The translations under genes were made by a program, and so were the position numbers. This document shows, piece by piece, positions 1 to 64,000 of a DNA stretch of 64,000 nucleotides (the first letter of the stretch is position 1; every line of letters starts with the position of its first letter). The stretch covers positions 1-64,000 of the forward strand of contig NZ_VUNR01000007.1 of the NCBI RefSeq assembly GCF_009695585.1, written 5' to 3'. The notes beneath the pieces were generated by a model, which did no database searches, was not told the DNA's origin, and was given only the letters and a program-made list of their open reading frames with translations. This DNA comes from Anaerovibrio slackiae (GTDB taxonomy: Bacteria; Bacillota; Negativicutes; Selenomonadales; Selenomonadaceae).

Positions 1-125
1 TAGGAATTACGGAAATTAACGCCCACGGAGAGTGTGTAAGTCCTTTTGCCAAGGCAGAAGGCTGTTCTCGTAGAAGTGGGAATCTCCCTCCTCAAACGCC
101 TAGGCGTTAGGAGGGAGTAATTCAA
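1..125 (+). mobile_element. right end of a TnpB (IS200/IS605-type) element, cut by window edge
   Basis: This matches positions 4142-4266, the right end of the complete TnpB element further on, with a single difference at base 7. It contains the same bulged terminal hairpin (84-117; 9-bp outer and 6-bp inner stem, 2-nt bulge on the 5' side) and the same TCAA at the end (122-125), which resembles the right cleavage motif of IS608-like elements. The tnpB gene of this copy would lie just before the window. The end sits inside the gene on the minus strand that follows. Confidence 0.85.
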
Positions 126-141
126 TTCCAGGATGCCGTTG
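1..141 (+). ncRNA. 3' part of a putative TnpB guide RNA (omegaRNA) with guide
   Basis: In TnpB systems the transcript across the right end of the element, plus about 16-20 nt of flanking DNA, forms the guide RNA. By analogy, the scaffold is the right-end sequence and the guide would be roughly 126-141, inside the HxlR-GNAT gene. This is inferred from the family; no transcript boundary is visible. Confidence 0.45.
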
Positions 142-677
142 CCTTCGTCCGTAACCACGCATTCCGCCTTGATGCCGTCATCATCAAGTACATACATAGT
201 GCCTTTGTCCAGGTAGCGGTCAATCATGCTTTCCTGCTCATCGGCAAGGAGCAGCAGGGAAAGATACTGTTTTTTATTTTCTGTGATTTTGCGGATGGTA
301 AAGGAAGGGGGGATCGTGCCAGTGGACAAGGGTTCTGCCCATTTTGCCAGTTCAAAGAAGGCAATATTCAGCTGTCTTCCCTTTTCTGTCAGTGAGTATT
401 CCACATGAGGCGGAATTTCGTTGTATTGCATTCTGCTGACTATGCCTGCACTAATGAATTTTTGCAAAACCTTGGTCAGCATGGTATTGGTAATGCCGGG
501 AAGCAGCTTTCTTAGCTGTCCAAAGCGCAAGGTATCATGTACAAAAAGCTGGTAGATGATATTTAGCTCCCATTTACCGCTGAGGAGATTGATAGCAGTG
601 GCAACGGGGCAGGAAGGCCGCGGGGAATTGCTTTTTAGGGCATGAGAAAATTCTGCGGGAGTTTTATAGGGAAACAT
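126..677 (-). pseudogene. HxlR-type regulator fused to a GNAT acetyltransferase domain, truncated by the TnpB element
   Basis: Reading from ATG at 677, 184 codons remain before the reading frame runs into the right end of the mobile element. Residues about 22-115 are an HxlR winged-helix domain: a conserved Cys at 23, then LLSGKWELNIIYQL, FGQLRKLLPGIT and HVEYSLTEKG. Residues from about 126 look like the start of a GNAT acetyltransferase (FTIRKITENKKQYL, ADEQESMIDRYL, AECVVTDEGNGILE). The frame breaks right after that last motif, where the acetyl-CoA-binding core would follow. HxlR proteins are usually about 110-130 aa and redox- or aldehyde-responsive; a fusion to GNAT is less common. The rest of the gene is presumably on the far side of the element, outside the window. 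The DNA-binding half could still be made. Confidence 0.75.
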
Positions 678-1098
678 TGTATCAAATCCTTTTTAGCTAA
701 ATTCATGTTAATATCTCATATGAAGTATTGTGTCCGGCATCCAGTATCCAGCATCGGTATCTTTTTTGATACCTGGTTTAAATAAACTGCGTACTTGCCA
801 ATGTTGTGCTGTGGCAATATGGTTCCATTATAGCAGGATTTGTTCAGGTAGTGAAGAAATCCTGTGGCGAAGCAATAAGGCAGTGAAGAATTGGAGGCTG
901 ACTGGTATGCAGTGTGAGAAGATGGGCAGGTATGGAGATATGATGTCAGCTACGGAGGCTATGGACAGACGATATTCTTGCCGTAGGTAGAATTTATCTG
1001 AAGATGTGTATTTTTGTACATGAATAGGTGGTGGAAATAGTATGGATATACACTATGCATGGATTTAGAGTCCGGGGATTTGAGGCTTACCTAATATA

Positions 1099-1127
1099 TT
1101 GACATATATCAATATGTAATATATAAT
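1099..1127 (+). promoter_or_regulatory. sigma-70 promoter with embedded inverted repeat, likely ArsR-family operator
   Basis: A consensus promoter is visible: TTGACA (1099-1104), 17-bp spacer, TATAAT (1122-1127). Overlapping the -35 box and spacer is the inverted repeat CATATATCAATATG (1103-1116). AT-rich palindromes of this kind are typical ArsR/SmtB operators. The next gene is an ArsR-family repressor, so autoregulation is the natural reading. Confidence 0.7.
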
Positions 1128-1142
1128 AATAATTGCAAGATG

Positions 1143-1166
1143 GCGGCTGGCACTTTTGCCAGCCGC
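1143..1166 (+). other. 10-bp hairpin in the leader of the arsR-like transcript
   Basis: The arms 1143-1152 and 1157-1166 are perfectly complementary (core GGCTGGCA) around a 4-nt loop. No T tract follows, so this is not a standard terminator. It lies about 16 nt after the predicted -10 box, in the 5' leader of the arsR-like gene. It could stabilise the transcript or be a weak attenuator. Confidence 0.5.
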
Positions 1167-1305
1167 TTTGGCAATATTTGCAACAGCTTTGGCAATAGAG
1201 CAAGCTGGCAGAGAATGGCTTAGGCCAATGGAAGATGTGGACAATACCAGTTGATGCTGGATAGTTCTGTACAATGTTGGATAATGCCGGAAGGGGATGA
1301 GATTT

Positions 1306-1581
1306 GTGGATTACAGGAATGATGCGAAGCTGTTTAAAGCCTTATCTGATGAGAACAGGCTGCAGATTTTAGCTCAGCTTAATGCTGAGGAAAAGTGTGC
1401 CTGTGTGCTTTTGGAAAAGCTGGCTATTTCCCAGCCGACATTATCCCATCACATGCGCGTCTTGGTTGATGCACGGCTGGTGGAGTGCAGGAGGGAAGGG
1501 AAATGGATGTATTATTCCCTGCGCCGTGGTGCCAAGGAAGAACTATCCGGGATTATTGAAGCCTATATGGCATGTCCGTGA
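1306..1581 (+). CDS. ArsR/SmtB-family metal(loid)-responsive repressor
   Basis: A 91-aa winged-helix repressor. The core shows FKALSDENRLQIL followed by the metal site CACVLLEKL (Cys 31 and Cys 33 from the GTG start) and the recognition helix SQPTLSHHM, the ArsR arrangement in which Cys residues at the start of the DNA-binding helix sense As(III)/Sb(III) or a soft metal. GTG at 1306 is chosen because GGAAGGGG (1289-1296) then has a 9-nt spacing; the ATG at 1297 abuts that site. It is followed at 82 bp by a permease of the ArsP type, and its promoter carries a palindrome, so it probably represses itself and the permease. The inducer is not determined by sequence. Confidence 0.85.
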   Translation: MDYRNDAKLFKALSDENRLQILAQLNAEEKCACVLLEKLAISQPTLSHHMRVLVDARLVECRREGKWMYYSLRRGAKEELSGIIEAYMACP

Positions 1582-1663
1582 TGGAAAATTGGCGGCAAAG
1601 CAGGTGTTTTTTTGCTACAATACATCGATAGATTTAAATTTATAAATAAAGGAGCGTCCAGGT

Positions 1664-2647
1664 ATGTTTGATTTTATTATGCAGGAAATTCTTGGCATGC
1701 ACTGGCTGAGTGAATTGGTATGGCTGCTGCTGGGGAGGCTGGGGGCAAGCCAGGCTTCGCCTGTGTGGGGCAGTATACATTTTTTTATTTATGACACCAT
1801 CAAAATATCTATCCTGCTGGTATCGCTGATTTTTTTCATCTCCTATATACAGTCTTATTTTCCGCCGGAGAGGACAAAGCGCATCCTGACAGGCTTTACG
1901 GGAGTGAAGGGGGAGGTGATTGCCGCGCTTCTGGGAACGGTAACGCCTTTCTGCTCCTGCTCCAGTATTCCGATTTTTATCGGCTTTACCCGGGCGGGGC
2001 TGCCCCTGGGGATGACATTTGCTTTTTTGATTTCTTCGCCTATGGTGGATATAGCTTCCATGCTGATGCTGATGTCGTTTTTTGGCAGTGGATTTGCGGT
2101 AATATATGTGGTGGTAGGCTTGCTGCTGGCGATTGGCGGCGGCCTGCTGCTGAATGTCATGGGGATGGAACGTCATATCAGGCGTTATGATAATCCTGTT
2201 CGGGATTTTTACAGTGAGTCCGAATATTTTAATCAGCGGCAGCGCATGGGCTATGCCTGCAACGACACGCGGATTATTGTGAAAAATGTTTTTCCTTATG
2301 TGCTGGCAGGTGTGGCTATCGGTGCGTTTTTGCATAACTGGGTGCCACAGGAATGGATATTGGCTGTGCTGGGGAAGGGGAATATTTTCAGCGTGCCTCT
2401 GGCAACTTTGATTGGCATACCTATTTATGCGGATATTTTCGGGGCTATACCGATAGCTGAGGCATTGTATCTGGCATCTGTACCGGCAGGGTCTATATTG
2501 GCACTGATGATGGCGATTACTACTTTATCGTTGCCATCACTGATTATGCTCAGCAAGGTGCTGGAAAGAAGGCTGCTTTTTACCTTCATTGGCATTGTTG
2601 CAGCAGGGATTATACTTATCGGATATTTGTTTAATTTGCTGATGTGA
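1664..2647 (+). CDS. ArsP/YraQ-type permease (putative organoarsenical or metal efflux)
   Basis: A 327-aa polytopic membrane protein with about eight hydrophobic segments in two halves. It has the family hallmark TPFCSCSSIPIF (residues about 92-103) followed by GFTRAGLPLG, and a central loop with RRYDNPVRDF. This is the permease family PF03773, which includes ArsP, an exporter of trivalent methylarsenicals, and less well characterised members. The adjacent ArsR-type gene supports a metal(loid) efflux role, but the substrate could also be another soft metal. The start at 1664 has AAAGGAG upstream with good spacing. The gene ends before a clear terminator at 2705. Confidence 0.85.
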   Translation: MFDFIMQEILGMHWLSELVWLLLGRLGASQASPVWGSIHFFIYDTIKISILLVSLIFFISYIQSYFPPERTKRILTGFTGVKGEVIAALLGTVTPFCSCSSIPIFIGFTRAGLPLGMTFAFLISSPMVDIASMLMLMSFFGSGFAVIYVVVGLLLAIGGGLLLNVMGMERHIRRYDNPVRDFYSESEYFNQRQRMGYACNDTRIIVKNVFPYVLAGVAIGAFLHNWVPQEWILAVLGKGNIFSVPLATLIGIPIYADIFGAIPIAEALYLASVPAGSILALMMAITTLSLPSLIMLSKVLERRLLFTFIGIVAAGIILIGYLFNLLM

Positions 2648-2704
2648 TATACATGCTGATGAGATATATCGAAATTAGGTTAATATTTGTGGGATTAGTA
2701 ATGG

Positions 2705-2744
2705 GCCCTGTCAGTTTTTATTAATAAGGCTGACGGGGCTTTTT
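2705..2744 (+). terminator. Rho-independent terminator after the permease
   Basis: The arms 2705-2714 and 2730-2739 pair (CTGTCAG with CTGACGG, one wobble) and are followed at once by a run of T. It closes the arsR-like/permease operon. Confidence 0.85.
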
Positions 2745-2956
2745 GTTGCATAATATCAGTGGGGAGGTGTAGAATGATATGACGTTGTTTAAAGATTTGC
2801 ATAGCATTTGTTGTGGAAAACGATGTGTGCAGGAAGAGGGGAGTATTGAGTGATTGGGGGAGAAGTATGGTTTTATCTTAATGTGGCAGAAGACTCCCTG
2901 CCTCTATAGGCGGGAGTCTTCTGCCACGTCCACCGAATTTACGCAAGTAATTGAGG

Positions 2957-2985
2957 TGGACAATAGAACATAGTGGTGATATAAT
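2957..2985 (+). promoter_or_regulatory. promoter of tnpB
   Basis: TGGACA (2957-2962), 17-bp spacer and TATAAT (2980-2985) lie just after the left hairpin, with the ribosome site GGAGGTGA at 2997-3004. The element therefore brings its own promoter. Confidence 0.65.
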
Positions 2986-3009
2986 AGTAAGTGACAGGAG
3001 GTGAACGAT

Positions 3010-4119
3010 ATGTTACAGCAAAAAGGCTATCAGTATAGAATATATCCCACTAAACAACAGCAACAGCTAATCAATCAGACACTGGGATGCGCCAGGTTTG
3101 TGTATAACAGGTTTTTGAATATCCGTAAAGAAGCATGGACAAATTCAAAAACAAGCGTGACTTACAAGCAGACCAGCAAAATGCTGACCGAGTTAAAATG
3201 TGAGCCGGACTATGTATGGCTGAAAGCAGTAGATAGTACCTCGCTGCAGCAGGCATTAAAAGATTTGGACAAAGGCTTCAAAAACTTTTTTGCCAAAAAA
3301 GCAGGCTATCCGAGATATAAATCAAAGCACAATCATTGCCTCAGCTATCGTTCCCAGTGTGTTAATAACAATATTGCAATCAAGAATGGCAAGCTGAAGC
3401 TTCCCAAAATTGGCTTAGTAAAAATAAAACTTTCCAGGAATTTCACAGGCAGAATTTTGAATGTCACTGTGTCACGCAAGGCCACAGGCAAGTATTTTGT
3501 TTCCCTGTGTGTTGAGGAAGAAGTAGAAATTTTTCCTAATAATGGCGGAGAAATAGGCATAGATGTGGGAATTAAGGATTTCTACTCCGATTCTAATGGT
3601 GATGTTGCTGCTAATCCGAAAACATTGAAGAAATACAGCAAAAAACTGGCAAGGGAGCAGCGGAAGCTTTCACGTAAAGCAAAAGGCAGTAATAATCGCA
3701 ATAAGCAGAGAATCATCGTTGCCAGGGTACACGAAAAGATAGCAAATATCCGAAAGGACTATCTGAACAAGGTTTCCACTAAACTGGTCAAGGAAAACCA
3801 ACTGATCGGTATAGAGGACTTGCAGGTCAGGAATATGCTGAAAAACCATCAACTGGCACAAGCCATTTCTGATGTATCATGGTCTGAGTTTTTCAGGATG
3901 CTTGAATACAAGGCAGTGCCGTATGGCTGCCGAGTGGTAAGGGTTCCTAGATTCTACCCAAGTTCTCAAAAATGCTGTAAATGCGGCTATCAGAATAAGG
4001 ATACAAAAAATCTTGCTATTCGTGCATGGGATTGTCCGGTATGCGGGCACCACCACGATAGAGATGTGAATGCAGCCCGGAATATTCTGGCTAAAGCAAA
4101 AGAAATAATAGCTGCATAA
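3010..4119 (+). CDS. tnpB: TnpB RNA-guided endonuclease
   Basis: 369 aa, the compact size of IS605 TnpB, the ancestor type of Cas12. All RuvC residues are visible, counting from the upstream GTG at 3001: Asp188 in GIDVGIKDF, Glu272 in IGIEDLQV and Asp355 in [12 protein letters not shown]. The zinc ribbon is CCKCGY...CPVCGH. The N-terminal [12 protein letters not shown] and [10 protein letters not shown] are typical of the family. ATG 3010 is preferred because GGAGGTGA then has standard spacing. No stop or shift is present, so the nuclease is probably active. In this family TnpB cuts the vacated donor site, guided by RNA from the right end, which keeps the element in place. A second identical right end at 1-125 means the genome has more than one copy. 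Confidence 0.92.
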
Positions 4120-4282
4120 GCTTCAAAGCATAAAAATACCGTAGGAACTACGGAAATTAACGCCCACGGAGAGTGTGTAAGTCCTTTTGCCAAGGCAGAA
4201 GGCTGTTCTCGTAGAAGTGGGAATCTCCCTCCTCAAACGCCTAGGCGTTAGGAGGGAGTAATTCAATTATTGATACGTCGGC
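4120..4282 (+). ncRNA. putative TnpB guide RNA (omegaRNA): scaffold plus guide
   Basis: The 147 bp between the tnpB stop and the element end are conserved to one base in the copy at 1-125, although non-coding, and end in a bulged hairpin (4225-4258). This is where omegaRNA scaffolds lie in IS605-type TnpB loci. The guide would be about 4267-4282. The 5' end of the RNA may reach back into tnpB. This is inferred by family analogy. Confidence 0.55.
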
Positions 4283-4757
4283 TAATCAGCAGGGGAAGCC
4301 TATAGCGGAACGGGCTAGCCGCAAAAATTCTGGTGAAAAGTGTGAATATATTGCTACGGCAGATATGAATATAGCTCATTGCGTGGGGTGCAATTTCTGC
4401 TGGCTGAAAACGCCGGGGATTTGTGTGTTTGATGATGATTACAAGCAACTGCTGGAAAAAATTCATTCGGCGGAGAAAATATGGTTGATTTCAGAAACGA
4501 GATTTGGCTTTATATCCTTCCAGGCAAAGAAAATTGTTGATAGGATAATGCCGCTTCTCACTATTTATCTTACATGCAGCGGGCCTTATATGCGCCATGT
4601 GACAAGGTATCGGCATAATCCTGACTGGGGTGTCCTGTACATAGGCGATGGGGATAAAGTACTTATGTCTGACTGGTGCAGCCGCTTTACGAGCAACCTG
4701 GGGGTTAAGTCATTGGGGGTATATGATATTTTGCATGTGGAGGAAGCTGATTTATGA
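4267..4757 (+). pseudogene. NAD(P)H-dependent FMN reductase / flavodoxin-like protein, 5' truncated
   Basis: An open frame enters directly from the mobile element end and runs to TGA at 4757. It shows the centre and C-terminus of a flavodoxin-fold NADPH-dependent FMN reductase: HCVGCNFCWLKTPGICVFDDDY, then KIWLISETRFGFISF. The usual N-terminal nucleotide-binding start (INGSPR-type) is missing and is not seen to the left of the element. An internal ATG at 4365 has no ribosome site. The gene is therefore a fragment. Its stop overlaps the next start (ATGA at 4754), so the two were once translationally coupled. Confidence 0.7.
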
Positions 4758-5281
4758 ACAAGAAGATTGTTATGATTAATGCCAGTCCCAGGATTGAGAA
4801 AAACAGCAATACGAACAAGATTATTGAGGCATTCGGGCAGGGGCTTTTGCAAGGGGGCTGCAGCTTTACCAAGTATGCGATTTCCAACCGCGATGCCTGG
4901 GAAGAAATCCGGCAGGCATACATGGACAGCACAAATATTATTTTTGCTGTTCCGTTGTATGTGGAGTGTGTTCCCAGCTTATTTCTGGAATTTTTGGAGC
5001 AGCTGCCGGCGAAGGATAAAAATACTAAGGTTTCTTTTATCTTGTAGTGCGACTTTACCGAGGCACATCAGCTGCGCTGCGGCGAGGCTTTTTTGCAGAA
5101 ATTGGTAGGATGCCTCGGGGTAAGCTATGGAGGTACCCTGATTCGGGGCGGAGCAGCTGCCTTTGCCGGTGCGGTTTATGGTGAATCTGATGTTTAAAAC
5201 ATATCTAAAGAAGAAATTCCAATGTGTTGCAAAAAAATGGGGCTGCGATATTCCTTTGGACAGAAAGGTTTTTGATGATTG
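4754..5281 (+). pseudogene. second NAD(P)H-dependent oxidoreductase / flavodoxin-like gene, decayed
   Basis: It starts with a good flavodoxin-fold N-terminus (KIVMINASPRIEKNSNTNKI) and continues to an amber stop at 5045-5047. Homology continues in the same frame after the stop (EAHQLRCGEAFLQKL, YGGTLIRGGAAAF). It then shifts to another frame near 5170 (NLMFKTYLKKKFQ, WGCDIPLDRKVFDD), which ends at 5281. One nonsense change and one frameshift are therefore present. Together with the truncated partner upstream, this operon looks inactivated. Confidence 0.75.
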
Positions 5282-5297
5282 AGAGAGGTAACGATAG

Positions 5298-5918
5298 ATG
5301 AAGAATAATAAAGCAGTATTGTATGTGCATGGCAAGGGCGGCAATGCTGCAGAAGCGGCATTTTATGAGGCAATATTTCCTGAGTGCGATGTTATGGGCT
5401 TTGATTACAAAGCGGAAACGCCTTGGGAAAGTATTGGGGAATTTCAGGCGGAGGCTAAAAGACTGCTATCTGAGTACGATAGCGTTATCTTAGTGGCAAA
5501 CAGCATAGGGGCGTATTTCTCCCTGCTGTCCCTGGCAGATATGCCTATAGAAAAGGCGTATTTTATTTCACCAATAGCGAATATGGAAAAGCTGATTTTG
5601 GATATGATGCAGTGGGCTGGCGTTACGGAAGATGAGATTAAGGAAAAGGGCGTCATTGCTACGGATTTTGGCGAAGATTTGTCCTGGGAATATCTGACAT
5701 GGGTGCGCAGTCATCCTGTCAGCTGGCATATTCCTACGGAGATTTTGTATGGTTCGGAGGATAATTTGCAGTCCATGGATACGGTGAAGGCGTTCACTGC
5801 TGGCTGTGGTGCAGGACTGACTGTTATGGAGCATGGTGAGCACTGGTTTCACACCGAGGAGCAGATGCAGTTTTTGCGGGAATGGCTTGTGGGGTGTGAA
5901 GCCAAGAATAAAGGTTGA
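5298..5918 (+). CDS. alpha/beta hydrolase
   Basis: 206 aa with an alpha/beta-hydrolase fold: the opening strand VLYVHGKGG, a nucleophile elbow ANSIGAYFS (Ser in A-N-S-I-G rather than G-x-S-x-G), a late acidic residue in YGSEDNLQS, and the catalytic-type His in HGEHWFH. There is no signal peptide, so it is cytoplasmic. It starts 16 bp after the decayed oxidoreductase and has GAGAGAGG as ribosome site. The substrate cannot be told. It ends before a long hairpin shared with the convergent ATPase gene. Confidence 0.75.
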   Translation: MKNNKAVLYVHGKGGNAAEAAFYEAIFPECDVMGFDYKAETPWESIGEFQAEAKRLLSEYDSVILVANSIGAYFSLLSLADMPIEKAYFISPIANMEKLILDMMQWAGVTEDEIKEKGVIATDFGEDLSWEYLTWVRSHPVSWHIPTEILYGSEDNLQSMDTVKAFTAGCGAGLTVMEHGEHWFHTEEQMQFLREWLVGCEAKNKG

Positions 5919-5943
5919 TTTGTGATTCATTAAATAGTTGATG

Positions 5944-6000
5944 ATATAAACCTAAAACAGCTGTTGTGGAGCTTGCACAACAGCTGTTTTAGGTTTATAT
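5944..6000. terminator. bidirectional terminator, 25-bp perfect hairpin
   Basis: The arms 5944-5968 and 5976-6000 are perfectly complementary over 25 bp with a 7-nt loop. The core ACAGCTGTTGTG is flanked by A runs on one side and T runs on the other, so it can terminate both the hydrolase (plus) and the ATPase (minus), which converge here. Confidence 0.8.
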
Positions 6001-6009
6001 AAGCTTATA

Positions 6010-7293
6010 TTATTTTTTCCAATCGTCGGAGCAGCGCAGGTAAAATAACAGGAAAGAATCCAGAATATACAAAGTCTTGGCTTTCCAGTCGATGGTATCA
6101 AGATTTTTAGCCCGTTCCTTCATGATATTTTTGATATTTTTCACTGTATTGCTGATATCTATTGGTCTGGGCTTTTTTGGATTATCATCGGCCAGAAGGT
6201 CAGTAAATCTTTCCTGGATTTCCTGCACAGGCAATGACAGTTCAGGTGGATTTGTGCTTATGCTGACCAGCAGCAGCATATAAATATCCATTAAGCTTCC
6301 GTCTTTTAGCAAGTAGTGTGTACGCTTATTTTTGCCTTGGGCCGGGCCTTCAAGGGAAGCTTTCAGTACATGGCTGTACACCTGCTTATGCTTTGCTACT
6401 GTTTGCTTAAGGGCAATATTTACATCCTCATCAGTAACAGTGGTACAATTAGTTTTTTGCATGCGATACGCCAGGTTAAAACAAATATCCTGCATTAATT
6501 GAGGGGAACAGATACTTTCGGTGGCGATGCGGGTGAGAATATCATCGGTTACATCTATGCCAAGCAACGGGAAACCTTTATGCCCTATTTCCTTTAGTTC
6601 ATCAATGCTCCAGGAGGTAATTTCGATAAAGCTGGTGCGTCCTATCAGGTCGGGGTTAAGGCGTATGGCATCATCTGCCCGATGAGGAAGCGACAATATT
6701 ATTACTTTAAGTCCGCTAATGAGATATGTCTTGATGGTTCTTGCAATATACAGCTGAGTTTCTTCCGGCGCATAATGAAAATCATCTATAACCAATACCA
6801 TGTCATGGGCGATAATATGTTTTATCATAGAATCCTGGCTGCGCAATACCTTTTGGGATATTTCATTTCCTTCTGCATTGCTGCTGTCGTTGCCAGTGCT
6901 AATGTTGAATTTGGCAAATGGTATTTTTAATTCGCCTGCTATGCCTGTTTTTTCGATAGCATTTTCCGTATGTGATGTTTTGATTTGTACTTCTTCGGGA
7001 ATTTCAAGCTGCTCTCCTATCTGCTGCCAAAAGTCCTCTTTTGATTGGAGCTGCGAACCGCTCAAGTCTATGATTTTATTAGTAATGGATTTATGGCAGA
7101 GAACTGTTTTGCCGGATTTGGAAGCTCCTGTGATTGCAATCAGTGTGCCAGGAGTCATTAATGCTTTTTGCAGTTGTTCTGTATAGGTATCACCGTACTC
7201 ATCAATGGTGCGGTCTATATATGTATGATTCGGTACTGTATTGGGCTGGAAAACATCACCGGTCTGGTGAATATCCATATTTTTTTGTAGCAT
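6010..7293 (-). CDS. orphan AAA/STAND-like ATPase of unknown function
   Basis: 427 aa. Walker A is GASKSGKT (about residues 56-63) and Walker B is LVIDDFHY (about 168-175), followed by LKVIILSLPH, which fits a sensor strand, and a helical region with WSIDELKEIG and ATESICSPQLMQDI as in ORC/Cdc6- or AAA_16-type ATPases. The C-terminal 130 residues are helical and charged. No membrane segment or signal is visible. ATG at 7293 is chosen over GTG 7305 because AGGTGG then has a proper distance. The gene stands alone between a convergent hydrolase and a divergent small gene. Solitary ATPases of this shape occur in defence and regulatory settings, but nothing here fixes a role. Confidence 0.7.
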   Translation of the reverse strand: MLQKNMDIHQTGDVFQPNTVPNHTYIDRTIDEYGDTYTEQLQKALMTPGTLIAITGASKSGKTVLCHKSITNKIIDLSGSQLQSKEDFWQQIGEQLEIPEEVQIKTSHTENAIEKTGIAGELKIPFAKFNISTGNDSSNAEGNEISQKVLRSQDSMIKHIIAHDMVLVIDDFHYAPEETQLYIARTIKTYLISGLKVIILSLPHRADDAIRLNPDLIGRTSFIEITSWSIDELKEIGHKGFPLLGIDVTDDILTRIATESICSPQLMQDICFNLAYRMQKTNCTTVTDEDVNIALKQTVAKHKQVYSHVLKASLEGPAQGKNKRTHYLLKDGSLMDIYMLLLVSISTNPPELSLPVQEIQERFTDLLADDNPKKPRPIDISNTVKNIKNIMKERAKNLDTIDWKAKTLYILDSFLLFYLRCSDDWKK

Positions 7294-7597
7294 AAAACTT
7301 CCCACCTGACATTTTAGTATAAGTGTATTATATCATTATCTGTAGATAATGTCTTGAAAATATCGGCTATGCAGGGATGGAAAATATACAGAAGGACATA
7401 TAATGGGGGTGTGCTTTGGTATCATGTTTCATGAGAAGCTCAAGTGATGGCAGCTATGATAATCTTTAAGTTGAGGAATTCTTCTGCGTGTAGCAGGATT
7501 TTGCCAATGGATGTAGAAATATATATTATAGCAAAATGTTATAAGGGAGTTTCTAGCTCATAATTTGCAGTTGTAATTGATTAGGAGGCTGGTTAAT
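7294..7597. other. divergent spacer with one promoter
   Basis: About 300 bp between the ATPase gene and the zinc-ribbon gene. It is AT-rich with no coding signal. The only recognisable site is a promoter pointing right: TTGCCA (7501-7506), 17-bp spacer, TATTAT (7524-7529). Confidence 0.5.
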
Positions 7598-7762
7598 ATG
7601 GCATTTGAGATTACAGAGAGGAAAGCTAATGGTATGATTCGTTATAAGCGCAGGTGTGATTGCGGCTGGAAGGAATCTTCTACGGCTGAGATTGTACCGC
7701 CAAGGAATATATCATATACTTGCCCGAAGTGCGGCAAGAAAAATTCTGGAACTGTGGCATGA
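7598..7762 (+). CDS. 54-aa zinc-ribbon mini-protein
   Basis: A short basic protein with two Cys knuckles, CDCGW and CPKCGKKNSG, which together form a likely zinc ribbon. ATG 7598 follows the ribosome site AGGAGG at ideal distance, and the gene has its own promoter at 7501-7529. The function is unknown. Proteins of this kind often bind nucleic acid or act as small adaptors. A second Cys-rich mini-protein follows 70 bp later and may be in the same transcript. Confidence 0.6.
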   Translation: MAFEITERKANGMIRYKRRCDCGWKESSTAEIVPPRNISYTCPKCGKKNSGTVA

Positions 7763-7832
7763 TAATGTCAATGCTAATGCTGATGTTAATATTAATGTTG
7801 ATGCAAATAAGAAGGTGGAGGATGTATGTACC

Positions 7833-8042
7833 ATGGCCAATATGAAAATTGCTAACATCAAGTCCACGAGAATATGCGCATTTTGCAGGAACTGGTATGA
7901 CCCGGCAAATGCCGCCATAGTGCCTAAGGCTCCTCAGGCTGGCTTTTTTGAGTATAACCACAACGCAAGAAATAAATGCATGCTGACAGGCTTGGATCAG
8001 CTGTCCTGGGCATCCTGCGGCAAGTTTTCGTGCAAGTTTTAG
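7833..8042 (+). CDS. 69-aa Cys-rich hypothetical protein
   Basis: The frame with MANMKIANIKSTRIC as start carries CAFCRNWYDP, then KCMLTGLDQLSWASCGKFSC. The pattern C-x2-C...C...C...C resembles a family of small Cys-rich proteins of anaerobic Firmicutes (general recollection, not a search). The start is placed at ATG 7833, with GGTGGAGG about 11 nt upstream. The open frame continues upstream without homology. A terminator follows at 8061. The function is unknown. Confidence 0.55.
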   Translation: MANMKIANIKSTRICAFCRNWYDPANAAIVPKAPQAGFFEYNHNARNKCMLTGLDQLSWASCGKFSCKF

Positions 8043-8060
8043 TTGTGCAGAAGATGATGA

Positions 8061-8104
8061 AGCCCTATCAGTCTTTGTGTGAATACAAGCTGGTGGGGCT
8101 TTTC
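8061..8104 (+). terminator. Rho-independent terminator
   Basis: The arms 8061-8071 and 8090-8100 pair (AGCCC with GGGCT, wobble pairs inside) and are followed by TTTT. It ends the two mini-protein genes. Confidence 0.65.
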
Positions 8105-8266
8105 CGCAATGGGATGCTTGGAAGCGGAGAGTGAAAACGGCAGAAAGAGAAAAATCGCAGGGAAACTTTAGGCTTGGCAGGATTTTTTGCTTCCGTATAG
8201 AATATAACCTTTAGGGAAAGTGTTGCAGACAACTGCTTGTAGTGAAGTGTCGGGGAGGAAGAATAT

Positions 8267-8599
8267 TTGGATAATTTTGCAGAAAAAAATGCCAAGGACG
8301 GGTTAAGTGAGCTGGAAAGTACGGTGGCATCTGCCAGGCAGATTCACTGTGATGTGGAGGGACTCCATGAGGTCATGGGGGAATATCTGGGCCTGCTCAA
8401 AAATACTAAAAGACTGTTTTTCCTGAACCTGCTGGTAGGCATGGTGCGGGGGCTGGGCATGGCTATTGGAGCTACCATTGTTTTCGGTATCATCATCAAT
8501 GTTGCTGTGCAGGTGGTGGATTTGAATTTGCCTTTCATCAGTGAATGGCTGGCAAAATTCATGCTGATGGTAGAGGAGAATCGTCACAATGTCCAGTAA
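8267..8599 (+). CDS. DUF5665-like small membrane protein, copy 1
   Basis: 110 aa from a TTG start; GGGGAGGAA ends 6 nt upstream. The N-terminal half is charged and helical. The second half has one long hydrophobic segment preceded by the recognisable LLVGMVRGLGMAIGATIVFG, as in DUF5665 proteins of Firmicutes. A second short hydrophobic stretch follows. The role is unknown. Its last 11 bases overlap the next gene, a diverged relative, so the two are likely co-translated and may form a complex. Confidence 0.7.
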   Translation: MDNFAEKNAKDGLSELESTVASARQIHCDVEGLHEVMGEYLGLLKNTKRLFFLNLLVGMVRGLGMAIGATIVFGIIINVAVQVVDLNLPFISEWLAKFMLMVEENRHNVQ

Positions 8600-8915
8600 G
8601 ATTCTAAAACAAAACATGAAAAGCACTGGACCTGCCACGGAAATGCTCATACCCAACATGGCTGGTATCACTGTGGGAGAGATGGACAGGCTGAAGCTGA
8701 ATACCGGCTGGCTGAACAATATCCTGGGGGAGCATCTGCTGCTGGTGCAGAGACTGCGCTGGCTGCTCCTGGCGGAGTTCTGCCTAGGTCTCAGCAAGGG
8801 GATAACGATATCCGTAGGTGTGACAATTCTTATGAGATTTCTTGTGTACTGGGTGCAGGATAATGTAAAATTTCTAAGCAGCACGGTTGCTGCGTTGCTG
8901 AATTATGTCAGATGA
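8589..8915 (+). CDS. DUF5665-like small membrane protein, copy 2
   Basis: 108 aa, starting inside the end of the previous gene, with GAGGAG as ribosome site. It has the same layout: a charged N-terminus, then RLRWLLLAEFCLGLSKGITISVGVTILMRF as membrane region, matching the LLxG-x-xRGxxxxIGxTI pattern of copy 1. This suggests tandem duplication and divergence. The function is unknown. The tRNA operon promoter lies 33 bp after its stop. Confidence 0.65.
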   Translation: MSSKILKQNMKSTGPATEMLIPNMAGITVGEMDRLKLNTGWLNNILGEHLLLVQRLRWLLLAEFCLGLSKGITISVGVTILMRFLVYWVQDNVKFLSSTVAALLNYVR

Positions 8916-8947
8916 AGGCTGGATTTAAAAATTTTTTCAAAAAGTGC

Positions 8948-8976
8948 TTGACTTGTGTCTGCAAATCTGATAAAGT
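8948..8976 (+). promoter_or_regulatory. promoter of the tRNA cluster
   Basis: TTGACT (8948-8953), 17-bp spacer and TAAAGT (8971-8976) lie about 50 bp before the first tRNA. Confidence 0.6.
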
Positions 8977-9028
8977 ATATACCTGTCAGCGGGTTGCACG
9001 GAAGTGTAGCAGGGCTGGCAGATGATGT

Positions 9029-9113
9029 GGGTAGGTGCCCGAGTGGTTAAAGGGAACGGACTGTAAATCCGTCGCCGTAGGCTACGATGGTTCGAATCCA
9101 TCCCTGCCCACCA
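9029..9113 (+). tRNA. tRNA-Tyr (GTA)
   Basis: 85 nt with a long variable arm (class II), anticodon loop CTGTAAA with anticodon GTA, T-arm GGTTCGAATCC, a paired acceptor stem and an encoded CCA. Confidence 0.95.
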
Positions 9114-9121
9114 TTTAATAT

Positions 9122-9197
<76 letters not shown>

Positions 9198-9210
9198 ATT
9201 TGCTTCAAGT

Positions 9211-9286
<76 letters not shown>

Positions 9287-9292
9287 TTATAT

Positions 9293-9369
9293 GGCTGCGT
9301 AGCTCAGCTGGCTAGAGCATTCGGTTCATACCCGGAGTGTCAGGAGTTCAAGTCTCTTCGCAGCCACCA
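9293..9369 (+). tRNA. elongator tRNA-Met (CAT)
   Basis: 77 nt with loop TTCATAC (anticodon CAT), a fully paired acceptor GGCTGCG/CGCAGCC and encoded CCA. The body matches elongator Met rather than the lysidine Ile tRNA. It lies only 6 bp from tRNA-Thr. Confidence 0.9.
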
Positions 9370-9381
9370 TCTTTGTAATTT

Positions 9382-9408
9382 AACCCCTTGATTATGAGGG
9401 GTTTTATT
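9382..9408 (+). terminator. terminator of the tRNA operon
   Basis: AACCCCT (9382-9388) pairs with AGGGGTT (9397-9403), followed by TTTATTAT. Confidence 0.75.
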
Positions 9409-9499
9409 ATGTCGATAAATAAAAATCAGGATTGTAGTTATGTAATTATCTAGTAATTTAGGAAATTAGTTATTTGGTAATTATTTACACACTGAATTA

Positions 9500-9528
9500 T
9501 TGACATGTTTATTTATTTGTGATAAATT
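9500..9528 (+). promoter_or_regulatory. promoter of rpmG-secE-nusG-rplKA
   Basis: TTGACA (9500-9505), 17-bp spacer and TAAATT (9523-9528) lie about 50 bp before rpmG. Confidence 0.65.
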
Positions 9529-9582
9529 ATATCAGTGACATTTTGTGATGTCCAAATATCTAATCAGTAAGGAGTGCATAAA

Positions 9583-9732
9583 ATGCGCAATGCAGTTACG
9601 TTGGCCTGCACCGAGTGCAAGAGTCGCAACTATCAGACCAACAAGAACAAGAAGAACGATCCTGATAGAATCGAATTCAACAAGTATTGCAAGTTCTGCA
9701 AGAAGCACACTCTGCATAAGGAGACTAAGTAA
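9583..9732 (+). CDS. rpmG: 50S ribosomal protein L33
   Basis: 49 aa, full length for L33, of the zinc-binding type with two CxxC pairs (CTECKSRNY and CKFCKKHT). AAGGAG lies 8 nt before the ATG. It is the first gene of the translation/transcription cluster, as in other Firmicutes, and sits on the large subunit near the E site. The Cys-containing form is usually the zinc-replete version. Confidence 0.95.
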
Positions 9733-9783
9733 TTAGTTTCGTAGTTTGTGGCGGGTTTGCAGTATAAGACAGGATGTGAAGCA

Positions 9784-10008
9784 ATGGCGGAAACAAAAAC
9801 GTCAGGAGCTCAGCCGAAGTCTTCAGGCTTTAACCCTGTGCAGTTTTTGCGTGAAGTCTCTGCTGAGATGAAGAAGGTGTCCTGGTCCACCAGGCAGGAG
9901 CTGGCAAAGTACACGGTAGTGGTCAGCATTACGGTTGTGATTGTCTGTGCCCTGATCTGGATTTGTGACGGCTTCTTCACAAGATTGTTTAATCTCATTG
10001 TAAGGTAA
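9784..10008 (+). CDS. secE: preprotein translocase subunit SecE
   Basis: 74 aa. It has the FLREVSAEMKKVSWSTRQEL motif followed by one transmembrane helix (about residues 42-64), as in short single-span Gram-positive-type SecE. SecE holds the SecY channel together. The ATG at 9784 is used because an upstream GTG (9748) lacks a ribosome site and adds residues unrelated to SecE. Confidence 0.93.
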   Translation: MAETKTSGAQPKSSGFNPVQFLREVSAEMKKVSWSTRQELAKYTVVVSITVVIVCALIWICDGFFTRLFNLIVR

Positions 10009-10029
10009 GGACTGGAGGGTGCGTCTGGG

Positions 10030-10575
10030 ATGTCAGAAAACGAATCAGCTAGACATTGGTATGTGGTTCATACCTATTCCGGTTACGAAAACAAGGTAAA
10101 AGCCAATCTTGAGCAAAAGGTACAGTCCATGGGACTGGAAAATGAGATTTTCGAGGTCATTATCCCTGTAAAGGATGAGATTGAGAAAAAAGATGGCGTT
10201 GAGAAAGTAACCCAGAGGAAGATTTTCCCAGGCTATGTTCTGGTGAATATGATTGTCAATGAAAAGACCTGGTACGATGTTCGCAATACTGACGGCGTGA
10301 CCGGCTTCGTTGGCTCAGGGACCAAGCCAATTCCTCTGACTGAAGATGAGGTAGACAACATTCTGAAGGAAATGGGCATTGAGAAAGCCAAGGTTAAGCT
10401 TGACATTGATGTTGAGGTTGGCGAGACAGTGAAAATCTGCTCCGGCCCATTTGAAAATTTCGCAGCAAAAGTTATCTCTATCAACGAGGAGAAGGGCAAA
10501 ATCAAGGCTCTTGTGGATATGTTTGGTAGGGAGACTAATGTTGAACTTGACTTCGATCAAGTTGAAAAAGATTAA
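10030..10575 (+). CDS. nusG: transcription termination/antitermination factor NusG
   Basis: 181 aa. The NGN domain opens with RHWYVVHTYSGYENKVKANLE; IFPGYVLVNM lies in its centre. The KOW domain is at the C-terminus (GETVKICSGPFENFAAKV). It binds RNA polymerase and links it to Rho or the ribosome. It lies 21 bp after secE and 25 bp before rplK, the universal order. Confidence 0.96.
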   Translation: MSENESARHWYVVHTYSGYENKVKANLEQKVQSMGLENEIFEVIIPVKDEIEKKDGVEKVTQRKIFPGYVLVNMIVNEKTWYDVRNTDGVTGFVGSGTKPIPLTEDEVDNILKEMGIEKAKVKLDIDVEVGETVKICSGPFENFAAKVISINEEKGKIKALVDMFGRETNVELDFDQVEKD

Positions 10576-10600
10576 TCCCATTTAAGGAGGTGGATTTAAG

Positions 10601-11026
10601 ATGGCAAAGAAAGTCGCTAAGATGGTAAAATTACAGGTTCAGGCTGGCAAAGCTACTCCAGCTCCTCCAGTAGGTCCTGCACTTGGTCAGGCTGGTGTAA
10701 ACATCATGGCATTTGTTAAGGAGTTCAATGAGAGGACTGCTAAGCAGGTTGGCCTGATTATTCCAGTAGAAATCACTGTATTTGAGGATAGGTCCTTTAC
10801 CTTTATCACCAAGACTCCTCCAGCTGCTGTACTTCTGAAGAAGGCTGCAGGCATTGAGAAGGCTTCCGGTGAGCCTAACAAGAACAAGGTTGCTAAGCTG
10901 CCACGTGCCAAGGCACAGGAGATTGCAGAGAGCAAGATGCAGGATTTGAATGCTGCAAGTGTTGAGGCTGCTACCCGCATGATTGAGGGTACTGCTCGCA
11001 GCATGGGTATCGTAATCACTGACTAA
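10601..11026 (+). CDS. rplK: 50S ribosomal protein L11
   Basis: 141 aa. The N-terminal domain has the Pro-rich [20 protein letters not shown]; the C-terminal RNA-binding domain ends in [11 protein letters not shown]. It forms the GTPase-associated centre with 23S rRNA and the L10-L12 stalk. AAGGAGG precedes the ATG. It is followed at 76 bp by rplA. Confidence 0.97.
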
Positions 11027-11102
11027 TTTTTAGTTTTCAGTTTGATTTGCGCATAACCCGTGGGAGGAAATTCCGTTATTACCACGAAGGGAGAAATTTT
11101 TC

Positions 11103-11786
11103 ATGGCAAAAGCAGGCAAGAAGTATCAGGACGCTGTAAAGCTGATTGAGACTGGCAAGGTTTATACTGCTGAGGAGGCTGTGGATCTGGTAAAGAAGAC
11201 TGCAACTGCAAAGTTCGATGAGACTATTGAGCTGCATGTACGTCTGGGCGTTGATCCTAAGTATGCTGACCAGCAGGTTCGCGGTGCGATGGTGCTGCCG
11301 CATGGTACTGGTAAGTCCAAGCGCGTATTGGTATTCGCCAAGGGCGCAAAGGTAGAGGAGGCAGAGGCTGCTGGTGCAGACTTCGTTGGCTCCGATGAAA
11401 TCGTAGCAAAGATTCAGGGCGGCTGGACCGATTTTGATGTAGCTGTTGCTACCCCTGATATGATGGGTACCGTAGGTCGTATTGGTAAGATCCTCGGTCC
11501 TCGTGGCTTGATGCCAAACCCTAAGCTGGGTACTGTTACTATGGACCTGGCAAAGGCTATCAGTGAGATTAAGGCTGGTAAGGTTGAGTACCGTACTGAT
11601 AAGGCTGGTAACATCCATTGCCCTATCGGCAAGGCTTCCTTCGACAACGAGAAGCTGGTTGCTAACTTTAACGCACTGATGGATACTTTAATTCGAGTAA
11701 AACCGGCTGCTGCAAAAGGTCAGTATATCCGCTCCGTAACTGTCAGCGCAACTATGGGCCCTGGCGTTCCGGTAGCACATGCATAA
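11103..11786 (+). CDS. rplA: 50S ribosomal protein L1
   Basis: 227 aa, full length. It has [10 protein letters not shown] and the [12 protein letters not shown] motif typical of L1, which builds the mobile L1 stalk. In many bacteria L1 also represses its own L11-L1 mRNA; the 76-bp spacer ahead of it may hold that site. GAAGGGAG is the ribosome site. Confidence 0.97.
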
Positions 11787-11815
11787 TTAATTGTGCGTTT
11801 TCTGTGTGATATTAT

Positions 11816-11844
11816 TTGACATTTTGCGGGCTGTATAATAAAAT
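11816..11844 (+). promoter_or_regulatory. promoter of the rplJ-rplL operon
   Basis: TTGACA (11816-11821), 17-bp spacer and TAAAAT (11839-11844) place a start site just ahead of the L10 leader, so rplJL has its own promoter in addition to read-through from rplA. Confidence 0.6.
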
Positions 11845-11849
11845 AGTCT

Positions 11850-11990
11850 ATGGCTGTAGACAGCAGGTAGGGGCGCAAGGCATGTGCTTTGCAGCACCGT
11901 TAATGGAAACGCCTGCCGAGGCCGGATGGTTCAAGCATGAAATACTGCGGCCTCCGGTAAATCAGCCGGAGGCCGTTTTTGCTCGTATAA
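11850..11990 (+). ncRNA. ribosomal protein L10 leader RNA
   Basis: The region between rplA and rplJ has the layout of the Firmicutes L10 leader: a stem with the GGGGCGCAAGGC...GCAGCACC segment, the CGCCTGCCGAGGCC segment, and a final hairpin (11948-11957 with 11966-11975, core GGCCTCCGG) followed by TTTTT. In this family, L10(L12)4 binds the kink-turn part of the leader and favours the terminator, giving feedback control of rplJL. The call rests on position and structure. Confidence 0.8.
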
Positions 11991-12012
11991 TTTCGAGAGG
12001 AGGTGTAATTTC

Positions 12013-12561
12013 ATGGCTGTTACTGAAAAGAAAAAGGCGATTGTCGCTGAATTGAAGGACAAACTCACTGGCTGCAAGGGCGCTGTATTGGTTTCCTACA
12101 AGGGACTGACCGTTGCTCAGGACACTGAGCTGCGTGTGGAGCTCCGCAAGGCTGGTGTAAACTACCATGTAGTTAAGAATACAATGACTCGCATTGCTGC
12201 TACTGAGGCTGGCATGGAGGAGCTGGTTGCTCATTTGGAGGGTACCACTGCTCTGGCTGTATCCGCTGAGGATGCTGTAGCTCCTGCAAAGGTTATCAGC
12301 GAGTTCATCAAGAAGAACAACCTGGCTGAGCAGGGTATCCTGACTGTCAAGGCTGGTATCGTAGAGGGCAAGGTCGTAGGTGCCGACGAGGTAAAGGCTA
12401 TTGCTTCCCTGCCATCCCGCGAGGTTCTTATTGGCAAGCTGCTGGGCAGCATTCAGGCTCCATTGTCCAACACCGTTGGCGTTATGGGCTCTATGGTTCG
12501 CAGCATCGTTACTGTGCTTGATGCTATTCGCAAGCAGAAGGAGGAGCAGGCATCTGCCTAA
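12013..12561 (+). CDS. rplJ: 50S ribosomal protein L10
   Basis: 182 aa. The RNA-binding N-terminal domain has VLVSYKGLTVAQDTELR and YHVVKNTMTRIA; the C-terminal helix binds L7/L12 dimers. The ATG follows GAGAGGAGG. Its leader is the L10 autoregulatory RNA. Confidence 0.96.
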   Translation: MAVTEKKKAIVAELKDKLTGCKGAVLVSYKGLTVAQDTELRVELRKAGVNYHVVKNTMTRIAATEAGMEELVAHLEGTTALAVSAEDAVAPAKVISEFIKKNNLAEQGILTVKAGIVEGKVVGADEVKAIASLPSREVLIGKLLGSIQAPLSNTVGVMGSMVRSIVTVLDAIRKQKEEQASA

Positions 12562-12621
12562 GCCCTTAGCTGCTTAAAATATTTTTGAAGATTAGATTTT
12601 GATTATACGGAGGAATTTAAA

Positions 12622-12990
12622 ATGACTAACGAAGAGATCTTAGAGGCAATTGGCAATTTGACTGTACTGGAGCTGTCCGAGCTCGTAAAGGCTGCTGAGG
12701 AGAAGTTCGGCGTATCCGCTGCTGCTCCTGTAGCTGTAGCTGCTGCTGCACCTGCTGAGGGCGCTGCTGCTGCTGAGAAGTCCGAGTTTGATGTAATCCT
12801 GAAGGATGCTGGCGCAAGCAAGATCAACGTAATCAAGGCTGTTCGCGAGGCTACCGGTCTCGGCCTGAAGGAGGCTAAGGCTCTGGTTGATGGCGCTCCT
12901 GCTGCTGTAAAGGAAGGCGTTGCTAAGGCTGAGGCTGAGGACCTGAAGGGCAAGCTGGAGGCTGCTGGCGCAACTGTAGAGCTGAAGTAA
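12622..12990 (+). CDS. rplL: 50S ribosomal protein L7/L12
   Basis: 122 aa. The dimerisation domain ([18 protein letters not shown]) is followed by an Ala-rich hinge (about residues 36-52) and the factor-binding C-terminal domain ([20 protein letters not shown]). Codon use is strongly biased, as expected of a highly expressed gene. A terminator follows at 13030. Confidence 0.97.
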
Positions 12991-13029
12991 TTTTTGCTTC
13001 AAGCCTGATATTTCCTGAGGAAATTTTGA

Positions 13030-13056
13030 GACCACTCCTTGTTGGGGTGGTCTTTT
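13030..13056 (+). terminator. terminator after rplL
   Basis: GACCACTCC (13030-13038) pairs with GGGGTGGTC (13044-13052), followed by TTTT. The rpoBC promoter starts just after. Confidence 0.8.
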
Positions 13057-13074
13057 ATTTTGCATAAAAAATTA

Positions 13075-13104
13075 TTGACAAGTTTAGATATTAAATGATA
13101 AAAT
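13075..13104 (+). promoter_or_regulatory. promoter of rpoBC
   Basis: TTGACA (13075-13080), 18-bp spacer and TAAAAT (13099-13104) leave a leader of about 210 nt before rpoB. The leader holds GC-rich segments at 13140-13220 that could fold, but I cannot assign a known motif. Confidence 0.6.
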
Positions 13105-13322
13105 AAATAGCTACTAAAGATAAAATAATTCGTGCATCGTCAAATGGAGTCATCAGAAGGAAAGGCGGGTCCTTAATCTTCTGGCAGTGCGCCGTGTGGT
13201 TTTAGCCCATGAAGGGGTGTTGTGATTCCGTTCTGTTTTAATGTGCGGATTTTTGCTATTTTTCAGTTGTTTTAGTTGTTGCAGTTGTTTTCAGTATTTT
13301 TTGCTAAGGAGTGAAGAACTTA

Positions 13323-16300
13323 ATGTTTCATCCTGTGCCCGTGGGCAAAAGAACCAGGTATAGCTATGCAAAGATTAAAGAAGTCATGGAAATGCCACAC
13401 TTGCTGGATATTCAGAGAAAGTCCTACGAGTGGTTTATCGGTGACTGGGAAAATAACACCAAGGGCGAGGGCCTGATGGAGATTTTCCAGGATATTTCGC
13501 CAATCTCAGATTTTCAGGGCAAGGTGAGCCTGTCCCTGCTGGATTATGAGCTGGGTGAGCCGAAATACAGCCTGGATGAGAGCAAGGAGCGGGATGCTAC
13601 TTATGCAGCACCGCTGCGGGTAAAGGTTCGTCTCCTGGACAGGACTACCGGTATTTTCCAGGATTCCGAGGTATTCATGGGTGATTTCCCTCTGATGACT
13701 GCCTCCGGCACCTTTATTATCAATGGTGCAGAGCGTGTTATCGTCAGCCAGCTGGTGCGTTCTCCTGGTGCATATTATGGTGTTACCCGTGACCAGTCAG
13801 GTAAGCACCTGTTCAACTCCACTGTTATCCCGAACCGTGGTGCCTGGATTGAGCTGGAAACTGATGCCAACGATGTTATTTCTGTCCGTATCGACCGTAC
13901 CAGAAAGCTGCCTGTAACTGTGTTCCTTCGTGCCCTGAACTACATCAATGAGCAGGAGAAGCTGCGTCAGGCAGAGCTGGCTACTGACGGTGTATCCACC
14001 ATGCAGGGGCGCAATGATGACCATCTCCGCGTAGGCCTGACCAATCTGGTCTTTGGCAGCAGCGAGGAGATCATGGCGCTGTTTGACAACGATGATGCCA
14101 TCCGTGCTACCCTGGAGCGTGACAATACGACCACTGGTGCAGAGGCATTGGAGGAGATTTATCGCCGTATCCGTCCGGGTGAGCCGTTTAACGTGGATAA
14201 TGCCCATCAGATGCTCCGCAGCCTGTTCTTTGATGCCAAGCGTTATGATTTGGCAACGGTAGGCCGCTACAAGCTCACCAAGAAGCTGGGCTGGAAGCGC
14301 CGCATTCAGGGGCAGATTCTGGCAGAGCCGCTGACTGACAAGGAAACCGGTGAGATCATTGTGCCGGCTGATGTACTGCTGGATGCTGATATGCTGGAGA
14401 ACATCACTGTTGAGCAGGAACAGGCTATTTTTGGCGAGGGAAATGCCATCGTCATTAATGTAAAGCGCAACGATGAGGGCGAAACCCTGCAGATGATCTG
14501 CTCTCCTACCTTGGAGTATCGTCAGCGTACTATTTCTATCAATGATATTCTGGCTTCTATCAGCTATATGCTGAACATGATGCATGGCATTGGCCGCAAG
14601 GATGATATTGACCACCTGGGCAACCGCCGCGTGCGTTCCGTGGGCGAGCTGCTGCAGAACCAGTTCCGTATCGGTCTTTCCCGTATGGAGCGCGTGGTGA
14701 AGGAGCGCATGTCCATGCAGGAGGATGTGAGCAATCCATCCAACCTGATTAATATCCGTCCTGTTGTGGCAGCTATCAAGGAGTTCTTTGGTTCATCCCA
14801 GCTGTCCCAGTTCATGGACCAGCATAACCCTCTGGCAGAGCTGACCCACAAGCGCCGTCTGTCTGCCCTGGGTCCTGGCGGTCTCTCCCGTGAGCGTGCA
14901 GGCTTCGAGGTGCGTGACGTACATAACTCCCATTACGGCCGCATGTGCCCGATTGAGACCCCGGAAGGTCCTAACATCGGTTTGATTGGTTCCCTGTCCA
15001 ACTATGCCCGGATTAACCGCTTCGGCTTTATGGAAACTCCGTATCGCCGCGTGGACAAGACCAACATGCGTGTTACTGACGAGGTAAAGTATATTACTGC
15101 TGACGAGGAGGACAGCCTGATTATTGCCCAGGCCAATGAGCCTCTTGATGATAATGACTGGTTTGTAAATGAGCGCGTAGTTGCCCGTATTCACGAGGAA
15201 ACCACTGAGGTTCGCCGTGAAAAGGTAGACTACATGGACGTATCACCAAAGCAGGTGGTATCCATTGCAACAGCCATGATTCCATTCTTGGAAAACGATG
15301 ACGCCAACCGTGCCCTGATGGGTGCCAACATGCAGCGTCAGGCTGTGCCGCTGCTGCGTACTCAGGCACCTCTGGTAGGTACCGGCATGGAGTACAAGGC
15401 TGCCTGTGACTCCGGCGTTATGATTCTGGCCAAGCGTCCTGGCGTGGTAGAGACTGTTACCGCTGACAACATCGTTGTCCGCACTGCTGATGGCAAGCGT
15501 GACGAGTACAAGCTGCAGAAGTTCCTGCGCTCCAACCAGGGAACCTGCATCAACCAGCTTCCTATTGTATTCAAGGGGGACGAGGTTGAGGCAATGCAGC
15601 CGATTGCTGACGGCCCTTCTACCGACCACGGCGAGCTGGCTTTGGGCTACAACATCATCGTAGCCTACATGCCTTGGGAAGGCTACAACTACGAGGATGC
15701 TATCCTGCTGAGCGAGAACCTGATCAAGCGGGATATTTATACCTCTATCCATATTGAGGAGTATGACTGCGAGGCCCGTGATACCAAGCTGGGGCCTGAG
15801 GAGATTACCCGTGACATTCCGAACGTGTCTGATGACAGCCTGAAGGATCTGGATGAGATGGGTATTATCCGCAAGGGTGCCGAGGTGCGTACCGGTGATA
15901 TCCTGGTGGGCAAGGTTACCCCGAAGGGTGAGACCGAGCTGTCTGCCGAGGAGCGCCTCCTGCGTGCCATCTTCGGCGAGAAGGCCCGTGAGGTGCGTGA
16001 TACATCTCTCCGTGTGCCACATGGCGAGGCTGGCCGCATCGTGGATGTAAAGATTTACAGCCGCGAGAACAATGACGAGCTGAACCCTGGCGTAAACCAG
16101 ATGATTCGCGTCTATATCGCCCAGAAGCGTAAGATTTCCGTAGGCGATAAGATGTCCGGCCGTCATGGTAACAAGGGTGTCGTTTCCCGTATCATGCGGG
16201 AGGAGGATATGCCGTTCCTGCCGGATGGCACTCCTGTGGACATTGTGCTGAATCCGTTGGGCGTGCCTTCCCGTATGAACATCGGCCAGATTCTGGAGAC

Positions 16301-17210
16301 TCACCTGGGCATGGCTATCCGCAACCTGGGTACCCAGATCAAGCAGGGAGACCCTACTGTTGAGGCGCGTCTCCGTGCTATTGGCTATGACTTTGACAAG
16401 TATGGCATGCCAAAGCCGGATGTGGCAGGTATTCACATTGCTACCCCGGTATTTGACGGTGCCCGCGAGAATGACGTGTTTGATACTATCCGTGCTTCCG
16501 GCATGGACCCGACAGCCAAGACTGTGCTGTATGATGGCCGTACCGGTGAGCCGTTCAAGAATAAGGTAACTGTAGGCTGCGTATACATGCTGAAGCTGCA
16601 TCATCTGGTTGATGATAAGATTCATGCCCGTTCCGTAGGTCCTTACTCCCTGGTAACCCAGCAGCCGCTGGGTGGTAAAGCCCAGTTCGGCGGCCAGCGT
16701 TTTGGTGAGATGGAGGTATGGGCACTGGAGGCATACGGTGCCGCTTACACCCTGCAGGAAATCCTGACCGTCAAGTCCGATGACGTGGTGGGCCGTGTCA
16801 AGACCTATGAGTCCATCGTCAAGGGTGAGAATATCCCTGAGCCTGGTGTTCCTGAGTCCTTCAAGGTACTCATCAAGGAGCTGCAGTCTATCGGCCTGGA
16901 TATCAAGGTACAGGATGAGAATGCCAACGAAATCATGGTTCAGGATGATGATGACGAGGACATCAATATCAAGGATGTTGTCCGTGATGCGGATATGAAT
17001 GATGTTGATGACAGCGGCAGGGCCGGCGAGCGTGATGACTACGCCAGTGATTATGACGAGGATGCCCAGCCTGACGATGATGATGACAGCTTCGATGGTG
17101 ATATTATTGCCGATATTGGCGGCGATGATTTTGACGAGGATGCTGTCATTGCTGATGACGATGACGACATGGATAGGTTCCTGTCCGATGATGATTATAC
17201 TGAAGAATAA
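13323..17210 (+). CDS. rpoB: DNA-directed RNA polymerase subunit beta
   Basis: 1295 aa. All beta-subunit landmarks are present, including the rifampicin region [20 protein letters not shown], identical at the usual resistance positions to sensitive enzymes, and the [15 protein letters not shown] catalytic loop. ATG 13323 is preferred to GTG 13311, which is inside the AAGGAG ribosome site. The odd feature is a C-terminal tail of about 90 residues (from about nt 16935), nearly half Asp or Glu, beyond the domain end. It lies 21 bp before rpoC. Confidence 0.97.
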
Positions 17211-17231
17211 TGGAAGGGAAGTGACTCCTCC

Positions 17232-20200
17232 TTGTTGGATGTAAATAACTTTGATTCAATGCGCATAGGCCTGGCCTCTCCAGACAAGATTCGTGAGTGG
17301 TCCCACGGCGAGGTACTGAAGCCGGAGACTATTAACTATCGTACTCTGAAGCCGGAGAAGGATGGTCTTTTCTGCGAGAAAATTTTTGGACCAACTCGTG
17401 ATTGGGAATGTCATTGCGGCAAGTACAAGCGTATCCGCCATAAGGGTACTGTCTGCGACCGCTGTGGCGTTGAGGTCACCCGTTCCAAGGTACGCCGTGA
17501 GCGTATGGGACATATTGAGCTGGCGGCTCCTGTGTCCCATATCTGGTACTTCAAGGGCATTCCTAGCCGCATGGGCCTTATTCTGGATATTCCGCCTCGC
17601 GCCATGGAGAAGGTGCTGTACTTTGCTTCCTACATTGTACTGGACCCGAAGGATACACCTCTCTCCAAGAAGCAGCTTTTGACTGAGCTGGAGTACCGCA
17701 AGGCCCGTGAGGATTATGGCCGTGAGTTCGTAGTAGGCATGGGTGCCGAGGCAATCAAGGAGCTTCTGGTGGAGCTGGAGGCTGACCTGCCTGAGGAGCA
17801 GCAGACTGAGGATATGAAGAATGGCCTGGATGTGCTGCACAGGGAGCTGACTGACGAGCTGAAGCACGTGGCAAGCCAGCAGCGCCGCATCCGCGCTATC
17901 CGCCGCCTTGAGGTGGTGGAGGCATTCAGGCGTTCCGGCAACAAGCCGTCCTGGATGATTCTGGATGTAGTGCCTGTCATTCCGCCTGAGCTTCGCCCGA
18001 TGGTGCAGCTGGATGGTGGCCGCTTCGCTACTTCTGATTTGAATGACCTGTATCGCCGCGTTATCAATAGAAATAACCGCTTGAAGCGTCTTTTGGAGCT
18101 CCGTGCCCCGGATATCATCGTCCGCAACGAGAAGCGCATGCTGCAGGAGGCTGTGGATGCCCTGATTGACAACGGCCGCCGTGGCCGTCCTGTTACCGGC
18201 CCTGGCAACCGTCCGCTGAAGTCCTTGTCCGACATGCTCAAGGGCAAGCAGGGACGTTTCCGTCAGAACCTTTTGGGCAAGCGTGTTGACTACTCCGGCC
18301 GTTCTGTTATCGTAGTTGGCCCTGAGCTGAAGCTGCATCAGTGCGGCCTGCCAAAGGAGATGGCGCTGGAGCTCTTTAAGCCTTTCGTTATGAAGAAGCT
18401 GGTCAGCGAGGGCATTGCCCACAATATCAAGTCCGCCAAGCGCAAGGTTGAGCGTGCGGAGGAGGAAGTATGGGATGTATTGGAGGATGTTATCAAGGAG
18501 CATCCGGTACTTCTGAACCGTGCCCCGACGCTGCATCGCCTGGGTATTCAGGCATTTGAGCCGGTTCTCACCGAGGGCCGTGCCCTGAAGCTGCATCCAC
18601 TGGCCTGCTCTGCCTACAATGCTGACTTTGATGGTGACCAGATGGCTATCCATCTGCCGCTGTCTGCCGAGGCCCAGGCGGAGGCCCGCGTACTGATGCT
18701 GGCAGCCAACCACATCCTGGCCCCGAAGGATGGCAGCCCGATTATCGTTCCTTCCCAGGATATGATTCTGGGTGCTTATTATCTGACTAAGATCCGGGCA
18801 GGTGCTTTGGGCGAGGGCAAGGTATTTACCGGCATCAACGAGGCACTGCTGGCTTATCAGCATCAGGAGCTGGATATTCAGGCTCAGGTTGAGGTGCGTA
18901 TCGTTGAAAAGCAGGAAGACGGCACTACCAAGGATTATGGTCTTGTTACCACTTCCCTGGGCCGCATGATTTTCAACGAGATCCTGCCACCGCAGGTACG
19001 CTCCTATTTCCAGGATAAGGAAACCGGCAAGTGGTCCCTGGGCGAGCTTATGAAGAAGAAGCAGCTGGGCAAGCTGGTAGCGCGCTGCTTTGAGGTGCTG
19101 GGTGCCAGCCGTACTGCCGAGGTTATCGATGGCGTAAAGAATCTTGGCTACCATTATGCATGTATTGCAGGTATGACCGTTGCTATTTCGGATATTACCG
19201 TTCCGCCTAAGAAGAAGGATATTCTTGAGGCGGCACAGGCTCAGGTTACCAAGACTGAGCGGCAGTTCTCCCGTGGTCTGATTACTGATGACGAGCGTTA
19301 CAAGAAGGTCTGCAGCGTCTGGAATAAGGCCACTGAGGATGTTGCTGACGAGATGTATGACAACTACGAGATCAATGACCCGTTCAATCCTATCTACATG
19401 ATGGCTGACTCCGGTGCCCGCGGTAACAAGTCCCAGATGCGCCAGCTGGCAGGCATGCGCGGCCTGATGGCGGATCCATCCGGTAAGACCATCGAAATTC
19501 CTATTACGGCAAACTTCCGTGAAGGCTTGTCCGTATCCGATTACTTTATTTCTTCCCATGGTGCTAGAAAGGGTCTGGCAGATACCGCCCTGCGTACCGC
19601 CGACTCCGGTTACCTGACCCGCCGTCTGGTAGATGTGGCACAGGATGTAATTGTCCGTGAGGATGACTGCGATGTTGTGGGCATCAACCTTGTAAGAGAG
19701 CGTGCCAAGCTGGCTGACAGCGCTGCTGCTGCTGTGCAGGTATTGCAGGATTCCCTGGCTGGCCGCCTGATTGCTCAGGATGTCATCAGCCCTGAGACTG
19801 GCGAGGTTCTTTTGGAGGTTGGCGCAGAGCTGACTGCCGAGGATTTGCAGGTGATTGGCGAGGCTGGTGTATCTGAGCTGGTTCTCCGTGGCCAGTCCGA
19901 CAACAACGATACTGTTGTGGGCAGCTCCTCTGTAACAGAGACTGTACAGCTGGGTGCGCCTGAGGAAAATGTCCGTGCTTCTATCCGTGAGGCTATGATG
20001 AACCAGATGCTGGGCAAGGAGGTTACTGCCGCCGTTGTTGACAGCCATGGCAGGGAGGTTATTCCTGCCGGTGTCAAGCTCACTGAGGAGTATATCGAGG
20101 CTGTGCTGGAAAGCGATGCCAAGGAGGTACGGGTTCGCAACAACAATGTCCGCGGTATTTCCGTTGAGGAGATTGTGGACGGCAACCGTGTTATTGAGCC

Positions 20201-21311
20201 GCTGCAGGACCGTATTATCGGCCGTGTGCTGGCTGAGGATATTGTTGACCCTGAGACCGGCGAGAAGATTGCTTCTATCAATGATACCGTTGACAAGGAG
20301 CTGGCTGAGGCTATCTGCAAGGTTAGAAAGAGCGTATCCATCCGCAGCGTACTGACCTGCAAGTCCCAGTACGGCGTCTGCATCAAGTGCTATGGCCGTG
20401 ACCTGGCCAACAACACCGAGGTCAACGTGGGCGAGGCTGTCGGCATTATCGCTGCTCAGTCCATCGGTGAGCCTGGTACCCAGCTGACCATGCGTACCTT
20501 CCATTCCGGCGGTATCGCAGGCGGCGATGATATTACCCAGGGTCTGCCGCGTGTCGAGGAATTGTTCGAGGCCAGAAAGCCGAAGCACAATGCTATTATT
20601 TCCGAGGTGGAGGGTACTGTTACCGTCAAGGAGAATGGCAACCTGTACACCGTATATGTTATGCCTGAGTCCGGGGAGGCAAGGGAATACATCCTGCCGT
20701 TCGACTCCCATCTGGCAGTCAAGGATGGGCAGCATATCCAGACTGGTGGCAAGATTACCGAGGGTTCCATCAATCCGCACGATATTCTCCATATCTGCGG
20801 CATGAAGGCTACCCAGAGCTACATCGTATATGAGGTTCAGAAGGTATACCAGTCCCAGGGTGTAGGCATCAACGATAAGCATATCGAGGTAATGGTTCGC
20901 CAGATGCTGCACAAGGTGAAGATTGAGGAAGCCGGCGGCACCGAGTTCCTGCCTGGTGACCAGATTGACATCAACCTCTTTGAGGCAGCCAACACCAAGG
21001 CTATCGAGGCAGGCTTGGAGCCGGCAGTGGCGAAGCCTGTGCTCCTTGGTATTACCAAGGCATCCCTGGCAACTGACTCCTTCCTGTCTGCTGCATCCTT
21101 CCAGGAGACTACCCGTGTCCTGACTGATGCTGCTATCAAGGGCAAGGTTGATCCGCTGATTGGCCTGAAGGAGAATGTTATTATCGGTAAGCTCATTCCG
21201 GCAGGTACCGGCATGAGCCGCTACAGGAACATCAAGGTTGTTTACAAGGGCGAGGAGGAAGCAGATGAGGATAATATCCTTGATGCTTTTGCCGAGTCTG
21301 AGAATGCTTGA
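17232..21311 (+). CDS. rpoC: DNA-directed RNA polymerase subunit beta'
   Basis: 1359 aa from a TTG start (a second TTG is adjacent at 17235). It has the zinc finger [20 protein letters not shown], the catalytic NADFDGD and the second zinc site [13 protein letters not shown]. It is about 160 residues longer than the Bacillus subunit. The extra length lies before the second zinc site, where a GR[13 protein letters not shown]...LTAEDLQ unit appears about three times in diverged form (nt 19754-20350). Such repeats may be a lineage trait. A terminator follows. Confidence 0.97.
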
Positions 21312-21340
21312 TAGGATCTGAAAAATGATTTAAAATTTTT

Positions 21341-21379
21341 GACCGCCTGTGTGCATTTATTGCCTGCAGGCGGTCTTTT
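21341..21379 (+). terminator. terminator after rpoC
   Basis: GACCGCCTG (21341-21349) pairs perfectly with CAGGCGGTC (21367-21375), followed by TTTT. Confidence 0.88.
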
Positions 21380-21380
21380 C

Positions 21381-21409
21381 TTGTGTGAAAAATAGCGGTG
21401 TGGTATAAT
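21381..21409 (+). promoter_or_regulatory. promoter of the rfb operon
   Basis: TTGTGT (21381-21386), 17-bp spacer and TATAAT (21404-21409) lie 32 bp before rfbA and directly after the rpoC terminator. Confidence 0.65.
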
Positions 21410-21441
21410 TGTTGTGTATGACTGCAATGGGAGGGATACAG

Positions 21442-22338
21442 ATGAAAGGTATTGTATTGGCAGGCGGTTCGGGGACACGCCTTTATCCGCTTACTACCGT
21501 GACGTCCAAGCAGCTTTTGCCTGTGTATGACAAGCCGATGATTTATTATCCGCTGTCAGTATTGATGAATGCAGGTATCCGGGATATCCTGATTATTTCC
21601 ACACCGGCGGATACGCCGCGTTTTGAGGCGCTTTTGAAGGATGGCAGCCAGTTCGGGCTGCATCTCAGCTATGCGGTGCAGCCTTCTCCTGACGGACTGG
21701 CGCAGGCATTTATTATCGGCGCGGATTTTATAGGCAATGATACGGTGGCCATGGTGCTGGGGGACAATATTTTTGCCGGCCATGGCATCAATGGCAGATT
21801 GAAAAATGCTGTCGATCGTGCCGCAAATGGTGATGGCGCCACGGTCTTCGGCTACTATGTGGATGACCCGGAGCGTTTCGGTATTGTGGAGTTTGACAAG
21901 CATGGCAGGGCTGTCAGCATTGAGGAAAAGCCGGAAAAGCCAAAGAGCAATTACTGCGTGACAGGGCTTTATTTCTACGACAATCAGGTGGTGGAGCTGG
22001 CAAGGACGCTTACGCCTTCTGCCCGCGGTGAATTGGAGATTACTGACTTGAACAGGCTGTATCTGGAAGCAGGCCGCCTGAATGTGGAGCTTCTGGGGCA
22101 GGGGTATACCTGGCTGGATACGGGAACCCATGAGAGCCTGGTGGAGGCAACCAACTTTGTCAAGACGGTGGAAACCCACCAGCACCGCAAGATTGCCTGC
22201 CTGGAGGAGATTGCTTATCTCAACGGCTGGATTAGCAAGGATGATGTGCTTGCCACCTACGAGGTGCTGAAGAAAAACCAGTATGGCCAGTATCTGAAGG
22301 ATGTCATTGACGGCAAATTCATTGATGTGCTGCATTGA
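21442..22338 (+). CDS. rfbA: glucose-1-phosphate thymidylyltransferase
   Basis: 298 aa. The nucleotidyltransferase signature [16 protein letters not shown] is at the N-terminus, with [17 protein letters not shown] and [11 protein letters not shown] after it. It makes dTDP-glucose from dTTP and glucose-1-phosphate, the first step to dTDP-L-rhamnose. ATG 21442 has GGGAGG upstream. First of four genes in pathway order with short gaps; rhamnose probably goes to surface polysaccharide. Confidence 0.96.
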
Positions 22339-22387
22339 GATATATACTGCGTTGAGCTAAGAAATAAGTTAGAGGAGCTATGAAATA

Positions 22388-23407
22388 ATGACTATCATTG
22401 TAACCGGCGGTGCCGGTTTTATCGGCAGCAATTTTGTGTTTCACATGCTGAAGGCACACCCGGAGTATAGGATTATCTGCCTGGACAAGCTGACCTATGC
22501 AGGCAATTTGTCCACCCTGGAGCCGGTGCTGGAGCAGGATAAATTCCGCTTTGTCAGGGCTGATATCTGTGACAGGGAGGCTGTGGAGAAGCTTTTTGAG
22601 GAAGAAAAGCCTGATATGGTGGTAAACTTTGCGGCTGAGTCCCATGTGGACAGGTCCATTGAAAATCCGGGGATTTTCCTGGAAACCAATATCATGGGGA
22701 CGGCAGTGCTGATGGATGCCTGCCGCAAGTACGGCATTCAGCGTTATCATCAGGTTTCTACTGATGAGGTATATGGTGATTTGCCCTTGGACAGGCCGGA
22801 TTTGTTCTTTACGGAGGAAACACCGCTGCATACCAGCAGCCCGTATTCTTCTTCCAAGGCAGGGGCTGATCTTTTGGTAATGGCCTATCATCGTACCTAC
22901 GGCTTGCCGGTGACTATAAGCCGCTGCAGCAACAACTATGGCCCTTATCACTTCCCGGAGAAGCTAATTCCCCTGATGATAGCCAATGCCCTGGCAGACA
23001 AGCCTTTGCCGGTATATGGCGAGGGGCTGAACGTCCGTGACTGGCTCTATGTGGAGGACCATTGCAAGGCCATTGACTTGATTATCCACAAGGGCAGGGT
23101 TGGCGAAGTCTACAATGTAGGCGGCCACAATGAGAAGCAGAACATTGAGATTGTCAAAATCATCTGCCGGGAACTGGGCAAGCCGGAGTCCCTGATTACC
23201 CATGTGGGAGACCGCAAGGGGCATGATATGCGCTATGCCATTGACCCCACTAAAATCCACAATGAGCTGGGCTGGTTGCCGGAAACCAAATTTGAGGATG
23301 GCATCAAGAAGACCATCCGTTGGTACCTGGACAACAAAAAATGGTGGCAGGATATTGTAAACGGCGAATACCAGCAGTATTACGACAAGATGTATGGCAA
23401 TCGTTAA
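22388..23407 (+). CDS. rfbB: dTDP-glucose 4,6-dehydratase
   Basis: 339 aa extended short-chain dehydrogenase/reductase. The NAD site is TGGAGFIGSNFV; the active-site region is STDEVYGDL and YSSSKAGADLL (Tyr-x3-Lys). It forms dTDP-4-keto-6-deoxyglucose. Second step of the rhamnose pathway, 49 bp after rfbA with GAGGAG as ribosome site. Confidence 0.96.
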   Translation: MTIIVTGGAGFIGSNFVFHMLKAHPEYRIICLDKLTYAGNLSTLEPVLEQDKFRFVRADICDREAVEKLFEEEKPDMVVNFAAESHVDRSIENPGIFLETNIMGTAVLMDACRKYGIQRYHQVSTDEVYGDLPLDRPDLFFTEETPLHTSSPYSSSKAGADLLVMAYHRTYGLPVTISRCSNNYGPYHFPEKLIPLMIANALADKPLPVYGEGLNVRDWLYVEDHCKAIDLIIHKGRVGEVYNVGGHNEKQNIEIVKIICRELGKPESLITHVGDRKGHDMRYAIDPTKIHNELGWLPETKFEDGIKKTIRWYLDNKKWWQDIVNGEYQQYYDKMYGNR

Positions 23408-23428
23408 GCATAGATGTGAAATGGAGAT

Positions 23429-24037
23429 ATGGCAGTGGGCAAGATAAAAGTTACCAAGGCTCCCATTGAGGGGCTTTATGTAATAGAGCCGACAGTGTTC
23501 GGTGACAATCGTGGCTATTTCGTGGAGACCTATAATCAGCAGGATATGCATGAGGCAGGCCTGGATATGGTTTTTGTGCAGGACAATCAGAGCATGAGCA
23601 CCAAGGGGGTGCTGCGGGGGCTGCATTTCCAGAAGAAGCATCCCCAGGGCAAGCTGGTCAGGGCAATCCGTGGCGAGGTGTTTGATGTGGCTGTGGATTT
23701 GCGCCAGGGCTCTGCCACCTATGGCCAGTGGTATGGCGTTACCCTGAGTGCGGAAAACAAGAAGCAGTTTTATATTTCCGAGGGGTTTGCCCACGGCTTC
23801 CTGGTGTTGAGCGATGAGGCGGAGTTCTGCTACAAGGTGACGGACTTCTATCAGCCCGGGGATGAAGGCGGCCTGGCTTGGAACGACCCGGAAATCGGCA
23901 TAGAGTGGCCGAAGCTGAAAGGCGAGTATCAGGGCAGTGCTGATTCTGCCGGATACACGGTGGATGGCGTGCCACTGAATTTGTCAGATAAGGACAAGAA
24001 GTGGCTGGGACTGAAGGATACCTTTAAGTTTGATTGA
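23429..24037 (+). CDS. rfbC: dTDP-4-dehydrorhamnose 3,5-epimerase
   Basis: 202 aa cupin-fold epimerase. Typical motifs are FGDNRGYFVETYN, GVLRGLHFQ (catalytic His in the RGLHFQ motif), EVFDVAVDLR and GFAHGFLVLSDEAEF. It converts the 4-keto sugar to the L-rhamno form. It lies 21 bp after rfbB. Confidence 0.96.
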   Translation: MAVGKIKVTKAPIEGLYVIEPTVFGDNRGYFVETYNQQDMHEAGLDMVFVQDNQSMSTKGVLRGLHFQKKHPQGKLVRAIRGEVFDVAVDLRQGSATYGQWYGVTLSAENKKQFYISEGFAHGFLVLSDEAEFCYKVTDFYQPGDEGGLAWNDPEIGIEWPKLKGEYQGSADSAGYTVDGVPLNLSDKDKKWLGLKDTFKFD

Positions 24038-24052
24038 CAGGAGCAAAGCATA

Positions 24053-24967
24053 ATGAAAGTTTTTGTTACGGGAGTCAATGGCCAGCTGGGGCATGATGTA
24101 ATGAATGAGCTGGCAGCGAGAGGCCATGAGGCCATAGGCTCTGATTTATCTGAGGCCTACAGCGGCATACAGGACGGCAGTGCCGTATGCAGTGCGCCTT
24201 ATTGTCAGCTGAATATTCTGGACAGGACAGGTGTGAGGGAGGCTATCTTCGATTTGCAGCCTGATGCGGTGATTCACTGTGCGGCCTGGACCAATGTGGA
24301 TGCGGCTGAGGAGCCGGAAAACAAGGAAAAGGTATTGGATGTAAACGGCAACGGCACCAGCAATATTGTGGATGCCTGCAATTATATTCACTGCAAGATG
24401 ATGTATATATCCACGGATTATGTCTTTGCCGGGCAGGGAACCGAGCCATGGGATGCGGATTGCCATGAGTATGACCCATTGAATGTTTACGGCTTTGGCA
24501 AGCTGATGGGGGAGCTGGTGGTGAAGGAGTGCCTGGAGAAGTTCTTCGTGGTGCGCATTTCCTGGGTATTTGGCAGAAACGGCAACAATTTTATCAAGAC
24601 CATGCTGAATGTGGGCAAAAAATATCCTGAGCTTAGGGTGGTTAATGACCAGATTGGCAGGCCTACCTATACGCTGGATTTGGCGCGGCTGCTGACAGAT
24701 ATGATAGAGACGGAAAAATATGGCTTCTACAATGCCACCAATGAGGGGGATTATATCAGCTGGTATGATTTTGCCTGTGAGATTTTCCGTCAGGCCGGTT
24801 ATGATACAAAGGTAATTCCTGTTACCACTGAGGAATATGGCGTCAGCAAGGCTGCCCGGCCATTTAATAGCAGGCTGGCTACCGGTAAGCTGACGGCAAA
24901 TGGCTTTCAGCCGCTGCCTGAGTGGCAGGATGCCTTGAAGCGTTACCTGAAGGATTTGGAATCCTAG
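24053..24967 (+). CDS. rfbD: dTDP-4-dehydrorhamnose reductase
   Basis: 304 aa short-chain reductase with VTGVNGQLGHDV as cofactor site, YISTDYVF and the YGFGKLMGE segment (Tyr-x3-Lys). It completes dTDP-L-rhamnose with NADPH. Last gene of the operon, 15 bp after rfbC. It also has DQIGRPTYTLDLA, a family motif. Confidence 0.95.
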   Translation: MKVFVTGVNGQLGHDVMNELAARGHEAIGSDLSEAYSGIQDGSAVCSAPYCQLNILDRTGVREAIFDLQPDAVIHCAAWTNVDAAEEPENKEKVLDVNGNGTSNIVDACNYIHCKMMYISTDYVFAGQGTEPWDADCHEYDPLNVYGFGKLMGELVVKECLEKFFVVRISWVFGRNGNNFIKTMLNVGKKYPELRVVNDQIGRPTYTLDLARLLTDMIETEKYGFYNATNEGDYISWYDFACEIFRQAGYDTKVIPVTTEEYGVSKAARPFNSRLATGKLTANGFQPLPEWQDALKRYLKDLES

Positions 24968-25163
24968 AAAAAATATATGAAAACTTTGACAGGCTTTTTC
25001 TGTTGGTATAAAATATTGATACCGCATCCGCTTAGAGGTGCGAATAAATGATGAAATGAATGAATAAATAACTAACTAGAATGAAAGAAATGTATGAGCA
25101 ATAATCTTTGCAGTGCTTGTTTTTGGTCGTTTGTACATTGCATGGAAAGGAATGAAGGTTTTT

Positions 25164-25859
25164 ATGGCAGGGAAGTTATTTGGTATTGGTGTGGGGCCTG
25201 GTGACCCGGAGCTTTTGACAGTAAAGGCCATCAATGCAATCAAGCAGCTGGATGTGATTATTGCACCTAAGACAGAGAAAAAGGATGGCAGTGTGGCGCT
25301 GAACATTGCCAGCCAGTATATCAAGCCGGAAACGGAAATCGTATATCAGGTTTTTCCTATGACGGTAGGCTTTGCGGAGGATGATACCGCCTGGCAGAGC
25401 AACAAGCAGGAAATCCTGGAGCTGTTGCAGGCTGGGAAAAATGTGGGCTTCCTGACATTGGGAGATCCCATGTTTTATAGTACCTACATTTATGTGTTCC
25501 GGCTTTTGCAGCATGAGGCTGTGGAGATAGAGACGATTCCGGGGATTCCGGCTTTTTGTGCCATCGGCAGTGCTACCAACACCCCGATTGTGGAGGGAGA
25601 CAGCATTCTGAGCATTATTCCTGCCAACATGCCGGAAGACAGGGTGCGGTCTGCCTTGAAGACCTGCGATAATGCCGTGCTGATGAAGGTGTACAAGAAC
25701 TCCGATGCCGTGATTGATATGCTCGCGGAGGAAGGGTTGGCAAAGCAGGCAGTGCTGGCAAGCCGCTGCGGCCTTGACGATGAGGTGATTATCCGGGATA
25801 TTTCCGGGGAGAAGGGCAGGAAGCTGAATTATCTGTCCACTATTCTCACAAGAAGGTAA
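25164..25859 (+). CDS. cobI: precorrin-2 / cobalt-factor II C20-methyltransferase
   Basis: 231 aa SAM-dependent tetrapyrrole methylase. The N-terminal GIGVGPGDPELLTVKA is the family glycine loop, with GDPMFYSTYIYVF and IPGIPAFCAIGSATN in the centre. It methylates C20 in B12 biosynthesis. No other cob/cbi gene adjoins, so it is separated from the pathway cluster. ATG 25164 is chosen for its GAAGG site and because the family begins there; ATG 25152 is an alternative. Confidence 0.9.
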   Translation: MAGKLFGIGVGPGDPELLTVKAINAIKQLDVIIAPKTEKKDGSVALNIASQYIKPETEIVYQVFPMTVGFAEDDTAWQSNKQEILELLQAGKNVGFLTLGDPMFYSTYIYVFRLLQHEAVEIETIPGIPAFCAIGSATNTPIVEGDSILSIIPANMPEDRVRSALKTCDNAVLMKVYKNSDAVIDMLAEEGLAKQAVLASRCGLDDEVIIRDISGEKGRKLNYLSTILTRR

Positions 25860-25984
25860 AGATATTTTTCCTTTGCTACGATATTATTAACGTAGCAAGG
25901 ATTTTAGTTGGTTCAATGGTGCTGGCTAATAAGCTCGAAAAGTTTTCAATGGATTGAAGGAAGCAAGTTGAAAGGAGCTTTTTT

Positions 25985-26401
25985 ATGACTAGCAAGGTTA
26001 ATGGAGCCGGTCTTGGCATAGGCATCTGGACAGGCGCAAAGGCGCGGAATACGGAGCATGAGGAGACCTGTTCCAATTTTTCTGTGCTTTTGGACAAGAT
26101 GAAAAAGGGGCAGAGTCCCAGCCTGAATTCTGATGACGGGGGAGACCCGGAGAAGACCGTGACGGTGACGAGAATTTTGTCTGATGGTTCTACGCTGATT
26201 ACTGTCATGCGGGAGGACAAAATAGTGTCACAGACCAAGACTCATGCCGTGCGGCAGGAGGACAGCCCGAAGCTTTTGAATACTATCTCCCAGGTGGGGG
26301 CAGGGTTGACCATTGCTACGCCGCAGGAGGGTGAGGAGGCCAAGGGCGGCGGTGCCGTTGATGCTGGGCATTTTTATGGCACAGGGGCTATGAATTTTTA
26401 A
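25985..26401 (+). CDS. hypothetical protein, 138 aa
   Basis: Not recognised. The ribosome site AAAGGAG is good. The sequence is hydrophilic, without signal or membrane segment. The centre has a compact beta-type unit, VTVTRILSDGSTLITVMREDK, flanked by Gly/Asp-rich, probably disordered ends. The pattern of alternating V/T/I with SDGS suggests a small beta-sheet domain. The stop codon TAA directly touches the start of a dispersed repeat at 26402. Confidence 0.7.
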   Translation: MTSKVNGAGLGIGIWTGAKARNTEHEETCSNFSVLLDKMKKGQSPSLNSDDGGDPEKTVTVTRILSDGSTLITVMREDKIVSQTKTHAVRQEDSPKLLNTISQVGAGLTIATPQEGEEAKGGGAVDAGHFYGTGAMNF

Positions 26402-26793
26402 ATTTCAGTTTGTCGTAGTGCTTGATCGTTACTTCGTGCATATACTGATGACGTAGTTTGATATTTCGTGGATTCTGTTCAGGCATTATAAAGGGACAGG
26501 TAGCGGCAGTACCCATAGAAAACTCGCTCTCGCTCTTAGCACAGCCTCGCGCTTCTAAGCTCCTGCATCGCTTACGCTCGCACTTGCTAAGAAGCGAGGC
26601 TGCACTCAAGGTTTTCTTTGGGTACATGCCGCACCTGTCCTTCTTTTTGTCTGAACAGATATGCACATAATAATCCAACTGCATTCAATTAGTATGTAAC
26701 TGTAGCAACTAATCTGACTTTACGAAAAAGCTGAAAAGGGGGAGCTGGGAACTGACGAAGCCTGTTACTGCCAACCGTTGTATAAACTGAATT
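26402..26793. repeat. dispersed palindromic repeat (MITE-like), copy R1
   Basis: About 392 bp, similar to R2 (34005) and R3 (53470). It opens with ATTTCAGTTTGTCGTAGTGC and ends with an imperfect inverted copy of the first bases (AAACTGAATT). Inside is a long hairpin bounded by CTGTTCAG and CTGAACAG, then a second conserved part with a G run. It encodes no credible protein. It begins directly after the stop codon of the upstream gene. Confidence 0.8.
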
Positions 26794-26888
26794 TTGCGTA
26801 AAAATTGACACTACCCAGGAACTGCAGTGGAAGTTTTTAGGAAACTGCTATATAATTGCGTTAGAAAATATATGGGGAGGCAGATAGA

Positions 26889-27611
26889 ATGTACAACAAA
26901 TTTATCCTGGATATGCACACGCATACACTGGCAAGCGGCCATGCCTACGGCACCATCAGGGAGATGGCGCAGGCAGCTGCGGAAAAGGGCTTGGAGCTGC
27001 TGGGCATCAGCGAGCATGCACCAGGCATTCCCGGCACTGTGGACCCGTTTTATTACTGTAACTTATCGGTGGTTCCTCGCAGCCTCTATGGGGTGGAAGT
27101 GCTTTTTGGCAGCGAGGTGAATGTGCTGGCAGGTGGGCATCTGTCCCTGGACGATGAATGGCTGGACAAGCTGGATTATGCCATTGCCGGGATTCATGCT
27201 ACCTGCTATGAGGATGCTGGCAGGGAAGCCAATACCGATAATCTCATCGCCTGCATGCGCCATCCGAAAATCAAGTTTGTTTCACATCCTGATGATGACC
27301 ATACACCGCTGGATTATGAGCGTCTGGTTCCGGCTGCCAAGGAAAATGGCGTGGCTCTTGAGGTAAATAACAGCTCTTTTTTGAAGCGTGAGGGGTTCCG
27401 GCTGAATTATCGTGAGAACTATCGCAGGATGCTGGCACTGTGCAAGCAGCATCACGCCCCGATTATCGTGAATTCTGATGCTCATGACCCTAGTGCTGTT
27501 GGTGGCTTTGATGAGGCAAGGAAATTTTTGCAGGAGCAGGATTTTCCAGAGGAATTGATTTTGAACGTAGCTGCTGACAGGCTGAAAAGATTTATAAGCT
27601 GGCAGGCGTAA
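26889..27611 (+). CDS. PHP-domain phosphatase/hydrolase (YcdX-like)
   Basis: 240 aa. The PHP metal ligands are visible: DMHTHTLASGHA near the N-terminus, GISEHAPG, SEVNVL, the HATCYED region, FVSHPDDD and NSDAHDPS at the C-terminus. Proteins of this form bind three metal ions and hydrolyse phosphoesters; the physiological substrate is generally unknown. The ATG follows GGGGAGG. It stands alone after repeat R1. Confidence 0.85.
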   Translation: MYNKFILDMHTHTLASGHAYGTIREMAQAAAEKGLELLGISEHAPGIPGTVDPFYYCNLSVVPRSLYGVEVLFGSEVNVLAGGHLSLDDEWLDKLDYAIAGIHATCYEDAGREANTDNLIACMRHPKIKFVSHPDDDHTPLDYERLVPAAKENGVALEVNNSSFLKREGFRLNYRENYRRMLALCKQHHAPIIVNSDAHDPSAVGGFDEARKFLQEQDFPEELILNVAADRLKRFISWQA

Positions 27612-27804
27612 AGCTGGTTCAAGTCAGTTTTAGCAAAATCTTAGTACCTGCATAATATCATAATATTGTTATTTTGCTATACTGTATGCTTTCTATCTCT
27701 TTTCATAAATGCATTTAAGCATGCTGTAAAGCTTCTGTCCAGATTTTATGACTGCTCGTTGATATTTGACTGAATGTGTAGCAATATCTGGTAAAATAGT
27801 GGTA
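27612..27804. other. non-coding spacer after the PHP gene
   Basis: AT-rich stretch with no gene. I see nothing specific before the strong hairpin at 27805. Confidence 0.5.
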
Positions 27805-27857
27805 AAAAACACCGTTATCATTAAAGTTTTGTATGGCTTAATGATAACGGTGTTTTT
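27805..27857 (+). terminator. strong terminator-like hairpin
   Basis: The arms 27805-27824 and 27838-27857 pair perfectly over 20 bp (core CACCGTTATCATTAA) with A and T runs at the outer ends. It can work in both directions. It lies 194 bp after the PHP gene, unusually far. Confidence 0.7.
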
Positions 27858-27910
27858 GGGTTGATTTATGTTTTATGCTGCAGGGAGGACATAGTTATTA
27901 AGGCACGCAA

Positions 27911-27940
27911 AAAAGGCATTGCCTCACGGCAATGCCTTTT
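27911..27940 (-). terminator. terminator of the tRNA-Pro gene
   Basis: AAAAGGCATTGCC (27911-27923) pairs with GGCAATGCCTTTT (27928-27940) around TCAC. On the minus strand the stem is followed by TTTTTTGCG, directly after the tRNA. Confidence 0.8.
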
Positions 27941-27952
27941 ACTATGCAATTC

Positions 27953-28029
27953 TGGTCGGGATGACAGGATTCGAACCTGCGACCTCATCGTCCCGAACGA
28001 TGCGCGCTACCAAACTGTGCTACATCCCG
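27953..28029 (-). tRNA. tRNA-Pro (CGG)
   Basis: 77 nt on the minus strand. The loop TTCGGGA has anticodon CGG, the acceptor CGGGATG pairs with CATCCCG, and CCA is encoded. Confidence 0.95.
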
Positions 28030-28224
28030 ACAAGAAAGTATTATACGCTTACTTGGGAAAAATTGCAAGTAAAATTTGTATTTTTTATGTGTAAAGCGAA
28101 TTTGTTGCATAAATTTCGCAAAAAGTGTATAGTAGAAATAATATAGCCTGTGGAAATGCAGTGCAGTGATACGGAGCGGCAATTCGAGGCAGCTGTGAGT
28201 GTGAGGACGGCATGATACAGGCAT

Positions 28225-28290
28225 GATGTGAGTACGCAATAAGCAAGATGTTGGTACGATATTAGTACGGAATGAGTACGAGATAAGAGG
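28225..28290 (+). repeat. degenerate 11-bp tandem repeat before pncB
   Basis: Six consecutive 11-bp units can be aligned. Units 1, 3, 4 and 5 end in (A/G)GTAC or AGTAC: GATGTGAGTAC, GATGTTGGTAC, GATATTAGTAC, GGAATGAGTAC. The last unit merges into the ribosome site of pncB. The 11-bp period is about one DNA turn. Confidence 0.6.
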
Positions 28291-28299
28291 CGAAGCGAT

Positions 28300-29748
28300 A
28301 TGACACAGTTTTCCACCCGCAATATCAGCATGATGATGGATTTGTATGAAATGACCATGGCTAACGGCTATTTTGCCCATCATGAAACTCAGCCCAGGGT
28401 TATTTTCGACATTTTTTACCGCAAGAACCCTGATGAGGGCGGCTTTGCAATTTTTGCCGGCCTGGAGCAGATGATTGAGTACGTGGAGAATATGCATTTT
28501 ACGGAGGAGGATATTGCTTACTTTGAGTCATTGAATCTGTTTTCCGGGGAGTTTTTGGCTTATCTGAAGGATTTTCATTTTTCCGGGGATATTTATGCCT
28601 TCCCGGAGGGGACTGTCATGTATCCGAACGAGCCTTGCGTGACGGTGGTGGCGCCCCTGATTGATGCCCAGCTGGTGGAGACTGCCCTCTTGGCGCTGGT
28701 CAACCACCAGTCCTTGATTGCTACCAAGACCAGCCGTATCGTCCGGGCGGCAGATGGCAGAGCCGTGTCGGATTTTGGCGCCCGCAGGGCACACAACATG
28801 GATGCTGCCGTATACGGTGCCCGGGCGGCGTATATTGCAGGGGCTGTAGGCACGGCAACGGTGCTGGCGGGACAGAAGTTCAACATCCCTGTCAGCGGTA
28901 CCATGGCACACAGCTGGGTGATGTTCTATCAGGATGAGTATACTGCTTTTAAAAAGTATGCGGAGGTTTATCCTGATGCTACTGTTTTGCTGGTAGACAC
29001 CTATGATGTGATTCATTCCGGCATTCCGGCTGCCATCAGGGTGGCAAAGGAAGTGCTGGAGCCTATGGGCAAGCGGCTGAAGGGCATCCGCATTGATTCC
29101 GGCGACCTGGCATATCTTTCCAAGAAGGTGCGGAAAATGCTGGATGAGGCAGGGCTGGAGGATTGCAAAATCGTGGTTTCCAACAGCCTGGATGAGTATA
29201 CCATTACCTCTATTCTCAGGCAGGGGGGACAGATTGATGCCTTTGGCGTAGGCGAGCGGCTGATTACTGCCAAGAGCGACCCTGTCTTCGGGGCGGTGTA
29301 CAAGATTGCCGCGGTGGAGTATGAGGGCAGGTATGTGCCCCGCATCAAGGTTTCCGAGGCGGTGGAGAAGATTACCAACCCGGGTTTCAAGCGGGTATAC
29401 CGCATCTACGGGGAGGAGGGCTATGCCGTAGCCGACCTGATTGCCGGTTTTGATGAAGTAGTCGATATGTCCAAGCCATACCGCTATGTGGACCCGGAGA
29501 AGCCTTGGAAGAACCGCTTCTTTGAGAACTGCACGGTAAAGGAGCTGCAGCAGCTGGTGGTGAAGGACGGCAAGAGGGTGCAGCCGAAGCGCGACCTGGA
29601 GGAAATCCGTGCCTATGTGAAGCAGCAGCTGGACAAGGAAATCTGGCAGGAGGAGCAGCGGTTTGAGAACCCTCATAAGCATTATCTGGACATGAGCCCT
29701 GATTATTATGAGATGAAAATGTCCCTTTTGCACGATTTGCGGGGCTGA
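28300..29748 (+). CDS. pncB: nicotinate phosphoribosyltransferase
   Basis: 482 aa, of the larger Gram-positive-type class. Motifs are DLYEMTMANGYF at the N-terminus, SDFGARRAHNMDAAVYGARAA, SGTMAHSWVMFY, RIDSGDLAYLSKKVR and GVGERLITAKSDPVFG. It joins nicotinate and PRPP to nicotinate mononucleotide in NAD salvage. It is monocistronic, with an 11-bp tandem repeat in its upstream region that may be a regulatory array. Confidence 0.95.
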   Translation: MTQFSTRNISMMMDLYEMTMANGYFAHHETQPRVIFDIFYRKNPDEGGFAIFAGLEQMIEYVENMHFTEEDIAYFESLNLFSGEFLAYLKDFHFSGDIYAFPEGTVMYPNEPCVTVVAPLIDAQLVETALLALVNHQSLIATKTSRIVRAADGRAVSDFGARRAHNMDAAVYGARAAYIAGAVGTATVLAGQKFNIPVSGTMAHSWVMFYQDEYTAFKKYAEVYPDATVLLVDTYDVIHSGIPAAIRVAKEVLEPMGKRLKGIRIDSGDLAYLSKKVRKMLDEAGLEDCKIVVSNSLDEYTITSILRQGGQIDAFGVGERLITAKSDPVFGAVYKIAAVEYEGRYVPRIKVSEAVEKITNPGFKRVYRIYGEEGYAVADLIAGFDEVVDMSKPYRYVDPEKPWKNRFFENCTVKELQQLVVKDGKRVQPKRDLEEIRAYVKQQLDKEIWQEEQRFENPHKHYLDMSPDYYEMKMSLLHDLRG

Positions 29749-29784
29749 GTGCTTTAGTTTTTTGTTTTGTATTGCGATGCCGAA

Positions 29785-29826
29785 GGTATGGGGCGTGGCA
29801 TCTGTCCGGGCGGGGCAGGTGCTGCG
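29785..29826 (+). terminator. weak terminator-like hairpin after pncB
   Basis: GCATCTGTCC and GGGCAGGTGC form a 10-bp stem with wobble pairs, followed a few bases later by CCTTTTATT. The T tract is short. Confidence 0.4.
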
Positions 29827-29890
29827 TCCTTTTATTGTTCCATAAATAAAATATATGGCTAATTGAATAATGTATACATTTCATTTACTA

Positions 29891-29918
29891 TTGAAAAACA
29901 TTAAATTTGTAGTATAAT
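29891..29918 (+). promoter_or_regulatory. promoter of gdhA
   Basis: TTGAAA (29891-29896), 16-bp spacer and TATAAT (29913-29918) lie about 100 bp before gdhA. The leader contains the inverted motif TGTATAC (near 29934 and 29966). Confidence 0.6.
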
Positions 29919-29973
29919 AATTTTGCTGTGTGTTGTATACAGAAATGATATAGAATGTTTTTTGTATACATGA

Positions 29974-31356
<1,383 letters not shown>

Positions 31357-31414
31357 GAAGCCTGCACAGCAGCGTTGCAATACGGATAGACATTTTTATA
31401 AATATCAGAGTGAG

Positions 31415-31448
31415 ACCGCTGTCCCTGAGGGGATGGCGGTTTTATTTT
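31415..31448 (+). terminator. terminator after gdhA
   Basis: ACCGCTGTCCC (31415-31425) pairs with the segment ending ATGGCGGT (to 31440), then TTTATTTTT. Confidence 0.8.
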
Positions 31449-31468
31449 TGGGGTAATGTTCCATAAAT

Positions 31469-31497
31469 TTGCATTAAATAGCGGAAACGGCTATAAT
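31469..31497 (+). promoter_or_regulatory. promoter close to the CBS-protein start codon
   Basis: TTGCAT (31469-31474), 17-bp spacer, TATAAT (31492-31497). The expected start of transcription is only about 5 nt before GTG 31509. Confidence 0.6.
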
Positions 31498-31508
31498 TAG
31501 AGCATTAA

Positions 31509-32870
31509 GTGATTTTGCTTTTTGATGAAAAGGATGTGGATTTTTTGGATACCCCTTATCCGTCTATTTGGCTGTGCGTGATTTTTTTGCTGATTTTTAT
31601 TAATGTGTTTTTTGCTCTGGCAGAGACCTCCTTGAATGAGAGCCACAAGAGCAGGCTGGAAAGGCTGCTGGACGATGGCAATGAGGATGCTGCCAAGGCA
31701 TTGAAGCTTTTGGAGCACCCGGAGCGTGCCAATGCTGTCATCCAGCTGGGGATTACCTTCGTAAGTATCCTGATCGGTGTCAGCACCAGCGTGATTCTGG
31801 CGCCCATGGTGAAGCCATATATTTATCTGGTACCTTATGCCGATGAGCTGTCACTGGGGCTGAGCATTCTGATTGTGACTTATCTGACGTTGATGCTCAG
31901 CGAATTCCTGCCGACGCGGATTGCTATGCAGAAGCCGGAGGAAACACTGATTCACTGTGAAAAGACACTGAGCAAGCTGATTTTCGTGACGAAGCCGGTG
32001 GTTTCCCTGCTGGCTAATTCCGTGCGCCTGCTGCTGGCCATGCTGGGGCTGAATCTGAAGATTGACGATACAGTCACTGAGGATGAGGTAAAGGATTTAA
32101 TTGAGCAGGCTACCGAGGACGGCACCTTTGAAAAGAAGGAGCAGAGCCTGGTGGACAGGGTGTTCCACATGAGCGACCAGACGGCTTACTCACTGATGAC
32201 GCCCCGCACCCAGATGATGTGGATTGATTTGGAGGATACACTGGAGCAGAACCTGGCCATTATCCGCGCCACATCGGAGGCGATTATCCCGGTGGGCAAG
32301 GAAAGCCTGGATGATTTCTGCGGCGTTATCTATATCAAGGATATTTTTAATGCGGCACTTGACAACAAGCCCCTGGATTTAAGCCAGTTCATCAGGAAGC
32401 CTATGTTTATTCCCCGTTCCATGGAGAGCTTCCGGGTGCTGGAGCAGTTTCAGGAGACCGGCATCCACGAGGCGGCGGTGCTGGACGAGTACGGCGGTGT
32501 CATCGGCTTCATTACCCTGCAGGATATTCTGCTGGAGCTGATTGGTGATACCAATAATATCAACGAGCCGGAGCCGGTGCAGATTACGGCACGGGATGAT
32601 AACAGCTGGAATATTGAAGGGCTTTGCTCTATTGATGATTTCAAGGAAAAGTTTGATATTGACGAGCTGCCGGACGAGGACCAGGACCACTATCAGACCA
32701 TGGGCGGTTTTGTAACGGCGTTGTTTGGCTATATTCCGAAAAAAGGAGAGTCGGTGCGCTGGGAGAATTTTGTGTTTGAGATTGCCCGGCTGGACCGCTA
32801 TCGGATAGACAAGATTATTTGTACAGTGGAGGATAAGAAGCAGGATAATGATGGTGAAGAAAAAGACTGA
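31509..32870 (+). CDS. CNNM/CorC-HlyC-type transporter with CBS domains (hemolysin-like)
   Basis: 453 aa. Domain order: DUF21 membrane domain with several helices (ending about residue 185; AETSLNESHKSRLERL and SEFLPTRIA motifs), a CBS pair (YSLMTPRTQMMWIDLE and EYGGVIGFITLQDILLELIGD), then a C-terminal CorC/HlyC domain (YQTMGGFVTALFGYIPKKGE). Proteins of this build are linked to Mg or Na handling. The GTG at 31509 has no ribosome site and sits about 5 nt from the predicted RNA start; TTG 31545, with AAAAGGA 10 nt upstream, is a serious alternative start. It overlaps the MFS gene by 23 bp. Confidence 0.85.
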   Translation: MILLFDEKDVDFLDTPYPSIWLCVIFLLIFINVFFALAETSLNESHKSRLERLLDDGNEDAAKALKLLEHPERANAVIQLGITFVSILIGVSTSVILAPMVKPYIYLVPYADELSLGLSILIVTYLTLMLSEFLPTRIAMQKPEETLIHCEKTLSKLIFVTKPVVSLLANSVRLLLAMLGLNLKIDDTVTEDEVKDLIEQATEDGTFEKKEQSLVDRVFHMSDQTAYSLMTPRTQMMWIDLEDTLEQNLAIIRATSEAIIPVGKESLDDFCGVIYIKDIFNAALDNKPLDLSQFIRKPMFIPRSMESFRVLEQFQETGIHEAAVLDEYGGVIGFITLQDILLELIGDTNNINEPEPVQITARDDNSWNIEGLCSIDDFKEKFDIDELPDEDQDHYQTMGGFVTALFGYIPKKGESVRWENFVFEIARLDRYRIDKIICTVEDKKQDNDGEEKD

Positions 32871-34020
32871 GGATAGGGAGAAGGAGCTGAGATGGCAGCA
32901 GTGGGCTGCCAAGGCATTGTTCTTCGTGGGGGGCTTTGGCTGTGCCAGCTGGGCTCCCATGGTGCCTATGCTGAAGGAACGGCTGGCACTGACGGAGGAT
33001 GTACTGGGCATGCTGCTTTTGTGCGTGGGCATTGGCTCCTTGATGACGATGCCCTTCTCCGGCGGAGCTGCCGGGAAATGGGGCTGCCGCAAGGTTCTGG
33101 TGACGGCAGGTGTCTTTTATGGCATGGTGCTGGTGCTGCTCAGCATGGTGCAGTCCTTATACATGCTGGTACCGCTGATTTTGCTGCTGGGTGCCCTGAT
33201 GGGCTCCATTGATGTGGTGGTTAATGTGCTTGCCGTAATGGTGGAGAAGAAGTCCGGCGTGCGGCTTATGTCCGGCATGCATGCTTTTTGGAGCATAGGG
33301 GGCTTTGCAGGGGCAGGTATTTTCAGTGTCTGGCTGAATGCAGGGCTCAATTATTTTCAGGCGGCTGTGATTGCCTGGGGGATTATCCTGGTGCTGCTGG
33401 CTGTATTCAGGCCACATCTGATGTCTGAGGGCGGCGAAAAGCGGGAAGGCTCCCTGCTGGCAGTGCCTAGGGGAATTGTGGTATTCATCGGCATGGTGGC
33501 ATTTGTGTCCTTCCTGGTGGAGGGAGCCGTCATGGATTGGAGCGGCGTGTTCCTGACCAGTGTGAAGCAGTTTGATATGAGCATGGCAGGTGTGGGCTTT
33601 ACGGTCTTTTCGGCGGCTATGCTGATTATGCGGCTGGCAGGGGACTGGACCGTCAACAGGCTGGGGGCGCCGGTGGTGACTATCGGCGGCGGGCTTTTGG
33701 CTTGTGCAGGGTTCGTGCTGCTGATTTGGGCGCCTGCTGCCTGGCTTTTGTATGCCGGGTTCTTTATTATCGGTATCGGCAGTGCCAATATAGTGCCGGT
33801 GTTTTATTCGCTGATGGGCAGGCAGAAGGTCATGCCGCTTAATCAGGCAGTGTCTGCCGCCAGCACTATGGGGTATCTGGGGATTCTCATGGGGCCTGCC
33901 CTCATCGGGTTTGTGGCTGATAGTACAAATCTGTATGTGTCCTTTGGGCTGCTGGGAGCGCTGGCGTTCAGCCAGGCTGTTATTGCCAAATATGTAATGA
34001 GAAGTTTCAGTTTGTCGTAG
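32848..34020 (+). CDS. major facilitator superfamily transporter
   Basis: 390 aa with about 12 membrane segments. The N-terminal FVGGFGCASWAPMVPMLKERL and the loop GGAAGKWGCRKVLVTAG (motif A-like) are MFS-like, resembling the YbjJ branch of uncharacterised exporters. It overlaps the upstream CBS gene, so the two are co-transcribed. The final residues RSFSLS and the stop codon are encoded by the start of repeat R2: the repeat has replaced or trimmed the natural 3' end of the gene. The substrate is unknown. Confidence 0.85.
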   Translation: MMVKKKTEDREKELRWQQWAAKALFFVGGFGCASWAPMVPMLKERLALTEDVLGMLLLCVGIGSLMTMPFSGGAAGKWGCRKVLVTAGVFYGMVLVLLSMVQSLYMLVPLILLLGALMGSIDVVVNVLAVMVEKKSGVRLMSGMHAFWSIGGFAGAGIFSVWLNAGLNYFQAAVIAWGIILVLLAVFRPHLMSEGGEKREGSLLAVPRGIVVFIGMVAFVSFLVEGAVMDWSGVFLTSVKQFDMSMAGVGFTVFSAAMLIMRLAGDWTVNRLGAPVVTIGGGLLACAGFVLLIWAPAAWLLYAGFFIIGIGSANIVPVFYSLMGRQKVMPLNQAVSAASTMGYLGILMGPALIGFVADSTNLYVSFGLLGALAFSQAVIAKYVMRSFSLS

Positions 34021-34888
34021 TGCTGGATCGTTACTTCGTGCATATACTGACTGATGTAATTTGATACTTCGTGGACTCTGTTCAGACATTGGAAAGGGAC
34101 AGGTAGCGGCAGTACCCATAGAAAACTCGCTCTCGCTCTTAGCACAGCCTCGCGCTTCTAAGCTCCTGCGTCGCTTACGCTCGCACTCGCTAAGAAGCGA
34201 GGCTGCACTCAAGGTTTTCTTTGGGTACATGCCGCACCTGTCCCTCTTTGTGTCTGAACAGATACAACAGAATAATACAACTTCCACAAATTAGTATGAA
34301 GCTTTAGTAACTAATCCTACTTTACGAGCAAGCCTGAAAGGGGGGGAGCTGGGAGGCTGACGAAACATGCTATTGCCAACCGCCGTATAACATATAGTGC
34401 CCCGACCTCCCTTTTTCAGGCTTGTTCGTAATGCATCATCATGCTGCTACGGCAAAATATAAAGGCTTGCTGAGAAGTGAGTGGGGAGCTGTCGCAGGCT
34501 TGTAACTGTTGGCAGATAATGCGATGGGCGGTTGACTTTATAAGCAGAGTTGTGAAAATTTTGTGTCAGACCTCTTAAAGAGTATCAGGGCATGTACCAT
34601 TCGCATGGCACTGAGACGCGCCTCGGTGCTTAGCAATTCGCGAGCCGTAAGGCGAAGCGAGAGCTTAGCATCCGCTAGGCGTGGATAGTAGCGCGAGCGT
34701 GCCTGCGATGGTACTGCCTTGAGGCTCTATAAAAAGGTCTGACCGTAAGTAGGTTTATACACAACAATGTAAAAAATGACCGCCCATTGGGATATATGCT
34801 GATATTTTTCAGACAGCTCCCCTGCACTAATCAATACACCTTACATATCTCGCCGAAGTAACGATCAAGCACTACGACAAACTGAAAT
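34005..34888. repeat. dispersed palindromic repeat, double inverted copy R2 (R2a + R2b)
   Basis: 884 bp bounded by 34-bp inverted ends with one mismatch (TTTCAGTTTGTCGTAGTGCT... inward from both sides). R2a (34005 to about 34400, plus) matches R1 and R3 in all parts. R2b (34888 back to about 34440, minus) shares the end and a similar large hairpin of different sequence (about 34565-34745, outer arms TCAGACC/GGTCTGA). The centre is a third inverted repeat around a segment near 34380 (arms with CAAGCCTGAAA). It looks like two units joined tail to tail. No gene lies inside. Confidence 0.75.
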
Positions 34889-34902
34889 TTTCATTATTTT
34901 GC

Positions 34903-34931
34903 TTGATGTAAAGTGTGCAGTGTGGTATAAT
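34903..34931 (+). promoter_or_regulatory. promoter of the rbgA operon
   Basis: TTGATG (34903-34908), 17-bp spacer and TATAAT (34926-34931) start just 15 bp after repeat R2 and leave a leader of about 180 nt before rbgA. I see no gene in that leader. Confidence 0.6.
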
Positions 34932-35116
34932 TTTTTACAGAACTTGTTTTCTTATCCTTGTCTATCGTCGTGATTTTTGTCTACCAAAATACGGAAAAAT
35001 ACGATTTTTGACAATGCAGGATAAAAACGGAAACTATATTCAGATATTTAACCATATCACCAATAAACACGCGGTTTCATGGGAATACAATAAAAGATTA
35101 GAGAGGATTATATTGA

Positions 35117-36022
35117 ATGGAAAATACGGAAAAAACACAAATAAAACCCTTCTCCTGGTATCCGGGCCACATGAAGAAAGCCAAGGATATTATTGTGAAT
35201 AATCTGAAGCTGGTGGATGTGGTCATAGAGCTTTTGGATGCGCGGATTCCTTATAGCAGTGCCAATCCCATGCTGCAGGAGATTATTGCAGGCAAGCCGC
35301 GGCTGGTGGCATTGAATAAGTCGGATTTGGCTGATACGAAGGTTACAAAGGAATGGGTGGCGTATTTCCGTCAGCAGGGGATTCCGGCGGTGGCGGTGGA
35401 TGCACCCCAGGGGCGCGGCATCAAGCAGCTGGTGTCTATGACGGAAGCCCTGGCAAAGCCTATGACCGACAAGCTGGTCAGCAAGGGGGCAAAGCCGCGG
35501 GCTGCCAGGGTGATGATTCTGGGCATTCCCAACGTGGGAAAGTCTTCCCTGATAAACAGGCTGGCAGGCTCCAACAAGGCAAAGACGGCAGACAAGCCGG
35601 GCGTTACCCGTGCCAAGCAGTGGATACGCCTGGGGGGCAATCTGGAGCTTCTTGATACGCCGGGGATTCTGTGGCCGAAGTTCGAGGATATGACTGCCGG
35701 GCTGAAGCTGGCGTTTACCGGGGCGATTAATGACGAGGCCATTGACAGGGAGCTCATCACCGGCGTATTTTTGCAGACCATGGCGGAGATGTACCCTGAC
35801 AGGCTGAGGGAACGCTACAAGCTGGCAGGGGATTTGCCATCGGAGCCCCATGAGCTGCTGGAGCTGATTGGCAGGAAGCGGGGCTGCCTGGTGAAGGGGG
35901 GCATCGTAGATACGGAGAAGGCACAGCGCATTGTGCTGACGGACTTCAGGAGCGGCAAGCTGGGCACAGTCAGCCTTGATATGCCGCCACAGGATGATGG
36001 CATGGCAGAGGATGAGCAGTGA
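35117..36022 (+). CDS. rbgA: ribosome biogenesis GTPase RbgA (YlqF)
   Basis: 301 aa. Circularly permuted GTPase: NKSD (G4) precedes GIPNVGKSSLINRL (G1) and DTPGILWP (G3). The N-terminal SWYPGHMKKAK and the C-terminal helical ANTAR-like domain fit RbgA, which acts late in assembly of the 50S subunit. First gene of a cluster in the B. subtilis ylqF-rnhB-ylqG-ylqH order. Confidence 0.95.
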   Translation: MENTEKTQIKPFSWYPGHMKKAKDIIVNNLKLVDVVIELLDARIPYSSANPMLQEIIAGKPRLVALNKSDLADTKVTKEWVAYFRQQGIPAVAVDAPQGRGIKQLVSMTEALAKPMTDKLVSKGAKPRAARVMILGIPNVGKSSLINRLAGSNKAKTADKPGVTRAKQWIRLGGNLELLDTPGILWPKFEDMTAGLKLAFTGAINDEAIDRELITGVFLQTMAEMYPDRLRERYKLAGDLPSEPHELLELIGRKRGCLVKGGIVDTEKAQRIVLTDFRSGKLGTVSLDMPPQDDGMAEDEQ

Positions 36023-36085
36023 TATATGCCGGTGCGTGTGATAAAGTGGCGATAAATCTTGGCACTTTATTTGTGGTGATTGTGT

Positions 36086-36877
36086 ATGGATATAAGCAAT
36101 TTGACGATAAAAGAATTGGAGAGGCTTTTTAAGCAGGAACAGGAAAATCAGATAACGGATGAGCTGCTGGCGGCATGCCGCAATGATAGCCGCATTGCTG
36201 CCCAAAAGCTGGTGCAGAAATATGAACGGCAGCAGGCGAAATTGGCAGAGGAAAAAAAGCGTCTGCTGGCCATGTATCAGTTCGAGGAGGAAGGCAGGCA
36301 GAAGGGATTTGAGGTGATTGCCGGTGTGGATGAGGCAGGCAGGGGGCCTTTGGCAGGGCCGGTGTCGGTGGCTGCCGTCATTCTGCCGCCCCAGCTTTTG
36401 CTGCCTCATTTGAATGATTCCAAGAAGCTGAGCCCCAAGGTAAGGGATGAGCTTTACGAGGACATAATGGCCAAGGCAGTGGCCGTCCGTCAGGTATTTG
36501 TGGAGCCTGAGGTTATTGACAGGTTAAATATCCTGCAGGCAACCATGCAGGGCATGTACGATGCTATTTTTGCCCTGCCCTGTGAGCCGCAGCTGGTGCT
36601 GATAGATGCGGTGCATCTGAAGGAGCTGAATATTCCGCAGCTGTCCTTGATTAAGGGCGATGCCAGGTCTGCCTCCATAGCGGCGGCATCTATTATTGCC
36701 AAGGTTGCCCGTGACCGCCTGATGGATGAATATGACAAGCAGTATCCTCAGTACGGCTTCGCCAGTCACAAGGGATATGGCACGGCAGAGCATGTGGCTG
36801 CTATCAGGAAATACGGCCCCTGCCCGATTCATCGCCTGACCTTTGAGCCTGTCCGCTCCATAGCAGCAGGAAAGTAA
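36086..36877 (+). CDS. rnhB: ribonuclease HII
   Basis: 263 aa. The catalytic motif IAGVDEAGRGPLAGPV starts near residue 80; LNDSKKLSPKVRDELY, ASIAAASIIAKVARDRLM and YGFASHKGYGT follow. It removes RNA from RNA:DNA hybrids, including single ribonucleotides. The roughly 75-residue N-terminal helical extension is usual in Firmicutes RnhB. ATG 36086 is used; the TTG at 36080 overlaps the weak ribosome site. Confidence 0.95.
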   Translation: MDISNLTIKELERLFKQEQENQITDELLAACRNDSRIAAQKLVQKYERQQAKLAEEKKRLLAMYQFEEEGRQKGFEVIAGVDEAGRGPLAGPVSVAAVILPPQLLLPHLNDSKKLSPKVRDELYEDIMAKAVAVRQVFVEPEVIDRLNILQATMQGMYDAIFALPCEPQLVLIDAVHLKELNIPQLSLIKGDARSASIAAASIIAKVARDRLMDEYDKQYPQYGFASHKGYGTAEHVAAIRKYGPCPIHRLTFEPVRSIAAGK

Positions 36878-36903
36878 TGTGAGTGTTTTCAGGGAGGTAC
36901 ATT

Positions 36904-39066
36904 ATGCCCACAAATGTAAATTCAGCGGTAGGTCCTTCTATACAGCCCGCAGGCAGGACTGCGGAAACCAAAACCGACCGCATAGCCATAAACAAGGATG
37001 GTAGTTCCAGCTCGGCATTTGCCAAGCAGACGGATGTCAAGTTTACCACTTCCGTGGACAATATGTCTGCCGTGCTGGATAAGATTGCCAACAGCCGTCT
37101 GGGGACGGAGGCTGTCCTGCCCAAGCAGCTGCAGGAGATGATAAACAATGTGGTGCGCAACGCCTTTTCTCTGGAAAACTCACTGGGCGAAGGGCTGGGC
37201 AGTGCCATGGCAAGCGAGCGGTATTCTGCGGAGCAGCTGACTATCCTGGGGCGGATTTTCCAGCAGCTGGGCAATATGGCGGAGGCTAATGCTGTTTCTG
37301 CCAGCCAGCTGACCGGCGGCCAGGCTGGCGGCAGTGTAATGGCAGGTGAGCTGACGGATGTGCTGCAGCTGATGATGGCAAATATAAAAAATATTATCGG
37401 GGAGAGTGCCCTGTCAGGCAATACAGGCGATTTGGAGCTGGTACAGCTGAACAAGCTGGCCTTTCAGCTTTTGAACAGCGGCAATGCCGAGGGCCTGCCT
37501 GAGGATTTGGCACGCCTTTTGCAGCAGCTGTCCGGGCAGCTGGCATCTTTCGGGCAGGCTGGTGCAGCCTCCGGACAGGGGAATGGGGACACGGGCATAA
37601 TGAAGCAGCTGATTGATGTGCTGTTCCCCAAGCCTCTGTCCGGCAATGCAGCAGATACGGCAGCAGGCGGTCCGGTAGCAGGGAATACGGCACCAGGCGG
37701 TCCGGCAGCAGGGAATACGGCACCAGGCGGTGCATCGGCAGGCAGTATGGCTGGTAGCAACGTTCCACAGGGAAATGCCGCAGGCGGCAGCGTTATGGCT
37801 GGCAGTGGCAATGCCGGTGCTGCTGGTGGAGCTTCCGGCCAGGTTGCCGGAGAAAATCAGCCGTTGCAGCAAAATGGCCAGGGGGCTAATACCGCCCCAG
37901 GTGTGTCGCAAAATAGTGCAGCCTTCGGAGGTCAGGGCACGTTAGCGGCAAATACAGCCCAGGGGCAGGCGCAGACGGCTGGGAATAACGCTCAGTTGGC
38001 ACAGCAGAATCCTGCCAGCCCGGGGGGGCAGGCAGCAGCAAATGCAGCCCAGGGGCAGCCGGTTGCCAATGCAGCTACGGGTCAGACGGCCGGGAATAAT
38101 GCTTCTGAAATGCAGCAAAATGCAGCCGGCCGGGCTGGACAGGCCGCTGACAAGGCAGATAATTCTCAAGGCTCACAGCAGATTGCCAGGAATGGCAACG
38201 GGCAGAGTTTTGCCGGCGCCCACAGCAGGGCAGCGGAGCTGGAAAACAATCCCCTTTTTCGGCAAATTTTCAGCAGGTACGGCTATACTCAGGAGACAGG
38301 TGTGGTGAAAAATCCTGTCCAGCAGGCACAGCAGTCCCAGCCCCAGCTTGCCAACAACCAGCAGACGGTGGCAGCCTTCAAGGACATGGCACAGCTGTTG
38401 CTGAAGGACAGCAGCCTGACGGTGAAGGATGCACAGCTTTTGCAGGATTTTGTCAATGGCAGCCAGGAGGCGTTGAGCCAGCAGGATGCCAAGCAGCTGA
38501 ACCTGCTTCTCAGGATGGTGCAGGGCAACATTCCTGCCGCCATCCAGCAGGCAGGGCAGCAGCAGGGCATGGAAGGCCTGCCGAAGCTGTGGGCATTTTT
38601 GCAGCTGGCAGAGCTGGGGACATTGAAAAATATCAAGGCAAGGGATTTGAAGAATGCCAGCAAGGAAATCAAGACCATGCTTTCCTCCATGAAGGGGGCA
38701 GTGAGCAGCGAGGGCAGCTACAAGGCAGACGGGCAGAAGTCCATCAGCTTTGTGATGCCTCTGTACATAGGCGAGAATGAGCAGAGCTATCCGGCCTATG
38801 TCAACCTGTATCATGAGCCGCCCCATGAGGATGAGCGGGGCAGGCTGCGCAAGGACACCTGGTTCAGGGTTTGTGTCCTGACGGAGAATATCGGGGCAGT
38901 GGATATTGTTTGCCAGCTTTACGAGGGTAACAACCTCAATCTGCGTGTCAGGTTTTCAGACCAGGAGGCGGTGCAGGCATTCAGCGAGTACCTGCCGGAT
39001 ATCCGCAAGGCATTGTATGATACATCAGTTCATTTGAACGACTTGAAGGTAGGGACGGTGAATTAA
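36904..39066 (+). CDS. YlqG-like protein with FliK-type C-terminal domain
   Basis: 720 aa. The N-terminal 230 residues are helical. Residues about 240-430 are low-complexity, rich in Ala, Gly, Gln and Asn, with a 27-bp tandem repeat near 37666 coding GNTAPGGPAA-type units. The C-terminal domain (from about 610) has ISFVMPLYIGENEQSYPAYVN and VDIVCQLYEGNNLNLRVRF, as in FliK hook-length-control C-domains. Position and shape match B. subtilis ylqG. The next gene encodes a FlhB-type cytoplasmic domain, and FliK and FlhB act together in the flagellar export switch, so the pair may form a side version of that switch. Function unproven. Confidence 0.75.
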   Translation: MPTNVNSAVGPSIQPAGRTAETKTDRIAINKDGSSSSAFAKQTDVKFTTSVDNMSAVLDKIANSRLGTEAVLPKQLQEMINNVVRNAFSLENSLGEGLGSAMASERYSAEQLTILGRIFQQLGNMAEANAVSASQLTGGQAGGSVMAGELTDVLQLMMANIKNIIGESALSGNTGDLELVQLNKLAFQLLNSGNAEGLPEDLARLLQQLSGQLASFGQAGAASGQGNGDTGIMKQLIDVLFPKPLSGNAADTAAGGPVAGNTAPGGPAAGNTAPGGASAGSMAGSNVPQGNAAGGSVMAGSGNAGAAGGASGQVAGENQPLQQNGQGANTAPGVSQNSAAFGGQGTLAANTAQGQAQTAGNNAQLAQQNPASPGGQAAANAAQGQPVANAATGQTAGNNASEMQQNAAGRAGQAADKADNSQGSQQIARNGNGQSFAGAHSRAAELENNPLFRQIFSRYGYTQETGVVKNPVQQAQQSQPQLANNQQTVAAFKDMAQLLLKDSSLTVKDAQLLQDFVNGSQEALSQQDAKQLNLLLRMVQGNIPAAIQQAGQQQGMEGLPKLWAFLQLAELGTLKNIKARDLKNASKEIKTMLSSMKGAVSSEGSYKADGQKSISFVMPLYIGENEQSYPAYVNLYHEPPHEDERGRLRKDTWFRVCVLTENIGAVDIVCQLYEGNNLNLRVRFSDQEAVQAFSEYLPDIRKALYDTSVHLNDLKVGTVN

Positions 39067-39411
39067 TTGCTAAAGGACAGGATGAGGCCCAAGGAGGAGC
39101 CGGAGCTGGACCCCCAGGCGGAAAAGAAGGCCGTTGCCCTCAAGTATGACATGGAGAAAAACAGGGCACCGAAGCTGGTTGCCAAGGGCAAGGGGCATGT
39201 GGCGGAAAATATTCTGGAGGCGGCAAAGAAAGGACAGGTGCCGGTCTATCAGAACAAGTCCCTGGTCAACATGCTGATGGCCTTGGAGCTGGACAAGGAA
39301 ATCCCGACGGAGCTGTACACCACCGTGGCGGAGATACTTGCCTATGTGTACAGGATAGACAAGCGGCGCAAGGAAAAGCTGATGGAGACGCCGCTGGCAA
39401 AGGAGCTGTAA
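39067..39411 (+). CDS. FlhB C-terminal-like protein (YlqH/FlhX type)
   Basis: 114 aa. It corresponds to the cytoplasmic domain of FlhB/EscU without the membrane part: AVALKYDMEKNRAPKLVAKGKGHVAENI, then PVYQNKSLVNMLMALELDKEIP and AEILAYVYRID. The NPTH autocleavage site of FlhB is absent. TTG 39067 directly follows the stop of the ylqG-like gene; ATG 39082 is an alternative start. In some bacteria such proteins can replace the FlhB cytoplasmic half. Confidence 0.88.
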   Translation: MLKDRMRPKEEPELDPQAEKKAVALKYDMEKNRAPKLVAKGKGHVAENILEAAKKGQVPVYQNKSLVNMLMALELDKEIPTELYTTVAEILAYVYRIDKRRKEKLMETPLAKEL

Positions 39412-39416
39412 GATTC

Positions 39417-39776
39417 GTGGACAGCAAGGAACTGGGCAGGTGTGGCGAAAGGCTGGCAGCAGGCTATCTGTCTTCCCACGGCTACAGTGTATTGGAGATG
39501 AATTACCGCTGCCGGTTCGGCGAACTGGATATTGTGGCCAGGCGTGATGACATGGTGATTTTTGCCGAGGTCAAGACACGGCGGTCAGGCAGGTTTGGCA
39601 GGCCGGGGGGAGCGGTAGATTATTTCAAGCAGCAGAAGATTATCAGGAGCGCGAAGTGGTATATTCGCAGCAAGGGGCTGGAGAATAACCGCTTCCGTTT
39701 TGATGTGCTGGAAATCTTGCGCACACCTGCCGGTCAGATGAGCGTAAATCACATCAGGAATGCGTTTGAGGTATAA
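39417..39776 (+). CDS. YraN family protein (UPF0102, endonuclease-like)
   Basis: 119 aa from GTG. It has LGRCGERLAAGYL, then NYRCRFGELDIVARRDDMVIFAEVKTRR, the Holliday-resolvase/endonuclease-like core (Glu, Asp, Glu-x-Lys). Biochemical role unsettled. It starts 5 bp after the FlhB-like gene and overlaps the frame ahead of ubiX; part of the rbgA cluster. Confidence 0.92.
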   Translation: MDSKELGRCGERLAAGYLSSHGYSVLEMNYRCRFGELDIVARRDDMVIFAEVKTRRSGRFGRPGGAVDYFKQQKIIRSAKWYIRSKGLENNRFRFDVLEILRTPAGQMSVNHIRNAFEV

Positions 39777-39795
39777 AGAGAGGATGTATGGAAGA

Positions 39796-40356
39796 ATGAA
39801 GATTATAGTGGGTATTACAGGTGCCAGTGGCAGTATCTACGGGCTGAAGCTGATTGAGGTGCTGAAAAATGCAGGCCATCAGGTGCATGTGGTGATTTCG
39901 GACAGCGGCCTGGGAGTCATTCAGTACGAGTGCGATACTACCCTTGAGGATATTGCTGTGGTGGCAGACAAGATTTACAACGTGCATAACGTGGGGGCGG
40001 CCATTGCCAGCGGTTCCTTTCAGGCGGATGCCATGGTGATAGCACCCTGTTCCATGAACACCTGCGGCTGCCTGGCCAACGGCATAACGGATAATCTCCT
40101 GACCAGGGCAGCTGATGTAATGCTTAAAGAGGGGCGCAAGCTGATTGTGGTGCCCCGGGAGACGCCTATGCATGCAGGGCATCTGGAAAATCTCCTGAAG
40201 CTGTGCCGCATGGGAGCCGTGATTATTCCGGCCAGCCCGGGCTTTTATCATCGCCCTGATACGATTATGGATTTGGTTAACATGCTGGTGGGAAAAATCT
40301 GCGATAATCTGGGTGTAAAAAACAACTTATTTGCCCGTTGGCAGGGGACAATGTGA
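39796..40356 (+). CDS. ubiX: flavin prenyltransferase UbiX/Pad1-like
   Basis: 186 aa. It has the flavoprotein start KIIVGITGASGSIYGLKLIEVL, then MVIAPCSMNTCGCLANGITDNLLTRAADV and PRETPMHAGHLENLLKL. It makes prenylated FMN, the cofactor of UbiD-type decarboxylases. No ubiD partner is in view. ATG 39796 is chosen because family members start here; the frame extends upstream into yraN. Confidence 0.93.
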   Translation: MKIIVGITGASGSIYGLKLIEVLKNAGHQVHVVISDSGLGVIQYECDTTLEDIAVVADKIYNVHNVGAAIASGSFQADAMVIAPCSMNTCGCLANGITDNLLTRAADVMLKEGRKLIVVPRETPMHAGHLENLLKLCRMGAVIIPASPGFYHRPDTIMDLVNMLVGKICDNLGVKNNLFARWQGTM

Positions 40357-40443
40357 GTTTTTGCTTAAAAAGATTCGATATATTTTTAATAAAAACAGTA
40401 TTTGTGAGCTGCTGCGGTATTTACAAGCCTTTGCAACAATGCT

Positions 40444-40488
40444 ATATTTGATTTGTAATGAAGTGCACGGAAATTACAAATCAGATAT
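40444..40488. promoter_or_regulatory. inverted repeat upstream of the PC4-like gene
   Basis: Arms of 16 bp (40444-40459 and 40473-40488; ATATTTGATTTGTAAT) with one mismatch and a 13-nt spacer. It has no T run. It may be an operator for the gene at 40551 or a weak terminator of ubiX. Confidence 0.45.
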
Positions 40489-40550
40489 GGGCTTAAATAC
40501 AAGTATATAAGTTTAAATGAAGTCAGGCAATGCATAGAGGGGGGCATGAA

Positions 40551-40949
40551 ATGGCATACGTTAGCTTTGTTGCGGAAGGTGGTCCTATTTATGATATCAA
40601 GAAAAGATTGGGGGTGATATCAAAATCGCGAAATGGCTGGACGAAGGAAATGAATCTGGTGGCATGGAATGATGGGGAGCCCAGGTATGAGCTGCGCTCA
40701 TGGTCACCTGACCACAGCCGTATGGGGAAGGGGATTTCCCTGAGCGTAGCGGAGATGGACTCCTTGAGAGAAATACTTGGTGATATCATGGAGAATATCC
40801 CTGAAGTGGTGGCTGAGCAGGCTCGGGAGGCGCAGGAAGCTAAGGCAACTGAGTCAACCGGGGCAACTAAGGCACCTAAGGCAGCTAAGAAAACCCGGGC
40901 TGCTAAGGCACCTAGGGCAACTAAGTTGCCTAAGGCACTGGGGGTATAA
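40551..40949 (+). CDS. PC4/YdbC-like ssDNA-binding protein with basic Ala-Lys tail
   Basis: 132 aa. Residues about 10-75 match the PC4/p15 coactivator fold as found in bacterial YdbC: YDIKKRLGVISKS, WTKEMNLVAWNDGEPRYELRSW and SLSVAEMDSLREIL. Bacterial YdbC proteins bind single-stranded DNA as dimers. After an acidic linker the last about 35 residues are built of APKAAKKTRAAKAPRATK-type units, like a histone H1 tail. The underlying DNA repeats GGCACCTAAG-like units. GAGGGGGG is the ribosome site. It is monocistronic. Confidence 0.8.
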   Translation: MAYVSFVAEGGPIYDIKKRLGVISKSRNGWTKEMNLVAWNDGEPRYELRSWSPDHSRMGKGISLSVAEMDSLREILGDIMENIPEVVAEQAREAQEAKATESTGATKAPKAAKKTRAAKAPRATKLPKALGV

Positions 40950-41141
40950 AATCAGCTTAATTTATTTCAGGCAGAGCATACCTGCAATGGTGATGCATGG
41001 TCGGGAAGCCTGAACAGGCAGAGTCGAAGATAAAGAATCTAAAATAAATGTCAGGCAGAATATCGGCTACAGCTGATAACTGGCAATAAGATATAACAGA
41101 GTGCGGAAAATCTCAATGCGATAGGAAATATAAGTGCAAAG

Positions 41142-41185
41142 AAATGACCGGTGCGTACAGAGGTATACGTTACCGGTCATTTTCT
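41142..41185. terminator. bidirectional terminator between the PC4-like gene and aroE
   Basis: AAATGACCGGT (41142-41152) pairs perfectly with ACCGGTCATTT (41172-41182). A and T runs on both sides suit convergent genes. Confidence 0.75.
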
Positions 41186-41219
41186 ATCCTGATGAAATTA
41201 AGCCATTGCGCCTGAGCCG

Positions 41220-42071
41220 TCAGTCCTCCAGGGCAGAGCGCAGGGCGGCAGCCATTGGCTCCTGGGGGAGCACCTGGCCTGTCCAGAGACGGAAGGCCTC
41301 GGCACCCTGGCCCACCAGCATGGCTTCCCCGTTCAGCGTCCGGCAGCCATGCTCCCGTGCCGTCCTGAGGAAAAGGGTTTCGGCAGGGGTGTAGATGATG
41401 TCGTAGACGAAGGTATCAGGCTGAACCTTGCTCCAGTCCACAGGCGGCATGGCGTCTGTCTTTGGTGCCATGCCAAGAGGTGTGGAGTTGATGAGAAGCT
41501 GTGCCCCTGAAAGCTTTGCGGCAAACTCAGGGCTGTGCCAGTCCAGCACTTCTATGGGCAGGTAATGGCTGAAATAATCGGCCACAGGCTGCACCTTGGC
41601 AACGTTCCTGACACCGATGGTGAGGCTTTTGACCTTTTCCTTGATGAGCCCCCAGATGATGGCCCGGGCGGCACCGCCTGCCCCCAGCAGGATGGCATTT
41701 TTGCCGGCCGGGGAAAAGCCCTGCTGCTTCATGCCGTCGATGAAGCCGGTTACATCGGTGTTGTAGCCGGTGAGATGGCCGTCCTCGTTTTTGACTGCGT
41801 TGACGGCACCGATGATTTTGGCATCTTCGTGTATCTCATCCAGGTACTCCATAATCGCCTGCTTGTGGGGGATGGTGACATTGAAGCCACGGAAGCCCAG
41901 CGCCTTCAGTCCGGCCACAGCTTCCTTCAGATTTTCGTTCCGTACCGGCATGGCGATATAGGCATAGTCCAGCCCTGCTGCCTGGATGCCCGCGTTCTGC
42001 ATTGCCGGGGAAAGTGAATGGCCGATAGGGTTGCCTATCACGCCCAGATTGATGGTTTTTCCCGTAAACAT
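41220..42071 (-). CDS. aroE: shikimate dehydrogenase
   Basis: 283 aa. The substrate site is GNPIGHSLSPAMQNAG and NVTIPHKQAIMEYLDE (catalytic Lys in the IPHK motif). The NADP Rossmann site is LLGAGGAARAI, with NSTPLGMAP after it. It reduces 3-dehydroshikimate in aromatic amino acid synthesis. It is the only aro gene here and stands alone on the minus strand. Confidence 0.95.
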   Translation of the reverse strand: MFTGKTINLGVIGNPIGHSLSPAMQNAGIQAAGLDYAYIAMPVRNENLKEAVAGLKALGFRGFNVTIPHKQAIMEYLDEIHEDAKIIGAVNAVKNEDGHLTGYNTDVTGFIDGMKQQGFSPAGKNAILLGAGGAARAIIWGLIKEKVKSLTIGVRNVAKVQPVADYFSHYLPIEVLDWHSPEFAAKLSGAQLLINSTPLGMAPKTDAMPPVDWSKVQPDTFVYDIIYTPAETLFLRTAREHGCRTLNGEAMLVGQGAEAFRLWTGQVLPQEPMAAALRSALED

Positions 42072-42144
42072 AGTATTTTATCAGCTCCTTGGTCTTGATT
42101 ATTTAATTATACTAAAAAAATTCCACAAATGTCTACTGGTACTA

Positions 42145-42174
42145 TTGTCAAGTTTACAGTTATCGTGCTATAAT
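42145..42174 (+). promoter_or_regulatory. promoter of pheB-hom-thrB
   Basis: TTGTCA (42145-42150), 18-bp spacer and TATAAT (42169-42174) lie 53 bp before pheB. Confidence 0.6.
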
Positions 42175-42226
42175 ATCCCTTGTATGTAGAAAAACATCTT
42201 TATAGGGTGTACGGAGGTAAGAAGAA

Positions 42227-42682
42227 ATGAGTAAAAGTGAAAAAAACGGCTATTTTCTTGTGCGTGAGGAAATTCTGCCAGAGGCCATAAAGAAGACTAT
42301 CCGTGTAAAGGAAATGCTGAAAAGGGGCGATGCCCGCACCATCAATGAGGCGGTGGAGCGCATGGAGCTGAGCCGCAGTGCGTACTACAAGTACAAGGAT
42401 TATGTATTCCCATTCTATGAGGCAAGCCAGAACAAGATTGTCACCCTGACATTCCTGCTAGAGCACAAGAGGGGGGTACTGTCCAGCGTGCTGAATACCA
42501 TTTCCAGCGATTCCGGCAGCGTGCTGACCATCAATCAGGGCATTCCTTTGCAGGGGGTTGCCAACGCTACTGTTTCCATTGAGACTGCCAATATGTCAGT
42601 GGATTTGGAAGCTTTGCTGGACAAGCTGCGCATGGTTGATGGCGTGAAGCGCATGGAGGTATTGGGACAGGCACAGGCTTAA
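42227..42682 (+). CDS. pheB: ACT-domain protein PheB (UPF0735)
   Basis: 151 aa. N-terminal helix-turn-helix-like part (MLKRGDARTINEAVERMELSRSAYYKYKD), C-terminal ACT domain (IVTLTFLLEHKRGVLSSVLN). This family commonly precedes hom-thrB and is thought to sense an amino acid; the exact job is unsettled. AGGTAAG is the ribosome site. It lies 45 bp before hom. Confidence 0.92.
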   Translation: MSKSEKNGYFLVREEILPEAIKKTIRVKEMLKRGDARTINEAVERMELSRSAYYKYKDYVFPFYEASQNKIVTLTFLLEHKRGVLSSVLNTISSDSGSVLTINQGIPLQGVANATVSIETANMSVDLEALLDKLRMVDGVKRMEVLGQAQA

Positions 42683-42727
42683 AAACTTGCCGTTCCGCAA
42701 TTTGCTAGAAGGAGAAATGTTTTTTAT

Positions 42728-44017
42728 ATGTCCAAGGAAATTAGTATAGGCCTTTTGGGTTCCGGCACTGTAGGTACCGGCGTGGTCAGGGTTTTGAAGG
42801 AAAATGCAGATGATATTGCCAAGAAGGTTGGCGGCAGGATTGCCATCAAGAAGATACTGGTAAGGGATATCAGCAAGAAGCGGGAGTATCTGGAGGATAT
42901 CCAGCTTACGGACAATGCAGATGATATCCTGAATGACCCGGAGATTGATATTGTAGTGGAGCTTCTGGGGGGACAGCATCCAGCCCGGGAGTACATGCTG
43001 AAGGCTATGGAGAATGGCAAGCATGTAGTTACTGCCAACAAGGATGTGGTGGCTCAGTTCGGTCACGACCTTTTTGATATGGCTGAAGCCAAGGGCGTTG
43101 ACTTCAAGTTTGAGGCCAGCGTGGGGGGCGGTATCCCGATTATCACCCCTTTGAAGGAGTGCCTGACAGGCAACCGCATCAGCGAGATTATGGGTATTGT
43201 CAACGGTACCACCAACTATATGCTGACGAAGATGACCGAGGATGGCTCTGACTATGCCAGCATTCTGAAGGAAGCTCAGGCCATGGGCTATGCTGAGGCA
43301 AACCCTGCTGCTGATGTGGAGGGCTGGGATGCTGCCCGCAAAGCGGTAATCCTTGCTTCCATCGGCTTTAACACCCGTATCAACCTGGAGCAGGTGTCCG
43401 TGGAGGGCATCACCCACATCGAGCCTGCGGATATCAACTATGCTAATGAGCTGGGCTATGTAATCAAGCTTTTGGCTGTGGCCAAGGATTATGGCGAGAA
43501 GGGCGTCAATGTCAGGGTGCATCCGGTATTTTTGCCGAGCAGCCATCCGCTGGCTGCGGTGAAGGACGTGTTCAATGCGATTTTCCTCCGGGGCAATGCC
43601 ATCGGTGATGCCATGTTCTATGGCCGTGGTGCAGGCTCCCTGCCTACTGCCTCTGCGGTGGTGGCAGATATTATCGGCGAGGCCAGGAATATTGTCAGCG
43701 ATGTGCATTCCGTGATCGGCTGCACCTGCTACAACAGCCGTGCTTTCTGCCCGATTGAGGAAACGGAGTCTTCCTACTATGTGCGCCTTCATGTGGATGA
43801 TGAGCCGGGGGTGCTGGGCTCCATTGCTACTGCCTTCGGCGAGAGCGGTGTCAGCCTGAAATCCGTTATCCAGACGCGGAAGGTGGGCGTTCATGCTGAG
43901 ATTGTGGCTGTTACCCATGTGGTGCAGCACAGGAATTTGCAGAAGGCGGCAGATGTGCTGCAGGGGCTGAAGGTTGTTGACAGCATCCGCAGCATTATCC
44001 GCGTGGAGGAGAACTGA
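42728..44017 (+). CDS. hom: homoserine dehydrogenase
   Basis: 429 aa. NAD(P) site GLLGSGTVGTGVV, core VTANKDVVAQFG and GGIPIITPLKECL, GIVNGTTNYMLTKM, and a C-terminal ACT domain (YYVRLHVDDEPGVLGSIA), which usually gives feedback inhibition by threonine. It reduces aspartate semialdehyde to homoserine. Followed 16 bp later by thrB. Confidence 0.96.
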   Translation: MSKEISIGLLGSGTVGTGVVRVLKENADDIAKKVGGRIAIKKILVRDISKKREYLEDIQLTDNADDILNDPEIDIVVELLGGQHPAREYMLKAMENGKHVVTANKDVVAQFGHDLFDMAEAKGVDFKFEASVGGGIPIITPLKECLTGNRISEIMGIVNGTTNYMLTKMTEDGSDYASILKEAQAMGYAEANPAADVEGWDAARKAVILASIGFNTRINLEQVSVEGITHIEPADINYANELGYVIKLLAVAKDYGEKGVNVRVHPVFLPSSHPLAAVKDVFNAIFLRGNAIGDAMFYGRGAGSLPTASAVVADIIGEARNIVSDVHSVIGCTCYNSRAFCPIEETESSYYVRLHVDDEPGVLGSIATAFGESGVSLKSVIQTRKVGVHAEIVAVTHVVQHRNLQKAADVLQGLKVVDSIRSIIRVEEN

Positions 44018-44033
44018 GCTAGGAGGCTTTCCG

Positions 44034-44948
44034 ATGGAAGTAAGAAGTGTGAAGGTCAGGGTTCCGGGAACCTCAGCCAACTGCGGGCCGGGCTTTGACT
44101 GCCTGGGCGTGGCATGTACTATTTATAATGAATTGGAGCTGACTCTCCTTGAGGAGGAGCGGCTGGACATAGAGATAACGGGCGATGGCGCTGAAAATAT
44201 CCCTGTGGACGAAAGGAACATCGTGTGGCGTTCCATTCAGAAGCTTTTGGAAAGGGCCGGCAAGGCGCAGGAGTACAAGGGGGCTATTATCAGGATGGAT
44301 AATGGCGTGCCCCTGTCCAGGGGATTGGGCAGCAGCGCTACAGCTATTGTAGGAGGCTTGAAGGCTGCTAATGAGTGCTTGGGCAATCCCTTTACCAATC
44401 GTGACCTTTTGCAGATGGCTACGGAGATTGAGGGGCACCCTGACAATGTGGCACCGGCTATCTTTGGCGGCTTTACCATCAGCATTGTCAGGAACGGCAA
44501 GCCGGAGTGCTTCTCCCTGATGCCGAAGCTTCCCCTGAAGCTGGTGGTGACGGTGCCGGATTTCTTCCTGCCTACCAAGGCGGCCAGGGCGGTGCTGCCG
44601 GCTGAGGTGCCTATGAAGGATGCCGTGTTCAACATCGGCAGGGCGGCAATGCTGACAGCGGCTCTCTGCAAGGGCAACAAGAGCTTTTTGCGCAGCGTCT
44701 TTGATGATGCCCTGCACCAGCCTTATCGCGCCAAGCTGATTCCCGGCATGTATGATGTGTTCAAGGCGGCCCGGGCGGCAGGTGCCCTGGGGGCCAGCAT
44801 GAGCGGTGCCGGTCCGTGCCTGATTGCCTTTACGGTGGAAAATGCCGATGCCGTAGGCATGGCAATGCGGGATGCCTTTGCGAAAAATAACGTCAAGTCC
44901 CAGTATCATGTTTTTGATATTGACGGCACAGGGGCAACTGTGATTTAG
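44034..44948 (+). CDS. thrB: homoserine kinase
   Basis: 304 aa GHMP kinase. It has VPGTSANCGPGFDCLGVA at the N-terminus, the ATP loop PLSRGLGSSATAIVGG and a C-terminal GAGPCLIAF. It phosphorylates homoserine for threonine synthesis. ATG 44034 has AGGAGG upstream. A thrC gene is not in view. A terminator follows at 44971. Confidence 0.96.
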   Translation: MEVRSVKVRVPGTSANCGPGFDCLGVACTIYNELELTLLEEERLDIEITGDGAENIPVDERNIVWRSIQKLLERAGKAQEYKGAIIRMDNGVPLSRGLGSSATAIVGGLKAANECLGNPFTNRDLLQMATEIEGHPDNVAPAIFGGFTISIVRNGKPECFSLMPKLPLKLVVTVPDFFLPTKAARAVLPAEVPMKDAVFNIGRAAMLTAALCKGNKSFLRSVFDDALHQPYRAKLIPGMYDVFKAARAAGALGASMSGAGPCLIAFTVENADAVGMAMRDAFAKNNVKSQYHVFDIDGTGATVI

Positions 44949-44970
44949 TTATTTACATAAAATGTATTAT

Positions 44971-45016
44971 TTGGCTGATTTTATTGTATGCTGTATAATA
45001 AAGTCAGCCAATTTTT
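44971..45016 (+). terminator. terminator after thrB
   Basis: TTGGCTGA (44971-44978) pairs with TCAGCCAA (45004-45011), then TTTTT. Confidence 0.7.
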
Positions 45017-45119
45017 ATGTGCTGACAAATTGCTTTATGTGTGATGAATAATTTTGTGTGGTGATAAATAACTTTATGTGCTAATGAATAACTTTATGTG
45101 CTGATAAGCTATTTTGTGG
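45014..45119 (+). repeat. degenerate 20-bp tandem repeat before cca
   Basis: The motif TTTATGTG, with variants TTTGTGTG and TTTGTGG, recurs at 45014, 45034, 45053, 45073, 45093 and about 45113, a 19-20 bp period (two DNA turns). Between them GATGAATAA or GATAAATAA is repeated. It ends 43 bp before cca. Confidence 0.65.
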
Positions 45120-45161
45120 ATTATTGGAGCATTATGCAGATAATTTTCAGGAGATGTGTTT

Positions 45162-46421
45162 ATGCTGGAAGCGGAGTTTGTGGCAAGGGTGGAGGCTGCC
45201 GGGGGGCATGCCTTCGCGGTAGGCGGCTGGGTAAGGGACTTCCTGCGGGGAGAACAGCCGGAGGACAAGGATTATGTGGTAACAGGCATGGATGCCGTCA
45301 GCTTTGAGGCGGCATTCCCGGAGGGAAAGCTCATCGGCAGGGCGTTTCCTGTTTTTCTGCTGCCTATCGAGGCTGATGGCGGCAGGGGGGACAGGCAGTG
45401 CGAGGTGGCCATGGCACGCCGGGAGCGGAAGGAGGGCAGCGGCTACCGGGGCTTTGTGGCAGAGGCGGACAGCTCCATCACTATTGAGGATGATTTGTAT
45501 CGCCGGGACTTGACCATCAACAGTATGGCGCTGGATCTGCATGAGGGCAGGCTGGTGGACCCTTATGGAGGGCAGGCAGATATAGCTGACAGGGTGCTGC
45601 GGCCTGTGTCGGAGCACTTTGGGGAGGATCCGGTACGGGCCCTGCGGGCGGCACGGTTTGCGGCACGGCTGGGCTATGCACCGGCACCGGAGCTTTTGGC
45701 AGCTATGGGGCAGTGCCGCAGTGAGCTTTGTCAGGAGCCGGGGGAGAGGATTCTGGGGGAGCTGAAAAAAGCACTGGCGGCGGACAGGCCCTCCCAATTT
45801 TTCCGTCTTCTCCATAGTGCCGGGCTGCTGCAGGATATTTTCCCGGAAATCCATGCCCTTATTGGCAAGACACAGCCAGAGGTGTATCACCCGGAGGGGG
45901 ATGCCTTTGAGCATGTGATGCTGATTGTGGATGAGGTAGCAGGCAGGACGGAGAATATTACGGCAAGGTTTGCGTCCCTCTGCCATGACCTGGGCAAGGG
46001 AGTCACGCCGGAAGAAATGCTGCCCCATCACTACGGCCATGAGGTAAAGGGCCTGGAGGTGCTGGCTGGCTGGAATCGCCGTGTCACCCTGCCGTCGGCG
46101 TGGCTGAAGGCGGCAAGGTTCATTATCAGCCAGCACATGCGGGCGCCACGCCTGTCAAAGCCACCGAAAATCTGTGAGCTGCTCCTGATGATGAAGGCTG
46201 TGGCGGCGGAGCTCTCTATCAGTGACATCAAAATCATCATCGGGGCGGATAACAAGGGGCTGCCGCCGTATCTTGAGCATGCGGAGGAAATCATCAGTGC
46301 CATGAGCGAGGTTTCCGGCTCAGATGCCCCACGGGGGCTCACCGGCAGGAAAATCGGTGACTGGGTAAAGGGGCAGCAGCTGGAGATATGCAAAAGAATG
46401 CTGGCACAGTGCAGGGCATAG
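45162..46421 (+). CDS. cca: CCA tRNA nucleotidyltransferase with HD domain
   Basis: 419 aa. Nucleotidyltransferase head AVGGWVRDFLRG...EDKDYVVTG, the DDLYRRDLTINSMALD motif, DPVRALRAARFAARLG, then an HD domain (HPEGDAFEHVMLIVDE, LCHDLGKGVTPEE). It adds or repairs 3' CCA on tRNAs; most tRNAs here already encode CCA, so repair is the main use. AGGAGA precedes ATG 45162. Confidence 0.92.
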   Translation: MLEAEFVARVEAAGGHAFAVGGWVRDFLRGEQPEDKDYVVTGMDAVSFEAAFPEGKLIGRAFPVFLLPIEADGGRGDRQCEVAMARRERKEGSGYRGFVAEADSSITIEDDLYRRDLTINSMALDLHEGRLVDPYGGQADIADRVLRPVSEHFGEDPVRALRAARFAARLGYAPAPELLAAMGQCRSELCQEPGERILGELKKALAADRPSQFFRLLHSAGLLQDIFPEIHALIGKTQPEVYHPEGDAFEHVMLIVDEVAGRTENITARFASLCHDLGKGVTPEEMLPHHYGHEVKGLEVLAGWNRRVTLPSAWLKAARFIISQHMRAPRLSKPPKICELLLMMKAVAAELSISDIKIIIGADNKGLPPYLEHAEEIISAMSEVSGSDAPRGLTGRKIGDWVKGQQLEICKRMLAQCRA

Positions 46422-46543
46422 TGCCATAAATAAAAGTAATTAATCTATAGCAAATTAGACAATTTTCTGTTATAATAATACAAAAGAAATGTAATTGGGC
46501 TGCTGCAGCTATGGCAGCCGGGTATTCCAGGAAGGTGATTTTT

Positions 46544-47065
46544 ATGGCAGTTTATCCGTACAAGGATATTAATCCTGATTTAGCTGATGATGTTTTTGTC
46601 GCGCCTACTGCTTCCGTAGTAGGGGATGTGAAGCTGGGGGCAGGTACCAATGTATGGTTTGGTGCTGTGGTGCGCGGCGATGTGAACAAGGTGGTTGTCG
46701 GCAAGCACACCAATATACAGGATAATGCCACTATCCATACCATGAGTGATTCGCCAACGGAAATCGGTGACCATGTAACCATCGGCCACAATGCGGTGGT
46801 GCATTGCAGCAAGGTGGGCAATAACTGCCTGATTGGCATGGGCAGCGTGCTGATTGGCTACTCGGAGATTGGGGATAACTGCGTTATCGGCGCCAATTCC
46901 TTTATCCCTCAGCACAAGAAGATTCCCTCCGGCTCCCTGGTGTATGGCAATCCTGCCAAGCTGGTGCGTGCCCTCAGGGATGACGAGCTGGAGGCATTGA
47001 AGGCATCTACCGAGAACTACTACAAGCTGGGGCAGGTCTATGCGGAAATCATGGGCAATAAGTAA
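46544..47065 (+). CDS. gamma-class carbonic anhydrase-like protein
   Basis: 173 aa left-handed beta-helix of hexapeptide repeats (TASVVGDVKLG, VWFGAVVRGD, NIQDNATIH). The three zinc-type His are in ATIHTM, TIGHNAVVHC. It resembles YrdA/CaiE-type gamma carbonic anhydrases. ATG 46544 follows CAGGAAGG. Stand-alone gene. Confidence 0.88.
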   Translation: MAVYPYKDINPDLADDVFVAPTASVVGDVKLGAGTNVWFGAVVRGDVNKVVVGKHTNIQDNATIHTMSDSPTEIGDHVTIGHNAVVHCSKVGNNCLIGMGSVLIGYSEIGDNCVIGANSFIPQHKKIPSGSLVYGNPAKLVRALRDDELEALKASTENYYKLGQVYAEIMGNK

Positions 47066-47203
47066 AAGTATCCTGCCGTGAAACAGGCAGAGAAATTTTG
47101 CAAAATTTGTTAGATGAATTTTGCCTGAAAAGCAGGATTTTCGCTATCAATGTAGAATTATACTAGTACAGAAGAAGTATTCAGGAGAGAAGGTATTGAA
47201 AAA

Positions 47204-47620
47204 ATGGAAAAAACTTTGGTGCTTATAAAGCCGGACGCTGTAAGGGGTAAACACATCGGTGACATCGTCAAAATCTACGAGGAAAAGGGCTTGAAGATTT
47301 TGGCAATGAAGATGCTGCAGATGGATGAAAAGCTGGCTTCCAAGCATTATGAGGAGCATATTGGCCGTCCTTATTATGATGATCTGATGGGCTTTATGAC
47401 CTCCGGCCCGATTATTGCCATGGTGCTGGAGGGCGAGGGAGCCATTGCCAATGTGCGTGCCATCAATGGCAAGACCAACCCGGCAGAGGCAGCCGAGGGG
47501 ACCATCCGCAAGCTGTACGCGGCCAGCGGCAGCCGCAATGCGGTGCATGCCTCCGATTCGCCTGAGAATGCTGCCAGGGAGATTTCCATTTTCTTTAATG
47601 CCTCTGAAATTTTCGATTGA
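47204..47620 (+). CDS. ndk: nucleoside diphosphate kinase
   Basis: 138 aa. LVLIKPDAVRGKHIGDI at the N-terminus, RPYYDDLMGFMTSGPIIAMVLEG in the centre and the phosphorylated His in NAVHASDSPENAAREI. It balances NTP pools. Its frame is preceded by AGGAGAGAAGG. The adenosyltransferase gene starts 28 bp later. Confidence 0.95.
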   Translation: MEKTLVLIKPDAVRGKHIGDIVKIYEEKGLKILAMKMLQMDEKLASKHYEEHIGRPYYDDLMGFMTSGPIIAMVLEGEGAIANVRAINGKTNPAEAAEGTIRKLYAASGSRNAVHASDSPENAAREISIFFNASEIFD

Positions 47621-47648
47621 GTTCGATTGATTGTGAGGGGGAATTTAT

Positions 47649-48149
47649 ATGAGCTTGTACACTGCTAGAGGCGATAGCGGCATGACCGACCTGAGCACCG
47701 GCCAGAGAATTGCCAAGAACTCCTGGCGAGTTAAGGCATACGGTGCTTTGGATGAATTTGGCTCTGCTCTTGGCATGGCAAGGGCTTTTTGCGAGAATGA
47801 GAAGGTGAAGGACCTGTGCCTGCGCCTGCAGAAGCTGAACGGCCTCCTGATGACTGACCTGGCCAGCCTGAACGACTATGAGCCTTTGATTACCCATGAC
47901 CATGTGGTGTACCTGGAGGATATGATGGACAAGATGGAGGAGCAGATGGAGCCTCTCCATGGTTTCCTCATCCCTGGCGAGACCAAGGGCGGTGCCTGCC
48001 TGGATCTGGCAAGGACTGTAGCAAGGCGTGCCGAGCGTGTCATGTGGGATCTGGCCAAGAATGAGATTGTGCCTGACCAGGACAGGATTCTGCTGAACCG
48101 TATTTCTGACTTCTGCTTCATGCTGATGCGTCTTGAGGAAGACAGATAA
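47649..48149 (+). CDS. ATP:cob(I)alamin adenosyltransferase, PduO type
   Basis: 166 aa four-helix-bundle enzyme. The ATP site is at the N-terminus (YTARGDSGMTDLSTG), followed by VKAYGALDEFGSALG. The C-terminal helix has CLDLARTVARRAERVMWDL and ISDFCFMLMR. It makes adenosylcobalamin. With cobI earlier, the strain evidently makes or remodels B12. GAGGGGG precedes the ATG. Confidence 0.88.
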   Translation: MSLYTARGDSGMTDLSTGQRIAKNSWRVKAYGALDEFGSALGMARAFCENEKVKDLCLRLQKLNGLLMTDLASLNDYEPLITHDHVVYLEDMMDKMEEQMEPLHGFLIPGETKGGACLDLARTVARRAERVMWDLAKNEIVPDQDRILLNRISDFCFMLMRLEEDR

Positions 48150-48192
48150 GGGGCTGGCAGCCTGATTTTTGAAGTAAATAGCTGCAAGGAAG

Positions 48193-48233
48193 CGCGTGTT
48201 GAAAAAATTTTTTCTTCAATACGCGTTTTTTTT
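48193..48233 (+). terminator. terminator after the adenosyltransferase gene
   Basis: CGCGTGTTGAA (48193-48203) pairs with TTCAATACGCG (48215-48225), followed by eight T. Confidence 0.85.
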
Positions 48234-48356
48234 GTGCCGCAGGCAGGATTTTTGCAATATATAGCGAATATGTTCTCTTAGAAAGATAAATAACTGCTGC
48301 AAAATCGCCCTAGGGGAGTGAGCGGCAGATGCGTTGTTTTTAGGAAGAAGATTTAT

Positions 48357-50336
48357 ATGCGAAAAATTTGGAACATCAGACAAAAGGATAAGGAAAAGGC
48401 AGCCGCCCTCGCGGCAGAGCTGGGAGTGTCCGCCCTTCTGGCAGGCATCCTGCTGAACAGGGGCATTGATAATGCAGCTGCGGCCAGGGAGTTTCTGCAC
48501 CCTGAGGAAAGGGAGTATTATGACCCATACCTGCTGCCGGATATGGACAAGGCTGTCAAGCGCATCAGGGCAGCTATTGAGGCCAGGGAGCAGATTGTGG
48601 TGTACGGGGATTATGATGCTGACGGCATCACGGCTACTACGGTGCTGCTGCGCACATTGCAGCAGCTGGGGGGCTGGGCGGATTACTATATCCCAGACCG
48701 CTTTACGGAGGGCTATGGCGTAAATCTTGAGGCACTGAAACGCATGCATCGTCAGGGTACCAGCCTGGTGATTACCGTTGACTGCGGCATCAAGTCCGTG
48801 GAGGAGCTCAGGCAGATGCAGGACTGCATGGACTTCGTGGTGACTGACCACCATCTGCCGGGGGATGAGCTGCCTCCGGCGGTGGCGGTAATCGATGCCC
48901 ACAGGCAGGACTCAAAGTACCCCTGCGGGGAGCTTGCCGGAGTGGGCATTGCCTTCAAGCTGTGCCAGGCCCTGTGGCTGGCCATGAAAAAGGTACCGGC
49001 AGAAAATCCGGGACTGGAGATTGTGGCCCTGGGCACGGTGGCAGATGCGGTGCCCCTGGTAGATGAGAACAGGAAGATTGTGGCTGAGGGCTTGAAGCGC
49101 ATGAAGGATTCCAGCTTTGTGGGGATACGCGCCCTGATTGAGGCCACGGGGCTGGGAAACCGGGAGATTGACAGCATGGGCATCGGCTTTGTGCTGGCTC
49201 CCCGCATCAACGTAGCCGGCAGGCTGAAAAGCGCCCGTCTCAGCGTGGAGCTGCTGCTGTCCGAGAACGAGGACATGGCACGGGAGATGGCAGGGAAGCT
49301 GAACGAGCTGAACAACACCCGCAAGGAGCTGAAGGAGGAAATCCAGGCCATGGCGGAGGAACAGCTAAAGTCCATGGATATTGGCAACGCCCGGGTAATC
49401 GTGGTGGCAGGAGAGGAATGGCATCATGGTGTCCTGGGGCTGGTGGCATATTCCTTGCAGGAGAAATACTACCTGCCCACCATTGTCATCAGCGTAAAGG
49501 ATGGCATTGGCAAGGGCTCCTGCCGCAGCATTCCGGGGTTCAACCTCTTTAAGGCCCTGACCAGCTGCCAGTCTGCCCTGGTGCAGTTCGGCGGCCACGA
49601 GATGGCGGCAGGGCTGACGGTGAGGGCGGAGAATATTGATCTGCTCCGGGAGCTTCTGGAGGCGGAGGCCAGGCGGCAGATGACTGCTGCCCAGTATATT
49701 CCCTGCTACGATATTGACATGGAGATTTCACCGGCGGAGATGACCATGGAGATGGTGGAGGAGCTTTCCCTTTTGGAGCCCTGCGGCATGAAAAACGAGC
49801 CGCCGCTGTTTGGCTGCCGGGGGCTTAGCTGCCTCAACCCTGAGCTGAAGGGGGCGGATGCCAGGCATCTGAAATTCACCGTCTCCGACCGGGGCAGGCT
49901 GGTGGATGCCATTGCCTTCAACATGCCGGAGGAGCTGGCCAGGGTGGCACGGGGCGGCTTTGACATGGTTTATGCCGCCGGTATCAACGAGTGGCGCGAC
50001 ATGAGAAGCCTGCAGTGCATGGTGCGCTCTTTGGATGAGCCTGTGCCGGTGCAGGAGCCTGTGGCTGTGGACAGGGATTTCATGCGGCAGATTTATGTTT
50101 TCCTCCGCAGCAGGGTGCAGGGGGGGCATAGGCTGTCGGCTGACCTTGGGTGGCTGGCCATGCAGGCAAGGCTGGAGGGCTGCCGGGCGGAGGAGCAGAA
50201 CGTGGCGGATGCTGTGACGGTGCTCTTGGAGCTGGGGCTTCTTAAAAAGACGCCGGAGGGCTATCTGGAGCTAAGCAGTACGGCAAAGAAAATGGATTTG
50301 TATGATTCGCCTACTTTTAGACGGCTAAATAGCTGA
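48357..50336 (+). CDS. recJ: single-stranded-DNA exonuclease RecJ
   Basis: 659 aa. DHH phosphoesterase motifs in order: VVYGDYDADGITATTVLL, TVDCGIKS, VVTDHHLPG, EIVALGTVADAVPL. The DHHA1 motif QFGGHEMAAGLTV follows near residue 405. It degrades ssDNA 5' to 3' in repair. The C-terminal about 150 residues include a small domain typical of longer Firmicutes RecJ. ATG 48357 has AGGAAGAAG upstream. Confidence 0.94.
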   Translation: MRKIWNIRQKDKEKAAALAAELGVSALLAGILLNRGIDNAAAAREFLHPEEREYYDPYLLPDMDKAVKRIRAAIEAREQIVVYGDYDADGITATTVLLRTLQQLGGWADYYIPDRFTEGYGVNLEALKRMHRQGTSLVITVDCGIKSVEELRQMQDCMDFVVTDHHLPGDELPPAVAVIDAHRQDSKYPCGELAGVGIAFKLCQALWLAMKKVPAENPGLEIVALGTVADAVPLVDENRKIVAEGLKRMKDSSFVGIRALIEATGLGNREIDSMGIGFVLAPRINVAGRLKSARLSVELLLSENEDMAREMAGKLNELNNTRKELKEEIQAMAEEQLKSMDIGNARVIVVAGEEWHHGVLGLVAYSLQEKYYLPTIVISVKDGIGKGSCRSIPGFNLFKALTSCQSALVQFGGHEMAAGLTVRAENIDLLRELLEAEARRQMTAAQYIPCYDIDMEISPAEMTMEMVEELSLLEPCGMKNEPPLFGCRGLSCLNPELKGADARHLKFTVSDRGRLVDAIAFNMPEELARVARGGFDMVYAAGINEWRDMRSLQCMVRSLDEPVPVQEPVAVDRDFMRQIYVFLRSRVQGGHRLSADLGWLAMQARLEGCRAEEQNVADAVTVLLELGLLKKTPEGYLELSSTAKKMDLYDSPTFRRLNS

Positions 50337-50410
50337 ATAGGAAGTTAAATCTCGGAAAATGTGCTATAATGTTTTCTAAAAGCAATAGAAATTAGTTGGT
50401 GGTGGTTTTT

Positions 50411-52705
50411 ATGTTGGAGAAAAAGGGCCAGAATGATGTCAATATTTATATTCCCGAGGTGGCAAGTGCAACAGCCGAGGTGACTATCGACGAGGTTATC
50501 AATGCGGTGCTGAAGTATCAGCCCCATGCCGATGTGGAGCTGGTGCGCAAGGCATATGAGCTTGCCAATGCGGCTCATGGCGGACAGAAGCGTGCCTCCG
50601 GCGAGGACTATATCATCCATCCCCTGTGCGTGGCAAAAATCCTTACGGAGCTGCAGATTGACAGTACCACCATCACGGCGGCGCTTCTCCATGATGTGGT
50701 GGAGGATACGACTTATTCTCAGGCCCAGATGGAGGATATTTTCGGCACCGAGGTGGCGATGCTGATTGATGGCGTCACCAAGCTGGGGAAAATCAAGTAC
50801 CAGTCCCGGGAGGAGCAGCAGTCGGAGAATTACCGCAAGCTGTTTCTGGCCATGGCCAAGGACATCAGGGTAATCATGATTAAGCTGGCTGACCGGCTGC
50901 ACAACATGCGCACCCTGAAATTCGTCAAGGAAGAAAAGCAGAAGCGCATTGCCAAGGAAACCATCGAGGTGTATGCGCCCCTTGCCAACCGCCTGGGTAT
51001 TTCCAATATCAAGTGGGAGCTGGAGGACTTGTGCCTCAGGTACCTGGAGCCGGAGTTTTATTATGATTTGGTGGAGAAGGTCAAGCAGAAGCGGCAGGAG
51101 CGCCAGCGGTTTATTGAGGATGCCATCCTGCAGATTCACACCAAGCTTATCAGGAGCAGCATCAAGGCGGAAATCAGCGGCAGGGCGAAGCATTTTTACA
51201 GCATTTACCGCAAGATGAAGCGGGACAACAAGGATATCAGCGAGATCTATGACCTGTCAGCTGTCCGGGTGCTGGTGCACAATGTAAAGGACTGCTACGC
51301 GGTGCTGGGGGTTATCCATGCCATGTGGAAGCCTATCCCGGGCCGGTTCAAGGACTATATCGCCATGCCCAAGTCCAATGGCTACCAGTCCCTGCATACC
51401 ACGGTCATGACCAGGGGCTACCCTCTGGAAATACAGATTCGTACCTTTGCCATGCACAAGGTTTCCGAATACGGCGTGGCAGCCCACTGGAAGTACAAGG
51501 AAGCCGGACGCAGCGTAGGTGCCGGCAATGACTACGAGAAAAAGATTTCCTGGCTGCGGCAGATGATGAATCTGCAGCACGAGGTGAACGACCCGACAGA
51601 ATATCTGGAAGCATTGAAGATGGATATTTTCTCCGATGAGGTATTTGTCTTTACCCCCAATGGTGATGTGATTGATTTGCCGAAGGGCTCCGTGCCGATA
51701 GATTTCGCCTATCGCATTCATACGGAGGTGGGGCATCACTGCGTTGGTGCCAAGGTCAACGGCAAGATTGTGCCATTGGAGTACAAGCTGAAAAACGGCG
51801 ACCAGGTATCCATCATTACCAATAAGGCGAATAACGGCCCTAGCCGCGACTGGCTGAATATCGTGGCTTCCTCGGATACCAGGGCAAAAATCCGCTCCTG
51901 GTTCAAGAAGGTGAAGCGGGAGGAAAATGTCATCCGGGGCAGGGAGCTTCTGGAGAAGGAGGCAAAAAGGCTTGGCTATGAGCCAAAGGATTTGCTGCGG
52001 GATGAATGGCTGAATTCTGTCTGCCTGCGGTTCAACATCAACAATGACGAGGACATGCTGGCGGCAGTAGGCTATGGCGGCGTGGCAGTCAATGGCGTCA
52101 TTGCCAAGCTGATTGAGCATCACAAGAAGGCCATCAAGGCGGCAACGCCGCCGGATGTCAGCGAGATGCTGGAAACCATCAAGCAGCAGCACAACAACTC
52201 CCGGAAGAATAAGGCAAGCCACGGCATTCTGGTGGAGGGCGAGTCCGGGATGCTGGTGCGGCTGGCCAAGTGCTGCAACCCGATACCGGGGGACCCTATT
52301 GTGGGCTATATCACCAAGGGGCGGGGCGTTTCCGTCCACCGGGCGGACTGCCCAAATGTGCTGTCGGATGACGGTGACACCACCCGGGTGATCGATGTGA
52401 ACTGGGATATCGGCCTTGACAAGGATTATACGGTGGAGATTGAGATTATCTGCAACGATGCGGCAGGGGTGCTGACCAGCGTGCTGTCAGTACCGGCGGA
52501 GATGAAAATCAATGTGTCCGCTGTCAATGCCAAGGCAAACAAGGGCAACAAGACATCGACGATTATCATGAGCCTTGAGGTGCACAATGCGGCCCAGGTC
52601 TCCCTGGTGATGGGCAAAATCCGCCGCCTGAAGGATGTGTTCAGCGTCAGCCGTGCTATGGCAAGTGCAGCTGATAATAACAGCAACACCAGGCATGGAA
52701 GATAA
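50411..52705 (+). CDS. relA: bifunctional (p)ppGpp synthetase/hydrolase
   Basis: 764 aa. HD hydrolase domain (TAALLHDVVEDT), synthetase domain (YRKMKRDNKDISEIYDL, AMPKSNGYQSLHTTV), TGS (FVFTPNGDVIDLP), a CC zinc-finger-like segment (LAKCCNPIPGDPIVGYI) and a C-terminal ACT. The synthetase loop has RFKD, the charge pattern of bifunctional enzymes rather than the EXDD of RelA-only synthetases. Directly upstream is recJ. Confidence 0.95.
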   Translation: MLEKKGQNDVNIYIPEVASATAEVTIDEVINAVLKYQPHADVELVRKAYELANAAHGGQKRASGEDYIIHPLCVAKILTELQIDSTTITAALLHDVVEDTTYSQAQMEDIFGTEVAMLIDGVTKLGKIKYQSREEQQSENYRKLFLAMAKDIRVIMIKLADRLHNMRTLKFVKEEKQKRIAKETIEVYAPLANRLGISNIKWELEDLCLRYLEPEFYYDLVEKVKQKRQERQRFIEDAILQIHTKLIRSSIKAEISGRAKHFYSIYRKMKRDNKDISEIYDLSAVRVLVHNVKDCYAVLGVIHAMWKPIPGRFKDYIAMPKSNGYQSLHTTVMTRGYPLEIQIRTFAMHKVSEYGVAAHWKYKEAGRSVGAGNDYEKKISWLRQMMNLQHEVNDPTEYLEALKMDIFSDEVFVFTPNGDVIDLPKGSVPIDFAYRIHTEVGHHCVGAKVNGKIVPLEYKLKNGDQVSIITNKANNGPSRDWLNIVASSDTRAKIRSWFKKVKREENVIRGRELLEKEAKRLGYEPKDLLRDEWLNSVCLRFNINNDEDMLAAVGYGGVAVNGVIAKLIEHHKKAIKAATPPDVSEMLETIKQQHNNSRKNKASHGILVEGESGMLVRLAKCCNPIPGDPIVGYITKGRGVSVHRADCPNVLSDDGDTTRVIDVNWDIGLDKDYTVEIEIICNDAAGVLTSVLSVPAEMKINVSAVNAKANKGNKTSTIIMSLEVHNAAQVSLVMGKIRRLKDVFSVSRAMASAADNNSNTRHGR

Positions 52706-52727
52706 GCGGAGAGATTCAGAAGCGTGA

Positions 52728-52817
52728 GCGATAGGAATAGCAATAGTTGTGGTTGACAGTGATAGTTTATAGTTATAGTTATAGTAATAGTAATGGCAAT
52801 AAGCGATAATAATAGCG
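52728..52817 (+). repeat. imperfect hexamer repeat (ATAGTT/AATAGC)
   Basis: The 90-bp gap between relA and the MBL gene is made of short units: GATAGGAATAGCAATAG, then ATAGTTATAGTTATAGTAATAG, then GCGATAATAATAGCG. Period about 6 bp. A TTGACA at 52753 sits inside it. Confidence 0.65.
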
Positions 52818-52832
52818 TGTGTGAGGTGCAAG

Positions 52833-53465
52833 ATGAGCTTTAGTGTAGATACTTTGGTGGTGGGCCCGATTGAGGAAAACTGCTATGTGCTGAAGGATGA
52901 GGAAACTGGTGAAGGTATTATTATTGATGCCGGGGACAACGGGCAGGAAATTCTTGCTTATGTCAGGGATAACGGCATTGATATAAAGCTTCTGGTGAAT
53001 ACCCATGGCCATTGGGACCATATCGGTGCCGTGGATGTGCTGCGGGATGCCCTGGGGGTTCAGCTGGCAATCCATAGGGAGGATGCGCCTATGCTGACAG
53101 CCAGCGAGGAAGAAATGGCTGTGTACAGCGTGTTTGTGGGCAAGAAAAAACCGGCGGAGATTTTGCTGGAGGACGGCGATGTGATTAACTTTGGCAAATC
53201 CAGCCTGAAGGTCATCCATACGCCGGGGCACACCAAGGGCGGCATCTGCCTGTATGGGGGAGGCTGCCTCTTTAGCGGTGATACCCTGTTTGCCAGCAGT
53301 GTAGGGCGTACCGACCTGCCCGGGGGTGATTATCACGAAATCCTGCATTCCGTGAATGTGGCTCTGGCACAGGTTGCTGACGAAACCAAGGTTTATCCTG
53401 GGCACGGCCCTGCCAGCCGCATGGGCAGGGAACGCCGCTGCAATCCGTATTTGCAACAAGGATAA
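52833..53465 (+). CDS. MBL-fold metallo-hydrolase (glyoxalase II-like)
   Basis: 210 aa. The metal-binding motif is NTHGHWDHIGAVD, followed by HTPGHTKGG, FSGDTLFASSVGRTDLPGG and PGHGPASRMG. All ligands for a two-metal site are there. It is of the short YcbL type, without the C-terminal substrate domain of true glyoxalase II, so the substrate is uncertain. AGGTG precedes ATG 52833. The stop codon lies 4 bp before repeat R3. Confidence 0.88.
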   Translation: MSFSVDTLVVGPIEENCYVLKDEETGEGIIIDAGDNGQEILAYVRDNGIDIKLLVNTHGHWDHIGAVDVLRDALGVQLAIHREDAPMLTASEEEMAVYSVFVGKKKPAEILLEDGDVINFGKSSLKVIHTPGHTKGGICLYGGGCLFSGDTLFASSVGRTDLPGGDYHEILHSVNVALAQVADETKVYPGHGPASRMGRERRCNPYLQQG

Positions 53466-53469
53466 GTGG

Positions 53470-53862
53470 ATTTCAGTTTGTCGTGGTGCTTGTTTGTAAC
53501 TACGAGCATATACTGAAAGAAGTAGTTTGGGATTTAGTGGACTCTGTTCAGACATTATAAAGGGACAGGTAGCGGCAGTACCCATAGAAAACTCGCTCTC
53601 GCTCTTAGCACAGCCTCGCGCTTCTAAGCTCCTGCATCGCTTACGCTCGCACTCGCTAAGAAGCGAGGCTGCACTCAAGGTTTTCTTTGGGTACATGCCA
53701 CACCTGTCCCTCTTTTGGTCTGAACAGATACAACAAAATAATACAACGATATTCAGTTAGTATGGGGCTGTAGCAGCTAATCCTGCTTTACGAGCAAGCC
53801 TGAAAAAGGGGGCGGAAAGGCTGGCGAAGTTTGATACTGCCAGCCGCTGTACAAACTGAAAT
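53470..53862. repeat. dispersed palindromic repeat (MITE-like), copy R3
   Basis: 393 bp with perfect 12-bp inverted ends (ATTTCAGTTTGT at 53470 and its complement ending at 53862). The inner hairpin spans 53544-53727: outer arms CTGTTCAGAC/GTCTGAACAG, then GGGACAGGT/ACCTGTCCC, GTACCCAT/TGGGTAC and inner arms with AGCCTCGC/GCGAGGCT. The rest carries ATTAGT/AACTAAT-like bases and a G run. It starts 4 bp after the stop of the MBL gene. Confidence 0.82.
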
Positions 53863-54053
53863 AAGCTAATTTCGTTTTGTTTTAAGTAACAATTCAGTAT
53901 CACGAAAATTTGAATGTTGCGAAAATTTTCCCTTTGTTTTAGAATGGAAGCAGGTATATGGATGTGTCAGAAACATGGAAAGGTCAGAAAGGCAGCGCCG
54001 GTATGATGAGCGGCTCCGCGATGGAGCTGATTGCCTGTTTGATGTGTTTTTTG

Positions 54054-54090
54054 CCGTGGCTTTTTATATAAGGTGCCACGGTTTATTTTT
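54054..54090 (+). terminator. terminator-like hairpin before fur
   Basis: CCGTGGC (54054-54060) pairs with GCCACGG (54075-54081), then TTTATTTTTTT. No gene is seen between R3 and this point; the preceding 190 bp look non-coding. Confidence 0.6.
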
Positions 54091-54159
54091 TTGCTTTTTG
54101 CACATATCTTTGATATAATATATTGTATTTGAATTTTACGGATAAAGGAGGCTGCGGTC

Positions 54160-54624
54160 ATGTCAGCTACATATTCTTTGGATGATTTGAGGCAGAAGCT
54201 GCAAAACAGCCCATATAAGTGTACCCACCAGCGGAGGGTTGTGCTGGAGGTTTTTGTGAACAATCCCGGCGTACATCTCAGTGCCGAGGAAGTGCATGAT
54301 ATTTTGAAGCAGAAGTCTGCTGATATAGGCCTGGCTACTGTGTACAGGGCACTGGAGCTTTTGTGCAGCAAGGAGATAGGCATCCTGCAGAAGATTGATT
54401 TCGGTGATGGCTGTTCCCGTTATGAGCTGAATCTGACGGAGCCCAACTCCCATCAGCATCATCACATGATTTGCACAAATTGCAAGAAGGTAATCGAGTT
54501 TTCCGAGGATATGCTGGATGATTTGGAAGCGGATATTATGAAAAAGTGCGGCTTCAAGGTAACTGACCATCAGGTGAAGTTCTTTGGGCTGTGTGAGGAG
54601 TGCCGGAACGAAATTGCGAATTAA
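54160..54624 (+). CDS. Fur-family transcriptional regulator
   Basis: 154 aa. Winged helix with KCTHQRRVVLEVF and the recognition region IGLATVYRALELL. The metal-binding domain has HQHHHMICTNCKKVIEF (structural Cys pair) and a second pair CEECRNEI at the end. Whether it senses iron (Fur), peroxide (PerR) or zinc (Zur) cannot be fixed from the ligands alone; Fur is most likely. GGAGG precedes the ATG. It overlaps hemZ by 11 bp. Confidence 0.88.
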   Translation: MSATYSLDDLRQKLQNSPYKCTHQRRVVLEVFVNNPGVHLSAEEVHDILKQKSADIGLATVYRALELLCSKEIGILQKIDFGDGCSRYELNLTEPNSHQHHHMICTNCKKVIEFSEDMLDDLEADIMKKCGFKVTDHQVKFFGLCEECRNEIAN

Positions 54625-56212
54625 GGAATTTTTGCTCAACAGCCAGAACCAGGTAGTCTGCAAGGTGGTGCGGGAGGTATTGAACCTCTTTAAAATGGAG
54701 CTGCCGGTGCCAGTGGAAAAGCTGCCCTACAGAAAGAGTCCTGAGAAGCAGGCGGAGCTTATTAGTAATGCCGCCTATGATATTTTGGAGCTGAAAATCG
54801 AGAATTTTACGGAGAGCGTGCCGGGGGAGACTACCTCGTCCCTGACGGAGCGGCCGGGGGAGCTGCCTGTGGTACGGACTATGGTGCATTATATTGCCGC
54901 TGACGGCAGCAGCCATGGCATGGAGCGCACCGATAGGGGCAGGGGCAGCGAGCGGTTTGAGGCAGGGAAGCACCGGCTGATTAAGCTGAACCTTTATCAC
55001 CTGCTGCGGCAGGAGTTTGGCTTTCCTGAGGCTCCCTGGGGCATTCTGCACGGGGTGCGGCCCACGAAGATTGTCCACCGGCTTTTGAATGACGGCCTGG
55101 GCCGTGATGAGGTGGTGGAAAGGCTTAGGACGGACTATGCTGCAAGCTGGGAAAAGGCAACGGTCATTACGGATATGGCCATCCGCCAGCGGCCTTTTTT
55201 GGCAAAATCGGACAGGCAGACTGTCAGCATCTATGTGGGCATCCCTTTCTGCCTGACCAGGTGCCTGTACTGTTCCTTTCCTGCCCACATCCTGCCGGGG
55301 AAGAAGGGCATAGAGCGTTTTATGGCAGCCTTCCGCAAGGATTTGCTGGCAGCAAGGGATTTGGTGCAGGCTTACGGCTTCAAGGTGCAGTCCGTCTATG
55401 TGGGAGGCGGTACTCCTACCAGCCTGCCGGATGACTATTTCTCCGAAATGCTGCAGCTGGTGAAGGAAAGCTTCTGCTGTGAGCATACGGTGGAGTTTAC
55501 GGTGGAGGCAGGGCGGCCGGACAGTATGTCAGAGGTGAAGCTGGCTGCCATGCAGCAGTGCGGTGTCACCCGTGTCAGCTGCAATCCCCAGACCATGCAG
55601 CAGCGCACCTTGAAGCGCATCGGCAGGAACCACACGGTGGAGTCGGTGTCCGAGATGTTCCACAGCCTTCGCCGGGCAGGGATTCCGGAAATCAACATGG
55701 ATTTGATTATCGGCCTGCCGGGAGAAGGGGTGGAGGATGTCAGGGATACCATGGAGCAGATTACTGCCCTGGCACCTGACGATATCACCCTCCATTCCCT
55801 GGCACTGAAGCGGGGTTCCAGGCTGAAGATGAACCTGGCTGACTATGAGCTGCCCGAGGACGATACCTGCCGGGAGATGTTTGCGGTGGCCATGGATTAT
55901 GTGACGAAGTCCGGGCTGAAGCCATACTATCTCTACCGTCAGGGCTATATGAGCGGCCAGATGGAAAACGTGGGCTGCAGCCGTGACGGGGCGGAGAGCA
56001 TGTACAATATCCAGATTATGGAGGAACAGCAGACAATTCTTGGCATTGGCGGTGCTGCCACCACCAAGGTGGTGGATTTTCGGGAGAACCGCCTGAAATC
56101 TGTCTTTAATGCCAAGGATCTGGTGACCTATGAACGGGATATTGACGTATATATCGAAAAGCGCAGGGCACTGCTGGAGGAAATCTACGGCAAGCCGCAG
56201 CCAGAAATATAG
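54614..56212 (+). CDS. hemZ: radical-SAM coproporphyrinogen dehydrogenase HemZ
   Basis: About 532 aa. The radical-SAM cluster motif is CLTRCLYCSF, preceded by IYVGIPF and followed by VYVGGGTPTSL, the HemN/HemZ pattern. A 200-residue N-terminal extension (ILHGVRPTKIVHRLL) is typical of HemZ. It acts in oxygen-independent heme synthesis. The start is unclear: TTG 54614 is my choice; the frame is open further up inside fur. The overlap suggests co-expression with fur, which fits an iron link. Confidence 0.85.
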   Translation: MRIKEFLLNSQNQVVCKVVREVLNLFKMELPVPVEKLPYRKSPEKQAELISNAAYDILELKIENFTESVPGETTSSLTERPGELPVVRTMVHYIAADGSSHGMERTDRGRGSERFEAGKHRLIKLNLYHLLRQEFGFPEAPWGILHGVRPTKIVHRLLNDGLGRDEVVERLRTDYAASWEKATVITDMAIRQRPFLAKSDRQTVSIYVGIPFCLTRCLYCSFPAHILPGKKGIERFMAAFRKDLLAARDLVQAYGFKVQSVYVGGGTPTSLPDDYFSEMLQLVKESFCCEHTVEFTVEAGRPDSMSEVKLAAMQQCGVTRVSCNPQTMQQRTLKRIGRNHTVESVSEMFHSLRRAGIPEINMDLIIGLPGEGVEDVRDTMEQITALAPDDITLHSLALKRGSRLKMNLADYELPEDDTCREMFAVAMDYVTKSGLKPYYLYRQGYMSGQMENVGCSRDGAESMYNIQIMEEQQTILGIGGAATTKVVDFRENRLKSVFNAKDLVTYERDIDVYIEKRRALLEEIYGKPQPEI

Positions 56213-56252
56213 TGATTAATTGTAATTTTGACATACAGGAGGATAAAGAGGA

Positions 56253-57506
56253 ATGTTGACAAATGCACCTCGTGGAACAAAGGATATACTGCCTGACTCA
56301 GTAGGCGATTGGAATTATGTGGAGGGGGAAATCCGTGAGCTGTGCCGCCGCTTTGGCTACAGCGAAATCAGGACCCCGATTTTTGAGCATACGGAGCTTT
56401 TCCAGCGGGGCATCGGCGAGGGCACAGATGTGGTGGACAAGGAAATGTACACCTTTACCGACCGGGGGGACAGGAGCATTACCCTGCGGCCTGAGAATAC
56501 GGCTTCCGCTGTCCGTGCCTATCTGCAGAACAAGCTTTATGCGGAGTCCAATTTGGTGAAGCTGTTCTACATCGGTTCCATGTTCCGCTATGACCGCCCG
56601 CAGGCAGGACGCATGCGTGAGTTCCATCAGTTTGGCGTGGAGGCACTGGGGGAGGCCAATCCTGCCGTTGATGCAGAGGTAATCCTGCTGGCCATGAGCC
56701 TGCTGGAAGGGCTGGGGCTGAAGGACCTGGAGCTTTCCATCAATTCCGTGGGCTGCCCGAAGTGCCGCAGCAAATACCGCACCATGCTGCAGGATTTCTT
56801 CCGGGACAAGCTGGATGATTTGTGCGAGGACTGCCGCAGCCGCTTTGACAGAAGCCCTCTGCGCATCCTGGACTGCAAGAAGGACAGTGACAAACCATAC
56901 ATGGCAGATGCACCGAAGATTACCGACTGCCTCTGCGATGAGTGCAGTGACCATTTTGCAAAGCTCAAGGAGCACCTTGCCAATGCCGGTATCAGCTTCC
57001 AGCATGACCCTAGGCTGGTGCGTGGCCTGGACTACTACACCAAGACCGCCTTTGAAATCAAGTATCCGCCGCTGGGGGCTCAGAGTGCCGTGGCCGGTGG
57101 CGGCCGCTATGACGGGCTGATTGAGGAAATGGGCGGCAGTCCTACCCCGGCCGTGGGTTTTGCCACAGGTTTGGAGCGGCTCCTTCTGGCGTTGGAGAGC
57201 CAGAACCTGCTGCCGGAGAAGAACCGCAGCGTGGATGCCTATGTGGTGGCACTGGGTGAGGCTGCCCAGTCCGAGGGATTCAAGCTCTTGAACAACCTGC
57301 GCAAGGCTGGCCTGTCTGCGGCGATGGATTTTGCCGGCCGCAGCATGAAGGCTCAGATGAAGCAGGCCAACAAGCTGGGGGCACGTTATGCCCTTATCCT
57401 TGGTGATGACGAGATTGTCGAGGGAGTGGTAATGCTCCGCAGCATGTCTGACAGCCAGCAGGAAAAGGTAGCCCTTGCCGAGGTAATAGGGAAAATTAAG
57501 GCGTAA
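56253..57506 (+). CDS. hisS: histidyl-tRNA synthetase
   Basis: 417 aa class II synthetase. Motif 2 is FRYDRPQAGRMREFHQFGVE; the histidine-specific segments are RGLDYYTKTAFE and GGRYDGLIEEMGG. An insertion with four Cys pairs (CPKC, CEDC, CLCDEC) in the centre looks like a zinc site and is common in anaerobic Firmicutes. The C-terminal anticodon-binding domain is complete. GGAGGATAAAGAGG precedes the ATG. No T-box leader is seen in the 40 bp before it. Confidence 0.95.
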   Translation: MLTNAPRGTKDILPDSVGDWNYVEGEIRELCRRFGYSEIRTPIFEHTELFQRGIGEGTDVVDKEMYTFTDRGDRSITLRPENTASAVRAYLQNKLYAESNLVKLFYIGSMFRYDRPQAGRMREFHQFGVEALGEANPAVDAEVILLAMSLLEGLGLKDLELSINSVGCPKCRSKYRTMLQDFFRDKLDDLCEDCRSRFDRSPLRILDCKKDSDKPYMADAPKITDCLCDECSDHFAKLKEHLANAGISFQHDPRLVRGLDYYTKTAFEIKYPPLGAQSAVAGGGRYDGLIEEMGGSPTPAVGFATGLERLLLALESQNLLPEKNRSVDAYVVALGEAAQSEGFKLLNNLRKAGLSAAMDFAGRSMKAQMKQANKLGARYALILGDDEIVEGVVMLRSMSDSQQEKVALAEVIGKIKA

Positions 57507-57521
57507 CATTTTGCAAAATCA

Positions 57522-57550
57522 TTGTCAGTTTTTGGCGAGTTTGCTATAAT
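57522..57550 (+). promoter_or_regulatory. promoter of aspS
   Basis: TTGTCA (57522-57527), 17-bp spacer and TATAAT (57545-57550) lie 65 bp before aspS, so aspS need not depend on hisS. Confidence 0.6.
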
Positions 57551-57615
57551 GATGGTTGCGAAAAAAATATTCGATTATTAGACGATAATTAGATTTTATG
57601 AGGTGAAAGGTTTAG

Positions 57616-59421
57616 ATGGATACTTTAGAAGGTTTGAAGCGTTCCCATCACTGCGGTGAGCTGCGTGCTGACCATGTAGGCAGTGAGGTTGTCCTTTGCG
57701 GCTGGGTTTCCCGCCGCCGTGACCATGGCGGACTGATTTTTGTTGACCTGCGTGACCGCTCCGGTCTGGTGCAGGTGGTAATTGACGAGGCTGCCATCGG
57801 CGAGGAGGCATTCCACAAGGCTGAGACTATCCGCAACGAGTTCGTTGTGGCTGTCCGGGGCAGCGTGCGCGCCCGTTCCCAGGAAACCGTAAATCCTAAC
57901 ATGGCTACCGGCATGATAGAGGTGGTAGTAGAGGAGCTGCGCATCCTTAACAAGGCAAAGACTCCTCCGTTCTACATCCAGGATGGCATCGAGGTGGATG
58001 AGATGCTGCGCCTGAAGTACCGCTATCTTGATTTGCGCCGCCCTGAGATGCAGAAGAATCTCATGCTGCGCCATCGCGTTACCAAGATTATGCGTGATTA
58101 CTTTGACAGGAACGGCTTCCTGGAGATTGAGACTCCTATGCTCTGCAAGTCCACCCCTGAGGGTGCCCGTGACTTCCTGGTGCCTAGCCGCCTGAATCCT
58201 GGGGAGTTCTACGCATTGCCGCAGTCTCCGCAGATTTACAAGCAGATTCTGATGCTCTCCGGCATGGAGAAGTATTTCCAGATTGTCCGCTGCTTCCGCG
58301 ATGAGGATTTGCGTGCTGACCGCCAGCCTGAGTTTACCCAGCTGGATATTGAGATGTCCTTCATCGACCAGGAGACCATCCTGACCATGATGGAAGGCAT
58401 GATGGGTGAGATTTTTGATAAGGCCCTGGACAGGAAAATCCCTGAGAAGTTCCTGCGCATGACCTGGGACGAGGCCATGGAGCGTTACGGCTCTGACAAG
58501 CCTGACCTGCGCTTTGGCATGGAGCTGATGGATATTTCCGAGCATGTACAGGGTTCTGACTTCAAGGTGTTCAAGTCCGTGCTGGAAAATGGCGGACAGG
58601 TAAAGGTTATCAATGTTGAGGGTTATGCCAATATTCCGCGCCGCGAGCTGGACGGCCTGGTACAGTATGTACAGGGGTACGGTGCCAAGGGGCTGGCATG
58701 GATTCAGTACACCGAGGAAGGCATCAAGTCTCCGTTCAAGAAGTTCTACTCTGATGAGACCTTTGAGAACATCAAGCAGGCAACCGGTGCCAAGACCGGC
58801 GATTTGCTGCTGGTTATTGCTGATAAGCCGCTGGTTGTAGCTCAGGCCCTGGGCGAGTTGCGCCTGGAGATGGCACGCCGCCGCGGCTTGATTGACCCGG
58901 ACAAGCTCAGCTTCCTGTGGGTTGTTGACTTCCCTATGTTCGAGTACAGCGAGGAAGACAAGCGCTGGAAGGCTATGCATCATCCGTTTACCGCGCCTCG
59001 TGACGAGGATGTGCAGTATCTTATCTCCGACCCTGGCCGTGTCAAGGCTATTGCCTACGATATGGTTCTCAACGGCGTGGAGATTGGCGGCGGTTCCCTG
59101 CGTATCTATCAGAACGATATTCAGGAGAAGGTATTTGAGGCTATCGGCCTGACTGCCGAGGCTGCTCACAGCAAGTTCGGCTTTATGCTGGATGCCTTCA
59201 AGTACGGTGCTCCGCCTCATGGGGGCTTGGCCTTCGGCCTTGACCGCCTGATTATGCTGATGGCCAAGAGGAAGTCCATCCGCGACGTTATCGCCTTCCC
59301 GAAGACCCAGAGTGCTTCCGATGTTATGTCCCAGGCACCTTCCGAGGTGGATGAGAAGCAGCTGAAGGAGCTGTCCATCCGTACTCATGTGAAGAAGAAG
59401 GTCAAGGAAGATAAGGAATAA
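57616..59421 (+). CDS. aspS: aspartyl-tRNA synthetase (bacterial type)
   Basis: 601 aa. N-terminal OB fold (LCGWVSRRRDHGGLIFVDLRDRSG), class II motif 2 region (FRDEDLRADRQPEFTQLD), the GAD insertion domain, and motif 3 (GLAFGLDRLIMLM). Length fits the bacterial form. hisS-aspS order is common in Firmicutes. Whether it also charges tRNA-Asn cannot be told here. A strong terminator follows. Confidence 0.96.
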   Translation: MDTLEGLKRSHHCGELRADHVGSEVVLCGWVSRRRDHGGLIFVDLRDRSGLVQVVIDEAAIGEEAFHKAETIRNEFVVAVRGSVRARSQETVNPNMATGMIEVVVEELRILNKAKTPPFYIQDGIEVDEMLRLKYRYLDLRRPEMQKNLMLRHRVTKIMRDYFDRNGFLEIETPMLCKSTPEGARDFLVPSRLNPGEFYALPQSPQIYKQILMLSGMEKYFQIVRCFRDEDLRADRQPEFTQLDIEMSFIDQETILTMMEGMMGEIFDKALDRKIPEKFLRMTWDEAMERYGSDKPDLRFGMELMDISEHVQGSDFKVFKSVLENGGQVKVINVEGYANIPRRELDGLVQYVQGYGAKGLAWIQYTEEGIKSPFKKFYSDETFENIKQATGAKTGDLLLVIADKPLVVAQALGELRLEMARRRGLIDPDKLSFLWVVDFPMFEYSEEDKRWKAMHHPFTAPRDEDVQYLISDPGRVKAIAYDMVLNGVEIGGGSLRIYQNDIQEKVFEAIGLTAEAAHSKFGFMLDAFKYGAPPHGGLAFGLDRLIMLMAKRKSIRDVIAFPKTQSASDVMSQAPSEVDEKQLKELSIRTHVKKKVKEDKE

Positions 59422-59432
59422 GCTATAGAATA

Positions 59433-59473
59433 ATACCCTGCCGGAATTTTGTGTTCCGGCAGGGTATTTTTTT
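59433..59473 (+). terminator. terminator after aspS
   Basis: ATACCCTGCCGGAA (59433-59446) pairs perfectly with TTCCGGCAGGGTAT (59454-59467), then TTTTTT. Confidence 0.9.
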
Positions 59474-59546
59474 GTAAATGCCTAGTGCAGAAGTCGTATT
59501 TATGATATAATCACATGTAATTATTTTGCTGAAAAGGATTGATTGC

Positions 59547-60614
59547 ATGGATGCTCATACTTCCGTAGTCAGTATCACCTGTCTCCTGATGCTGACTATG
59601 CTGGTTCAGACATATACATCTGACTCGATTGACGGACGGCTGCGCAGGGCGTTTCTCCACGGCTTTGCTATCATACTGTTCTGCGCTGTGCTGGACTGGA
59701 CACGGGTGGAGCTGAATGGCTCCCAGCTGGTGCCTGTATGGCTGCACGGTGCCGTTGTCAGCCTGGAATATACCCTGGCACCGGTGGTGGTGCTATTTTT
59801 GATTGGCGTGATGGGTGCCATTGAGCGCAACAGCTTTTTGGTGCCGCTGCTGGCCTTCAACGGCCTTTTGCAGTTTACCAGCGGCTTTACGGAGTGGATT
59901 TTTTATATTGACGCTGCCAACAACTTCGTCCGGGGCGAATGGTTCCGGGTGTATGTGCTGATTTATTCCATAGGTATTTTCGTCATGTACCGGGAGGTGT
60001 ACAGGTGCAGCTGGATATACCAGAATAGGAACGGCTGGATGCTGTTTATGAGTATTCTGTCCCTGACCATCGGGGTGGGGGAGAATGAGTTCGGAGGCGA
60101 GTGCCACACCACCTTCCTTGCGGTGTCCATAGCTGCTACCATGTTTTATGTGTACTTTATGGATATCGGCATCCAGACGGATCCTATGACGAAGCTTTTG
60201 AACCGCCGCTGCTATGACAGCCATCTGAAAAAGATTGACTACCCTACGGCTGTGGTCATGTTTGATGTGGACAAGTTCAAGTACATCAATGATACCTATG
60301 GCCATGAAAAGGGTGATATCGTGCTGCAGCACGTAGCAATCTGCCTGCGGAGAACCTTCGGCAGGCTGGGCTATCTCTATCGGCTGGGGGGTGACGAGTT
60401 CTGCCTGATTTTGCGCAAGGGGTATCTGGACAAGGTGGACTTCGGGCTGCTGCGCCGCGCCCTGGACAGGCATCTGGAGATGTACAGGCGGCATGAGCCC
60501 CTGATGCCTGCCGTGTCCATGGGGCATGCCATATATGACGGCGGCCTGTCCGTGCAGAATGTGGTGAAGCAGGCTGACCAGCAGATGTATGCTGACAAGA
60601 AGGGCAGAAGCTGA
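59547..60614 (+). CDS. membrane diguanylate cyclase (GGDEF)
   Basis: 355 aa. About seven hydrophobic segments fill residues 5-205, then a GGDEF domain: DPMTKLLNRRCYD, MFDVDKFKYINDTYGHEKGD and RLGGDEFCLIL. The signature is intact, so it should make cyclic di-GMP from two GTP. The RxxD inhibitory site five residues before GGDEF is not present. The membrane part is not a known sensor to me. With the chemoreceptor nearby, it fits a motile lifestyle. Confidence 0.88.
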   Translation: MDAHTSVVSITCLLMLTMLVQTYTSDSIDGRLRRAFLHGFAIILFCAVLDWTRVELNGSQLVPVWLHGAVVSLEYTLAPVVVLFLIGVMGAIERNSFLVPLLAFNGLLQFTSGFTEWIFYIDAANNFVRGEWFRVYVLIYSIGIFVMYREVYRCSWIYQNRNGWMLFMSILSLTIGVGENEFGGECHTTFLAVSIAATMFYVYFMDIGIQTDPMTKLLNRRCYDSHLKKIDYPTAVVMFDVDKFKYINDTYGHEKGDIVLQHVAICLRRTFGRLGYLYRLGGDEFCLILRKGYLDKVDFGLLRRALDRHLEMYRRHEPLMPAVSMGHAIYDGGLSVQNVVKQADQQMYADKKGRS

Positions 60615-60635
60615 TTTTGAAATCTTCTCCATGCC

Positions 60636-60679
60636 TTATATATCTATATATAAATATATATTTATATATAGATATATAA
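60636..60679. other. 44-bp perfect AT-rich palindrome
   Basis: The 22-bp arms 60636-60657 and 60658-60679 are exact complements with no spacer; almost all bases are A or T (core TATATAAATA/TATTTATATA). It lies between the cyclase gene and ssb. No GC core and no T tract make it a poor terminator. Confidence 0.75.
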
Positions 60680-60836
60680 CGAATATTTTTTCGATTTTTT
60701 AGCAAAAAAGCTGGCAATGAAGCTGATTTTTTGGTATGATAGGTACAGAAATTTTGTTGAGGCGACGGCAGCTGCCTGACGTAGTGCAGGCGGGGCTGCC
60801 GGGCTGTATTTGTATTTTGATTGGGGGATTGAGCAA

Positions 60837-61292
60837 ATGAACAAGGTTATTTTGAAGGGGCGCCTGGCCCGTGATGTAGATTTGCGTACCACGCCAAGCG
60901 GCAAATCCGTGGCTCAGGCTACTATTGCGGTGGATCGCTGGGGCAAGGACCAGCCGGCGGATTTCATTCCGCTGGTTATCTGGGGACAGCAGGCAGAGAC
61001 TTTTGCCAGGTATCTCTACAAGGGCCGTGAGGTGCTGGTAGAGGGGCGCATGCAGGTGCGCAGCTATGATGACAAGACCGGCGCCAAGCGTTATGTGACA
61101 GAGGTCATTGTGGAGAACTTTGAGTTCTGCGGCAGCAAGAACGATGCAGGCAATGCTCCGGCGGCTGGCGGCTTCGACGGTGGCAGCGGCTTCGGTGCGC
61201 CTGCCGGTGGCAGCGGGGCACCTGCTGGCGGTTCCGCCTTTGGCACCAGCGAGGGCTTTGGCCAGCCGGTAGATGGGGATATTCCTTTCTGA
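60837..61292 (+). CDS. ssb: single-stranded-DNA-binding protein
   Basis: 151 aa. OB fold (NKVILKGRLARDVDLRTTPSG, VWGQQAE-like VIWGQQAETFARYLYKGREVLVEGRMQ), a Gly/Ala-rich linker and the acidic tip DGDIPF that recruits partner proteins. GGGGGATTGAG precedes ATG 60837. It stands alone, not between rpsF and rpsR, so it may be a second ssb of the genome. Confidence 0.93.
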   Translation: MNKVILKGRLARDVDLRTTPSGKSVAQATIAVDRWGKDQPADFIPLVIWGQQAETFARYLYKGREVLVEGRMQVRSYDDKTGAKRYVTEVIVENFEFCGSKNDAGNAPAAGGFDGGSGFGAPAGGSGAPAGGSAFGTSEGFGQPVDGDIPF

Positions 61293-61334
61293 TGGCCTGA
61301 TGGTGTGATTCCAAGCTGCGTTGACAGGTATTTT

Positions 61335-61382
61335 ACTGCTGATGGATAAGCATTCGGTTTATTCATCAGCAGTTTTTTTTTT
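61335..61382 (+). terminator. terminator after ssb
   Basis: ACTGCTGATG (61335-61344) pairs with CATCAGCAGT (61364-61373), followed by about nine T. The remaining 200 bp to the next gene show nothing I can name. Confidence 0.85.
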
Positions 61383-61579
61383 GTAAGGCAAGTAGTTTTT
61401 TGTAAGAAATCTGCAAATTTTTTCTAAAATTTTCTTTTCCTGGCAGGATTATTCTGACGGGCAGCGAAATATACCCTATAAGGATTTGACGGGAAAAGGG
61501 TGTGGCGGCCTGGCTGGATTTTGAGGATATGGCATAGATAGCGCTGCTGCTGGAAAAATTTTATTCGGAGGGATATATA

Positions 61580-63535
61580 ATGGGCAATCTGATTTTTAGG
61601 GGAAAATCGTTGCGGGCAAAAATCTCCATGGTAATCATGGGATGCATACTTTTTGCTGTGCTGCTGGTGGGAGGCATTTCGATTTATTACTCACTGGAGG
61701 CCTCGGAGGAAAATGCCAGGAAGGAAATCCTGCTGGCCAGCCAGATGAGGGCAGGGGAGCTGGAAAAGACACTGGCATGCATAGAGACCGGGGTGAATAC
61801 CCTGGCAGCTGCCGCCAATGACGAGGTAAAGGACATAGGCCGCTTCAAGACGGACAAGAACTATGTGGAGCTGTGCGCGGCAAATCTTAGGCAGGTGGGG
61901 CTGAACTGCGGCAGGAACGTGGATGGAGCCATGTCCTACTATGTGCGCTTTAATCCTGACTACAGCTATCCTACATCAGGGCTTTTTGGCGTCAGGAACA
62001 GCCAGAATGAGCCATTTCAGGTGGTGCCCTGCACGGACATCAGCATGTATGACAAGAACGATATGGAGCATGTAGGCTGGTACTATATCCCTGTCAACCG
62101 GGGCAAGCCTACCTGGATGAATCCTTATATGAACGCCAATATCAACGTGTACATGATTTCCTATGTGGTGCCTTTGTTCCTGCCTGATGGAACCTCCGCA
62201 GGCATAGCAGGCATGGATGTGGATTTTACCGGCATTCAGCAGCAGATAGCCGGGGTGAAGCTATATGAGACGGGCTATGCCATGCTGGTGAACAGCGAGA
62301 ATCAGATTCTTGCCGGATGGGAAGGGGACAAGACTGCTGACCTGAAGTCTGTCAGCCAGGAGCTGAATGCCTATGTGGGCAGTGAAAATCCTCAGGGCAT
62401 TATTGTTTACAGCCGTGATGGGGAAGACTATGTGGCAGGGTACTCGGTGCTGGCCAACGGCATGAAGTATGTGGTTACCGTGCCAAAGGCGGAGGTGGAC
62501 AGTGCCTCCCGCTTCCTGGTGCTGATGATCGGCATCGGCATGCTGCTGACGCTCCTTGCCGGGGCGGCCTGCGGCAGTATCCTCAGTGGACGGCTCCTGA
62601 AGCCATTGTCAGAGCTGCAGGCAGGAGCCAGGCGCATAGCAGGGGGTGATTTATCCGTGTCCTTGCAGGCTGACAGCCAGGATGAGATAGGTGCTGTGGC
62701 TGGTGCCTTTAACGATATGTCGGCACAGCTCAATGACCTGCTGAGAAAGATTTCCACAGCTTCCCAGCAGGTGGCTAGCGGCTCCCGGAACATTGCCGAC
62801 TCCGGCAACACCCTGGCGGATGGTGCGGCACGGCAGGCATCCTCGGTGGAGGAGCTTTCCGCCTCCATTGCGGAAATCAATGCCCAGATTGGCACCATGG
62901 CCGGCAATGCCGGCTGTGCTGCCGGGGTAACTGCGGAGGTCAGGAACAATTCCCAGCAGGGCAATGAAAAGATGGCGCAGATGGTGGCAGCCATGGAGAA
63001 CATTGAGACCTCCTCCAAGGATATCTCCAAGATTATCAAGACCATTGACGAGATAGCCTTCCAGACCAATATCCTCTCCCTGAATGCGGCAGTAGAGGCT
63101 GCCAGGGCAGGCCAGCACGGCAAGGGCTTTGCAGTGGTGGCGGAGGAAGTGCGCAATCTGGCAGGACGTTCCGCCAAGGCGGCACGGGAAACCACGGAGA
63201 TTATTGAGGAATCCCTGCACCGGGTGGAGGCAGGCACCAGGCTGGCCAACGAGACGGCAGCCGCCCTGCAGACCATCAATCAGGAGATTGACCAGGTGGC
63301 AGGGCTGGTGCAGGAGATAGCTGAGTCCTCAGAGCGCCAGCAGAGAGCCATGGATATGCTTGATAAGGGCGTGAAGCAGGTTGCCAATGTGGTGCAGGCA
63401 AATTCTGCCACGGCGGAGGAAAGCGCTTCTGCCAGCCAGCAGCTCAGCGCCCAGGCAGAGCTTTTGCAGGAGTCGGTAAAGGGCTTCCGCCTGCGCAGCT
63501 GTACAGCAGATGCGATGCTTGCCAGCGTTAAGTAA
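61580..63535 (+). CDS. methyl-accepting chemotaxis protein with dCache sensor
   Basis: 651 aa. Membrane helix 1 (about 14-37), a periplasmic double-Cache domain ([18 protein letters not shown] and GIAGMDVDF are its marks), helix 2 (about 310-335), HAMP ([20 protein letters not shown]), then the signalling coiled coil with the conserved tip [23 protein letters not shown]. It senses a small ligand outside and signals to CheA. The ligand is unknown; this Cache type lacks an obvious amino-acid RxWY motif. GGAGG precedes the ATG. Confidence 0.93.
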
Positions 63536-63576
63536 TATATTGGATATATTGGCATTATAAATAAAATTTAAGATTT

Positions 63577-63630
63577 AATCCCAACTGCGATATTGATATT
63601 TATCATTTCTGAGCAGTTGGGATTTTATTT
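63577..63630 (+). terminator. terminator after the chemoreceptor gene
   Basis: AATCCCAACTGC (63577-63588) pairs with GCAGTTGGGATT (63613-63624), then TTATTTTT. Confidence 0.85.
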
Positions 63631-63728
63631 TTGCGCTGATTGTGGTATACTTTATATATATCATGTATTGTGACTTTAGAACTAGCTGAATTTGTCTTTA
63701 ATTAGGCTGTTAATTAGGAGTGATGATG

Positions 63729-64000
63729 ATGGGAAAGGCTTTAGTTGCATATTTTTCTGTAGGGCAGGAGACTGCCAAGGTTGCGAAGATGGTGGCAGGC
63801 GTGGAGCATGCCGATTTGTTTGAGATTGTGCCGTCAGTGCCTTATAAGCCGGGGGATATGGAGTGGCTCAGCAAGACATCCCGCGTGACCATTGAGCAGA
63901 AGGACTATTTCTGCCGCCCGAAAATGGCGGTGCCACTTGCTAACGCTGGTGATTATGATACGATATTTTTCGGTTTTCCTATCTGGATGTTTGATGCACC
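63729..64000 (+). CDS. flavodoxin-like protein, cut by window end
   Basis: The first 90 residues are visible: KALVAYFSVGQETAKVAKMVAG is the FMN phosphate loop of the flavodoxin fold, followed by LFEIVPSVPYKPGDMEW, and DTIFFGFPIWMFDA, the second FMN loop. Three ATG codons in a row (63723, 63726, 63729) follow AGGAG (63716-63720); the last has the best spacing. It could be an NAD(P)H-dependent oxidoreductase or a flavodoxin of the YwqN/BF3873 type. Confidence 0.85.
   Translation, partial: MGKALVAYFSVGQETAKVAKMVAGVEHADLFEIVPSVPYKPGDMEWLSKTSRVTIEQKDYFCRPKMAVPLANAGDYDTIFFGFPIWMFDA

Follow-up and report, generated by a model that had tools for sequence, protein, structure and literature searches.

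Relationship to described repeat families

Bacterial MITEs, as presented in the available parts of the accounts of MITEAba12 (PMC6382973) and of the Coxiella MITEs (PMC5896051), are short, non-coding, multi-copy sequences with inverted ends, mostly intergenic and transposase-less, and in these respects resemble the family of R1, a repeat of Anaerovibrio slackiae. Measured against the same parts of those accounts, the R1 family differs in having neither a target duplication that could be found nor a known parent IS, in being strongly stop-adjacent, and in embedding a covarying hairpin that also exists independently (PMC6382973, PMC5896051). Its copies are short, non-coding and dispersed, with terminal inverted repeats of ~34 bp in long forms and ~9 bp in short forms.

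REP/BIME elements with their RAYT transposases, to the extent covered by the available parts of two reports (PMC2817692, PMC3733652), are likewise palindromic extragenic repeats that lie behind genes in either orientation and occur genus-wide. By those parts, however, REPs measure 20–40 bp, whereas the core of the R1 family is ~105 nt, its bare copies are ~130–150 nt and the R1 hairpin is 186 nt, and no Y1 (RAYT) gene is linked to the R1 family (PMC2817692, PMC3733652). Membership of the REP/RAYT group was rejected on this difference in length, and because Y1 was not found in some hairpin-bearing genomes and is not adjacent elsewhere.

Integron attC sites are imperfect hairpins with conserved unpaired bases, placed directly 3′ of stop codons, in a system with an IntI integrase and cassette arrays. 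The R1 hairpin shares the imperfect pairing, the conserved unpaired bases and the position 3′ of stops, but the family is dispersed behind ordinary chromosomal genes, has no cassette array, and carries transposon-like flanking ends.

R1 probably represents one copy of a mobile element that is non-autonomous, MITE-like and restricted to a small clade of one Selenomonadaceae genus, with a captured REP-like hairpin. The earlier note had proposed a non-autonomous transposon, a structured module, or both; as descriptions both apply, the one by dispersal on both strands, presence or absence in relatives, inverted ends and lack of a transposase, the other by the covarying hairpin. The family is apparently undescribed. 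No Rfam family reached the gathering score for any of the three members in the window, the element had zero matches in phages, plasmids and viral contigs, and the literature search gave no account of repeats of this kind in Selenomonas or Veillonellaceae. That no known family has such a start, as first supposed, thus holds against Rfam, phages, plasmids and the literature, the only comparisons made.

The R1 locus and its window

The window is the whole 64-kb stretch of DNA that was analysed (64,000 nucleotides). R1 lies directly after an upstream TAA, as reported in the earlier note, with a single base (A26402) between them, so that TTTCAG begins at 26403; the unit indeed recurs at two further window loci, 34005 and 53470/53471. 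From the end of R1 (~26792) to the next ORF (26889) there are 96 bases. The features are as follows:

25985–26401, + strand: upstream ORF (138 aa), its TAA at 26399–26401 abutting R1
26403–26792, + strand: R1, short form (390 bp), with left end, hairpin, tail and right end
26403–26436, + strand: left end (TIR) of R1, TTTCAGTTTGTCGTAGTGCTTGATCGTTACTTCG
26474–26659, no strand assigned: long hairpin of R1, TCTGTTCAG ... CTGAACAGA, which folds with z about −8.3 on both strands
26515–26618, + strand: conserved hairpin core of R1 (covariance model hit, 88.5 bits)
26524–26535, + strand: conserved one-sided bulge of R1, TCGCTCTCGCTC (family consensus ACGCTC[TG]CGCTC)
26689–26744, + strand: tail of R1, common to the other two window copies
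26775–26792, − strand: short-form right end of R1, TTCAGTTTATACAACGGT read inward
34005–34887, + strand: long form of 883 bp; both its ends are of the left type and inverted to each other, and it has two hairpins
34601–34709, − strand: the other hairpin of the long form, which is divergent (67.7 bits)
53471–53861, + strand: third window copy (short form), 5 nt past the TAA of its upstream ORF

The long form has the copy at 34005 as its left half, and its right end (34854–34887) is an inverted left end. The site of this long form is also filled in the relative G006, and the insertion site of the third copy is identical there. Elsewhere in the window, positions 1–127 and 4142–4268 form a 127-bp direct repeat (99% identical) with no relation to the R1 element, and a Ribosomal protein L10 leader (RF00557) at 11836–11990 scores barely over the gathering threshold.

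Copy number and forms of the element

The host genome (3.01 Mb in 66 contigs) matches R1 over at least 336 bases at 37 places, on both strands, and the left-end pattern TTTCAGTTTGTCGTAGTG at 88 places, ~86 after removal of chance-like hits (reversed-pattern controls gave 2 and 0); these counts are lower bounds, because many contigs of these draft assemblies terminate inside a copy. The element is abundant in three of the 16 genus genomes (G000, G006 and G014) and present in few copies in G002; in the remaining 12, its ends are absent or match at chance level.

Short copies (386–394 bp) combine the left end with a dissimilar right end, TTCAGTTTATACA[AG]CGGT read inward. The weak inverted ends described in the earlier note are real in these copies (TTTCAGTTT...AAACTGAA, only ~9 bp). 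Long copies (~800–1200 bp) have two hairpins and two inverted left-type ends that agree over ~34 bp. A minimal 131-bp form is present in G002 (L134 861–991, G002:C75:5360–5490), with ends as in the rest of the family; its loop sequence recurs on the right side of the long form at 34005–34887 and in the flank of C4:87034, which suggests nested insertion.

Composites of 1.6–2.1 kb hold cargo between inverted ends. Three loci (L079, C24:6761–8470; L090, C32:18799–19912; L396, C6:79033–80647) have a ~900 bp cargo segment between element copies; in two of them it contains a small hydrophobic ORF that resembles a type I toxin, and the third lacks the ORF portion of the segment. Another composite with two inverted arms (L077, C16:35001–37122) encodes an HTH_26 regulator, an OB-fold (tRNA_anti-like) lipoprotein-like ORF and a zinc-ribbon-like membrane ORF.

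The hairpin

Folding yields a hairpin of ~186 nt (26474–26659), close to the ~180 nt of the earlier note, and the whole unit folds at −148.5 kcal/mol (z = −8.4; none of 100 shuffles as good). A covariance model was built from the R1 core (26515–26618) and 15 other sequences, some from the sister genus g10. At E <= 1e-4 with strict filters it finds the hairpin in 16 of 16 genus genomes and both g10 genomes; 171 further genomes of the family gave no hit. Other species carry the bare hairpin (~130–150 bp), lacking TTTCAG ends and frequently downstream of a stop codon, and bare hairpins are retained at the same gene ends across several species (L280/L282, L284/L286/L301). The hairpin is probably older than the element. 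In G024, of the sister genus, bare hairpins (L324–L341) are often tagged by a TTACATTAAGG-like sequence just past one arm, and at L010, L074 and L088 an additional double hairpin of ~64 nt sits at the hairpin tip.

Among 104 distinct copies, 94% of cells are paired, 24 of 28 pairs vary on both sides, and covariation is 0.566 (vs. 0.18 for shuffled and <0.1 for slid controls); the alignment was fitted to the model and is therefore biased toward structure, although the slid controls are nonetheless far off. G-U pairs occupy only 25 of 2851 cells. In RNA families, G-U pairs are usually far commoner. Because they are nearly absent here amid strong covariation, the pattern favours a DNA hairpin, or palindrome correction, rather than RNA. 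The hairpin has, besides a 2-nt bulge, an unpaired bulge ACGCTC[TG]CGCTC conserved in both genera (the ACGCTCTCGCTC bulge). Its orientation with respect to the gene varies, and L299 and L300 show both at a single locus.

This pairing pattern bears on a rather unlikely alternative, by which R1 is mobile but its hairpin is functionless, the covariation having arisen as a side effect of palindrome correction through template switching inside the inverted repeat. Such correction would yield near-perfect Watson–Crick pairing with few G-U pairs; arm-to-arm correction does not explain, however, why the sequence of an unpaired bulge is kept across two genera.

Placement behind stop codons

When every ORF of at least 100 codons is counted as a gene, 18 of 87 element ends lie exactly one base past a stop codon, against null rates, from one 64-kb window, of 0.2% for all intergenic sites and 2.5% for TAAA sites; 36 of the 87 lie <=12 nt from a stop, the two ends of one copy being non-independent observations. 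Of the 43 element ends that lie up to 60 nt downstream of a stop, 36 are in the 12 nt nearest to it (comparable sites, ~10–32%). Copies sit behind TAA, TGA and TAG, and where both ends are delimited, one end is <=12 nt from a stop in 24 of 35 copies and both ends are in 5 of 35. The relation to stop codons on which the earlier note had staked its reading is therefore strong. Sequence preference was rejected as its sole cause, as TAAA sites are flush in 2.5% of cases vs. 21% observed; selection against insertions elsewhere could add to it.

Comparison with relatives reveals sites that differ in the presence of the element, and its element-free relatives retain the same stop codon. At C65:44308 the gene end is the same but element-free in G002 and G006, and G000 has a native-looking, terminator-like hairpin just downstream of the element. 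Three further sites lack the element in G006: C2:79497; C6:75870, which is filled in G014; and C34:129614, which is empty in G014 too. At C14:9744 and C66:7397 the element occupies the place of the terminator region of G006.

Position right behind stop codons, replacement of the terminator region at the last two sites, structural constraint on the hairpin and the retention of bare hairpins at the same gene ends would all accord with a functional 3′-UTR module (an mRNA stabiliser, terminator or processing site) retained for its benefit to the preceding genes. This explanation is nevertheless quite unlikely: the hairpin occurs in both orientations relative to the gene, orthologous genes of relatives do without the element, and there is no terminator-like site (GC-rich stem-loop plus T run) in 25800–27300. 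A terminator function was rejected on the absence of a T run from that interval, and a purely RNA role is disfavoured because G-U pairs are nearly absent.

Flanks and possible recombination between copies

The outer flanks of the element read AAA|TTTCAG and CTGAAA|TTT. Comparison of left and right flanks at 28 delimited copies gave no direct repeat that would mark a target-site duplication, the flanks being partly shuffled by recombination. AAATTT was rejected as a duplicated target, as the right flank does not change in step with non-A left flanks (AAG, AGG and AGC). In G014 or G006, the two flanks of several copies are split between contigs, suggesting that copies have recombined with one another, and some apparent insertions may be products of such recombination. 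Copies also appear to mark sites of gene-order reshuffling between these species. Several insertions are common to G000 and G006 or G014, so that recent activity is not demonstrated.

Proposed mobilisation of the element

No transposase was found between the end pairs examined in the element's own genome, up to 2.2 kb, which enclose only small cargo genes; this draft genome is broken at copies, and relatives were searched in part for an autonomous parent. We infer transposition from the distribution, because the analysis turned up neither an enzyme nor a target-site duplication nor an entirely clean empty site.

For the MITE-like element, an enzyme supplied in trans would recognise the TTTCAG...CTGAAA ends and insert copies at sites resembling AAA|TTT, downstream of a stop codon and within or next to the terminator region, with no duplication of the target. 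Insertion there would do little harm, and placement just behind stops would be either tolerated or targeted. An older REP-like hairpin, acting in folded DNA form as a cruciform or a single-stranded substrate, would have been captured between these ends, and recombination between copies would have given rise to the long palindromic forms, the cargo-bearing composites and the shuffled flanks. Within this mechanism we infer the enzyme, the chemistry of insertion and the action of the hairpin as DNA. It is a more speculative proposal, and doubtful at present, that the family represents a new class of mobile element, with machinery that actively targets the start of the 3′ UTR (from stop codon to terminator) by way of a structure-recognised DNA hairpin kept genus-wide by a putative enzyme. 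A mobile element that settled immediately after stop codons would spread with very little risk, and the family offers dozens of natural insertions, as well as several empty sites in related species, with which the targeting rule, the candidate enzyme and what the conserved bulge does are directly testable.

As a further alternative, a host enzyme or integrase would move the hairpin as a site of structure-specific recombination or replication, resembling attC or REP, and the element would spread via folded single-stranded DNA rather than by its TTTCAG ends. This would fit the Watson–Crick-only covariation of the hairpin, its two bulges and its position 3′ of genes, but is quite unlikely, given that Y1 (PF01797) was not found in several nearly complete genomes with the hairpin and that the Y1 genes found have no hairpin beside them, that attC-type cross-over sites were not recognised, and that G000-clade copies have ordinary long inverted ends.

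Candidate enzymes were considered individually. The Y1 transposase (PF01797) was rejected as a partner because it was not found in those nearly complete hairpin-bearing genomes, and no Y1 gene found has a hairpin beside it. An Rpn-family (Transposase_31) gene adjoins one copy and was also rejected, as most neighbours of copies look like unrelated ordinary genes. Derivation from IS200/IS605 was rejected because no element end adjoins a Y1 gene except at a remnant, L304, where an IS605-type element lies inside or beside it. At L304 (~1296, G006:C130), this IS605-type element stands directly behind a 15-bp left-end remnant, and the gene end corresponds to the G000 site C56:63728, which has a full copy.

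Follow-up and report, generated by a model that had tools for sequence, protein, structure and literature searches.

The gene considered here lies within the window, that is, the whole 64,000-nucleotide stretch of DNA that was analysed, and occurs as a single copy in its own genome. It is located between a ubiX-like gene (PF02441) and a convergent aroE-like gene, with UPF0102 and FlhB-like genes upstream; both neighbours are presumed to be ubiX and aroE from their own sequences. Its product is a small protein of the PC4/YdbC family that carries an extended C-terminus (Table 1).

Table 1. Features of the PC4 gene and its flanking regions, by position in the window
Feature	Position	Strand	Basis
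Promoter-like TTTACA-17-TATATT	40420..40448	+	10/12 matches; alignment
Perfect inverted repeat TGATTTGTAAT-N13-ATTACAAATCA, directly 3' of the -10	40449..40483	+	alignment, genome pattern search, fold z -5.7
Probable ribosome-binding site GAGGGGGG, 6 bases 5' of ATG 40551	40537..40544	+	read from sequence
CDS, PC4/YdbC-family protein with C-terminal basic tail	40551..40949	+	132 aa, ATG 40551, stop ends 40949
PC4/YdbC core (residues 14-81) with a fold predicted to bind ssDNA	40590..40793	+	phmmer, AlphaFold2, Foldseek
Linker (residues 83-103), acidic/neutral; helix 85-102 predicted with low confidence	40797..40859	+	net charge -3; AlphaFold2
Tail-coding tandem array of a 9-bp unit, with higher-order periods of 18 and 36 bp	40840..40937	+	repeat search; excess over synonymous null
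Basic AK-rich distal tail, residues 104-132, predicted coil	40860..40946	+	net +9; AlphaFold2
Probable terminator hairpin in the PC4-aroE intergenic region	41141..41183	+	-22.5 kcal/mol, z -4.5; conserved in L044

Alignment of the region revealed the same promoter-like motif upstream of two close syntenic genes, L044 and L004, as well as the core of the inverted repeat that follows it (TTTGTAAT-N13-ATTACAAA), which is perfect in the window and in L044 and has one mismatch in L004. This inverted repeat folds well as RNA and may represent a private operator or autoregulatory site, or else a 5'UTR hairpin. No other perfect copy of the palindrome core was detected in the genome, and the existence of a palindrome regulon was rejected, with three other sites carrying two mismatches and a control pattern giving four matches against eight strand-counted ones for the palindrome. 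On the other side of the gene, the intergenic hairpin is a probable shared terminator of the PC4 gene and aroE; it was absent from the list returned by a simple terminator scan. Repeats also occur upstream, in the ORF at 36883-39066, with 30-bp units at window positions 37655-37731 and 63-bp units in the relative (L044 287-583), so that this ORF appears to be a second gene of the region with a lineage-specific repeat expansion.

The original prediction that this protein has a bacterial PC4/YdbC domain was borne out by profile and sequence searches. Residues 28-75 matched PF02229 (Pfam PC4) with an E-value of 1.8e-7 and 31 bits, for a cut-off of 25, and phmmer identified the L. lactis YdbC (PDB 2ltd/2ltt; DUF2128) as the nearest solved relative of the core (residues 14-81, E 2.5e-19). 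An AlphaFold2 model built from 20 aligned sequences gave block mean pLDDT values of 80-94 for residues 11-80, and its 11 best Foldseek matches in the PDB were all YdbC, SP_0782 or EF_3132 structures, several of them with ssDNA (E 4e-6 to 4e-3 and target TM 0.52-0.72 over these 11 top chains). With the profile cut-off passed and the fold of solved YdbC/SP_0782 proteins matched, the protein is a member of the PC4/YdbC family. Solved relatives such as YdbC are homodimers, and they include the ssDNA complexes 2ltt, 4g06, 5zkl and 5zkm; by homology, the protein would also bind ssDNA. Six aromatic or basic residues (W30, W39, R49, W51, R57, and K60) are invariant in the 20 aligned members and are candidates for the ssDNA-binding face. 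The whole core aligns with L. lactis YdbC, for which an ssDNA-bound structure exists, but the 80-residue chain of the latter leaves no room for a comparable tail. The alignment also places about eight extra residues near the N-terminus of the protein relative to its relatives.

Past the PC4/YdbC domain, the protein extends for about 50 residues (83-132, net charge +6) along which charge is polarised, from -1 in the core (residues 1-82) to -3 in the linker (83-103) and +9 in the distal tail (104-132; GATKAPKAAKKTRAAKAPRATKLPKALGV; pI 12). The resemblance to histone H1 that had been proposed for the lysine- and alanine-rich tail is thus limited to the distal 29 residues, since residues 83-103 are acidic. 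This distal part is made of a 3-residue unit, [A][T/P/A][K/R], with K or R at the third position in all eight units (ATK APK AAK KTR AAK APR ATK LPK) and a variable second position, a series of eight being too small for a test. Both parts of the extension were modelled with low scores: the predicted linker helix (85-102) has block mean pLDDT values of about 54-68, and the coil predicted for residues 103-132 has values of 52-59, suggesting that the distal tail is disordered.

The DNA encoding the tail had also been described as repetitive, and it does contain a genuine tandem array of a 9-bp unit, CTAAGGCAA, at 40840-40925, beyond synonymous expectation, the 36-bp higher-order period scoring 118. 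Self-identity of the array at lags of 9, 18, 27, and 36 bp was reached by none of 2000 synonymous redraws, using the codon usage of five window ORFs, and by none of 5000 codon permutations. Encoding this protein does not require so much self-similarity; duplication of DNA, and not selection on amino acids alone, therefore built the array. Genome-wide, the unit in its exact 24-bp form is found a single time. Allowing up to two mismatches gave 19 matches, three of which lie inside the array, while a backwards control pattern gave nine matches. A wider AK-rich trend in the genome was rejected after reading seven of the 16 matches outside the array (L221, L223, and L225-L229), which contained loose 9-bp pattern matches only and no PC4-like or H1-like tail. 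In frame 0, the array is AKA-like and in frame 2 it has stops; the frame +1 reading (LRQ/LRH) is also basic, and the basicity of the tail may therefore be an accident of the unit that was amplified.

The history of the tail was examined in other genomes of the genus. A full-length ubiX match was found in 15 of 16 genomes, and 11 of the 15, among them the genome that contains the window, have a PC4 gene next to it; the contig of G012 ends about 100 bases past ubiX, too soon to show whether a PC4 gene follows. Counted from one set position after the domain, the extension comprises 52 residues (net +5) in the window protein, 27 (net -4) in L236 from genome G008, nine (net 0) in L237 from genome G014, and a single residue in eight other syntenic genes. 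The proposal that the tail may vary in length thus holds between species, where both length and sequence differ. The basic tail is absent from the two closest syntenic homologues, L236 and L237 (core identities of 88% and 73-75%), and, counting these two, from every one of the ten further PC4 genes found at this locus in the genus. The eight more distant proteins (ca. 44-52% identity) fall outside the window clade in the tree, so that synteny is no proof of strict orthology for their genes. Even close species have 3' ends of this gene that cannot be aligned at the DNA level. Searches with the tail detected no relative in the 16 genus genomes at E <= 10, and no AK tail was found in 80 relative loci from genome contigs, among the 164 relatives found. 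The tail is a young, lineage-specific extension that arose by in-frame, slippage-like amplification of the 9-bp unit.

A frameshift origin, raised in the original prediction in combination with close homologues devoid of the tail, was ruled out: such homologues do exist, but domain and tail share one reading frame, and an AK tail is encoded in none of the frames of the 88% relative. An assembly or reading artefact, either a frameshift or a misassembled repeat, might still be suspected for a tail present in one genome only and encoded by repeats, which are prone to misassembly. The above reading-frame evidence, together with the 0% indels of the array and its periods that are all multiples of 3, makes this explanation barely credible.

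The main rival explanation regards the tail as a neutral by-product: the 3' end would drift freely, with stops lost and regained, and 9-bp slippage would have added a functionless basic stretch to a core performing ordinary YdbC work. This explanation is in agreement with extensions of 1, 9, 27 (acidic), and 52 (basic) residues that share no sequence and are encoded by unalignable DNA, with a tail that has no relatives in the 16 genus genomes at E <= 10, and with a basicity that the amplified unit yields in either open frame. Moreover, the repeats of the upstream ORF also differ between the same two species. However, K or R has been retained at the third position of every distal unit, and a basic tail is found on another branch of the tree (see below). 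We regard this neutral scenario as a distinct possibility, short of probable.

This other tail was identified in a wider census. A set of 336 loci, many of which were duplicate or unrelated, was reduced to 247 distinct closed PC4-domain ORFs in 246 loci, one open-ended match being dropped and identical ORFs collapsed; these were mostly from the same phylum, with a sampling weighted to the same class. A C-terminal suffix with a net charge of at least 5 was found in two of the 247 ORFs, namely the window gene (+9) and L288 (+7). In a smaller census of 171 ORFs, the window protein had the sole tail with net +3 or more; with the 247-ORF set, the whole-tail measure added just a 7-residue end in L333, and the suffix measure added L288. 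Found in genome G731, from another family of the same class, L288 (PF02229, 26.9 bits) has a PC4 domain followed by an A/E/K-rich linker and the basic distal tail. Its neighbourhood is unlike that of the window locus, the gene lying upstream of what we take to be a prfA-like gene. In a tree based on 73 columns, the window protein and L288 belong to separate, supported clades (98/93 and 99/99, respectively). Homology of the two tails was rejected, since direct comparison detected no similarity between them, and the 9-bp array was not evident on reading the L288 tail codons. As L288 differs in family, locus, branch, and tail sequence, two independent gains are likely; basic tails on PC4 proteins thus probably arose twice. 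Two further observations emerged from the census. PC4 proteins from family f3 of the class, to which L288 belongs (L277-L299, L335, and others), commonly have A/E/K-rich, probably helical C-terminal extensions of 16-45 residues, and two proteins (L334 and L026) seemingly contain two PC4-like units.

Several known proteins offer points of comparison. Human PC4 and yeast Sub1 belong to the same Pfam family, and the lysine-rich region of human PC4 precedes its PC4 domain. This region is bordered by acidic/serine stretches, whereas the basic region described here is C-terminal, shorter, and repeat-born. Eukaryotic PC4 is reported to be a dimer binding ssDNA through its PC4 domain, with solved bacterial relatives cited alongside (PMC9600219, PMC4350104); the human protein combines this ssDNA-binding domain with the lysine-rich region, phosphorylation reduces its binding to dsDNA, and the C-terminal region of ScSub1 is described as unique (PMC9600219). 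In Pseudomonas, the C-terminal KPAA domains of AlgP (AlgR3) and PhaF form a K/A/P-rich, disordered tandem-repeat tail like that of the window protein; the difference lies in a repeat of 154 aa and in the N-terminal domain that bears it, which is helical and unrelated. In vitro, DNA is bound by KPAA peptides of AlgP (PMC9239181). Chlamydia Hc1/Hc2 and Bordetella BpH1 are likewise lysine/alanine-rich and DNA-binding, the repeat length varying in Hc2 and BpH1; DNA binding by Hc1 is attributed to its lysine-rich C-terminus, and Hc2 is built of pentamer units in a repeat region of 72-144 aa, against 29 residues here (PMC2848022). The window tail has the K/A/P-rich, low-complexity C-terminal character of H1-like proteins, over 29 residues that fall far short of AlgP and Hc2, and the protein is not classed with AlgP, Hc1/Hc2, or BpH1 because its core belongs to another family. 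Hc1/Hc2 and BpH1 are not known to have a PC4 domain.

We are inclined, with modest confidence, to view the protein as an ssDNA-binding core to which a recently repeat-born basic tail adds weak contacts with duplex DNA or RNA. A promoter of its own would drive the gene, which sits between ubiX and aroE and whose 3' end has grown recently in this lineage as copies of the 9-bp unit were added in frame. In the product, a short linker, acidic and perhaps helical, would connect the core to a flexible, positive tail of some 29 residues, and dimerisation would place a pair of these tails beside the faces that bind ssDNA. Weak, sequence-independent contacts of the tails with nearby duplex DNA or RNA, of the kind reported or proposed for the basic segments of human PC4, AlgP, and Hc1, could then raise residence time at ss/ds junctions, at transcription bubbles, or on the nucleoid. 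A function of the tail is plausible, and we infer that the cell may draw some benefit from it. Several observations weigh against this view: 245 of the 247 PC4-domain ORFs lack a basic suffix of net 5 or more, the ten other syntenic genes lack the tail, the amplified unit may be basic by accident, the tail is short beside those of AlgP and Hc2, and the linker helix is modelled with low confidence.

The tail might also address a partner other than duplex DNA, such as RNA, polyphosphate granules, RNA polymerase, or another acidic protein. There are precedents: AlgP, with its comparable KPAA tail, is found at polyphosphate granules (PMC9239181) and Hc2 is described as a tighter RNA binder than Hc1 (PMC2848022). 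Yet the locus suggests no such partner and the AlgP and Hc2 tails are much longer, making this alternative quite improbable. As for the nucleoid protein originally envisaged, which would couple ssDNA binding to dsDNA condensation, the idea is drawn by analogy with the above systems; it is weakened by a tail that is short (29 basic residues), absent from the ten other syntenic genes, and present in one genome, and mildly helped by the second, probably independent, basic tail of L288. More speculatively, and in our opinion rather unlikely, bacterial PC4 proteins might repeatedly evolve an acidic helix and a disordered basic tail that bridge single-stranded and duplex nucleic acids, re-creating the eukaryotic lysine-rich region on the opposite side of the domain, the window gene being a case in progress through 9-bp expansion.

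Overall, this is a known protein family, PC4/YdbC, with a young tail. A literature search did not turn up a tail of this kind on any PC4 protein from bacteria, although a subscription paper may exist. If the tail works, it is a very recent natural experiment in which repeat expansion gives an ssDNA-binding protein an affinity for duplex DNA, and the tail-less sister protein (L044, 88% core identity) provides a ready natural control. Should the parallel basic tail in another family hold, it would point to repeated evolution of a PC4-plus-basic-tail design, found also in eukaryotic PC4; if the tail does nothing, it would illustrate the harmless origin of low-complexity tails.

A phage or plasmid origin of the gene was rejected: 21 phage and 29 plasmid records matched the protein, none spanning 80% of the query, and the matches listed cover the core only. 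A scan of viral contigs with the whole protein detected no relative. Elsewhere in the same genome, one of the two HU genes (L184, C6:6321-6590) ends in a short basic tail, KPAKGKKKAKSKK, that is missing from the other (L183). Finally, a 20/39-bp tandem repeat, apparently intergenic, occupies window positions 45013-45107, 3' of an ORF ending at 44948 that is presumably thrB-like.
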